From a virus: a stretch of DNA of 36,454 nucleotides. The translations under genes and the position numbers were made by a program. Shown in pieces: positions 1 through 36,454 of the stretch. A model generated the notes under the pieces. That model searched no databases, was not told the origin of the DNA, and worked only from the letters and a program-made list of their open reading frames with translations. Numbering within the stretch: the first letter of the stretch is position 1; every line of letters starts with the position of its first letter. The DNA lies in IMG/VR virus record IMGVR_UViG_3300033151_000642, positions 1 through 36,454 of that record; one strand, 5' to 3'.

Positions 1-45
1 ATTTTTATGGCTCTAGATGAACTGATTCTTTTAATTCCAAAATAA
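1..45 (+). CDS. C-terminal end of an upstream gene (partial)
   Basis: The reading frame is open from the first base and ends at TAA 43-45, giving the last 14 residues IFMALDELILLIPK. It lies 10 nt before the next ATG, and an AGGAGG ribosome-binding site sits in the gap. The spacing and shared strand suggest that it is the end of a rightward gene in the same operon as the 52-aa gene that follows. Too little is present for a function. Confidence 0.45.
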   Translation: MFMALDELILLIPK

Positions 46-55
46 AGGAGGTAAA

Positions 56-214
56 ATGACTGGAACAATTCTTGCAATTGCCAAACTGCTATTGAGTGCT
101 TACTTTTCTTATGCCCGGTTAAACAATGCCACTGAGGAAGAATTAAATAGCCTCTTTGAAGAGGAAAAAGTCAAATTTCTTCAGAATGAGCCAAGTAAGT
201 TACCAAAAGTATAA
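56..214 (+). CDS. 52-aa hypothetical protein
   Basis: An ATG follows a strong AGGAGG site at 47-52. The product has a short hydrophobic N-terminal stretch (residues about 3-19, TILAIAKLLLSAYFSYA), then a charged Glu/Lys-rich tail ending PSKLPKV. It could be a small amphipathic or membrane-associated phage protein, but I recognise no family. It is the last gene before the hairpin terminator at 242-280, so it ends the upstream transcription unit. Confidence 0.6.
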   Translation: MTGTILAIAKLLLSAYFSYARLNNATEEELNSLFEEEKVKFLQNEPSKLPKV

Positions 215-241
215 GATAACTTCCTAAACATTAACGAGTAG

Positions 242-280
242 ATGCTGATCTCTAATACTGGGGATCAGCATTTTTTATTT
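242..280 (+). terminator. Rho-independent terminator
   Basis: A perfect 9-bp stem, ATGCTGATC (242-250) with GATCAGCAT (263-271), encloses a 12-nt loop and is followed directly by TTTTT-A-TTTTT. It separates the upstream unit ending at 214 from the promoter at 321-349. Confidence 0.85.
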
Positions 281-320
281 TTAAAAAAGAAAAATAGTTT
301 CAAAAAAAGAATAAAAAGGG

Positions 321-349
321 TTTACATAATAATTATTATATGATATACT
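321..349 (+). promoter_or_regulatory. Extended -10 sigma70-type promoter P1
   Basis: TTTACA (321-326) is followed by a 17-nt spacer and TATACT (344-349), with the extended -10 TG at 341-342. It drives the operon starting at 398. About 35 nt of it is nearly identical to the promoter at 7333-7361, which suggests a shared phage promoter type read by the host sigma70 polymerase. Confidence 0.85.
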
Positions 350-397
350 TTATATAACGATCGGGGATAACGGAATAATTTTTAGGAGGAGCAAAAC

Positions 398-1036
398 ATG
401 ACACAATTTTTCGTAAACGCTGACGAAATGACAGCAATTAAGGAAGTAACTGAAGACGCCGTAGGTAACTTTGCAGTTATTACTAAGGCTGATGAATTAC
501 TCGAAACATTTCCGAAGAAAGAGGATCTCATTAAACTGCGGACCAGTATTCGGGGGAAAGAAGCAAAAGGAGACCAGAATAAATCCGCAAAAAAATTGGC
601 CTTTGAAATCTTTGAACAAATGGGGAAAGACCCAAAACCTGAGAAAAAAGCAAAAGAGAAGAAACCCCCAAAAATTACCAAAGTTTCTATGGCTCGTGAT
701 ATTTTGCTGGAAAAAACCACCATCAAAAAAGCGGATCTGGCGGAAGCGATCGGGCATGATCTTCAGAATTGTCACACCATGATTAGCATTTTGAAAAATG
801 CCAAACGTACCAAAAAACCTCTGTATGTTTCCTATAATAAGGCCACCACGGAATATACCTTGCAGGAAACAGAGGAAGAAATGATAGCAGCGAATGCCGA
901 GTTTGATAAGGCCATCTCCGAGACAAAGAAAAAAGCCGGGGACGAAAAAAAAGCTGCTGCTGACAAGAAAGCCGCTGACAAGAAAGCCGCTGACAAGAAA
1001 GCCGCTGACAAGAAAGCCGCTGACAAGAAAGCCTAA
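398..1036 (+). CDS. Putative DNA-binding protein with winged-helix-like core and repetitive lysine tail
   Basis: The 212-aa product starts 8 nt after an AGGAGGAG site and is the first gene of promoter P1. The N-terminal third is mixed alpha/beta-like. A Lys/Pro-rich linker (about 75-95) leads to a segment (about 96-155, SMARDILLEKTTIKKADLAE...) that looks like a winged helix-turn-helix ending in a beta-wing (KPLYVSYNKATTEYTL). A charged helix follows, then a tail of five identical ADKKA units encoded by a perfect 15-bp repeat. The tail resembles histone-H1-like or nucleoid-protein basic tails. DNA binding is inferred from these properties, not from a recognised family. As the first gene after a strong promoter it could be an early regulator or a DNA-organising protein. 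Its stop overlaps the next ATG (TAATG). Confidence 0.8.
   Translation: MTQFFVNADEMTAIKEVTEDAVGNFAVITKADELLETFPKKEDLIKLRTSIRGKEAKGDQNKSAKKLAFEIFEQMGKDPKPEKKAKEKKPPKITKVSMARDILLEKTTIKKADLAEAIGHDLQNCHTMISILKNAKRTKKPLYVSYNKATTEYTLQETEEEMIAANAEFDKAISETKKKAGDEKKAAADKKAADKKAADKKAADKKAADKKA
959..1033 (+). repeat. Five perfect 15-bp tandem repeats
   Basis: The unit GCTGACAAGAAAGCC occurs five times in a row with no base differences, in frame, encoding (ADKKA)5 at the C-terminus of the 212-aa protein. Identity at synonymous positions points to recent slippage or strong constraint. Confidence 0.97.
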
Positions 1037-1524
1037 TGTCAGGATTCATCTTTGAAGGTCCCGATGGGGCAGGCAAATCTTTCATCGCTCTGGAATTTTC
1101 CAGGGCGGTGAATTTACCAATTCATCATTTCGGCGGACCACCCAAGTCAACAAAAGAAATCTATATGAGAGCAAAATTTATAGAGCAATCAGTAGATATT
1201 ATCTTTGACAGAGTTCCTATCATATCTGACCAGATTTATGGTCCAATCATTCGTGGGGATTCTTCAGTCTTTACTGACGAGGATTTCCCCCGTCTGAGTA
1301 ATTATACAATTATTTATTGTAGACCTTCGCTTGAAACAATTTTATCTGTTTCATTAGAAGCTAAAATGCACAAAAGTCAAAAACATACTGATAAAGTAAA
1401 AGGAAACATTATTAATATTGTTGCTGCATATGATCATATAATGCGCAAAATACCTCATATAACTTTTAATCGGGATAAAGCAACTTGTGGGGAACTATGT
1501 CTAAGGTTACAAAAGTTACTTTAG
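1036..1524 (+). CDS. P-loop deoxynucleoside monophosphate kinase-like protein
   Basis: The 162-aa protein begins with a beta-strand and a clear Walker A motif, GPDGAGKS (residues 8-15), in the form used by thymidylate-kinase-type enzymes (GxDGxGKS). A DR pair follows a hydrophobic strand (IIFDRVPIISDQIYG, around 56-69), as in nucleotide kinases where DR contacts the acceptor. A later strand (YTIIYCRPS) and a basic helix could form the rest of the core and lid. It is shorter than typical thymidylate kinase (about 205-215 aa). The likely role is phosphorylating a normal or modified dNMP, in line with the dUTPase, dCMP deaminase and TS-fold enzyme nearby; substrate specificity cannot be read from sequence. 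It overlaps the HNH gene by 28 nt. Confidence 0.75.
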   Translation: MSGFIFEGPDGAGKSFIALEFSRAVNLPIHHFGGPPKSTKEIYMRAKFIEQSVDIIFDRVPIISDQIYGPIIRGDSSVFTDEDFPRLSNYTIIYCRPSLETILSVSLEAKMHKSQKHTDKVKGNIINIVAAYDHIMRKIPHITFNRDKATCGELCLRLQKLL

Positions 1525-2123
1525 CAATTATGGTCGATTTATATTCTGATGGATTATCTCTCTCAAGTATTGCGAGTAGTCTATCTATAAATATTAAGAC
1601 TGTTTCCTATCATCTAGAAAAACTTGGATTGTACAGGAGAAAACCACAACTTAAAAATAGTGAAATAATAAATATTGTAGATCTATATGTTGATGGTTTT
1701 AGAATAAAAGATCTTGCAGAAATGTTTAATACATCAGTTTCAACAGTAGGAAAACATTTAAGAAGAGCTGGTATCAAAGTTACTTACCCAAAGAATAGAG
1801 ACTCAAAACCATGGGCAGCAGAAAAACGAGGTAATGAGTATACTGATCATAGAGGGTTTGTCTGTTTAAGAACTGTACGTGACGGAAAAGGAAGGCCCAA
1901 AAGAAAACATGTTTATGTTGCTGAGCAACATTTTGGGATTGAAGCCTTAAAAGGTTTTGTAATCCATCATAAAGATTTCATCAGAAGCAATAATGACATT
2001 TCTAATTTAGAATTAATGACGCAAAGTGACCATATGAAGTTACATATGGAACGAATTGATCAAATTAAAAGAGGAGAAGTATTTTGTGCGGAATCAGTTT
2101 ATGCTTCGGGGAAGCAAATGTAG
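1497..2123 (+). CDS. HNH homing-type endonuclease with two N-terminal HTH motifs
   Basis: I place the start at ATG 1497, 3 nt after a GTGGGGA site, rather than the upstream in-frame TTG at 1485; this gives 208 aa. Two successive helix-turn-helix repeats (about residues 5-50 and 52-98; compare LSLSSIASSLSINIKTVSYH with FRIKDLAEMFNTSVSTVGKH) would bind DNA. The C-terminal half is an HNH_3-type nuclease: a strand around HVYVAEQHFG, then VIHHKDFIRSNNDISNLELM and DHMKLH. This is the architecture of free-standing phage homing endonucleases. It overlaps the kinase gene by 28 nt and the amidotransferase gene by 40 nt, so it is a likely mobile gene tightly fitted between them. No intron is apparent. 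Confidence 0.85.
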   Translation: MSKVTKVTLAIMVDLYSDGLSLSSIASSLSINIKTVSYHLEKLGLYRRKPQLKNSEIINIVDLYVDGFRIKDLAEMFNTSVSTVGKHLRRAGIKVTYPKNRDSKPWAAEKRGNEYTDHRGFVCLRTVRDGKGRPKRKHVYVAEQHFGIEALKGFVIHHKDFIRSNNDISNLELMTQSDHMKLHMERIDQIKRGEVFCAESVYASGKQM

Positions 2124-3421
2124 ACTTGATGAATTCTCTGCTTGGTCACAGAGGAATCCGATCTACAACAGAACATCTTGGAAATAATCTATATTTAGGT
2201 CATGTTCGTTTACCTATTCAGGGACTTTCAAAACATGAAGATCATCCAATAACTTACAAGGGATTCACTGGTGCATTTGTTGGGGAGATCTTTAACTTTA
2301 AAGAACTATCCCCGGAATCAAAGACGGATTTACCCGTTATGCTTACTATGTTAAGCCAAGGGGGGTCGGGTGCCTTTGCTCTTTTCGATGGGTTTTGGTC
2401 AGCAATAATTTATAGCAGAGTAGAAAAATGTACCCACGTCTACGTGGACCCTCTGGCTAAGAAACCATTATACATGAGAGAAGGTCCTTTTGCAATATCT
2501 TCTGAAATAAAAGCTTTATTGCCACTAGGGGGAAATTCATTTGATGAGATTTATTTTTCAGCAGTTGCTAAATGGGGTTACTGCCCTACAGAGCAAACAC
2601 CCTTTAAGGAAATAACTAAAATTCCTGCTGGGACTCATTTAGTTATTAATGAATCTGGGGAAGTTATTGCGGCGGAAACATATATGACATTACAGAAATC
2701 ATATACACAAAAAGATCTTGCAAAAAAATTATATGATGCTGTTAAGAATAGGACAGTCTCCGACGTCCCTATCTCATTACTAATGTCTGGTGGGCTTGAT
2801 AGCACAATTATCTATGAACTTTTAAAAAGATGCACATCTGAAATAACAATTTTTCATATAGACAATGACGAGTCCCAATACCTAGAATATATTGATTTTA
2901 GGTCGCAGGATAAACTAGTTAAACTAGAGCTTGATGTCAACTATGACTTGGATAAGATCCTTTGGCATAATGAGTGTCCAGTTGATCTTGGTTCAATGAT
3001 TCCACAATTTCAATTAGCAAAAGAGATTAAAAAGCAGGGGTTTAATGTTTGTTTGTCTGGGGATGGGGCTGATGAGTTATTCGGGGGATATAAGAGATCC
3101 ATGGAATATGATTCCCAATATTCTGATATTTATCATGAAATTATTTATTATCACCTTCCTAGGTTGGATAAAATGATGATGGCCCATACTGTTGAATTGA
3201 GGTGTCCATTCTTATCATGGCCCGTTATAAGTTGTGCGTTTAACACACCGTATAGACTACGGAAAGGAAAACAAATATTAAAAAACTTATTTAGAGATTT
3301 AGTTCCAAACGAGATTTTAAGTAGAATTAAACAACCATTGCGATATAGAACAGCAAAACTTGATAGACATGAACTAATATGTAGATATAAGTCACTAATT
3401 AAAAGGGAGAAATTAATATGA
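2084..3421 (+). CDS. AsnB-type glutamine-dependent amidotransferase (asparagine synthetase-like)
   Basis: The 445-aa protein starts at TTG 2084, 7 nt after GAGGAG; this start places Cys at position 2 (MCGIS), the N-terminal nucleophile of class II glutamine amidotransferases. Residues 1 to about 200 are the glutaminase domain (R42, GEIFN 67-71, D82). Residues about 205-440 are the ATP-pyrophosphatase synthetase domain, with the PP-loop SGGLDS (235-240) and SGDGADELFGGY (325-336), hallmarks of AsnB. Family members adenylate a carboxylate and convert it to an amide with glutamine-derived ammonia. It is shorter than E. coli AsnB (554 aa). The oxyanion-hole Asn of the canonical NGE motif is Val66 here. 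Its setting among nucleotide and methyltransferase genes suggests a substrate other than aspartate, possibly a modified base; that is inference. It is coupled to the dUTPase by an ATGA overlap. Confidence 0.9.
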   Translation: MCGISLCFGEANVDLMNSLLGHRGIRSTTEHLGNNLYLGHVRLPIQGLSKHEDHPITYKGFTGAFVGEIFNFKELSPESKTDLPVMLTMLSQGGSGAFALFDGFWSAIIYSRVEKCTHVYVDPLAKKPLYMREGPFAISSEIKALLPLGGNSFDEIYFSAVAKWGYCPTEQTPFKEITKIPAGTHLVINESGEVIAAETYMTLQKSYTQKDLAKKLYDAVKNRTVSDVPISLLMSGGLDSTIIYELLKRCTSEITIFHIDNDESQYLEYIDFRSQDKLVKLELDVNYDLDKILWHNECPVDLGSMIPQFQLAKEIKKQGFNVCLSGDGADELFGGYKRSMEYDSQYSDIYHEIIYYHLPRLDKMMMAHTVELRCPFLSWPVISCAFNTPYRLRKGKQILKNLFRDLVPNEILSRIKQPLRYRTAKLDRHELICRYKSLIKREKLI

Positions 3422-4059
3422 ATGTAAACGATATTGAAGACGAACGCCCCCCTGGGGATAAACTAAAATTAATCTTCTCAAGACAGGAAGAGCTAAAGAA
3501 AAAATATCATCATATTGAGGAAAGCCAGGGGGTTGGTTATGGTATTCTCAATGGATCCATTTTCGATATTAATGAAACCAGATCCCAATGTCTCCTTAAA
3601 GACCTAGCATGGAGAGTTGTAGAAGAGATAACTGAAGCAACTGAAGCTCAGATTAATCATGATGAAATTCATTTTAGAGAAGAACTGGCGGACGCCCTGC
3701 ATTTCTTGACTGAGCTTTGCATTCAGGTAGGGATTGGTCCAGCGACAATTGCTACAGATATAATGCAAAACAGTAAAAAAGATTATTTAGATAATCTATT
3801 TTACACCCCAGACAAGGAACTTTCAGACAATCCTTATAACACGGTCCTGCATATTGGATTAGCTATGAATTGTTTAAAGCAGAAACCATGGAAACAAACT
3901 CACGTATTGACAGACGTTGGTGAGTTCGAGGATCATTTGATAGATGCTTATAGAGCATTTTGTAAATATCTTTACTGTTACATGGATGCTGATACAGCAT
4001 TTGACTTCTACTTTAAAAAAAGTAGAGTTAATGATTTTCGAATAAAAAGCAATTACTAA
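3418..4059 (+). CDS. Dimeric-type (all-alpha) dUTPase
   Basis: The 213-aa protein has the Mg-binding motifs of all-alpha NTP pyrophosphatases: EExxE (residues 69-73, VVEEITEATEA) and ExxD (89-92, REELADALHF). A later C-terminal motif, KSRVNDFRIKSNY, matches the K-N..N.FRQ..Y signature of the dimeric dUTPase branch better than MazG. The reaction is dUTP to dUMP and pyrophosphate, keeping uracil out of DNA and supplying dUMP; relatives can also use dUDP or modified nucleotides. Its ATG overlaps the AsnB-like stop. Together with dCMP deaminase (9747-10196) it would shape the dUMP and dTMP pools. Confidence 0.82.
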   Translation: MNVNDIEDERPPGDKLKLIFSRQEELKKKYHHIEESQGVGYGILNGSIFDINETRSQCLLKDLAWRVVEEITEATEAQINHDEIHFREELADALHFLTELCIQVGIGPATIATDIMQNSKKDYLDNLFYTPDKELSDNPYNTVLHIGLAMNCLKQKPWKQTHVLTDVGEFEDHLIDAYRAFCKYLYCYMDADTAFDFYFKKSRVNDFRIKSNY

Positions 4060-4063
4060 TTAA

Positions 4064-4408
4064 ATGATCCCAGTAAAAGCAAGAATAAACGGACGAAAGT
4101 TATTCTTTAGGAGCCGGCATGAGCTAGCCCGGTATTTAATGGATTTGCTTAATGATTCTGTTTCATTGTTACCAATTCGGGCGGAGAATCTTCAAAAAAT
4201 TATGGAGATAACCGGGTTTCATATTAAGGCTAAATGGATAGGTGGAATTACTACAGAAGAGCGCTTTACAAAGGCATACTGGGAAACATTATTATCATTA
4301 GAGCACAAAGGAACCTTAAAGGGATTCTCAGTTATTTGTTCTATTGAAAAAGGATCCTCCAATTATGACCCAGAACGTAGACGCATAACAACTGATTGGA
4401 CTATATAA
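4064..4408 (+). CDS. 114-aa hypothetical protein
   Basis: The gene starts 5 nt after the dUTPase stop with no visible Shine-Dalgarno, so translation probably depends on reinitiation from the upstream gene. The product is basic at its N-terminus (KARINGRKLFFRSRHELARYLMDLL), with a beta-alpha-beta-like pattern and a C-terminal IEKGSSNYDPERRRITTDWTI. I do not recognise a family. It sits directly upstream of the methyltransferase pair and could be a partner of those enzymes, but nothing in the sequence proves that. Confidence 0.65.
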   Translation: MIPVKARINGRKLFFRSRHELARYLMDLLNDSVSLLPIRAENLQKIMEITGFHIKAKWIGGITTEERFTKAYWETLLSLEHKGTLKGFSVICSIEKGSSNYDPERRRITTDWTI

Positions 4409-4421
4409 AAAGGGAGATTAT

Positions 4422-5627
4422 ATGAGAGCTATTGGAATCACATCTGGCATTGGAAGCATGCTGATTGGGGCTAAGCAACTAGGATTTGAAGTCCTAGGGA
4501 ATATTGAATGGCGTAAATATTATCATGCCAGGGATAGTTATGGTAGGAATTCATTCGAGGAGTATTTTAATGCTCCTATGTATAAAAATATAGAAGAATT
4601 GACTGAGGAAGAGATTAGCAAGATGTCGAATGCTGACATTGCTTTTGGCCATCCGGAGTGTGGAAATTTTTCGAATATGTCAGCCACAGCCCAGCAAACG
4701 AGAACACTTGCTGAAATGCGGAGTGATGCTGGAGACATCCCTATTTTTACGGAACTAGTTAGTAAGCTTAAACCAAGATTTTTTGTACAGGATAATCTTC
4801 CAAAAAGTCTTATGGGATATTCGATTGAAGATTGGGCGAGAGCTCTTCCAGAATATGATTTATTTCCAGAATGGGTTTCAAACTGGGGATACGGAAATAT
4901 TCAGAAGTTCAGAAAACGGTTTTTTATGATAGGAGCTTTGAAGAAAGAGAATTTTGTTTTTAGACCATTTGAGATTGACGATGATCTTTCTTTGAGAATT
5001 GTTTTGAAAAATCTTCCAGAGGAGAATCAAGATAAGCACACTGAAGAGGGTAACATGTCAAAAGGGCGAGGAATATTCAGCGATGATCCAATGACATGGG
5101 GACAATATAAAGAATTTATGCTAAGGGAAAAGGATGGAGTTACAATCACCTATCTAGCTAAAGATGATACTTGGAAAACTCATGTAGGTTGGAGGAAAGC
5201 TTTTAGCGATGGATATGTACCTGTTATTACAGGGGGATGCCCGATTGCAAATCCATTTACAGGGCTTCCCTTCACTATCAGAGAACGTTGTCGGATTCAG
5301 GGTTTTCCTGATGATTTTATAATATACGGAACTAAATTCCTTGAAGATGGAACATGGAATCACAGTAGAAACTCTGCTGTAATTAAGCAGACTGGTAAGT
5401 CTATGCCTGTTGAGTTCTGTAGATATGTTACACAAATAATTAAGAATCATATCCAGGGGGTTACTTCTGTAAAAGAAACATCTGAAAGAATCCTGAATCC
5501 AAATCCATTGATCAGTGAAGCTAAACAATGGTATTGTAAAAAAATTGGTTATTCTCACCAGTCGGTGGTCTGCGATCAATGCTGGATTAAAAAGTGTGAA
5601 AATAAGGAGGAGCTATGCGAGCAATAG
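4422..5627 (+). CDS. Divergent cytosine-C5 DNA methyltransferase-like protein, copy 1
   Basis: The 401-aa protein starts after AGGGAG at 4411-4416. The C5-methyltransferase motif order is recognisable: motif I (GIGSMLIGAKQLGFEV, residues 9-24) for AdoMet; motif IV GHPECGNFS with Cys80 as the expected nucleophile; motif VI FVQDN (D124-N125); motif VIII QKFRKRFFMIG (161-171); motif IX-like TIRERCRIQGFPDDF (about 285-299); and motif X-like IKQTGKSMPVEFC. Key differences from standard enzymes are PPCQ changed to PECG, and the motif VI Glu (ENV) replaced by Asp. A C-terminal Cys cluster (WYC...CDQCWIKKC) may bind zinc. It probably modifies cytosine in DNA, but the altered pocket leaves room for another base or cofactor. 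The next gene is a paralogue overlapping by 13 nt. Confidence 0.85.
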   Translation: MRAIGITSGIGSMLIGAKQLGFEVLGNIEWRKYYHARDSYGRNSFEEYFNAPMYKNIEELTEEEISKMSNADIAFGHPECGNFSNMSATAQQTRTLAEMRSDAGDIPIFTELVSKLKPRFFVQDNLPKSLMGYSIEDWARALPEYDLFPEWVSNWGYGNIQKFRKRFFMIGALKKENFVFRPFEIDDDLSLRIVLKNLPEENQDKHTEEGNMSKGRGIFSDDPMTWGQYKEFMLREKDGVTITYLAKDDTWKTHVGWRKAFSDGYVPVITGGCPIANPFTGLPFTIRERCRIQGFPDDFIIYGTKFLEDGTWNHSRNSAVIKQTGKSMPVEFCRYVTQIIKNHIQGVTSVKETSERILNPNPLISEAKQWYCKKIGYSHQSVVCDQCWIKKCENKEELCEQ

Positions 5628-6829
5628 GGGCAACTTGCGGAGTAGGTTCTATGTTGATAGGAGCAAAATTGGCCGGATTTGATATAGAAGGAAACATAGA
5701 ATGGCGCTCATATTATCATCATAAAGATGAGAGGGGGAGAAATACATTTACTGAAAATTTCCCCGGGTCTTTTTTTGTAAAAGATATTAATTCTAAGCTA
5801 AACTTTAGATTTAAAAATTGGATATGGAAGAATGAAAAAAATGATCCTGTCGATTTAATAATGGGACACCCTGATTGTGGTAATTATTCTGTATTATCTA
5901 ACTCATTAGGTAATACAAGTGAAAGTCAAAAAAAACCGGGGGATATACCGATATTCGTGGATATTATACGTCGTCTTAAGCCACGTTTCTTCGTCCAGGA
6001 TAATCTCCCTAAATCACTAATCGGTTATCCGATTCAAAAATGGGCTACCGAATTATCTGAATATGATTTATTTCCGGAATGGGTTTCAAACTGGGGCTAT
6101 GGAAACATCCAAAAGTTTAGAAAGCGATTTTTCATGATCGGTGCAAGAAAAGATGAAAAATTTGTTTTCAAACCCAATGAGACTGAACATGAAGAAACAA
6201 TGAGAAGTGTTTTATTTAGAGAACCAAAACCTGAATTTAACAATGAACCTCACTCCATGAAAGGGAGAACATCTATTGGAAAAGGGATAAAACATGATAG
6301 CTATATGAATTGGGAACAACTAAGAGATCATGTTTTAAATGATGTTAAAGAAGGTGGTGGTCTTCATTATGTAAAAAGTGATGGGTCTATAGGGCAACAT
6401 ATTGGAACTCAGAAAGGATATAAGGATAAGCATGCCTTTGTTCTTACAGGTGGTTCTAGCTTTCCGCTGTCAGCTTGGACAGGATTACCCCTGTCAATAA
6501 GAGACCGGGCTAGAATACAGGGTGTTCCTGATTATTTTAGATTCTATGGGACAAAGATCGAACCCGATGGGTCTTGGCTATGCACTAAAAATAATAAAAT
6601 GATTAAGCAGATAGCTAAATTTATGCCTATCCAATTTTGTGAATATGTAGCAACCCAAATTAGAGCTCATATATATAAGGAAGAATTTAAAGCTTCTGGG
6701 AATAGACTTCTTAATCCAAATATGTACGTAGATGAAGCTAAAGAATGGTATTGTAAAACGCATGGTTATTCAAATCAGTTAGAGACTTGCGAGCAATGCT
6801 GGATTAAAAAGTGTGATAATAGAAAGTGA
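5615..6829 (+). CDS. Divergent cytosine-C5 DNA methyltransferase-like protein, copy 2
   Basis: The 404-aa paralogue of the preceding gene has GGAGGAG just upstream of ATG 5615. Shared features are GVGSMLIGAKLAGFD (9-23), GHPDCGNYS with Cys88, FVQDNLPKSL (D129-N130), NIQKFRKRFFMIGA, SIRDRARIQGVPDYF and the Cys-rich tail WYCKTHGYS...CEQCWIKKC. The central catalytic block is almost identical to copy 1 at protein level while its codons differ at many synonymous sites. That indicates an old duplication kept under purifying selection. The target-recognition region (about 185-290) differs most, so the copies may recognise different sequences or act as a heterodimer. It ends 81 nt before the next gene, with the palindromic regulatory region in between. 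Confidence 0.85.
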   Translation: MRAIGATCGVGSMLIGAKLAGFDIEGNIEWRSYYHHKDERGRNTFTENFPGSFFVKDINSKLNFRFKNWIWKNEKNDPVDLIMGHPDCGNYSVLSNSLGNTSESQKKPGDIPIFVDIIRRLKPRFFVQDNLPKSLIGYPIQKWATELSEYDLFPEWVSNWGYGNIQKFRKRFFMIGARKDEKFVFKPNETEHEETMRSVLFREPKPEFNNEPHSMKGRTSIGKGIKHDSYMNWEQLRDHVLNDVKEGGGLHYVKSDGSIGQHIGTQKGYKDKHAFVLTGGSSFPLSAWTGLPLSIRDRARIQGVPDYFRFYGTKIEPDGSWLCTKNNKMIKQIAKFMPIQFCEYVATQIRAHIYKEEFKASGNRLLNPNMYVDEAKEWYCKTHGYSNQLETCEQCWIKKCDNRK

Positions 6830-6846
6830 AATTAGTAAAATAAAGG

Positions 6847-6875
6847 TTTACAACAGACTCCTTATGGGTTATAGT
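6847..6875 (+). promoter_or_regulatory. Sigma70-type promoter P2 inside a palindrome
   Basis: TTTACA (6847-6852), a 17-nt spacer and TATAGT (6870-6875) form a near-consensus promoter. The expected start, about 6882, falls in the loop of the 16-bp inverted repeat 6857-6901, so its transcript would carry only the right arm and leave the ribosome-binding site of the 6910 gene free. Confidence 0.75.
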
Positions 6876-6905
6876 GCACATAACAATAACCCATAAGGAG
6901 TTTTT
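6857..6905 (+). terminator. 16-bp perfect inverted repeat with T-run; terminator, operator or RBS-sequestering hairpin
   Basis: ACTCCTTATGGGTTAT (6857-6872) pairs perfectly with ATAACCCATAAGGAGT (6886-6901) across a 13-nt loop. TTTTT (6901-6905) follows. In RNA coming from the methyltransferase operon this would form a terminator-like hairpin and bury AAGGAG (6895-6900), the ribosome-binding site of the next gene. As DNA, the dyad brackets the -10 box of P2 and could be a repressor operator. Confidence 0.75.
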
Positions 6906-6909
6906 AATT

Positions 6910-7317
6910 ATGTCAAACGAACCAAGAACAAAATTTGAGATACCCGAAAACATATTAGTTTATATGTTCTTTGAAAAAATGAAGAAATTCGGGACAACTA
7001 AAAAAGGTACTTATAACCCTCAGGATCCAACTCACTGGGAAGAAACCAAGGTCACCTTTTATGTAGAAAGTGAAAATGGGGTGAATCCCATAGATGTAGT
7101 AATCAAGGACGTTACTTGGATTACAACTATTACTTTCTCCGAGTTTGGTCAAGAACTATCCAGTGCGGATTGGGAGCCTCAAGAAAGTAAGTGGATAAAT
7201 GTCAACGCCCCAAGTTTCTTCGACACTCTATATAATGTCTATGTTCGGGGAGTTCATGAAGACGAAAATGAAGAAGCATTCGGTGATGATTTTGGTTGTC
7301 TCGCTGACTATGAATAA
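6910..7317 (+). CDS. 135-aa hypothetical protein
   Basis: I choose ATG 6910, 9 nt after AAGGAG, because the longer frame from GTG 6874 would begin inside the promoter. The protein begins MSNEPRTKFEIPENILVYMF, has a Trp-rich acidic middle with a predicted beta pattern (TKVTFYVESENG, DVVIKDVTWITTITFSEFG) and ends in a strongly acidic tail (HEDENEEAFGDDFG). I do not recognise a family. Acidic DNA-mimic or inhibitor proteins look like this, but that is only a possibility. The unusual palindromic promoter suggests separately controlled, probably high expression. Confidence 0.75.
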   Translation: MSNEPRTKFEIPENILVYMFFEKMKKFGTTKKGTYNPQDPTHWEETKVTFYVESENGVNPIDVVIKDVTWITTITFSEFGQELSSADWEPQESKWINVNAPSFFDTLYNVYVRGVHEDENEEAFGDDFGCLADYE

Positions 7318-7332
7318 AAAGAAAAATAAGTA

Positions 7333-7361
7333 TTTACAAAAGAATTATTATATGGTATACT
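7333..7361 (+). promoter_or_regulatory. Extended -10 sigma70-type promoter P3
   Basis: TTTACA (7333-7338), a 17-nt spacer and TATACT (7356-7361) with TG at 7353-7354. The spacer and flanks (AATTATTATATGnTATACTT) nearly copy P1 at 321-349. It drives the unit starting at 7392. Confidence 0.85.
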
Positions 7362-7391
7362 TTATTATAATAAAAATTCGGGGGGATAAAC

Positions 7392-7604
7392 ATGGCGGTT
7401 TTAGAGACAATAGATAATATCACTAAAAAACAAGCAGAGGAATTTAGAGATTGGTTTGATCTGGAAATTAATACGGAATTTAGTATTGAACCTTCTGGTG
7501 ATGGTGAACAATACCATTTTTATTGTATGTGCTATGATCTTGAAGAAAGCGAGATCGACAAGACCATAGAATATTTAAATGAAGCAAACATTGAATATTA
7601 TTAG
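7392..7604 (+). CDS. 70-aa acidic hypothetical protein
   Basis: ATG 7392 follows a GGGGGGAT site and promoter P3. The acidic product (MAVLETIDNITKKQAEEFRDWF...) has an alpha-beta-alpha outline, with a central strand YHFYCMCYDL and a C-terminal helix EIDKTIEYLNEANIEYY. No family is recognised. It is the first gene of its transcription unit and sits 8 nt before the GHKL-type ATPase gene, so the two are probably co-expressed. Confidence 0.7.
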   Translation: MAVLETIDNITKKQAEEFRDWFDLEINTEFSIEPSGDGEQYHFYCMCYDLEESEIDKTIEYLNEANIEYY

Positions 7605-7612
7605 GGGGGACA

Positions 7613-8737
7613 ATGCCGAGATACGAACTATCTATTAGTCCAGATTATGTACCCAATTGGACTGAGTTAGACGCCGTGCGGGAAATCTTTCAAAATGCTC
7701 TGGATCAGCAGACAGTTGATCCTATGAATAGAATGTCTTGGAATTTTTCAAAAGAAGACGAATGCTTTTGGATCTCTAGCAGAAAGTCAAAACTTACTAA
7801 GGATTCCTTATTATTTGGAGTATCTTCAAAAGCAAATGATGTCAAGACAATCGGAATGTTTGGTGAGGGGTATAAATTAGCCTTACTGGTTTTGACCCGA
7901 TTAGGGTATGATGTTGTTATTAAAAACTATGCAGAAAATGAAGTTTGGAAGCCCAAAATTATTAACTCTAGAAGGTATGGTTCAAAGATTCTTGTTGTTG
8001 ATATCGAGAAAAAACGGTGGGCAAAACCTTCTGATGAAAATCTTACCTTTTTAATAGTGGGAACGCATGCTGGGGTTATTTCTAATATTGCTCAGACGAA
8101 CCTCCACATGAAAGTTCCGAAAAAAGTTATTGAAACATCATATGGTCAAATTCTTATAGGGAGAAGACATGTTAGCCGAGTGTATATAAATGGTTTATTT
8201 GTTTCGTCTAAGCCTGGGTTTATTTATGGGTATAATATTAAACCTGAATATCTTACTATTGGAAGGGACAGAAACCTTATTGGGGATTTTGATCTTGCAT
8301 GGATAACAAGTAAGATGTGGGCAGAAGCTACTAGCCACCCTATGTTGGCATCAAAGATGATTAAACAAGGATCACCAGATATTCAATATATAAGTTCTTT
8401 TACTTCTTCTGCAGGTGAATTAGCAAAAACAATGGAAGCTGAATTTAAAGGAACTTATGGAAAAGTTGCTGTACCTGTTTCTAGCCAGGAGGAGTATGAT
8501 ATCATAAAGGCATGTTACAAGAAAGTTAAACCCATTATTGTTAAGGAACTTGTAAAGACTATTCTTGTAGATTATACAGATGATGTGATAAAATCAGCTC
8601 CAAGAAGAAAGGACACACGGCAGCCGTCAGAGATCCTAAAAGGTTTTAGAAAGAAAATCCGGTCCAGTATTTTAAAGAAAGACTTAAATGAATTTGATCG
8701 GATAATAAAGAAGAGTTTTAATTGGACTTTTAAATAA
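7613..8737 (+). CDS. GHKL (Hsp90/MutL/histidine kinase fold) ATPase-like protein
   Basis: The 374-aa protein begins with an N-box-like helix, LDAVREIFQNALDQ (residues 19-32; E24 and N28 as in the E..xxNxxD pattern). A clear G2 box follows, IGMFGEGYKLALLVL (about 82-96), typical of GHKL ATP-binding domains. The DxGxG G1 box is not evident; the matching region reads ISSRKSKLTKDSLLFG. A second domain (about 140-250) contains VYINGLFVSS and ITIGRDRN-like beta segments, comparable with the S5-like transducer region that follows GHKL domains. The C-terminus is Lys-rich and helical. Phage relatives by fold include rIIA-like and other GHKL proteins; the role here is unknown. It follows the 70-aa gene closely and precedes the TS-fold gene by 12 nt. 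Confidence 0.75.
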   Translation: MPRYELSISPDYVPNWTELDAVREIFQNALDQQTVDPMNRMSWNFSKEDECFWISSRKSKLTKDSLLFGVSSKANDVKTIGMFGEGYKLALLVLTRLGYDVVIKNYAENEVWKPKIINSRRYGSKILVVDIEKKRWAKPSDENLTFLIVGTHAGVISNIAQTNLHMKVPKKVIETSYGQILIGRRHVSRVYINGLFVSSKPGFIYGYNIKPEYLTIGRDRNLIGDFDLAWITSKMWAEATSHPMLASKMIKQGSPDIQYISSFTSSAGELAKTMEAEFKGTYGKVAVPVSSQEEYDIIKACYKKVKPIIVKELVKTILVDYTDDVIKSAPRRKDTRQPSEILKGFRKKIRSSILKKDLNEFDRIIKKSFNWTFK

Positions 8738-8749
8738 AGGAGTGTGTAA

Positions 8750-9484
8750 ATGAGAATTTTTACAAATGCAGTAGAAATGGTAAATGAAGTTGAGCGAGAT
8801 TTATTTGAGATGGGGACTAAATATCAGTCAGCAACTGTCCAAGATCAGGATGTTGCTGATAACCCAGATTTTCAAACAATGGAACTTTGCGGATATGCCT
8901 ATATGTTAACAAAGTTTGATCCAGCAGATCTCAATAATATGATTAATCAATCAGGAAATATAAACAAATATTGGTTAATAGCGGAAGAAAAAGAACGGTT
9001 GCATGGAATTGAGAAAAGATCAATGGACAATGAAAAACCACCTCTAAATCCAGGGATTGCTTGGCACCAAAACTTTGTTTTTTGGCATAAATTCATTCGT
9101 AATGAGGTCTTTAGTTATTCATATGCTGAACGTTATCAGGAACAACTTCCCTATATCATCCGGGAGTTAAAGAACAGACCAAATACTCGTCAAGCAGTTA
9201 TGACTATGTATGATAAACATCAGGATATGATGCACTGGGGTGGTCGTGATCGAGTGCCTTGTTCTTTAACTTATCAATTCTTGCTTCGTGAGGATAAATT
9301 AGTTTTAATATATAACCAAAGGTCTTGTGATTTTGTTAAGTTTTTCCCATCTGATGTATGGTTGACTGTTGGATTATTGAAATATGTAGCAGAAAAAATT
9401 GGAAAGGCCCCCGGGCAGTTTATTCATTTTCTAGGTTCATTACATGCTTTCGCTGGGGACCTTAAAGGTAAGGAAATATTCTAA
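8750..9484 (+). CDS. Thymidylate synthase-fold enzyme, probable dCMP hydroxymethylase or dCMP-type member
   Basis: The 244-aa protein follows AAGGAGTG. Thymidylate synthase landmarks are present in order: a phosphate-site-like PNTRQAV (144-150), the nucleophile region RVPCSLTYQF with Cys171, QRSCD (190-194), the nucleotide-base segment PSDVW with Asp202, and GSLHAF (229-234) in place of GDxHIY. In thymidylate synthase the residue matching Asp202 is an Asn that reads uracil; in phage T4-type dCMP hydroxymethylase it is Asp, which selects cytosine. I therefore infer use of dCMP with methylene-tetrahydrofolate, to give 5-hydroxymethyl-dCMP or 5-methyl-dCMP. The D-to-S change in the last motif and RQ instead of RR in the phosphate site make it a divergent member. 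Its stop overlaps the next ATG. Confidence 0.8.
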   Translation: MRIFTNAVEMVNEVERDLFEMGTKYQSATVQDQDVADNPDFQTMELCGYAYMLTKFDPADLNNMINQSGNINKYWLIAEEKERLHGIEKRSMDNEKPPLNPGIAWHQNFVFWHKFIRNEVFSYSYAERYQEQLPYIIRELKNRPNTRQAVMTMYDKHQDMMHWGGRDRVPCSLTYQFLLREDKLVLIYNQRSCDFVKFFPSDVWLTVGLLKYVAEKIGKAPGQFIHFLGSLHAFAGDLKGKEIF

Positions 9485-9750
9485 TGTTCAAAGCTAAGGA
9501 TCAAATTATTTATATCCCTCGTCATGCAGAAGGAAATATAAATCACCCAGATGTTGAATTTGGATTTGTTATGACAGGTGGATTGGATTATGTTTTCTGT
9601 AGATATTGGATTAAAGGGCAACCAGGAGTTCTAAGGACAACTTCTTGTAGCGAGCGAACTCCAGTATCATGTTTACACCGATATAATAAATGTTTGTCCG
9701 GAGAAATAGACCAAGTTTACGCCGGAATTGAAAAGGAGACGATGGGATGA
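9484..9750 (+). CDS. 88-aa hypothetical protein
   Basis: The ATG overlaps the stop of the TS-fold gene (TAATG), and the gene's own end overlaps dCMP deaminase (ATGA). The product looks like a small beta-rich domain (DQIIYIPRHAEG, EFGFVMTGGLDYVFCRYWIKG) with three Cys (FCRYW, TTSCSE, VSCLHRY). The layout resembles small phage proteins of the SH3-like or KOW type that bind nucleic acid, but I cannot name a family. Tight coupling on both sides suggests that it serves the same nucleotide pathway or is regulated with it. Confidence 0.7.
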   Translation: MFKAKDQIIYIPRHAEGNINHPDVEFGFVMTGGLDYVFCRYWIKGQPGVLRTTSCSERTPVSCLHRYNKCLSGEIDQVYAGIEKETMG

Positions 9751-10196
9751 ATAGACCAACACAAGACCAGTATTTTATGAGAATGGCCCGGCTGGCAGCT
9801 ACCAGGTCCAATTGTTATCGTAGACAAGTCGGTTGCGTTTTAGTAGATGTTCATAATCGGATAATGGCTACGGGTTATAATGGTGTTCCTAGAGATTATC
9901 CGCATTGCGAGATTGGGTCTTGCCCACGGGAGATTCCTGGGCAAGATCTTCATCTCTGTTTGGCAATACATGCAGAAATGAACGCAATCCTTCAATGTAG
10001 AAATATAGATGATATATTCAAAATATATGTTACTGATAGTCCATGTATCCCATGTACATCAGTTCTCTTAAACACAAATTGTTATCAAATTATTTTTGAA
10101 AAATCTTACCCGAATGACTCGCAGTCAATCTGGGAAAATAGAAATAGGAAATGGACACAATATGAAACAATCAGAAATACTGGAGTTGACAAATAA
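9747..10196 (+). CDS. Deoxycytidylate (dCMP) deaminase
   Basis: The 149-aa enzyme of the zinc cytidine-deaminase fold converts dCMP to dUMP. The catalytic HAE is at 75-77 (HAEMNA), and PCIPC supplies Cys100 and Cys103 as zinc ligands. The extra Cys/His segment (HCEIGSCPREIPGQDLHLC, about 53-71) is typical of phage T4-type dCMP deaminases, which bind a second structural zinc. The N-terminus RPTQDQYFMRMARLAATRSNC and GYNGVPRDY are also family-typical. The length matches the family. In phages that replace cytosine, this enzyme and dUTPase drain dCTP precursors toward dTMP. The start overlaps the 88-aa gene by ATGA, after GGAGACG. Confidence 0.92.
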   Translation: MNRPTQDQYFMRMARLAATRSNCYRRQVGCVLVDVHNRIMATGYNGVPRDYPHCEIGSCPREIPGQDLHLCLAIHAEMNAILQCRNIDDIFKIYVTDSPCIPCTSVLLNTNCYQIIFEKSYPNDSQSIWENRNRKWTQYETIRNTGVDK

Positions 10197-10356
10197 GATT
10201 CTAGATTTGAATATAGATAAAGCAAAGATTTATGAATTTTGTGCAGCATGTGCAAATGCTAAAGCAATTATAGAAAATAAGCTTCAAGCGGAAACTATGA
10301 AGATAACTGTTGAAGCAGGTCTCAAAAATCTTATAAATATGATGGGGGGAAAATGA
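10162..10356 (+). CDS. 64-aa hypothetical helical protein
   Basis: I choose ATG 10162 (MKQSEILELTNK), which overlaps the end of the dCMP deaminase gene by 35 nt, over an upstream in-frame ATG at 10096 that would overlap far more. AGGA at about 10146-10149 is a weak site. The product is almost entirely predicted helix (ILELTNKILDLNIDKAKIYEFCAACANAK...), which suggests a small helical bundle or coiled coil. No family is recognised. It is linked to the DNA polymerase gene by an ATGA overlap within ATGGGGGGAAAATGA, which also holds the polymerase ribosome-binding site. Confidence 0.6.
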   Translation: MKQSEILELTNKILDLNIDKAKIYEFCAACANAKAIIENKLQAETMKITVEAGLKNLINMMGGK

Positions 10357-12329
10357 AGAAACTTCATGGAATCAGCACATCTCAAACTCCTATGTTTCCT
10401 ACTAAGTCTACATGGAGACCCCCGAGGGACCTCCCCAACCTGGCATCTGCTAAGTATATTGGCTTGGACACAGAGTCTTGTGATCCCGAATTAAAAGAGA
10501 AAGGACCAGGAGTTCGTCGGGGTGGTTATACTGTAGGAATATCAGTAGCTGTTCCAGAGGGTAAAACTTGGTACTTGCCTTATGGGCATTCGACTGGGGA
10601 TCAGCTGGAAAAAGAAAAAGTTATTAGATGGGCAAAAGACAATCTTTGTAATCCGGATCAACCTAAAATCGGAGCTAATCTATTATATGATCTGGATTAT
10701 TTATATCATGCAGGGGTAAAAGTTTCTGGACCATTTTATGATGTTCAAGTTGCTGAACCATTAATTGATGAGAATGCTCGTGGGGGATACTCTTTGGATG
10801 CTTTAGCTAAAAAATATTTAAATGAACCTAAACGTGTTGATCTTCTTTCGGAAGCTTGTAGTGATTGGGATTTAAAAGGAACACCCCAGAAACATATTTG
10901 GAAATTAGATGCTAAATATACTGGAGTTTATGCCGAAGGTGATGCAATTCAAGCTATAAGAATATTTGAAAAGCAAAAAATCATTATGAAAGAACAGGGG
11001 CTTGAACGGGTATTCGATATTGAGACACGATTAATCCCAATGTTACTTCATATGAGACAATTAGGGGTAAAAATTAATTCTGAAAGATTACTCCAATTAC
11101 ATAGTCATATGACAGATGAATTAAAAGTGTTAGAGAAACAGCTTGAATTATCAGCAGGGCAACCGATCAATTATAATGCAGCGGAATCAATTGCAATCAT
11201 TTTTGATAAATTTGGTCTTCCATATCCAATGACAGCAAAAACTAAGAAACCTTCTTTTGTTAAGGGGTGGCTTGAAAAACAGACTCATGACGTAGCTAAA
11301 ATGATAGTTAAGTGTCGTGAGGCGAACAAATTCATAGGAACATTTTTAGAAGGATCCTTACTGGAAATGATGATCGGGGATAGAATCCACTGTCAATTTA
11401 ATCAATTAAGAGGGGATGAATTTGGAGCAGTTACTGGACGATTCTCTTCATCAAACCCTAACTTACAGTTTATACCCACTAGAACAGAACTAGGAAAAAA
11501 GTGTCGAAAATTATTTATTCCTGATGATGGGTATAATTGGTATAAAGCAGATTATAGCCAGATAGAGATTCGGGTCCTCGCCCATTATGCAATGGGGAAA
11601 GGGTCAAAAGAAATAGTTAAACAATTCATTAATAACCCGAAAACTGACTATCACCAATGGTGCGCTGACAAGGCTGGTGTATCTCGAACACGTGCTAAGA
11701 CAATTAATTTTGGGATTGTCTATGGTATGGGAGCTGCTAAGTTGGGGATTGGACTTGGTATATCCTTGAAGGAAGCAAAAAAATTTATTAAAGAATATTT
11801 TGAGATGCTACCTTTTATTCCAGAGACAGTAAATGCTGCGACTAACGCGGCTGCAGAGCGAGGATATATAAAAACTATCCTTGGTCGTAGAAGACGCTTT
11901 GATCTTTGGGAACCAAATGACAATAGATTAATAAACTATTGCGGGACGAGTAAAGATAGAGAGATATTAGATTACAAAATAAAACAATACAAGAATGCTA
12001 TACCAAAAGAAGGAAAAAAATTTTATAGAATGGGTACAAAGAGAGCCGGTTGTTATAAAGCCTTCAATGCTGCTGACCAAGGGTCTTCAGCAGACATAAT
12101 GAAAATGGCTCTGGTAGATGTTTGGGAGTCTGGTGTTTGCGATGTTATAAAACCATACATTACAGTCCATGATGAATTAGATTTCGGTGCACCAAAATCA
12201 AGGATCGGGCGAGAAGCAGTAATGGAAGTGAAACAGATAATGGAAAATACTTACAAGTTAAAAGTTCCGGCAATAGTGGATGTTGAAGAAGGTCAGAATT
12301 GGGGATCAGTAAGAGAGTTTATAATATGA
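10353..12329 (+). CDS. polA-like: Family A DNA polymerase (DNA polymerase I-like)
   Basis: The 658-aa replicative phage polymerase has a proofreading domain but no 5' nuclease domain. The 3'-5' exonuclease is at about 30-205, with Exo I IGLDTES, Exo II GANLLYDLDYL and Exo III YAEGDA. Polymerase motif A is KADYSQIEIRVLAHYA (about 396-412). Motif B, the O helix, is RTRAKTINFGIVYGMG (about 444-459); its Phe matches E. coli Phe762, the residue type that discriminates against dideoxynucleotides. Motif C is TVHDELDFGAP (about 604). All catalytic Asp residues expected for two-metal catalysis are visible. A basic, charged insertion (about 520-560, after GRRRRFDLWEP) lies between motifs B and C. It overlaps its neighbours on both sides by ATGA. 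Confidence 0.95.
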   Translation: MKKLHGISTSQTPMFPTKSTWRPPRDLPNLASAKYIGLDTESCDPELKEKGPGVRRGGYTVGISVAVPEGKTWYLPYGHSTGDQLEKEKVIRWAKDNLCNPDQPKIGANLLYDLDYLYHAGVKVSGPFYDVQVAEPLIDENARGGYSLDALAKKYLNEPKRVDLLSEACSDWDLKGTPQKHIWKLDAKYTGVYAEGDAIQAIRIFEKQKIIMKEQGLERVFDIETRLIPMLLHMRQLGVKINSERLLQLHSHMTDELKVLEKQLELSAGQPINYNAAESIAIIFDKFGLPYPMTAKTKKPSFVKGWLEKQTHDVAKMIVKCREANKFIGTFLEGSLLEMMIGDRIHCQFNQLRGDEFGAVTGRFSSSNPNLQFIPTRTELGKKCRKLFIPDDGYNWYKADYSQIEIRVLAHYAMGKGSKEIVKQFINNPKTDYHQWCADKAGVSRTRAKTINFGIVYGMGAAKLGIGLGISLKEAKKFIKEYFEMLPFIPETVNAATNAAAERGYIKTILGRRRRFDLWEPNDNRLINYCGTSKDREILDYKIKQYKNAIPKEGKKFYRMGTKRAGCYKAFNAADQGSSADIMKMALVDVWESGVCDVIKPYITVHDELDFGAPKSRIGREAVMEVKQIMENTYKLKVPAIVDVEEGQNWGSVREFII

Positions 12330-12562
12330 AAACATGGATTACTTGGGTGTTGTTTGGATTATTATTTTTTTATAATCTTATTGATGCTCATCTCACAAGA
12401 CTTTTATTTATAGTTGCACCTGATCAAACTTACGAAGCAAATCCCGTTATGGCATTTGTGATTGATACTGGGGGATTGAATTCTATCTTTGCAGTCAAAA
12501 TATTTGTATTTTTAATAGTTGGAATTTTGCTTTTTAAATGTCAGAAATCAAAAAGGAGCTGA
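12326..12562 (+). CDS. Small two-TM membrane protein, DUF5658-like
   Basis: ATG 12326 overlaps the polymerase stop; a longer frame from TTG 12299 would lie inside the polymerase gene. The 78-aa product has one hydrophobic segment at its N-terminus (WITWVLFGLLFFYNLIDAHLT) and a second at the C-terminus (IFAVKIFVFLIVGILLF). Between them is the DUF5658-like pattern D..T...........EANPVM. The C-terminus is basic (KCQKSKRS), suggesting inside positive charge. Its function is unknown. Because no holin is obvious elsewhere, it is a weak holin candidate, although its place after the polymerase argues against a late gene. Confidence 0.7.
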   Translation: MKTWITWVLFGLLFFYNLIDAHLTRLLFIVAPDQTYEANPVMAFVIDTGGLNSIFAVKIFVFLIVGILLFKCQKSKRS

Positions 12563-12565
12563 AAA

Positions 12566-12718
12566 ATGTCTTGGCAAAAAAATATCATTGAAGGACGACC
12601 ACAAACTATCATATGTATAATTAATAAGAAAATTAGATGTACTTTTACTATCCCATCTATAGCTTGTCTAAAATGTAAACATTATATTACTAAGAAGAAT
12701 GGACCTGGTGCAATATAA
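12566..12718 (+). CDS. 50-aa hypothetical protein with Cys motif
   Basis: ATG 12566 is preceded by AAAGGAGCTG. Translation gives MSWQKNIIEGRPQTIICIIN and a C-terminal half with CLKCKHYITKKNGPGAI. Its TAA overlaps the next ATG (TAATG), and its start is 4 nt after the previous stop, which supports it as a real coupled gene. The CxxC with another Cys upstream could bind zinc. No function is known. Confidence 0.6.
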   Translation: MSWQKNIIEGRPQTIICIINKKIRCTFTIPSIACLKCKHYITKKNGPGAI

Positions 12719-13161
12719 TGGGTAGTGAGGGGAGTCTTTGGACCACACTCAGAAAAAATATGAAAGGTCACTGGGAATCGCAAAGAGTTGAAAACCCTGC
12801 GGGTCCTGGCACCCCCGACGTTTATTATACAATGTTGACGGGTACGATGGGGTGGATGGAGCTTAAACACGTCCATAAGTGGCCAAAACGGGCGTCCACC
12901 GCATTGAATATCGATCACTTTACTCCACAACAACGGGCGTGGCTCAGAAGGCATGGTGGGATCGGTTGCCAGTGTCATGTTTTGCTTCAAGTGGATATAG
13001 ATTATTTTTTACTTGACTGGGAAGAAGCGCAGAACATTGGTGGTCCACATTGGTCAGAAAATTATAGCGAACGACCGTGGACGGCTGTTGATTATTACTT
13101 ATTGTCTTGTAAGTGGCACCGTCGAATTGACTATTCTACTTTTATAATGCTAATTGAATAG
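12718..13161 (+). CDS. VRR-NUC-like PD-(D/E)xK endonuclease
   Basis: The 147-aa protein fits the small phage VRR-NUC or Holliday-junction-resolvase-like nuclease group. An N-terminal helix (LWTTLRKNMKGHWESQRVEN) is followed by GTPDVYY with Asp34 and WMELKH with Glu48 and Lys50, the PD...ExK active site. FTPQQRAWLRRHGG (about 67-80) matches the family's conserved Q..WL...G helix. Members cut branched or flapped DNA with metal ions. Its place after the polymerase fits a role in processing replication or recombination intermediates. Base composition is slightly richer in GC than its neighbours, which could reflect separate acquisition. Confidence 0.82.
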   Translation: MGSEGSLWTTLRKNMKGHWESQRVENPAGPGTPDVYYTMLTGTMGWMELKHVHKWPKRASTALNIDHFTPQQRAWLRRHGGIGCQCHVLLQVDIDYFLLDWEEAQNIGGPHWSENYSERPWTAVDYYLLSCKWHRRIDYSTFIMLIE

Positions 13162-13172
13162 GTAAATAAATG

Positions 13173-13201
13173 TTTACTTCAGAAGTATATTTTGATATAT
13201 T
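13173..13201 (+). promoter_or_regulatory. Extended -10 sigma70-type promoter P4
   Basis: TTTACT (13173-13178), a 17-nt spacer and TATATT (13196-13201) with TG at 13193-13194 match the architecture of P1 and P3. The predicted start, around 13207-13209, coincides with the ATG at 13208. Confidence 0.65.
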
Positions 13202-13207
13202 ATATAT

Positions 13208-13396
13208 ATGAAATGGATAATTATGACACTATTAATTTTAATGGTTTTATTATGTGCGGCGCTTGCCCATGGTCCTGGGGTTAAAATCTATCCTGATATA
13301 GCAATTAAGATTTTATCACCAATTAATAATAACCCCCCATGGAAACTTAGCCGAAAACGATTAACAGACAACCGTGATATAAATTGGGAGAGGTAG
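13208..13396 (+). CDS. 62-aa protein with N-terminal signal or anchor, possibly leaderless
   Basis: The product opens with a hydrophobic segment MKWIIMTLLILMVLLCAALA followed by HGPGVKIYPDIAIKIL and a basic, polar tail (KLSRKRLTDNRDINWER). The first 20 residues read as a signal peptide with AxA-like cleavage after ALA, or as a membrane anchor. LLCAAL gives no good lipobox. No Shine-Dalgarno precedes ATG 13208 or the in-frame ATG 13223, and P4 would start transcription at the ATG, so the mRNA may be leaderless. Function is unknown. The next gene begins one base after the stop. Confidence 0.6.
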   Translation: MKWIIMTLLILMVLLCAALAHGPGVKIYPDIAIKILSPINNNPPWKLSRKRLTDNRDINWER

Positions 13397-13807
13397 ATGT
13401 ATAAAAAGTGTGTAGAATGTAAAAAAACAATGCCTGAGTACTTAGTAGGAAAGTATCCAAAGGTATTTAAGAATCCTCTGTGTCCTATTTGTGCCCTAAA
13501 ATTGACTAATATTATCCTGGGGAAACCTCCTGGCACACCATTTGCTATAGAATCGGACCAAGAAGGTGTAGATGAAGCAGAAACTTTTTTGTATACACAG
13601 TGTAAAAGAAATCTAGGTGGTCATCTTATTAATCCCCCGGAAGAATGTCAATATGCTTTTCGTATTCCAGATGGTGGTGAATGGGTAGATCTTGGAAATT
13701 GTAATCGAGCGTGTAACGAGCATTGTGTTAGATACTATCAATGGAAAAGAATGACAAGTGATGAACGAAAAACCGAATTATTTGAAAATGGGATTATAAA
13801 CGGATAA
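13397..13807 (+). CDS. 136-aa cysteine-rich protein, likely zinc-binding
   Basis: GGGAGAGG precedes ATG 13397. The N-terminus has CVEC (residues 5-8) and CPIC (about 29-32), a four-Cys zinc-finger arrangement. More Cys follow (TQCKRN, EECQYAF, GNCNRACNEHC). The middle is beta-like (YAFRIPDGGEWVDLGNCN). The NCNRAC...CVRYYQWK ending resembles a Cys-rich clamp. I do not recognise a family; a small zinc-binding DNA or protein adaptor is plausible. It is the last clear gene before the non-coding convergence region. Confidence 0.7.
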   Translation: MYKKCVECKKTMPEYLVGKYPKVFKNPLCPICALKLTNIILGKPPGTPFAIESDQEGVDEAETFLYTQCKRNLGGHLINPPEECQYAFRIPDGGEWVDLGNCNRACNEHCVRYYQWKRMTSDERKTELFENGIING

Positions 13808-13819
13808 AATTACCGGGTA

Positions 13820-13863
13820 TAATGCCCCATGTGAAACCCGAACGGGCGTCATATGGGGCATTA
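13820..13863. other. 11-bp perfect hairpin with inner stem, no T-run
   Basis: TAATGCCCCAT (13820-13830) pairs with ATGGGGCATTA (13853-13863). The loop holds CCC-GAAC-GGG (13837-13846), which could form a short inner stem. CGGGT at 13814-13818 could instead pair with ACCCG at 13836-13840, so two folds compete. No U-run follows on either strand. It may be a factor-dependent terminator, a transcript-stabilising end or part of a small RNA. Confidence 0.6.
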
Positions 13864-13908
13864 CGCGCGTCACTTTTCGGTCAAAATAACATTAAAGAAA
13901 GGATTTTT

Positions 13909-13938
13909 ATGAGTGATGGCTTCGATACAGGTTGTTAG
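13909..13938 (+). CDS. Possible 9-codon leader peptide
   Basis: ATG 13909 lies 6 nt after AAGAAAGGA and encodes MSDGFDTGC then TAG. The ribosome-binding site fits this ATG better than the out-of-frame ATG 13916. It could be a leader peptide or merely a leftover site; there is no direct proof of translation. Confidence 0.2.
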   Translation: MSDGFDTGC

Positions 13939-14131
13939 GGAAGATATTGATACTGCCAGGTTGTTAGGGGTTCCCCCTGTTGGGTCAGAGAGGAAAATAT
14001 TGATCCTCTTAGTAAAGGAGTCAGTATATCGTATCCGCCTTTCGCCGTCAGTATATCATATCCGCCTTTCGCCGTCAGTATATCATATCCGCCTTTCGCC
14101 GATGGAATCTGAAAAATCGAATTATGAGTGA
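13916..14131 (+). CDS. Doubtful 71-aa ORF through the 27-bp repeats
   Basis: An open frame from ATG 13916 gives MASIQVVREDIDTARLLG..., then three SVYHIRLSP-type units (the first is SVYRIRLSP), then MESEKSNYE. The repeat unit is 27 bp, so every frame without a stop in one unit stays open through all three. The opposite strand is also open. Spacing from the ribosome-binding site is long (13 nt). I consider it more likely non-coding. Confidence 0.2.
   Translation: MASIQVVREDIDTARLLGVPPVGSERKILILLVKESVYRIRLSPSVYHIRLSPSVYHIRLSPMESEKSNYE
14020..14100. repeat. Three tandem 27-bp direct repeats with minus-strand extended -10 motif
   Basis: The units are 14020-14046, 14047-14073 and 14074-14100; the last two are identical and the first differs by one base (C in GTATCC versus CATATCC context). 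On the minus strand each contains TATACT; the last two have TGATATACT inside ATATGATATACT, identical to 12 nt of promoter P1. CTGACG lies 17 nt upstream of the -10 in the first two units. Confidence 0.95.
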
Positions 14132-14163
14132 GGAAATAAAATATAATAAAAAGGAGTAGAATA

Positions 14164-14484
14164 ATGTCAAATGATAAAAGAGAATTACCTAAAAACATGA
14201 TTAAACTTTTCAAAGACAATCCTAAATTAAAAAAGACAATGGAAGACGTTCAAACGTACTATAAGAGAATAGTCACTGAGAATAAAGCAATGAAGAGCGA
14301 GCTTATGGCTTCGAATAGAATCCTATGGGCTATTGTTCAAACTAAAGGTGGGCGGATCACCGTTCCGGATACAATAATGGCACAAGCGAACGACGATTCG
14401 AATTCGATTGCTGCGTCTTATCACCCGAAGCAAAAAGCAACTATTTTTATATCACAATCGACGAAACCAAGAATAATTCCATAG
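14164..14484 (+). CDS. 106-aa hypothetical protein
   Basis: AAAAAGGAG precedes ATG 14164. The protein has a helical N-terminal half with coiled-coil character (LPKNMIKLFKDNPKLKKTMEDVQTYYKRIVTENKAMKSELMASNRILWAIVQ), then a short turn with GGRITVPDTIMAQ and a polar tail. Helix-plus-turn proteins of this type are common small phage proteins. I recognise no family. It is the last rightward gene, ending 6 nt before the dyad at 14491-14520. Confidence 0.65.
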   Translation: MSNDKRELPKNMIKLFKDNPKLKKTMEDVQTYYKRIVTENKAMKSELMASNRILWAIVQTKGGRITVPDTIMAQANDDSNSIAASYHPKQKATIFISQSTKPRIIP

Positions 14485-14490
14485 AAAATA

Positions 14491-14520
14491 ATATGGACGC
14501 CCCATTAGAGGCGTCCATAT
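14491..14520 (-). terminator. 11-bp dyad between converging arms, candidate bidirectional terminator
   Basis: ATATGGACGCC (14491-14501) pairs perfectly with GGCGTCCATAT (14510-14520) across an 8-nt loop. It lies between the rightward stop at 14484 and the leftward stop at 14566. On the leftward strand the hairpin is followed by TATTTTCTAT, a weak U-tract; on the rightward strand there is none. Confidence 0.6.
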
Positions 14521-14565
14521 GGTATAGAGTTCTGCTTGATGTTTGGAGGAGCACTAACCAGGGCT

Positions 14566-14988
14566 CTATGCCATTTCAAAATGGATTAGGTCCTGAAAGT
14601 CCTGGTCAGTGATTGGTTCACCGTCCATGTCCCAATTCCCACCCCATCTAATTTTAACACTCATTTGTTTACCTACTGATATTATAATCCCAGCAAGATA
14701 ACAGCAATGTTTCGTATTATAAGAAGATTTGCCTCTTATAAAAGGAACAACGTCAGCTGCTTCACACTTATCACCTTTGTTCAAAATATTGTGCTTACTA
14801 TAAGGCCACCTGACTTTCGATTTTTTTAAATCATAGTATCGATTTTGTTCACCTTTTGAACGAGTACCTCCAACAACTGAAAAATCAATTAATCCTAAAG
14901 ATAAAGCTTTTTCAATTACAAGTTGTAATCGTTCATTACAAGTGTCTAAATTATTTCTCGATGCTTTACTAAAATCGTATTGCCCCAC
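14566..14988 (-). CDS. Endolysin, M15 L-alanyl-D-glutamate-type peptidase
   Basis: The 140-aa protein has the order of motifs of T5-type endolysins: GGTRSKGEQNRYYD (40-53), SKHN with His66, EAADVVP with Asp79, and RWGGNWDMDG...FQDLIHFEMA with His136. The likely zinc ligands are His66, Asp79 and His136, with an acidic residue around 130-133 as catalyst. It would cleave peptidoglycan cross-link peptides in a Gram-negative-type wall. About six extra residues (ILNKGDKCE) lie between the first two zinc ligands compared with T5. There is no signal peptide, so a holin should be needed. It is the last gene of the leftward structural operon. Confidence 0.88.
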   Translation of the reverse strand: MGQYDFSKASRNNLDTCNERLQLVIEKALSLGLIDFSVVGGTRSKGEQNRYYDLKKSKVRWPYSKHNILNKGDKCEAADVVPFIRGKSSYNTKHCCYLAGIIISVGKQMSVKIRWGGNWDMDGEPITDQDFQDLIHFEMA

Positions 14989-15002
14989 AGGATCCCCCTC
15001 TA

Positions 15003-15458
15003 TTAGACTAATCTAGCTGAAACCGCACCAGTGCTTGAATTTACGTATAGACCCCCCACTGGCACACTTCCGGCTGCTGCTGCAGAATCATCTGCATATA
15101 ATCCTAGAAGAGAAGAAAAAAGTACCCATGTTCCTGCAGAGTTAACCCACTGCTGGCCAGTATCAATTGCCAGGAGGTTCCATGTATTTTTCGTTGGGGT
15201 TATCTGCCACGCAGTTCCACTCCATATTGTAATTTGCCCATCATATGTAGCCCAAACTCCAGTGGCCCCTGTAGGAATTAAATAACGGTCGCCTGCTACG
15301 GGTGATCCTGGTGGGGATACTGTAGTTGCTGATAATACACCTATCATCAATAATGCACCAATTACTTGTAAACTACTATCATTCTGGTCATTCCATCCAG
15401 ACTCCCCCAGTGCCCATCCATAATAAATCCCTACATTTGGTTCTTGTGGTGTCGTCAT
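15003..15458 (-). CDS. DUF2793-type tail or fibre protein
   Basis: The 151-aa protein contains the DUF2793 pattern: TVSPPGSPVAGDRYLIPTGA, TGVWATYDGQITIWSGTAW and QITPT (about 45-92), a module found in phage tail fibre regions. The remainder (WNLLAIDTGQQWVNSAGTWVLFSS...) repeats a similar Trp-rich beta design, and the end GGLYVNSSTGAVSARLV looks like a fibre or attachment tail. It probably forms part of the adsorption apparatus with the large fibre upstream. Its GGAGG ribosome-binding site lies in the last codons of the fibre gene. Confidence 0.75.
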   Translation of the reverse strand: MTTPQEPNVGIYYGWALGESGWNDQNDSSLQVIGALLMIGVLSATTVSPPGSPVAGDRYLIPTGATGVWATYDGQITIWSGTAWQITPTKNTWNLLAIDTGQQWVNSAGTWVLFSSLLGLYADDSAAAAGSVPVGGLYVNSSTGAVSARLV

Positions 15459-15461
15459 CGT

Positions 15462-18400
15462 CTATCCTCCATAAAATTGTCCATAACTGTAACCGTAGCC
15501 ACCGCGATGGAGATTAAAATCAAAATCATTATAACTATCATATGTATCTCTTGTTGAATTCATCTTTACTCTTAGAAGACTATTTAGTCTGTTGGGTGTT
15601 CCACCTGGGAGTGGACGACCAACTTCATATAGATAAGCCGCTTTTCCCGCATCAAGTTCTGTATCTACAAATAACCGGAAATCATCAAGTTTTCCATTAT
15701 ACCAATTAGTCTTAACTGCCCCTGAATTATATTGTTGTGCAATACTAACTTTAGCCACTGTACTCATGATAGAACCAAATCCGTCGATTTTACTAACATT
15801 ATATACTTGTTTATTAAGATAGAAATGTATACTATTAGCATAAAAAATAACTACTATGTGTTTCCACTCACCATCTGTAATATCTCCAAGATCTATTTCA
15901 ACTGAACCTAAGTCTGGTGTTTGAAGAAATAAGTATCCATCGCTGGATATTCCAATAGCAAGTAAATCGGTATCGCTACTATCATTCATACTAAAAATTC
16001 GGTCTGCTATAGTTGAAGGATTATGGATAGAGTTCATCCAAAAGGATACTCCGAGCATAACTGTTGAAACATCGAGTTCTGCTGAGAATCCATCTAAATT
16101 GATGGAATCCCCAGTTCCCTCATCAGGATTGAACTCTATACAGTTAGCAATAATCCCTGGTTCAATATTTGGAGTTCCACCTACTGCACCATCGTAATTC
16201 CCTTCAGAATCAATTAAAACTGTATCCTCATTAGTTAAATAATCCATTCGATAGTGCACTATTTGACCCGATGGAGCAACTTTTAATTCATTGAATAATG
16301 ATTTAACTTTTAATAAATCTATTCCAGAGCGAAATATTTTTATTTTTGACAATTGGCCTTCTAATGGGGCAGCTGGATCAAATGTACCACCAACAGAACC
16401 CTGAACTTGACCTAAAAAGCTACCCCCTGCATCAGCAGTTATATCACCTGCTGCAGATGTTTCTGATGTTATTAATTCAGAATTTATATATAATTCTGTT
16501 ACATATCCTGATGATATTATATATATTTCAGTAGCCACATCAGAGTCATCAAGACCACTTGCGATACCAATCGCTTTTAATGTTCCATCAAACATTGCAA
16601 TTGGAGTTGTATATAGAGTATCTGTAGCATCTGGAGTGGACCCATCTGTTGTATAATAGATATCATCTGCATTTGTGGAAGTTAAAGTTATTGTTTGTGA
16701 GGAAGCGTAGATACCAGAGACTGGGTCCATTACTGGAGTATTTACTTTTAGAGATGGAAACGCAGGAACTTCCCCATCCATACCAATGCTAAAGAAGTCC
16801 CACTCACAATCGCAACCATAAGAGAAAACTCCGAATTGCCCTGCTCCACTAATATTAGTATCCGTCTCATCTATATCCCAAGCTGCTGGTTCCTCTATTG
16901 AAGCATCCCAGATCTTACCTTTTAGAGCTGTTCCAATAATCTGAAATCGAATATTGTACCATGTATCAACGACTAAACTTTTCGATATTGAATCTATAAG
17001 AAATGAATCACCATTCGAGTATCTTTGGAGATATAAGACACCCCCAGATGCAGCACTTAATCTATACCCAGTTTCTTTATCGGCAATACTATACCCCCGG
17101 GTAATAATACCAGAGGTGGAGTCCACCGCAGACTCAAATTTGGTCGCAGCCATAATATCTACATCAGCGTATCTAGGGGGGGAGTCCCATGCTAAAAAAG
17201 ATCGTTTATCAGAAACATGCGTAAATGCTAAGTACGAATCCCCCCAAGGAGTTGCCCCTGATTGTTTCTTAAATGAATCTGCAACTGTATCCCATTGCTC
17301 AATCCAATCTGAAGGTACTGAATCATCGATATAATCAGAAAAATTAATTGTAAACGCGCTATCTGGTGCTTCAAATACTCTTATAGAAACGTCATCAAAA
17401 AAACAACTTATATTCCCGCTTGTTCCCTCTGATTCCATCACTATATCGATATATCGAGTATTGACTGGAATTAATCCAGTTAATGCTCTATCGAGCCAAA
17501 CCTGCGTGACATATGCAGTACTTGGTGATTCTATGGAAGAAATCAAGCTATGACTTGCATTTTTAAACCTTATCAATGCGTTCCCATCGTCATCATTAAC
17601 AGCATTAGCTGCTTGCCACCACTTCAATTCTAAGCTTAAATTACCAGCATCTATCTCTACTCCTGATACTCCCCCAGTTATTAAGTCTAGTTCCTGTGAA
17701 AAAATACCATCTGTAAGCTCAGAACCACCGAAAAAGAAATAGTCACCGGAATGTGGCGAAAGGGGGGAATCTTCCCGAGTGCATGGAAGACCGGCCTCCG
17801 TCGTCCATCCTGTAAGATCACCTGCTTCTGCTCCAGGATTGACAATTGTAAGAGCAATCTGATCACCTATAACATACGTTTCAATAGCAAGTTCGGAGTC
17901 ATCAAGACCACTTGTGATACCAATCGCTTTTAGTGTTCCATCGAACATTTCAATTGGAGTAGTATATAAAGTACTACCAGATGTTGGAGTAGTTCCATTT
18001 GTTGTATAATAAACATCATCTGCATCACTCGTTAACGTGATCTCACTTGATACTAAAAAAGTTCCTGAAATTGGATATACTCCAGGAGTGCTCTCCTTTG
18101 GAGTTCCTGTTTGTTCATCCGAAACAGAATAGAATGTGCTTGGAGAGGACTGGTTGTTATATTCTGTTACTCTCCAACTATCTAACTTTGCCCCAGTCTT
18201 TATGGATACGAGACTTATTTTTCCAGCAAGATTTTGAGCAGAGGCATAAGCATTACCTAGTCTTATTGTAAATCCATCAGCTAAATCAAATAAACTATTA
18301 TCGGGATCAGTGCTAATGACTGGGGTTAAACTGTCATCTACAAATACTGACCAGACTTCCCCAGTTATTCTTAGTGTAAGCATAACGGGTGTGTCATTTA

Positions 18401-19130
18401 CAATAGTTCCACCATTAGACCCGGCACCCTTATCGGCTATGTCATTAAAGACTCTTACTTCATCTTCAGCAAATTTAAACTGCATCCTGTCTGTTGCAGA
18501 GGCCCAAAGTGTGACTAAACCCTGATTAGTAATACCAACATCAGATGTTTCAGCCCATACAGTTATAGTACACTGAGTAAGATTATTAAGAGACGTGGAT
18601 GATGGAATATTTATTTCATCTGAACTAAACAATTGTGCTTTTCCAACTGTCCCATCAGCTTCAATAGGATTATTAGCGCTTAATTTCACACCATCATTAT
18701 TATTACTTGTTGCATCAGTAATAGTTGATGTAGTAGCATCGTCCATTGTATGATACATTATCCAAGTACCATCAAAAACACTTTCAGCGCCATAAGTTGA
18801 ATCCACTGCTGGTTCCGTGTCTGTTCCATTATACCAAACTCTTACTACTAAATCAATTGTATAATCTAATTGAGGAATACAAACCCACACTTCCCCTGTC
18901 TTACCTGTAGTATCAATATTTGATACTTTTCTCGCAAGTTGGGTTGTACCATCTACAAGAGTTATTCGAATATCACCACCATCTGTTCGGCAAGTATCAA
19001 ATATATCGTCACCAACTTTAACCATATCCGAAAGATCAATTTTAAAAACAAAACGGATGTTTGTTCCTGATACTTTATTTTTATCAATGGTAATGTCTTG
19101 ATAACGTGTATAACCTATTGGAAATGTCAT
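15462..19130 (-). CDS. Large tail fibre / receptor-binding protein with multiple carbohydrate-binding modules
   Basis: The 1222-aa modular beta-protein has these parts in order: a DUF2341-like N-terminus (1 to about 135, FPIGYTRYQDITIDKNKV); a LamG/concanavalin-like domain (about 125-340, WIMYHTMDDATTSTITDATS); a chitobiase C-terminal-type Ig domain (about 345-420, VYYTTNGTTPTSGSTLYTTP); a jelly-roll carbohydrate-binding-like domain (about 430-590, NPGAEAGDLTGW); a further LamG-like domain (about 600-800); a second chitobiase-type domain (about 800-875, IYYTTDGSTPDATDTLYTTP); and a final LamG (about 975-1180, VIDSEGNYDGAVGG region). No catalytic residues are evident, so binding to host surface glycans is the likely job. 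The two chitobiase-type modules are close copies. Confidence 0.82.
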   Translation of the reverse strand: MTFPIGYTRYQDITIDKNKVSGTNIRFVFKIDLSDMVKVGDDIFDTCRTDGGDIRITLVDGTTQLARKVSNIDTTGKTGEVWVCIPQLDYTIDLVVRVWYNGTDTEPAVDSTYGAESVFDGTWIMYHTMDDATTSTITDATSNNNDGVKLSANNPIEADGTVGKAQLFSSDEINIPSSTSLNNLTQCTITVWAETSDVGITNQGLVTLWASATDRMQFKFAEDEVRVFNDIADKGAGSNGGTIVNDTPVMLTLRITGEVWSVFVDDSLTPVISTDPDNSLFDLADGFTIRLGNAYASAQNLAGKISLVSIKTGAKLDSWRVTEYNNQSSPSTFYSVSDEQTGTPKESTPGVYPISGTFLVSSEITLTSDADDVYYTTNGTTPTSGSTLYTTPIEMFDGTLKAIGITSGLDDSELAIETYVIGDQIALTIVNPGAEAGDLTGWTTEAGLPCTREDSPLSPHSGDYFFFGGSELTDGIFSQELDLITGGVSGVEIDAGNLSLELKWWQAANAVNDDDGNALIRFKNASHSLISSIESPSTAYVTQVWLDRALTGLIPVNTRYIDIVMESEGTSGNISCFFDDVSIRVFEAPDSAFTINFSDYIDDSVPSDWIEQWDTVADSFKKQSGATPWGDSYLAFTHVSDKRSFLAWDSPPRYADVDIMAATKFESAVDSTSGIITRGYSIADKETGYRLSAASGGVLYLQRYSNGDSFLIDSISKSLVVDTWYNIRFQIIGTALKGKIWDASIEEPAAWDIDETDTNISGAGQFGVFSYGCDCEWDFFSIGMDGEVPAFPSLKVNTPVMDPVSGIYASSQTITLTSTNADDIYYTTDGSTPDATDTLYTTPIAMFDGTLKAIGIASGLDDSDVATEIYIISSGYVTELYINSELITSETSAAGDITADAGGSFLGQVQGSVGGTFDPAAPLEGQLSKIKIFRSGIDLLKVKSLFNELKVAPSGQIVHYRMDYLTNEDTVLIDSEGNYDGAVGGTPNIEPGIIANCIEFNPDEGTGDSINLDGFSAELDVSTVMLGVSFWMNSIHNPSTIADRIFSMNDSSDTDLLAIGISSDGYLFLQTPDLGSVEIDLGDITDGEWKHIVVIFYANSIHFYLNKQVYNVSKIDGFGSIMSTVAKVSIAQQYNSGAVKTNWYNGKLDDFRLFVDTELDAGKAAYLYEVGRPLPGGTPNRLNSLLRVKMNSTRDTYDSYNDFDFNLHRGGYGYSYGQFYGG

Positions 19131-19145
19131 TATATTACCTTTTTA

Positions 19146-22100
19146 TTAAGCGTTTCTTCTTACTAATACTATATGTGTTTTTGCTTGTTCAGGAATCTCG
19201 GGTCCTTGATTTTCCCAAGAGAGAGAATCCTCCTCATATAAAAATAACTTATCATTTAAGCCTAGATAAATTTCTTCTAAGTTTACACTATTAGCTATAT
19301 TTAATAAGGCTGTCTCGGTAGCTTGGTCTGAAAGATTTAACCATAAGGAAATAGCATAGGTTCCAGCAGTATCTAGCACTGTATTAGGAAAGTCAACATG
19401 TGATGTTATACTCCCATTAAATACTAATGCAGTGTCTCCTGGTGTTGCTGTTATATTAGTAGCTACAGCTGTATTTCCTTCCCCAGAATCATCAGTTAAG
19501 ACCGTTCCACTTAGCCCAGATGCTTGATAAGATGCTTCTAATAAATCATTTCCATTTGGTACAGTAGCAAAAATACCATCCCCAGCTAACACAGTTTTAC
19601 CAAGATCTGTGAGTTCATCCCCAATTGAATAATTATAATCTGTATCTGTTGTTGCTAGAAGCGAGTCAACTAAAACGTCATCTTCATCATAGACTTCTAA
19701 GTCGTATGTTGTCCCGTCTTCAGGTCCGATATTACTATCAAAAAAATCCACTAAGGGTCCTGTTTGCTGCAGGCGATCACGACCGACCCAAGTGACATAA
19801 GTCCCCATAGGGGGGAAATATCTTGGAAAGGATACTGAATTAAATAATATATTGCCAGGGAGGTAGGGTTTAATCGCTCTCGAGTCCATAGTTACATCAA
19901 TGGCAGAAGCGGATATTACAGAGAGTTCCCCCTCGCTACTTACCGTGGTTATTTTAGCAGAGATAACTTCTGGAGTCACGTATTCTTCATTGTCTGATAC
20001 AGCATAAGCATCCCAAAATAGTATAACTGAGTCTACAACATGCCACTGTGGAGTAGTATCAAGCACCCCTCGCCCTACTGTAACAGTTCCAAGTGCCGTG
20101 TCAATTGCGTCAACCCTCATTATTTCATTATCAATACTGCAATATGTCCCGAGAGTAACTTCCTCTAAATCATCCAAGTCTGTAACATATATAATAAGAT
20201 CAGTATAATAAGCTTCCTGTGATAACGTAGCTGATGGACAAAATTGCATGGGTTTTTTGTCTTCATACCCACCACCAGCATCTACCCACAACCTGGCACT
20301 CAAACCATTTAGGGGTCTTGCAGCAGATGCTATTAAATACCCAGCAGTTGGAACAGCAGTTAATTGAGCATCAATTTCTGTCTGCCCCAAAACCTGAACG
20401 AGTTTAAAATAAGTAGCCTCTTCTGTTACTTGATTAGTAACTGCTATTGCTGCCCCTCCCGGGGGTTCCCAAACATCAGGTGGTTCCGCTATAATAGCAA
20501 CATCTGCAAAATCAAATTTCTCTTGTATGACACTAGCCTTTATTGAATTATTTACTCCATTACCAAACGATAATGCTGTTATACGAACAATGACTGAATC
20601 AACATCATAGTCAGGCCAAGTGAGCTTAAATAAGTCCCCAATATTATAATCTTTTAATATTTGATTAGTTTCTACAGTACAATTTATAAGCGGAGAAGAT
20701 AACGTTTTTAAATCCCTCATTGCTACTTTAGAAGCAATATTAAAATTTGTAAATCCTGGGTACTGTATTGTTGTATTTATTACAGCATTCTGCATCTGGA
20801 TTAAAGCAGGATCCTGAACTGTAACACTTGCTGGATTTCCTGTTTTATAGTCCCAGTAATTTACTGTGATGGAATTAACAAGATCCCCCACAGTAGGCCT
20901 GGAGAAATTTGTTATCTTTTTAATATTACTAGGGTCTAATGTTATTAATGATTCAGCATCATAATCGTCTCTTATTAACTTTAAAACAAACTTTCCTGTT
21001 GTCCTACTAACGTATAAAGCTGCATCTATATGTCTTATGATCTCTATAATAAAGTCTTTTATAGGAATTTGTCTATCCCACAAAAGACTCATACCCATTA
21101 ATTCTGTATATAAAGTATCTGCTGATTCCTCGAAGGAGGTATCATCCATATCACTTTCTGGATACCCCATACCCCAAATAGGATCAGTTAAACATTCACG
21201 AATAATATGAGCTGGGTTTAAATCAATTTGACTTCCTAATACTGATAAAATTGTATTCCGGAGTTCATCAAGATTATCCCCTGATATTACAGGAACTCCA
21301 TCCTCTGGAGTATTATCCATATATGCCGTATATTGAGTATCAGTAAGGTCTATATTAAAAGCGTAAGCTTGTACATCAGATGTTGCAAAAAGAGCACCAG
21401 CTGCCTCTTCAGCTATTTCCTCCGAAGTATAACCATCAGCTGATGGTCTTCCATCCGTTACAAAGAAAGATATATTATTTGCACGGTTCGGTCCTCCTGC
21501 AAAGAATGCAGTTGCATCCATTACTCCAGCAGTAAAATATGTCCGATACCTAGGATTACTGGTTGAAAACCAACTCTTAATAGCTACAATATCGGAAGAA
21601 TCTACATCTCGTCGCAATATTGAGGTTCGTGTCGATGGATTAGTCCCAAAACCTACAAGCATAAGATCTACCTGAGGTGTCGCCACAAATGAAACTGCTT
21701 CATCTATAACATCTAAAACTTCAAATATAGCAGTTCGCATATTTATATATCTTGTTTTACCATTAGGGGTAACCTCATCCATTGACCCGGAGAAATCCAA
21801 TGCTAGAAAAAGAGCTAATGGTTCATCAATAATTACAATAGGAGCTTTATTATCATACCATTGATCAACACCATCCTGTCTTGTATAGACCCTTTGTCCA
21901 CGGAAAGACCATTTTTTAAGATATGGATTTACCCCTAAATATAACTTTCTCAGAACAATTCCGACAACCCCACGAAAAGCAGGAATATTTGTTCCTAATT
22001 TACTCTGTAAATAACCATTCTGATTTTGCGTTGATCGCCCCATTTCAACATCTATATTACCAACAATACCACCCTCTCGAGACTCTCCCCCAAATAAGCT

Positions 22101-22265
22101 AGGAAGATCTATACTGACCCGACCCCCGGTCGAAAATCCTATCCAAGCTACTTTTCTGTCAACTTCCATTCGTCTAATACGGTCGATAGGACCATGACAA
22201 AGAACCATGTGCATTCCAGCATAGTACTTATAACCAACTACTTGTGAGTCACCTCCGCCGCCCAT
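19146..22265 (-). CDS. Tail hub/tip protein with inserted von Willebrand factor A domain
   Basis: The 1039-aa protein opens GGGGDSQVVGYKYYAGMHMVLCHGPIDRI, typical of the large central tail protein made after the BR0599 and small tail genes. Residues about 149-345 form a vWA domain with a complete MIDAS: DFSGS (D157, S159, S161), Thr245 in YFTAGVMDA and Asp271 in VTDGRPS. The following region (about 350-640) resembles phage hub beta-domains (GDLVNSITVNYWDYKTGNPASV, YNIGDLFKLTWPDYD). The C-terminal part is fibre-like and ends in a LamG-like fold (AGTYAISLWLNLSDQA). MIDAS sites bind a divalent metal that contacts a ligand acidic group, so this domain may adhere to a host receptor or lock tail parts. 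GGAGG precedes the ATG, which overlaps the upstream gene. Confidence 0.82.
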   Translation of the reverse strand: MGGGGDSQVVGYKYYAGMHMVLCHGPIDRIRRMEVDRKVAWIGFSTGGRVSIDLPSLFGGESREGGIVGNIDVEMGRSTQNQNGYLQSKLGTNIPAFRGVVGIVLRKLYLGVNPYLKKWSFRGQRVYTRQDGVDQWYDNKAPIVIIDEPLALFLALDFSGSMDEVTPNGKTRYINMRTAIFEVLDVIDEAVSFVATPQVDLMLVGFGTNPSTRTSILRRDVDSSDIVAIKSWFSTSNPRYRTYFTAGVMDATAFFAGGPNRANNISFFVTDGRPSADGYTSEEIAEEAAGALFATSDVQAYAFNIDLTDTQYTAYMDNTPEDGVPVISGDNLDELRNTILSVLGSQIDLNPAHIIRECLTDPIWGMGYPESDMDDTSFEESADTLYTELMGMSLLWDRQIPIKDFIIEIIRHIDAALYVSRTTGKFVLKLIRDDYDAESLITLDPSNIKKITNFSRPTVGDLVNSITVNYWDYKTGNPASVTVQDPALIQMQNAVINTTIQYPGFTNFNIASKVAMRDLKTLSSPLINCTVETNQILKDYNIGDLFKLTWPDYDVDSVIVRITALSFGNGVNNSIKASVIQEKFDFADVAIIAEPPDVWEPPGGAAIAVTNQVTEEATYFKLVQVLGQTEIDAQLTAVPTAGYLIASAARPLNGLSARLWVDAGGGYEDKKPMQFCPSATLSQEAYYTDLIIYVTDLDDLEEVTLGTYCSIDNEIMRVDAIDTALGTVTVGRGVLDTTPQWHVVDSVILFWDAYAVSDNEEYVTPEVISAKITTVSSEGELSVISASAIDVTMDSRAIKPYLPGNILFNSVSFPRYFPPMGTYVTWVGRDRLQQTGPLVDFFDSNIGPEDGTTYDLEVYDEDDVLVDSLLATTDTDYNYSIGDELTDLGKTVLAGDGIFATVPNGNDLLEASYQASGLSGTVLTDDSGEGNTAVATNITATPGDTALVFNGSITSHVDFPNTVLDTAGTYAISLWLNLSDQATETALLNIANSVNLEEIYLGLNDKLFLYEEDSLSWENQGPEIPEQAKTHIVLVRRNA

Positions 22266-22446
22266 TAGCTGCCTCCACTACTTTCATTGCCATTGCATCA
22301 TTAAGGTCTTCTAAAATTTTAGATGAAATCCCATTATGACAGAAGTCTTCGAAACTAAGACCATGTTTTTTGAACCATTCTTCAGTCCCACGTTTACACA
22401 TTTTTGATGCTCGGAGATCCCTTACTGTAACATTAATCTCCCCCAT
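22249..22446 (-). CDS. Conserved 65-aa phage tail-module protein
   Basis: The small protein MGEINVTVRDLRASKMCKRG with WFKKHGLSFEDFCHNGIS belongs to a conserved type found just upstream of large tail hub proteins in many phages. The usual pattern is VTVRDLR....C..G...WF..HGL....F...GI. Its exact role is unknown; a tail-tip assembly helper is plausible from position. The start overlaps the previous stop (TAATG), and the end overlaps the hub gene by 17 nt, so the three tail genes are translationally coupled. Confidence 0.8.
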   Translation of the reverse strand: MGEINVTVRDLRASKMCKRGTEEWFKKHGLSFEDFCHNGISSKILEDLNDAMAMKVVEAANGRRR

Positions 22447-22679
22447 TACTTTTTACCGCCTTCTTTCATTATCGCTACAGCTTTTACGTCCCCATACCAG
22501 ACGACATTCGGACCATAAAAAATTCGAGTCCCAAATAGAACAGGGATTTCTAATCCTTCCTCAGCAGTTGGTGATTTAACTTCACCCATTCCCGGTGGAG
22601 GTTGCGATTCTGGTTTTGGCATTGTTGCAACTGCAATTACCAAAGCGACTATATATACTACAAGATACCACCAAGCCAT
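22446..22679 (-). CDS. Conserved 77-aa membrane-anchored tail-module protein
   Basis: The N-terminal hydrophobic segment AWWYLVVYIVALVIAVATM (2-20) is followed by PKPESQPPPGMGEVKSPTAE and a conserved EIPVLFGTRIFYGPNVVWYGD. This pattern recurs in small proteins between BR0599-type and hub proteins of phages. The VLFGTR...NVVWYGD segment resembles the start of large hub proteins (compare phage J-type tail-tip proteins), so it may have split from that family. GGGGGAAG precedes the ATG. The membrane segment is unusual for a virion protein, and it could also aid tail-tip passage through the membrane. Confidence 0.78.
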   Translation of the reverse strand: MAWWYLVVYIVALVIAVATMPKPESQPPPGMGEVKSPTAEEGLEIPVLFGTRIFYGPNVVWYGDVKAVAIMKEGGKK

Positions 22680-22688
22680 ACTTCCCCC

Positions 22689-23489
22689 TTATACAATTGA
22701 GGATCCGCCCATTGGATTCTTACTTGGAATCCAGGGAAAACCACCAAAATTAAGCACATTATTAAAATCATTTACGCATGTTGTTCTAATATGATCACAA
22801 CCTGGATATATTTTTACAAAAGCTGCTCCGTAACTACCCCCGTAATTAATCCCATATCCTGCTATAGCTTCTTCAAGGGCTTCAAATGGTCTGACTAATG
22901 TTAAAGTCTCACCAACATGATTAACAATCCATCTTAAACTATTATCAGTTAAAGCTCGAATCATCCCCCCAAGATAAAATCCATCAGACTGTAAAGCTGC
23001 CTCCGGAACAATTATAGTTATTCCTGAGATAGATTCTAATACTGACTCCACAGCAAAACTTTCTTCATCAATCGTGCACTGATCATCATACAAAGCATGT
23101 CTACAAGTCTTTTGGTACCTAGCTCTTAATCCTGGGCGTCTTAGTGCAGTAAAGATAGATTCCACTACAATATTTAATTTACTCCCAGCGGGTTTTTGAC
23201 TGACATATCTCCCTTTCCAACCGACATCGGTTCCAGAACTTGTCTGAATAAATAGTGTTAATACCAGAATTTCATCCCCAAAGTATGACAATAGTTCTCT
23301 AGCGAAATCATTATCAATATCCATGTTTATCTGTAGATTCTCTTTCGAGATTTCTGTACGGCTGCTTCTTTCCCCATGACCAATAACTATAGGGAGATAT
23401 GTTTCAAGGTTATAATCTACGGCTGTATCAGCACTTGTGAAAGTCCATACAGAAGATCCCCTGACCCATCTGTATAATTCGAGTCTCAT
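22689..23489 (-). CDS. Distal tail protein of the DUF2163 / BR0599 family
   Basis: The 266-aa protein has an N-terminal DUF2163-like beta-domain (MRLELYRWVRGSSVWTFTSA) and the C-terminal BR0599 signature with CDHIRTTCVNDFNNVLNFGG followed by FPWIPSKNP. Additional Cys (YQKTCRHALYDDQCTID) match the family's conserved Cys pair. Family members form part of the distal tail or hub of siphoviruses and gene transfer agents. The start overlaps the previous stop (ATGA). It is followed by the small membrane-anchored tail gene, the usual order in this module. Confidence 0.85.
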   Translation of the reverse strand: MRLELYRWVRGSSVWTFTSADTAVDYNLETYLPIVIGHGERSSRTEISKENLQINMDIDNDFARELLSYFGDEILVLTLFIQTSSGTDVGWKGRYVSQKPAGSKLNIVVESIFTALRRPGLRARYQKTCRHALYDDQCTIDEESFAVESVLESISGITIIVPEAALQSDGFYLGGMIRALTDNSLRWIVNHVGETLTLVRPFEALEEAIAGYGINYGGSYGAAFVKIYPGCDHIRTTCVNDFNNVLNFGGFPWIPSKNPMGGSSIV

Positions 23490-24652
23490 GGGCTAACCTC
23501 TATAGTATTTATTTTTGTTTCCATAACAGTACCACCTTTAGACCAATTTAATTCAATTACATCAGTATTAAAACGATGAAATCCTAGAAAACTAATTGTG
23601 TCTATATCATCAGGGGATATATTCAATGCAGAGTCGAGATTCAATGCAACAGAGGTCGGAGTTATTTGAGCTGTGTTTATTATTGCTCGCAACAACCACA
23701 CACCTGCTTTTGTAAAAATAGCAATATTCTCTCTTTGTTTATCCCAATCTAAAAATCCATCTGAAACTATATATAAAACATCAGTTATAAAACTAACATC
23801 ATTATTGACTAAATCGATCTCAAAAGTAGGACCCCAATATGGCCTATACCTACCGCACCTCCTGGTTAAATACCTTCTGAAATCAAAGACCTCTTGCTGA
23901 GTTTCAAATAAATTATAAAAAGGTCTAGCTATACGATTGTTCGTAAATGGGAATCTTTTAAGAATCTTCCCTAAAGTAAAATCAACCTTCTGCATATTAT
24001 TAGAAATAATAGATGAATATCTATCACTATCTTTGAATAAAGTTCCCCCGTAATAATCATCACTAAGATATTGGTCCGGAACTATTTCGACAGTATCCAA
24101 AACGTCAATTACTTCAAACCCAAGATCACTATTAATATTATAACCATTACTACTTCTATTTATTTTATTGATGATTGTACAAATTCGAATCGGCATTAGA
24201 TAAGCTTGGTTGAATGATTCTAACGCAGTTAGAAGATTTAATTGCGTACCACCTACAGTGTTTATCTCAATAACTTGCCAGCTTGTTGGGGATTCATATA
24301 ATAATGCCAGGGAGGAATCTTGGAAAGCGTATATATCCGTTACACACAATAAAGTGGTTCCCCCTGAGGAGATAACCCCAAGATACTGGCGTTCCATCCA
24401 TAAAGGTACCGACCATAGCTCAGTGTATGCTCCATACTCGGTAATAAAACCTGGTACCTTATCCTCATGATTTTCAAAAAATTTATAATATATCTTTTGT
24501 CTAGCATTAGCTCGAAGTTTTTGAGCATCCTCAGTACCATCATTGCTAATAAATAGATCAGTACTCCACTCTAGGACCTCTTTAGTAACTGCTAGAGCTT
24601 CCAGTGGTAATAAAGCCAGATCACCATATAATGTTGTAGTTACTTTAGACAT
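23486..24652 (-). CDS. Phage tail protein (distal tail module)
   Basis: The 388-aa protein directly follows the tape measure gene. The central hydrophilic beta-rich sequence contains FRRYLTRRCGRYRPYWGPTF (about 265-285), an Arg/Tyr-rich segment conserved among phage tail proteins at this position. The N-terminal part (PLEALAVTKEVLEWSTDLFISNDGTED) would form the tail-tube-like beta-domain. No enzymatic motif is seen. By order (tape measure, this gene, BR0599 protein, hub) it is a distal tail component. Function is assigned by synteny more than by sequence. Confidence 0.75.
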   Translation of the reverse strand: MSKVTTTLYGDLALLPLEALAVTKEVLEWSTDLFISNDGTEDAQKLRANARQKIYYKFFENHEDKVPGFITEYGAYTELWSVPLWMERQYLGVISSGGTTLLCVTDIYAFQDSSLALLYESPTSWQVIEINTVGGTQLNLLTALESFNQAYLMPIRICTIINKINRSSNGYNINSDLGFEVIDVLDTVEIVPDQYLSDDYYGGTLFKDSDRYSSIISNNMQKVDFTLGKILKRFPFTNNRIARPFYNLFETQQEVFDFRRYLTRRCGRYRPYWGPTFEIDLVNNDVSFITDVLYIVSDGFLDWDKQRENIAIFTKAGVWLLRAIINTAQITPTSVALNLDSALNISPDDIDTISFLGFHRFNTDVIELNWSKGGTVMETKINTIEVSP

Positions 24653-24655
24653 AAG

Positions 24656-27600
24656 TTATCCTGAGATTATATTTTTCATTGCATCCTGGTTTCGTTCCAT
24701 TTTATTAATGAACACATCATCACTGGCAGCTTCCATAACGTCATCTGGATTAATTGTATTAATAATAGTTTGCTCCAGAATTTTACTTTGTGGTTGGTTC
24801 TCCGATTGTCCATTTCTACTTTGTGAGGGTGTCCTAACTGAAATCTTTTCCCCCGGCGTAGCCTTAAAGGAGACCATTTGGCTATCTGGAGAACCAGACC
24901 CACCAACAGTAAAATCTCCCCCATTTTTAAACTCACCAGCAAACTGCGCCTCCGGCATATTTCCGACTAATCCCGCTGTAACTGAAGCGATTCGCTCAAG
25001 AATTTTAAAGCCTTCTGGTAATAAACTCTTTGTAGTTTGAGATGGTGTTTTAACTGAGACTTGCTCCCCAGGTGTAGCACGGAAAGCAACCATTTGACTA
25101 TCTGCAGCTCCAGAACCACCAACAGTAAAATCACCCCCCGTTTTAAATTCACCAGCAAACTGCGTTCCTTTAATTGCTCCGACTAATCCTGATGTTATAG
25201 ATGCTAATTGTTCAATAGCTTCAAAATTATTTGGGGATGGATTTTTACGGTCCGCCTCTCGCACCTGAGTTGGCGTTCTAATTGAAACGATCTCCCCTGG
25301 GGTAGCTTTAAAAGCGACAGTTTGACTATCTGCAGCTCCAGAACCACCAACAGTAAAATCTCCCCCGTCCTTAAATCCACCAGAGAACTGCGTCCCGCTT
25401 ATTGTTCCAACCAGACCAGCTGTAAGAGATGCAACCTGCGCCATGGCCGCTAAATTTGCAGGCCATGGATTATTAGCAGCTTTACCGAGAGCATTTGCTA
25501 TTTGAACTGATGTATCCGCAATAGCAAAAGCTTTTGATATTCCAAATAAAATATCATAGGCTTTACCTTGTTCACCAGCGAAACCCATTGCCAGAGTGGA
25601 GAGGGATTTAAACGTGCTGGCCGCCGCTCCAAGTTGCATAGCTAGACGTTTATCTTCAACATCTATTACTGCTTGGTTATAGGCTTTATTAGCTTCAAGT
25701 GATAAATCTAAATACTCTTGTTCTTGTATAAGATTAGCCTCTCTAGCCTGTTGGAGAATGACGTTTCGTTCTTGTAATTGCATTTCAAGAGCCATCATCG
25801 CCCCTTCATCCTCACCACCAAGATCTGACTGAACGTCACGTAATGCTCCACCAAGTTGCGTTTGTTGCATAGCAAGATTTAATTCATCTTGATTTATTTT
25901 TCCCTGCGCTAATAAAGCATTTAATGCTATAAGGGATTCTTTATACTCGTCAACAGGTCCACGAATTTGTTCATATAGTTCATTTTGTAATGTTAAACTT
26001 TGAATTGTTCTTAATGCGGCGTCAGCTAAGGCGTCCTCTGCCTCAGTAAGCTCTCTCTTTAATTTCTTCTCAATCTTTAGAATACCTTCCTGAATCTCCC
26101 GCTCTTGCGAGGATAATTTTAGCAATGCAATTTCAGTATTTAAACCTCTAAGGATGTCACTGAAAGAAATCCCAGTATCAGGTTTTATCCTCGGTCCTCC
26201 GACTACACCGCTACTTATTTCGGGGGATTCTACTTTAGGCCTCGATAAAGCAAGTTTTTCAGCATCATTAAGTAAGTTGTCAACACCATCTTGAAAAAAT
26301 TTAAAATCAAATCCTTTTTCAAAAGCTTCTTTTAAAGCTTTTCCAGTAGCATTAACTCCTTCGTATGCCCCCTCAGATAATCGCCCAACTGAAAAATTTG
26401 TAAGCCTTTTAGCAGCCCCAACAGCTATAAATAATTTATTGATTAAACCAACGATGCGATTTACGCCATTCTCCGTCGTATTAATAACTGCATTAAGTGC
26501 AATGCTAAATACTTTCTGCAATGCGGAGGGAAATTGTTTCCAAACAGCAAGGATAACATTATAGGCCCCGATCCATAAACCGATATATCGATCTATCTTG
26601 TTTGCAGCGAATCTTAAAAAACCCGCAATAGAAAACTCCATACTCCCAAATACTTTACTAGCAAAACTAGCGACAACTCCGAAATTTTCTTGAAACCAAT
26701 TTATAAAAGTAGCCGTTGCGGCAGCTACTTTACGCCATACTATAATGGCAAAGTCCTGAAATGTCGCTAATTTCCCCTCCTGCATTTTTAATTGATCACC
26801 GAAAGACACCAAATAACCAATAACACCTGCTATAGCAATAACTAATAATCCGAATGGATTAGCTGCCATTGCTGCAGTCAAAGCTTTTATTGCTGTAATT
26901 ACTTTCGGAATAGCCTGAGTAGCAAGTGTTATACCTAAAGTTATTGCTAATGCCCCTGCTGATCTAAGGAGGGTCTCCATATTATCAGCCATAGTTAATA
27001 ATGTTCCAGAGAATAACTTAGCTGCTCCATTGGACTTATTAAAATTTCCGATAAGAAATACTAAAGAATTTCGTAATACCTGAAAAGATTGAGAGATAGT
27101 CGGAATTGTCTTACCGAACCGTTCTTGTAGTTCCTCCCTCGAATTCTTAAAAGCTTCTAAAATTAAATTTGCTGTGATTGCTCCAGTTGCCCCTAGAGCC
27201 CGTAACTCGCCACGAGTAACTTTCATCTGTTTAGCAATTACATCTGCTACAATTGGTAATTGTTCCAAAACAGAACGAAGCTCATCCCCACGTAGTGCGC
27301 CGGATGCTATACCCTGAGATAACTGGATAAGACCAGCGTTTGCTTCTCGTCCAGATGCACCTGAAAGTATAATAGCTTCATTCATTGATTTTGTAAACTG
27401 AGTTAACTCTTTTTGACTAACTCCTAATTCTTTCGCTGATATAGCAAGCCTAGAATATAGTTCTACAGTTCCCTCAAAACTGGATCTAGTTTTTCTTGAG
27501 ATATCAAAAAGCTCATTCGTTACAGCTTCTAACTGGCTCGTATCCGCAGTAACTACCCGGAGCCTATTCTGTAAATTAGTAAAAGTATCCGTTAATTTAA

Positions 27601-27769
27601 CAATCTCTCGAATAACTAATGCAAATCCAATACCTGTAAAGGTGTTTCTAAGACTATTTCTAAGTCGATCAGAAGCAGCTTCAACTTTACCTAAGGCTCT
27701 AATAGACTGTCTAGAGCCTTTTATTGCTTTTGCAGGGTTAACTATAACTTCAACGTTGAAATTTGCCAT
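24656..27769 (-). CDS. Tail tape measure protein with triplicated C-terminal module
   Basis: The 1037-aa protein has the tape-measure N-terminal domain (about 40-270: FTNLQNRLRVVTADTSQLEA, ALRGDELRSVLEQLPIVADV, GATGAITANLILEAF), a hydrophobic region (about 280-325), long alpha-helical and coiled-coil stretches, and a C-terminal region with three repeats of GGDFTVGGSGxxDSQ(T/M)V(A/S)F(K/R)ATPGE. It fixes tail length and is ejected during DNA delivery. At about 0.15 nm per residue, a tail near 150 nm is expected as a rough guide. The start overlaps the frameshifted chaperone gene, as is usual for tape measure genes. Confidence 0.92.
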   Translation of the reverse strand: MANFNVEVIVNPAKAIKGSRQSIRALGKVEAASDRLRNSLRNTFTGIGFALVIREIVKLTDTFTNLQNRLRVVTADTSQLEAVTNELFDISRKTRSSFEGTVELYSRLAISAKELGVSQKELTQFTKSMNEAIILSGASGREANAGLIQLSQGIASGALRGDELRSVLEQLPIVADVIAKQMKVTRGELRALGATGAITANLILEAFKNSREELQERFGKTIPTISQSFQVLRNSLVFLIGNFNKSNGAAKLFSGTLLTMADNMETLLRSAGALAITLGITLATQAIPKVITAIKALTAAMAANPFGLLVIAIAGVIGYLVSFGDQLKMQEGKLATFQDFAIIVWRKVAAATATFINWFQENFGVVASFASKVFGSMEFSIAGFLRFAANKIDRYIGLWIGAYNVILAVWKQFPSALQKVFSIALNAVINTTENGVNRIVGLINKLFIAVGAAKRLTNFSVGRLSEGAYEGVNATGKALKEAFEKGFDFKFFQDGVDNLLNDAEKLALSRPKVESPEISSGVVGGPRIKPDTGISFSDILRGLNTEIALLKLSSQEREIQEGILKIEKKLKRELTEAEDALADAALRTIQSLTLQNELYEQIRGPVDEYKESLIALNALLAQGKINQDELNLAMQQTQLGGALRDVQSDLGGEDEGAMMALEMQLQERNVILQQAREANLIQEQEYLDLSLEANKAYNQAVIDVEDKRLAMQLGAAASTFKSLSTLAMGFAGEQGKAYDILFGISKAFAIADTSVQIANALGKAANNPWPANLAAMAQVASLTAGLVGTISGTQFSGGFKDGGDFTVGGSGAADSQTVAFKATPGEIVSIRTPTQVREADRKNPSPNNFEAIEQLASITSGLVGAIKGTQFAGEFKTGGDFTVGGSGAADSQMVAFRATPGEQVSVKTPSQTTKSLLPEGFKILERIASVTAGLVGNMPEAQFAGEFKNGGDFTVGGSGSPDSQMVSFKATPGEKISVRTPSQSRNGQSENQPQSKILEQTIINTINPDDVMEAASDDVFINKMERNQDAMKNIISG
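24810..25400 (-). repeat. Three direct protein repeats in the tape measure C-terminus
   Basis: The block encoding GGDFTVGGSG recurs with the same DNA word (CAGTAAAATC on the plus strand) at 25351, 25123 and 24907. The spacings of 228 and 216 bp keep frame (76 and 72 residues). Each unit also carries DSQ, ATPGE and a (V/I)(S)(I/V)(R/K)TP(T/S)Q ending. Confidence 0.9.
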
Positions 27770-28103
27770 TATTACTTCCCTTTGGTATTAGTGCCTTCTG
27801 TTTAGCTGTTTTCCACTTTAAAAATTCTGCATCCATTTCACGAATTATATAGACAAAAGCTTCCGAGACATCCCATTCAAGTTCATTTCTATCCGAATAA
27901 TATACAATATCACGCCATGGAATTGGTCCAGTTACTTCTCCATAAGATCGACAAGTACTGAGATTATAAAAAGATGTTAAAAAAAACTCCTCCCCAGGTA
28001 AAAGAACTGGTTCGATTATTGCCCACTCAGGAAGGGGTAATCCTTTTGCGATTTTCGCCTGAAGTGAAAACTCTTTCTCTGCATACTCAAGTTCCCACTT
28101 CAA
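27750..28103 (-). CDS. Tail assembly chaperone, -1 frameshift extension (T part)
   Basis: The frame could start at TTG 28103 but has no ribosome-binding site. It is entered in frame by a -1 slip on GGGAAAC at 28115-28121 in the upstream gene, which would add LTKR and then LKWELEYAEKEF. The 117-aa part is acidic with aromatic residues (VLLPGEEFFLTSFYNLSTC, WRDIVYYSDRNELEWDVSEAFVYI). The fused G-T product, about 262 aa, would bind the tape measure protein and guide tail tube assembly, as in lambda and most long-tailed phages. The end overlaps the tape measure start by 20 nt. Confidence 0.85.
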   Translation of the reverse strand: MKWELEYAEKEFSLQAKIAKGLPLPEWAIIEPVLLPGEEFFLTSFYNLSTCRSYGEVTGPIPWRDIVYYSDRNELEWDVSEAFVYIIREMDAEFLKWKTAKQKALIPKGSNNGKFQR

Positions 28104-28111
28104 ACGTTTTG

Positions 28112-28537
28112 TTAGTTTCCCAGTTTATTTTCCACATCAATAATTTCTTCGGAAAAGTTCTCACTTGAACCGGCGAAATTTCTAATATCATCGAAGATCC
28201 AATCTGGGAGAACCTCAAGAAAATCAGCACAGTTATCTGGTGAAAATAGAACGTCTTCTCCAGAACTATCCTTTATATCTACCCATCCAGTGATAATATG
28301 CTTAGGATAAAGCTCTTTATCCTCATCCCTATTTTCTTTGATCATCTTTTGACTAATTGCCCCGGACTTTACGGCACGAAGGTTTCTTCTAGATCTTCGT
28401 AGAACGGAGTTAAAATAACCTTTATTTGCTTCTGTTGCAGGTTTTAAAATCAGAGTCGGTTCACCACTTATTTGAAAAAGTGAATACTCCGCTGTCTTAT
28501 TTCTAACTTCTAAACTTTTTAAATGACTAAAATCCAT
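28112..28537 (-). CDS. Tail assembly chaperone (G part)
   Basis: I choose ATG 28537, 6 nt after GGAGGAG; the longer TTG 28552 start would overlap the ribosome-binding site. The 141-aa product begins MDFSHLKSLEVRNKTAEYSL and lies between the tail tube and tape measure genes, the fixed position of the first tail assembly chaperone. It has a beta-rich N-terminus (FQISGEPTLILKPATEANKG) and a basic helix (NSVLRRSRRNLRAVK). Its last codons, CTG GGA AAC TAA, contain a canonical slippery heptamer in the right phase. The G product ends here, and a minor fraction reads on into the T frame. Confidence 0.85.
   Translation of the reverse strand: MDFSHLKSLEVRNKTAEYSLFQISGEPTLILKPATEANKGYFNSVLRRSRRNLRAVKSGAISQKMIKENRDEDKELYPKHIITGWVDIKDSSGEDVLFSPDNCADFLEVLPDWIFDDIRNFAGSSENFSEEIIDVENKLGN
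28115..28121 (-). promoter_or_regulatory. Programmed -1 ribosomal frameshift site GGGAAAC
   Basis: On the coding strand G GGA AAC fits X XXY YYZ with the zero frame CTG GGA AAC TAA. Slippage directly before the stop enters the downstream frame as CTA ACA AAA CGT TTG AAG. This is the classic location between the two tail assembly chaperone frames. Confidence 0.88.
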
Positions 28538-28568
28538 TGTTTGCTCCTCCAAGAGTTTTTGTTAATGT

Positions 28569-30047
28569 TTATGGAATATAAGGAAACAGAGACACATGCA
28601 AAGAACTATTGAATGTTGAATCTCCGAATGCTTGTGCTGTAGTATTAATTAAAATAGACTCATTCACAGGATATTCCCGGTCTCCACCACCAAGTGTTAA
28701 ACTGGGAATATCAACAAAGATCGCACCATCATCATTACTGATGGAAAAATCAAGTGTTAACGTCTCATTTGCTCTAATAGCTGCTACAACAGCTTTATCA
28801 GTAAATAACAGCTGAGATTCAAAATCAATCTCAAAGTTACCAGCATTCATGTATTTAGCTCCAAGGAGCCCCAGAACTTTCTCTGGACTGACATTATTAT
28901 TTATATTCATAGTAACTGATTTAAAATCTGTAGTTAATCCAGTTTCATCGACTTCAGTAATACGAAGTCTGGCGATATCCGCTGATGTATTAAAAGCTGT
29001 TGTTTGAACAGGAACTCTTGGTGAATCAGCATTTGTCGCCCGACTACCAACTCCTACAGGAGGGTCTGTATCTGTACCAACAAGAGCAAACCCAACAGTT
29101 GCTTTATCAGTTAATGGAAGTTCAAACGCAACAGTATTGCAAAAATTTCCCTTTGAATATTCATATTCATTTCCGGTTGGATTTGCTAGATCCTGATAGG
29201 CACCTTCAAATTGAAAAGATTTTTCGACAAAGTTGGCATCGTCAGATGCAACGTTCTTGCAAAAACGACCAAAAAGGAGATCAACTTCTTGGGCAGCTGC
29301 CGTATCAACTGTAAAAACTTGAAGTTTCTTGTCAAGTGTTAATAGATTAGCTGCTATTGAAACAACTCTCGCATATCCCGTATTAGCTTCAACTGCAAAC
29401 TGATTCAAAGTTTCTGACCCACCGACCCAAATAGTTTGCCCAGGGATCAATGGAAGGTCTGTAAAGTCTTTAACTGTAGTAGTAAGATTACCATCGGCAT
29501 CAACTTCAAGATCTCCTACAGCAAACCTGAATCCAGCTTCTTCTAATGTAGCATTTCGTGTTGCTGCTGGTGTCTCTGCAACTAAAGCCGGGGTTTCCAC
29601 TGGAATGTCAGTGGTTGTTGCTCCAGCATCAACGACCTTTAAACCATTGTTCTCAGAATTTAAAAAACCACGAGCATAGACAAGAACACTCGGATCAAAG
29701 GCTACTGCAAGAGTTGGAACAATATAAGAATCAACATCAGTACTTGTTGGATTTGTTACAATTGCCCCCTGAAAATTAGCAAAGCAAAAACCTTCAATAA
29801 AATCAATGAAACTGTCCAGTGTTAAATCAGCATCAAATTCGACAGCACTGTCAAGGTCAGTAATAGCCCCTTTACTACGCTGTCTATTTTTACTAATTGG
29901 GCTTCTTGGAACAGTTGTAAGAGTTGCCCCAAATGTGTTTATTGCATTTGGTTCCAGCAGCTTCCAATCTGGAGAAGTTGGTAAAACCCCGATTGTCTCT
30001 TCAATTGCATACTGCAATGAAAAATTGTTTGTTAATGATCTTCCCAT
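28569..30047 (-). CDS. Major tail tube protein
   Basis: The 492-aa protein starts MGRSLTNNFSLQYAIEETIG and contains FGATLTTVPRSPISKNRQRS, a pattern seen in phage tail tube proteins of the large type. It is acidic and beta-rich throughout with DGAIFVDIPSLTLGGGDREY near the end. The position between tail terminator and chaperones fixes the role. It is longer than minimal tube proteins, so additional Ig-like or surface domains probably decorate the tail (for example around 150-300: GFRFAVGDLEVDADGNLTTT). AAAGGAGGT precedes the ATG and should give strong expression, as expected for a major virion protein. Confidence 0.85.
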   Translation of the reverse strand: MGRSLTNNFSLQYAIEETIGVLPTSPDWKLLEPNAINTFGATLTTVPRSPISKNRQRSKGAITDLDSAVEFDADLTLDSFIDFIEGFCFANFQGAIVTNPTSTDVDSYIVPTLAVAFDPSVLVYARGFLNSENNGLKVVDAGATTTDIPVETPALVAETPAATRNATLEEAGFRFAVGDLEVDADGNLTTTVKDFTDLPLIPGQTIWVGGSETLNQFAVEANTGYARVVSIAANLLTLDKKLQVFTVDTAAAQEVDLLFGRFCKNVASDDANFVEKSFQFEGAYQDLANPTGNEYEYSKGNFCNTVAFELPLTDKATVGFALVGTDTDPPVGVGSRATNADSPRVPVQTTAFNTSADIARLRITEVDETGLTTDFKSVTMNINNNVSPEKVLGLLGAKYMNAGNFEIDFESQLLFTDKAVVAAIRANETLTLDFSISNDDGAIFVDIPSLTLGGGDREYPVNESILINTTAQAFGDSTFNSSLHVSLFPYIP

Positions 30048-30059
30048 TTGTACCTCCTT

Positions 30060-30464
30060 TTAATGTGTATCTTCAAATTCGAACTCAACAACAACGTTTT
30101 GCTGGTAATAAACACCATCATTAGCCCCTGTCTCGATTCGTCCATTGTAAAACCATAATCTTCCTAGAGACTCCCCATCAAATAATTCAAGGGAATCATT
30201 AGCTAATATATCATTTTCATTAGTTCCAGTATTAATTGGAGTAAAAATTTGTATAAATAATAAGCCTAGCTTTACAAATTTTCTATTCCCTTTTCTTCCA
30301 AGTGTGTGCTGACTCCCAACATTAAACTTTACAGTAACTCTAACATACTTTTCAGCAGGCTTAGGTTGTGTAAATATCTGGTTATCAATAGCAATTGGAA
30401 ATTGGCCACTATACTCGACCAAGTATTTACTGGTCATTGCATTTCTTGCTTCTGTTGGTGTCAT
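30060..30464 (-). CDS. Tail terminator protein (DUF4128-like)
   Basis: The 134-aa protein has the DUF4128 outline: an N-terminal helix region (PTEARNAMTSKYLVEYSGQF), then VRVTVKFNVGSQHTLGRKGNRKFVKLG, LLFIQIFTPINTGT and a C-terminal GRLWFYNGRIE...VVVEFEF. Tail terminators cap the tail tube and mark the head-tail joint. The gene sits directly before the tail tube gene, as in most siphoviruses. The start overlaps the previous stop (ATGA). Confidence 0.82.
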   Translation of the reverse strand: MTPTEARNAMTSKYLVEYSGQFPIAIDNQIFTQPKPAEKYVRVTVKFNVGSQHTLGRKGNRKFVKLGLLFIQIFTPINTGTNENDILANDSLELFDGESLGRLWFYNGRIETGANDGVYYQQNVVVEFEFEDTH

Positions 30465-30853
30465 CCTAATCTCTTCTTATTAGAGGTTTCTACTGCAGCT
30501 TGAATTGCAAGCGCAACAAACCCGGCGGGAGCCTGTTTAGACCAACCATCATTCAATGCTTGAATATATGGCACGTTATTTGTATCGTATGCTGCCCCTT
30601 TAGAAAACGTCCATGATAATATACTCGCCACTCCTGCTTCTCTTTCTACAATAGAGACCCTTTTCTTTGACCCTACTGGCTCTTTAATTGATTTTCCTGT
30701 AGAAAGCAACCAATTCGCAACAGCCCATCCAGTATCCACTGGTGTAGTTCTGACTAACCTTTCATGCATATCTAAAACCATCCGAATTGCTTCTTCTTCG
30801 GTTTCATTCGTCAACTGGACCTCAATCTTATTTAACTGTTTACTCTTGGCCAT
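30461..30853 (-). CDS. HK97 gp10-like head-tail joining protein
   Basis: The 130-aa protein contains the family core TPVDTGWAVANWLLS (about 38-52) and YIQALNDGWSKQAPAGFVAL (about 96-115), conserved in HK97 gp10-like minor tail or neck proteins. These act at head completion and tail attachment. The order head closure, gp10-like, tail terminator, tail tube is the standard one. Low hydrophobicity and Lys-rich ends agree with a small virion or assembly protein. Confidence 0.85.
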   Translation of the reverse strand: MAKSKQLNKIEVQLTNETEEEAIRMVLDMHERLVRTTPVDTGWAVANWLLSTGKSIKEPVGSKKRVSIVEREAGVASILSWTFSKGAAYDTNNVPYIQALNDGWSKQAPAGFVALAIQAAVETSNKKRLG

Positions 30854-30854
30854 T

Positions 30855-31241
30855 TTATCCTTTTAATTGCACAATAATTGTCACTATTATACCAGCAACC
30901 TCAATCGGATTTGTTTTAATTATCTCATATTCTGTTTGACCATCGACTAATCTACTTCCGGGTTTAATCAAAGAAACTTGCGCATCAGTCAATTCAATTA
31001 TAGATAATATAGCCAGGGTGGATCCATTCCTGACACTAGACCCAGGCATATACTTATCCTCATACTCAAATAATAATGCGTCTAGATCTTCTGTGTCCCA
31101 TGTCTCAGAACGTTCAGCTCCTGGATTAACAGTGTCAATAGCCGGAACAGATATTAACTTAAGTGTTCTCTTCGCTCCTAGATCAACTAGAGCATCCATT
31201 ACTCCCCCGAGTAAATCCTGTGCAATATTTATGTCACCCAC
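30855..31241 (-). CDS. Probable head closure / neck protein
   Basis: The 128-aa protein starts at GTG 31241 after AAGGAAT. It has a helical start (INIAQDLLGGVMDALVDLG) and beta-strands such as RTLKLISVPAIDTVNPGA, TLAILSIIELTDAQVSLIKPG, SRLVDGQTEYEIIKTNPI and a last strand VAGIIVTIIVQLKG. This is the small beta-barrel layout of head closure (gp16/neck-type) proteins, and its position between the connector and gp10-like genes supports the call. Sequence evidence alone is moderate. Confidence 0.65.
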   Translation of the reverse strand: MGDINIAQDLLGGVMDALVDLGAKRTLKLISVPAIDTVNPGAERSETWDTEDLDALLFEYEDKYMPGSSVRNGSTLAILSIIELTDAQVSLIKPGSRLVDGQTEYEIIKTNPIEVAGIIVTIIVQLKG

Positions 31242-31243
31242 GG

Positions 31244-31669
31244 CTATTCCTTAATTTTACCATTTATAGTGTTTAAAAGTTCTTTGATTCCATTGCTTCG
31301 ATCACGACACTCTTCACTATGGGAGTCAATTTTATTCCTACTAGCTTCCATTATTTTCGACAATGATCTTTGAGTCGAAGCTACCATGTGCATTATTTTT
31401 GTCAACTCAGCTTGTGTATCTAATACAGATTTTGGCATATACCATATTGGGCGCCCATCTGAATCATGAACATTATGAGCTTTTGCTAATCCTTCCAATA
31501 TTGTATGAATTTCAGTACTTTCTGCTATATGAGCACTGAACCCTGATATACCTAAATTAATAGCTGTGATTACTTCCTTCGTAGTATTCTTAGAAATCAT
31601 TAAATATACAAGTTGTAACGCTAAAAAAACAGTACCAATAATTGTCAATAAAATCTGCTCAGATGTCAT
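31244..31669 (-). CDS. Single-TM protein inside the head-tail gene block
   Basis: I choose ATG 31669 after AGGAACGG; the longer frame from 31753 would start inside the previous gene. The 141-aa product has one N-terminal TM helix (ILLTIIGTVFLALQLVYLMI, about 6-25) followed by a soluble mostly helical domain (LDTQAELTKIMHMVASTQRS, coiled-coil-like SRNKIDSHSEECRDRSNGIK). A head completion gene block rarely contains a membrane protein. It may be a moron, or a pinholin- or antiholin-like protein. I do not recognise a family. Confidence 0.65.
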   Translation of the reverse strand: MTSEQILLTIIGTVFLALQLVYLMISKNTTKEVITAINLGISGFSAHIAESTEIHTILEGLAKAHNVHDSDGRPIWYMPKSVLDTQAELTKIMHMVASTQRSLSKIMEASRNKIDSHSEECRDRSNGIKELLNTINGKIKE

Positions 31670-31679
31670 AATCCGTTCC

Positions 31680-32078
31680 TTAATTTGTATTTGAATCCAT
31701 CCCACGAGCAAAAGCAGAATCATATCTGTCGTCATTCTCTCTTGCCGCTTCAATTTCTGAAATGCTTATCCCAGTTACTGATGGGGCTCCTACACTTAAT
31801 CCAGAGCCAGAGCCGCCCCCCTCTCTGGCCCGTTGGTCATAACTATCCGCTAAGTCATTATAATGTTCAAATTTTTGTTGATTCTCGATCTCAACTGGTC
31901 CTGCCGTAACTTTAACTTTTTCAGCAAAATAAGCAGCGAGAGTTTTACAAGCAGTTGCAGCAGCCCGATATACATTTTCCTCCAAATCGATTATTAATTG
32001 GTAGTGAGCATTAGCAAAAATTTGATCAGTCCCTTCTGGATCACTTACAAGCATCCTAATTTGTTCTATTGTTGCCAT
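31680..32078 (-). CDS. Head-tail connector / adaptor protein (gp6-like)
   Basis: The 132-aa protein has helical segments TIEQIRMLVSDPEGTDQIFA, YQLIIDLEENVYRAAATACK and TLAAYFAEKVKVTAGPVEIE, then FEHYNDLADSYDQRARE. This is the typical layout of phage head-tail adaptor proteins that dock under the portal. A Gly/Ser-rich linker (REGGGSGSGLSVG) separates an acidic C-terminal tail (SEIEAARENDDRYDSAFARG). AAGGGGGG precedes the ATG. Confidence 0.78.
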   Translation of the reverse strand: MATIEQIRMLVSDPEGTDQIFANAHYQLIIDLEENVYRAAATACKTLAAYFAEKVKVTAGPVEIENQQKFEHYNDLADSYDQRAREGGGSGSGLSVGAPSVTGISISEIEAARENDDRYDSAFARGMDSNTN

Positions 32079-32087
32079 TTACCCCCC

Positions 32088-32438
32088 TTATTTGGAAATA
32101 TCTTGTAAAATTGTAAATGTTTCTTTCTTAATAGTTCTTTTGTTACTACTAGCATCTATCATTTCTATATCATAATAATACTCACCTTTTTCTTGGTCTG
32201 TATTTACAGTGGTAGGTTTAAATGATACTTTCCCAGTAGTCGGGACTCCATCTAAAATACCGGTAATATCAAACAATTTGGTTGTATTATCTGGTGGGTC
32301 TTCTAATGTGTCAACAGTTAATTTAAAAGAATAACCCGTAATATCAATAGCAATTTTCGTAGTTTTATTCTTTATTGTAAGTTCTAAAGGATAAGAATCC
32401 CCCCTATAAAATCCAATCGGACCAAGTAATGTAGCCAT
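32088..32438 (-). CDS. BppU-like beta-domain structural protein
   Basis: ATG 32438 (overlap TAATG with the upstream gene, after GGAG) is preferred over TTG 32444, giving 116 aa. The pattern LGPIGFYRGDSYPLELTIKN followed by IDITGYSFKLTVDT...KLFDITG...GKVSFKPT is the beta-sandwich used in baseplate-upper-protein N-terminal domains and related virion proteins. It ends KRTIKKETFTILQDISK. It probably belongs to the virion, but it lies at the head-tail end and not the fibre end, so the exact place is unclear. Confidence 0.65.
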   Translation of the reverse strand: MATLLGPIGFYRGDSYPLELTIKNKTTKIAIDITGYSFKLTVDTLEDPPDNTTKLFDITGILDGVPTTGKVSFKPTTVNTDQEKGEYYYDIEMIDASSNKRTIKKETFTILQDISK

Positions 32439-32713
32439 TAGCAAGTCTCCATCTCAAATGTATCATCTTCTATTTCTATTATTAACTCATCTTCTATTTC
32501 CACAATAATTGGAGATGTCTCAATCTCTACTATAGCTTCTTGAAAATCTATTTCTACATCAAATTGATTATTTGACACTTGTATCTCCAAACCATCTATT
32601 AAAACTAAACCAATACCAGGACCGCCAGTACTTGGATTTTTAATATGATCCCTTACAATATTTCCCGTATTTAGGGTGGATTGATTTAATATAAATTCTC
32701 TAAGAGTTGCCAT
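32438..32713 (-). CDS. 91-aa acidic hypothetical protein
   Basis: The product starts MATLREFILNQSTLNTGNIV, has a Gly/Pro-rich middle (PSTGGPGIGLVLIDG), and ends in four alternating acidic beta segments (VEIDFQEAIVEIE, IIVEIEDELIIEIEDDTFEME). The regular E/I alternation suggests an amphipathic beta-sheet or beta-solenoid edge. I recognise no family; a small virion or assembly protein is likely from its place. Its TAA overlaps the next ATG. Confidence 0.65.
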   Translation of the reverse strand: MATLREFILNQSTLNTGNIVRDHIKNPSTGGPGIGLVLIDGLEIQVSNNQFDVEIDFQEAIVEIETSPIIVEIEDELIIEIEDDTFEMETC

Positions 32714-32715
32714 TT

Positions 32716-33111
32716 TTAAATTTCACCCTCAAGCTCTGGAATGTGTTCAACTGGCAATTTTTCTACAATCTCAATTTGCTGAATAGGCCAAGGCATACGA
32801 GTATCATAACGAACAATATTTGATCTATCACTTTTTATCATTGTGTTTCCTGAACCAATAAAAGATTGCACCCATAAATCATATGCCATGTTATCTTCTA
32901 AGGACATATCTGCTATAAGATATTCACATTTACTTGTTTCATAATATCTAACATGACCACTATCACAATTTTGGACACCTACTCGATAACCATCTACAGG
33001 CAATCGTCCAGTTGTAGGTGCATCCCATGCAAATTTAGAATACCAATCAGCACAAAAAACGGGAGAGATAAATAAAAAAAGAGTTACCAAAACACTAAAA
33101 ACTATTTTCAT
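32716..33111 (-). CDS. Exported fibronectin-III-like protein 1
   Basis: I choose ATG 33111 after GGGAG, giving 131 aa. The start KIVFSVLVTLFLFISPVFCA is a Sec signal peptide with likely cleavage after FCA. The mature part looks like a fibronectin-III sandwich (FAWDAPTTGRLPVDGYRVGV, YDLWVQSFIGSGN, SDRSNIVRYD) with a Cys pair (NCDSG, KCEYL) that could form a disulphide in the periplasm. It is the first listed of three adjacent exported proteins. It may alter the cell surface after infection or decorate the particle; the signal peptide favours export. Confidence 0.72.
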   Translation of the reverse strand: MKIVFSVLVTLFLFISPVFCADWYSKFAWDAPTTGRLPVDGYRVGVQNCDSGHVRYYETSKCEYLIADMSLEDNMAYDLWVQSFIGSGNTMIKSDRSNIVRYDTRMPWPIQQIEIVEKLPVEHIPELEGEI

Positions 33112-33124
33112 TTTAAACTCCCTT

Positions 33125-33484
33125 TTATTGCTTATGTTTAAAATCTTGTGGCGCTTTTGGTCTTCCAACCGATTCCACATATACCTCATTGGAATGAAGA
33201 CTTTCAGCATTATCAGTGTAAGCCGTGCATACAAAATAGTAAGGCTTCCCACATTCAAGGCCAGTTACTTTTCCATGCACTCTACCATCGGGCTGTATCT
33301 CAGGCTTACCAATATCAACGATTGTGGTGTAAAATCCAGTCATAGACCCATACCAGATATGATAGCCAATAACAGATGATTCATCCGCACTTGGTTTCCA
33401 TGAAAAATTCTCTGAACATTCTTGAGCAGATATAGGAGCAGACGTCAGTAAGACCCACAAAATAAATAACATAAGTTTTTTCAT
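33125..33484 (-). CDS. Exported fibronectin-III-like protein 2
   Basis: I choose ATG 33484 after AGAGG, giving 119 aa. MKKLMLFILWVLLTSAPISA is a clear signal peptide with ISA/Q cleavage. The mature domain has the FnIII pattern FSWKPSADESSVIGYHIWYG, VTGLECGKPYYFVCTAYTDN and SLHSNEVYVES, with Cys residues C33, C87 and C95-type positions that could pair. The C-terminal GRPKAPQDFKHK resembles a linker that would lead to a next domain. It is paralogous in layout to the flanking exported proteins. Confidence 0.72.
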   Translation of the reverse strand: MKKLMLFILWVLLTSAPISAQECSENFSWKPSADESSVIGYHIWYGSMTGFYTTIVDIGKPEIQPDGRVHGKVTGLECGKPYYFVCTAYTDNAESLHSNEVYVESVGRPKAPQDFKHKQ

Positions 33485-33486
33485 AT

Positions 33487-33540
33487 TTATGCCTCTATTA
33501 AATGAGTGCCACATTTCTTACATTTCGGCAAACGCTTCAT
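33487..33540 (-). CDS. Possible 17-aa CxxC mini-protein
   Basis: ATG 33540-33538 overlaps the stop of exported protein 3 (ATGA) and reads MKRLPKCKKCGTHLIEA then TAA, ending 2 nt before the start of exported protein 2. The CKKCG motif is typical of a zinc knuckle start. Coupling geometry is good, but the ribosome-binding site is weak and length is minimal, so it may be a coupling leader or a relic. Confidence 0.3.
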   Translation of the reverse strand: MKRLPKCKKCGTHLIEA

Positions 33541-33839
33541 CTTTCACTTAATCCGATATTTGATGGATCGTTTGGTAACTCTTTTAAAAACTCGAAAGGG
33601 ATCGGGTTACTTACCCCCCAAAAATTCTTTGCAGTAACTTCAACCACATGCTGACCTTTTGCAATTCCATCAAGATCATAATGTAAAGGTGCTGCTTGTT
33701 CCACAATCTCATTATTATTAAATTTAATAAGATAGGAAGAGTGGGTGGAGTCTTCTTTACAAATCACAAATGGAGCTGCAAAACAATAAGTCCCTATCAG
33801 TGATAGAATTACAACAAAAACAAACATTTTAATCTTCAT
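33537..33839 (-). CDS. Exported beta-sandwich (FnIII-like) protein 3
   Basis: AAAAAGGAG precedes ATG 33839. The 100-aa product has the signal peptide IKMFVFVVILSLIGTYCFAA with cleavage after CFA or FAA. The mature part HYDLDGIAKGQHVVEVTAKN followed by WGVSNPIPFEFLKELP is FnIII/Ig-like and ends in PNDPSNIGLS, resembling the interdomain linker of FnIII modules. It is the first of the exported trio in transcription order, and a candidate promoter lies 29 nt upstream. Function is unknown; superinfection exclusion or surface modification is possible. Confidence 0.7.
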   Translation of the reverse strand: MKIKMFVFVVILSLIGTYCFAAPFVICKEDSTHSSYLIKFNNNEIVEQAAPLHYDLDGIAKGQHVVEVTAKNFWGVSNPIPFEFLKELPNDPSNIGLSER

Positions 33840-33867
33840 ACTTTTTCTCCTTTTTAAAAATTAATAT

Positions 33868-33895
33868 ATTATACATATTATGCAATTGCATCCAA
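33868..33895 (-). promoter_or_regulatory. Candidate leftward promoter before the exported genes
   Basis: On the minus strand TTGGAT (33895-33890), a 16-nt spacer and TATAAT (33873-33868) preceded directly by TG lie at the end of the upstream structural gene. The start, about 33861, would be 22 nt before ATG 33839. The -35 is imperfect. Confidence 0.5.
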
Positions 33896-35002
33896 TACAG
33901 TGTCAGCTACCGACTGATTGGACATAAGCATATTATTGATGGTCATGCCATTCCAAGTTCCTGTAGGAATATCATTACCAAGTTCATCTTTTAAAAATCC
34001 AATTCCTATGCAAGATACAGTCCCCGCTATACAAGTAGCCGAATCTAAAATAATAATACCCTGATTAACTCCACAAAGGGCGTTAGTTCCTGGAGCAGAC
34101 ATATTAATAAATTCAATCATTCCAGTATAGTTACTTAAAACAAGATGATTATCTCCATTATTAAAATTTATCACGGGCATTGTTTCATCTTCTAACCGAG
34201 TACAATTACTGATAAAAGATTCAGCAGCTCCATCAAGAGTTAATATCCCACCTAAAGAACTATCATGTATATGTCCATTAAAATACAATATATCACCAAT
34301 AACACATTCAGATACTTCAGTCCCTCCATCAAGAACTCCAGAAAGATGAAATTTAGTCAATGTAATATTAGCTACATTGGCAGGACTTGCAACTGTTAAA
34401 GCGGTATTGACATGTGATTTTCCGTAAATATGAAAACCAGAAAAATCTCCGGTATTTAAAGTGGCAGGTTCTCTGACTTCAATATCCGTAAACCCCTTAC
34501 TATTGGCAATTAATATAGTATCCGCAAAGTTATTTACAGGATGTTCTACATTACCAGATGGATAATTTATCCCAGTTTGTAAAGTGGTAACATCCATAGA
34601 AACCCTACCACCATAACTGGCATATTGAATTGCAGCCAAATCAGATTGAGTAGCAGAACTGGAAGCAGTAATCAAAACTTGAGTAAAAGCTGTTGGATAA
34701 ATTGATCCCAAAATATTTACAGCAACTATATTCCCACCAGCTACAGTGCATTGAATATAGTCTGGGCCTGATCGAGCCTCAAAAGCAAGTTGCCAATCGT
34801 CTAATAAAGTAAGAGTTAATCCTACAGCCACCCCACCTCCAAGTGGTTCTTTCCCTGCACAAGATACAATAATTGGGATATCCATTGAGGATAACTCATC
34901 CTCGTACTCCCGGATACTGTTTAACAAGTTTTGGATTGTTATCTCAGTATCGGGAGCAAGGACAGTTATAACTTTACTGACTTTATCAAATGATAATGCC
35001 AT
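33878..35002 (-). CDS. Beta-helix-like minor structural protein
   Basis: The 374-aa protein has an N-terminal conserved part (LSFDKVSKVITVLAPDTEIT, LLNSIREYEDELSSMDIPII, DDWQLAFEARSGP) seen in phage structural proteins near the capsid genes. Then follows a repetitive beta-rich region (about 150-330: NFADTILIANSKGFTDIEVR, FHIYGKSHVNTALTV, FHLSGVLDGGTEVSECVIGD, NHLVLSNYTGMIEFIN) with the rhythm of a right-handed beta-helix. The end SVADTVLDAIA is helical. A capsid-associated decoration or fibre role is likely. AAGGATTAACT gives the ribosome-binding site. Confidence 0.65.
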   Translation of the reverse strand: MALSFDKVSKVITVLAPDTEITIQNLLNSIREYEDELSSMDIPIIVSCAGKEPLGGGVAVGLTLTLLDDWQLAFEARSGPDYIQCTVAGGNIVAVNILGSIYPTAFTQVLITASSSATQSDLAAIQYASYGGRVSMDVTTLQTGINYPSGNVEHPVNNFADTILIANSKGFTDIEVREPATLNTGDFSGFHIYGKSHVNTALTVASPANVANITLTKFHLSGVLDGGTEVSECVIGDILYFNGHIHDSSLGGILTLDGAAESFISNCTRLEDETMPVINFNNGDNHLVLSNYTGMIEFINMSAPGTNALCGVNQGIIILDSATCIAGTVSCIGIGFLKDELGNDIPTGTWNGMTINNMLMSNQSVADTVLDAIA

Positions 35003-35011
35003 AGTTAATCC

Positions 35012-36454
35012 TTAAGGTGTATATTGACTATCATCAGTTCTAATTGCAGAACCAGCATAACCAGTTGCAGTATATTCTCCAGAAGTAACAAAAGGCAATT
35101 TACCAGCAATCCTCAGTTTTGCAACAACATACCTATTTGAGACAAAGATTGTACTGGTTTCAGATACACTGGTGCCTGTTGCCTGTTCAAGAACATAAGG
35201 AACATAACAATACTGTCCACCAGTATAAGTGGATGCGGTAATAGTAACTGCGTATATTTTTCCAGAATAAGAAGTATAAGCATATGAAATTTCAGTGCCA
35301 TCATCATCCACAACTATTATAGAACCAGTAGAGGGAGTGTCAGCAGGAATATCAACTGTCACCTCAATTTCATCGGTTGCATTAACACCAGCTTTTAATG
35401 TTTGTTGAGTTTTATCAACTAAACCAGAACCTTGTGCAGTTTCTTCGTAAATACCGACCCTATCTCCAGATACAGTACCATTCATTACAAACGCCTGATA
35501 ATTAGGAGGATTCCTGGTTGTATTGCCGTTATCAATAAGCTGGAACGCTTGGGCATCATCACCATGTAATCCAGTGAAATAAACTCCTCTTGCACCAAAG
35601 AATTTACCACCAGCAAATGTGCCAAAGGGAGCAGTTACAACCGGGGAATATGCAGCATCAGCATAAAGATAAGCCTCGCCATTAATAAAAGCTGCATCTG
35701 TACCAACTTCAAGTTGAGTTGTACTGGTTCGTCTTGTCCAGAATTTAGTAACCTCATAAACAGTAGCAAGGGATTGACCGTCACAATCTATCTCGCAATC
35801 ATAATTCTGATCTCCATTGCCATCGCCAATATCATATTGAAATGGAGAAGCAAATTGATAAGCTACTGCTATTGCAGCCGTATCCGTGCCTGATCCACCT
35901 AAAGAAGCTGGTGTATAATCTTCAATGGTTCCAACAGCGGTTTCATTATTACCATCAAGAGCAGTACCAAGAGGAACAGCATTCTGACCAGCAGTAGTCA
36001 AGGTGATAACAAAGTTTGAATACAATTCACCAAACTCTCTTGCAAAAACTGTAATTGCTTTTGCATCAATATCAACCGAACCCTCAGCGACTTTAACAAG
36101 AATATCAAAATGACCGTCAGCCCAAGATTGATCCGCAACAAAACCTGACCAGTCAAGAACAACTCCATCTTGATAAATATACAATGTTGGAGACCCATTA
36201 ATAGAACCAAGAGAATAAGGATTAGCAAAAATGGTTTCACCTGTAACAGAATCAACCAAAGCATCTCCTGTGACACCAGCATCTCCATTAATACTCATTA
36301 CTGAATCTTCAGCAATAACAGTGGATGATCCAATTCTTATCCACCATTTCTGCCCAACATTATCAAAGTCAACCAATGCTCCTACATCGCCCGCATCATC
36401 AGTCACCTGAGAACCAATGTTGGCTTCATCCGGTCCAGCATATGTCCCATCAAG
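35012..36454 (-). CDS. Minor structural protein, N-terminus outside the window (partial)
   Basis: The frame is open through the right edge; 16 codons precede the internal GTG at 36406 (LDGTYAGPDEANIGSQ), so the visible 480 residues lack the true start. The sequence is rich in Gly, Asp, Thr and beta-strands, with no charged coiled coil, as in phage capsid decoration or fibre proteins. Distinct parts include ITVFAREFGELYSNFVITLT, GRGVYFTGLHGDDA-like RGVYFTGLHGDDAQAFQLID, and a C-terminal domain YVVAKLRIAGKLPFVTSGEY. It precedes the beta-helix-like protein and, given the order of the arm, probably follows the capsid genes outside the window. Confidence 0.65.
   Translation of the reverse strand, partial: LDGTYAGPDEANIGSQVTDDAGDVGALVDFDNVGQKWWIRIGSSTVIAEDSVMSINGDAGVTGDALVDSVTGETIFANPYSLGSINGSPTLYIYQDGVVLDWSGFVADQSWADGHFDILVKVAEGSVDIDAKAITVFAREFGELYSNFVITLTTAGQNAVPLGTALDGNNETAVGTIEDYTPASLGGSGTDTAAIAVAYQFASPFQYDIGDGNGDQNYDCEIDCDGQSLATVYEVTKFWTRRTSTTQLEVGTDAAFINGEAYLYADAAYSPVVTAPFGTFAGGKFFGARGVYFTGLHGDDAQAFQLIDNGNTTRNPPNYQAFVMNGTVSGDRVGIYEETAQGSGLVDKTQQTLKAGVNATDEIEVTVDIPADTPSTGSIIVVDDDGTEISYAYTSYSGKIYAVTITASTYTGGQYCYVPYVLEQATGTSVSETSTIFVSNRYVVAKLRIAGKLPFVTSGEYTATGYAGSAIRTDDSQYTP

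Follow-up and report, generated by a model that had tools for sequence, protein, structure and literature searches.

The window, that is, the whole stretch of 36,454 nucleotides that was analysed, contains a conserved block of genes ending at a family A DNA polymerase (Table 1). The reading frames named in an earlier sequence-only reading are all found at the positions given there, and the profile matches agree with its family assignments: a dNMP kinase-like protein, an AsnB-type enzyme, a protein of the dUTPase/MazG fold, two DNA_methylase proteins (MT1 and MT2), a TS-family enzyme with the dCMP-type Asp, and a dCMP deaminase. The gene order of this cassette is kept in very divergent contigs, and the cassette is therefore more than a chance assembly. 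The dNMP kinase-like gene lies directly 5' of the AsnB gene in G001, G004, G007, G010 and other relatives, and the polymerase is close to the cassette in several of them. Table 1 also includes features that are absent from the sequence-only reading, namely an HNH homing-type endonuclease and open reading frames that are unrelated to the cassette or have no family. The PADLOC scan gives generic methyltransferase and deaminase matches only. The host scan of genome contigs gives a single match, which lies in a Myxococcaceae MAG bin but is apparently the same contig as a phage contig of IMG/VR, and consequently no reliable host can be assigned.

Table 1. Features of the conserved block and its insertions, with positions in the window.
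Feature	Length (aa)	Position	Strand	Match or remark
dNMP (thymidylate-type) kinase-like protein	162	1036..1524	+	phrog_761, E 7e-10
HNH homing-type endonuclease		1485-2123		lies between the kinase and AsnB genes
AsnB-type protein: Ntn glutaminase domain and PP-loop ATP-dependent amide synthetase	445	2084..3421	+	PF00733 2.4e-43
All-alpha NTP pyrophosphatase, dimeric dUTPase/T4 gp56 (dCTPase)-like	213	3418..4059	+	PF08761, phrog_12184
X5, small conserved protein	114	4064..4408	+	no family assigned; same place in G001, G004
MT1, C5-MTase-like	401	4422..5627	+	PF00145 6e-17
MT2, C5-MTase-like, tandem paralogue of MT1	404	5615..6829	+	PF00145 5e-14
ORFs unrelated to cassette or without family		6874-8737		
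dCMP-type TS-family enzyme, probable dCMP hydroxymethylase	244	8750..9484	+	PF00303 2e-14
ORFs unrelated to cassette or without family		9484-9750		
dCMP deaminase	149	9747..10196	+	PF00383 2e-21; phrog_174 6e-38
Family A DNA polymerase	658	10353..12329	+	phrog_17 6e-110; end of conserved block

The TS-family enzyme is, as judged from its residues, a probable dCMP hydroxymethylase. Its profile matches are MilA CMP hydroxymethylase (5b6d) and T4 dCMP hydroxymethylase (1b49). When compared with the residue roles described for this family (PMC5175136, PMC6400193), Ser192 is at the deoxy-selecting position and Asp202 at the cytosine-selecting position, and the catalytic Cys171 is retained. These three residues are invariant in the 16 sequences compared, and Asp202 aligns with T4 gp42, at the position of E. 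coli Asn177 and T4 Asp179. As in T4 dCMP hydroxymethylase, the TS-type C-terminal tail is absent: the protein ends about 3 profile residues past the aligned core, as compared with about 48 more residues in E. coli TS and about 25 in T4 dCMP hydroxymethylase. Of the water-holding residues of the T4 enzyme (Ser94, Tyr96 and Asp145), the equivalent of Tyr96 is the invariant Tyr125, Ser94 is replaced by Tyr or His, and Asp145 by Arg. Because Asp145 and Ser94 are not kept, hydroxymethyl is not settled over methyl as the product. The pyrophosphatase matches PF08761 just over the cut-off of that family (7.6e-05) and phrog_12184 (4e-25), and in a one-sequence search its family profile aligns with T4 gp56 at the C-terminus only (26 bits, 2.3e-10). 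In published work, phage contigs with modified cytosine are marked by an Asp at this position of the TS, and in such contigs TS, a PRA-PH pyrophosphohydrolase and dCMP deaminase co-occur (PMC8670742); the trio of TS, pyrophosphohydrolase and dCMP deaminase is also found here.

The co-occurrence of these genes in related phages, a point raised in the sequence-only reading, is indeed observed. Loci recruited by AsnB or C5-MTase alone give, among the matches listed, 76 non-redundant phage loci. In 60 of these a dCMP-type TS lies no more than about 10 kb away, mostly as the adjacent gene, and other frequent neighbours are dCMP deaminase and a pyrophosphatase resembling gp56 or MazG; TS is elsewhere on the same contig in two further loci (L080 and L157). 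For AsnB, the best 80 of 331 related matches are considered, many of the 331 being perhaps more distant. TS is also near most MT loci. No C5-MTase (PF00145) is found in any of 21 contigs (up to 319 kb) that retain AsnB, among them contigs with AsnB and TS, and the AsnB tree has at least two branches with such MT-less contigs. Absences among the relatives are soft evidence, because most contigs are fragments. The MT genes are, in many loci (for example L071 and L081), beside or fused to an N6/N4-type MTase; this type of enzyme is rejected as a general replacement for MT, since it mostly co-occurs with MT and is not found in many of the MT-less contigs. The idea of a cytosine (hyper)modification cassette with an AsnB-type enzyme as an integral part is supported, and it is very likely that this gene set serves to replace the cytosine of the phage's DNA and to decorate the replacement further. 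With an AsnB-like enzyme that is in most cases accompanied by a cytosine-type TS, the conserved set suggests that phage DNA is disguised by a chemistry not described before.

The AsnB-type protein starts with a TTG codon, which puts Cys2 in place as the N-terminal nucleophile. The AlphaFold model (pLDDT 87) superimposes on E. coli AsnB (1CT9) with a VIA Z of 36.7, and the two proteins share the two-domain fold, the N-terminal Cys nucleophile, the SGGxDS PP-loop and the catalytic Lys (K449 equivalent). Cys2 and the Asp and Ser of the PP-loop are kept in 77/77 aligned sequences and the catalytic Lys416 in 76/77. The two proteins differ in length (553 aa in E. coli) and in both active sites. In the pocket for the aspartate amino group (E. 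coli Glu348, Asp351 and Asp384), two acidic residues are kept as Asp327 and Asp330, but D384 is replaced by His357 in all 77 sequences; the T322/R325 region is replaced by G303-S304. In the class II glutaminase site (E. coli Cys1, R49, N74 and D98), Val66 takes the place of the oxyanion Asn (N74) in 55 of the 77 sequences, including that of the window, Asp82 is kept in 74/77 and R42 in 49/77, and this half of the enzyme is, at the level of its residues, partly altered. It is very improbable that the enzyme is an ordinary asparagine maker, that is, an auxiliary metabolic gene linked by chance to nucleotide genes, even though the closest solved structures to the model are true asparagine synthetases and the generic TIGR01536 profile is matched. 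The score of this match (220.6) is below the curated cut-off (267.1), the pocket and the T322/R325 region are changed, and the linkage to TS is both tight and widespread. Free asparagine is an unlikely product because the aspartate-binding D384 has become an invariant His, and this same change makes it likely that the acceptor is a molecule different from aspartate. The sequence-only reading had proposed that a carboxylated or otherwise substituted cytosine is amidated; of this proposal, a non-aspartate acceptor is supported, and a carboxylated cytosine would be a tentative choice of acceptor.

MT1 and MT2 (51% identity) have the fold, motif I, catalytic Cys and QxRxR of C5-cytosine MTases (PF00145). 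The MT1 model (pLDDT 86, confidence being lowest at residues 85-92 of the catalytic loop) gives Z values of 25.5 with 3g7u and 24.7 with CmoX (8YF3), and the viral fold search with MT1 gives generic C5-MTases only. The motifs of MT1 are HPEC(80) in motif IV, QDNLP in motif VI and KQTGK(326)xMP in motif X, followed by a Cys-rich C-terminal segment; those of MT2 are HPDC, QDNLP and KQIAKFMP. Motif IV of the family is HP[E/D]C or a close variant, the [E/D] preceding the Cys in 45/45 aligned sequences, motif VI has D[N/D]L in place of ENV, and motif X has Lys in 46/46 at the position of HhaI N304. In control C5-MTases, P-C and ENV are each found in 18/18 sequences, and the motif X position, aligned in 17, is Asn in 14 and Lys in none. 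The description of these enzymes as odd is therefore well founded, and by their motifs they are a distinct C5-MTase subfamily.

The Lys position corresponds to R350 of CmoX and to N374K of engineered M.MpeI, in which a Lys is functional (PMC12783734). It may thus be considered that MT1 and MT2 act like CmoX and put a carboxymethyl group, from carboxy-SAM made by the host CmoA, on C5 in DNA, which AsnB would then amidate to 5-carbamoylmethylcytosine. Such a route is unlikely. In its favour, CmoY, an enzyme of the AsnB type, joins glycine to 5cxmC, ammonia is the predicted substrate of a cluster of ligases that carry a glutaminase domain, and carboxy-SAM can come from a host CmoA (PMC12783734); the best AsnB match in phage records, gp124 of Streptomyces phage TurkishDelight, lies between CmoX (SPPC, R) and CmoA. 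The S-B43 genes and their glutaminase-bearing relatives, such as that of TurkishDelight, share with the cassette a C5-MTase-fold protein adjoining an AsnB-type enzyme, and the residue with which CmoX binds the carboxyl of carboxy-SAM is basic in the MT family as well. This residue is nevertheless Arg in CmoX, which also has SPPC and ENV where the MT family has HP[E/D]C and D[N/D]L, such that neither part of the CmoX signature (SPPC, Arg) is found in the MT family. The cassette adds the dCMP-type TS, the gp56-like pyrophosphatase, the dNMP kinase and the dCMP deaminase, and in DNA filled with TS-modified cytosine the C5 position targeted by the MTs would already be occupied. CmoA is found above the TIGR00740 cut-off in 0/18 and 0/50 contigs (68 in total); the window is among them and may, like the others, be a fragment, and a host CmoA could serve in place of a phage one. 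The invariant Lys is, as judged from sequence, the best indication of a carboxyl handle; against such a handle are the lack of CmoA matches in these relatives and the AsnB and TS contigs without a PF00145 match. The latter contigs weaken carboxymethylation by MT1 and MT2 as the sole source of the AsnB substrate. It is also conceivable, though improbable, that the MTs act on 5-hydroxymethylcytosine DNA, carry out uncommon chemistry (C5-substituent exchange or O-alkylation) or are protective methylases tolerating modified DNA. A polar C5 group would suit Lys326 and the acidic neighbour of Cys80 better than carboxy-SAM would, the changes are coordinated in three motifs around the target C5 (IV, VI and X), and the closeness of TS and of N6/N4-type MTases to MT genes is consistent with this; the proposal is however sequence-based, and the model is least confident in the catalytic loop.

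In the T4 hydroxymethylcytosine pathway, gp42 dCMP hydroxymethylase, gp56 dCTPase, gp1 kinase, Cd dCMP deaminase and glucosyltransferases act together. The cassette shares the precursor logic of this pathway (dCTPase, Asp-type TS relative, dNMP kinase and dCMP deaminase), but decoration is by glucosyltransferases in T4, whereas none is found here by the scans made and AsnB and unusual C5-MTases are present instead. The reading preferred here, at a probability slightly short of even, is a modified-cytosine pathway resembling that of T4, but with an AsnB-type enzyme for the second step, all reactions of which we infer from gene content and order, residues and folds. The gp56-like pyrophosphatase would convert dCTP into dCMP, and the TS relative would use methylene-THF to place a one-carbon group, in all likelihood hydroxymethyl, on C5 of the dCMP. 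The modified nucleotide would be brought to the triphosphate by the dNMP kinase together with host enzymes and incorporated by the family A polymerase, which would have to accept it, and the dCMP deaminase would supply the dTTP route. AsnB would next act on the TS-modified cytosine, either as nucleotide or within DNA: its C5 substituent would be activated by adenylation with ATP and would then receive nitrogen, presumably derived from glutamine, generating a C5 amide or amine. MT1 and MT2 would have an accessory role as transferases acting on DNA, where they would add or process another group on the C5 side, and would not be the only origin of the AsnB substrate. We know of no precedent for hydroxymethyl adenylation by an AsnB-type enzyme, and if the TS product carried a carboxylate, this group would have to come from a further source; the altered glutaminase half and the loss of the T4 Asp145 and Ser94 also count against this T4-like pathway. 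More tentatively, a new route may be proposed, in which AsnB aminates or amidates the TS-installed C5 group (giving, for example, 5-aminomethyl- or 5-amide-cytosine), together, in many phages, with a new C5-MTase-like subfamily using carboxy-SAM via its Lys, or a modified-cytosine substrate.

The earlier view that an AsnB-type enzyme is not a standard part of phage base-modification systems is partly outdated by the CmoA-CmoX-CmoY system of Synechococcus phage S-B43, with its AsnB-like CmoY, published in December 2025 (PMC12783734); literature searches that combined AsnB and TS with phage modification found no relevant work. The 5-hydroxymethylcytosine carbamoyltransferase cassettes found by MetaGPA also combine a decorating enzyme with an Asp-type TS, a PRA-PH pyrophosphohydrolase and dCMP deaminase, but the decorating enzyme is a TobZ-like carbamoyltransferase there and of the AsnB type (PP-loop, AMP-forming) here (PMC8670742). 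If the T4-like pathway is correct, the AsnB-type enzymes would be a widespread class of enzymes decorating cytosine in phage DNA, in more than 70 phage loci, and a substrate hypothesis would be provided for a glutaminase-bearing AsnB clade. The MT family would then be candidate carboxymethyl-forming or hydroxymethylcytosine-acting MTases, overlooked by the published filter for SPPC and Arg.

The family searches recovered every gene named in the sequence-only reading at its expected position and with the expected family, and the nucleotide and DNA-modification genes form a rightward block (1036-12329), the leftward genes of the window, a phage record of 36,454 bases, being tail, connector and lysis genes. 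In G001, the nearest relative of the window, the kinase and AsnB genes overlap directly, without an intervening HNH gene, and the HNH endonuclease gene of the window therefore resembles a homing element inserted where the site is conserved. No homologue of the 374-aa protein was found in the cassettes of relatives. The protein of unknown function at 398-1036 (+) has a Lys/Ala-rich C-terminal tail with tandem DKKAA repeats.

Features of the probable modification cassette discussed in the text
Feature	Position	Strand	Remarks
HNH endonuclease, homing type	1485-2123	+	phrog_7545, HTH plus HNH_3; between kinase and AsnB
AsnB	2084-3421	+	445 aa
MT1	4422-5627	+	C5-MTase-like; paralogue of MT2
MT2	5615-6829	+	C5-MTase-like; paralogue of MT1
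374-aa protein	7613-8737	+	phrog_6077 (unknown); weak sacsin-type (GHKL-like) ATP-binding match
TS relative	8750-9484	+	244 aa

The IMG/VR scans used AsnB and the C5-MTase, and later their family alignments, as baits and never TS; TS is also encoded in 13 of the 15 contigs first recruited, where the gene order is kinase-AsnB-pyrophosphatase-MT-TS-deaminase-PolA or a shuffled version of it. The set is conserved in related phages: among the matches listed, 60 of 76 non-redundant AsnB loci have TS within about 10 kb on either side, 39 have a C5-MTase and 25 an N6/N4-type MTase, as counted on contigs that are fragments and whose neighbours are mostly labelled through sequence similarity. Two AsnB loci without a nearby TS have one elsewhere on the same contig. 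For comparison, TS matches occur in 463 of 50,697 named phage records. The sole genome_contigs match, the Myxococcaceae MAG contig RPRB01000006.1, agrees in both length and coordinates with a phage contig of IMG/VR (loci L166 and L085), and is therefore probably a phage contig placed in a bin.

The TS relative carries the catalytic Cys171, Ser192 and Asp202 in the alignment, with a Cys-to-Asp spacing (31) equal to that of T4 gp42 (Cys148/Asp179). An Asp at this position confers cytosine selection (PMC6400193, PMC5175136), and this site ranks among the top two for association with phage contigs that have modified cytosine (PMC8670742). The profile search matched MilA CMP hydroxymethylase and T4 dCMP hydroxymethylase, beside true TS, and the TS C-terminal tail is missing, as in the T4 enzyme. 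A ThyX-like protein in several relatives, called by reading the sequence rather than by profile, is consistent with thymidylate being made elsewhere. On these grounds the best call is a predicted dCMP hydroxymethylase, although the T4 residues that hold the attacking water are conserved only in part. In the human-gut phages DP SC_6 (L054:46273-48040) and DP SC_2 (L055:28842-31441), protein pairs adjoining TS resemble, by eye, decayed TS paralogues.

The predicted AsnB model (pLDDT 87) superimposes on E. coli AsnB with a Z score of 36.7, and the PP-loop and catalytic Lys are intact. T322 and R325 of E. coli AsnB have a role in aspartate binding, and this region is replaced by an invariant Gly303-Ser304. 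In human ASNS, the aspartate amino pocket is formed by Glu364/Asp367/Asp400 (PMC6748925), corresponding to E348/D351/D384 of E. coli and Asp327/Asp330/His357 of the window's AsnB; His357, which replaces D384, is invariant across the family. Together with a TIGR01536 score under the model's cut-off, these changes make aspartate an improbable acceptor. The nitrogen donor is likely, if not securely, glutamine: Cys2 of the glutaminase half is kept in 77/77 sequences, but the oxyanion Asn (N74 of E. coli AsnB) is replaced by Val in 55/77, the window's included.

The C5-MTase-like model (pLDDT 86) has the C5-MTase fold, with Z scores of 25.5 to 3g7u, 24.7 to CmoX (8YF3) and 24.5 to HaeIII. Common to 46 such sequences are a motif IV [E/D]-C-G, a motif VI D-[N/D]-L, an intact QxRxR and an invariant motif X Lys; the bacterial controls have P-C and ENV in 18/18, and at the motif X position (17 aligned) Asn in 14, Asp in 2, Met in 1 and Lys in none. 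This Lys occupies the position of HhaI N304 and of CmoX R350, which binds the carboxyl of carboxy-SAM, and of N374 in M.MpeI, where N374K lets the enzyme accept carboxy-SAM (PMC12783734). Carboxy-SAM use by the MTs is thus a serious possibility. This does not make the MTs members of CmoX: the subfamily differs from the CmoX signature, and a search of 68 contigs for CmoA was negative, although a host CmoA could supply carboxy-SAM (PMC12783734). An N6/N4-type MTase adjoins the C5-MTase-like protein in many contigs, is fused to it in two (L071:9968-12271, L081:9992-12244) and takes the place of MT1/MT2 in the nearest relative (G001:49544-50422).

A CmoX-like carboxymethylation followed by amidation by AsnB would agree with the MT Lys and with published precedent, but it does not fit the AsnB contigs that have no MT. 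Searches of 21 contigs with AsnB+TS or AsnB alone, among them contigs of 319, 147, 131 and 116 kb, yielded no C5-MTase, and in many contigs without an MT AsnB directly adjoins TS. These loci are spread over at least two separate branches of a quick FastTree of AsnB, read without support values; some of them, in a 464-468 aa clade, also have no nearby TS. The simplest reading is that AsnB would act on TS-derived cytosine, with the MT as an accessory. All reactions proposed for the cassette are ones that we infer, the choice of the group that would be adenylated included.

Designs in which a decorating enzyme accompanies an Asp-type TS are known, as with the T4 glucosyltransferases and the 5hmC carbamoyltransferase (PMC8670742), and the pairing of AsnB-like and C5-MTase-like proteins is known from CmoX/CmoY (PMC12783734). 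The literature searched holds no mention of an Asp-type TS combined with AsnB, nor of the HP[E/D]C / D[N/D]L / Lys MTase subfamily.

The distinct 464-468 aa AsnB clade (L121, L128, L138, L148, L155, L157 and relatives) has its own conserved neighbours, three of which were searched without a Pfam match, and no nearby TS; its 319-kb member has TS elsewhere on the contig. AsnB-type enzymes of two named phages show other DNA-modification settings. TurkishDelight gp124 (L167), with a glutaminase, is flanked by a CmoX and a CmoA within a CmoX/CmoA/ParB cluster (gp121-gp125), and the glutaminase-bearing AsnB of Motura (L168, 18037-19317) lies inside a QueC/QueE/transglycosylase 7-deazaguanine cluster.
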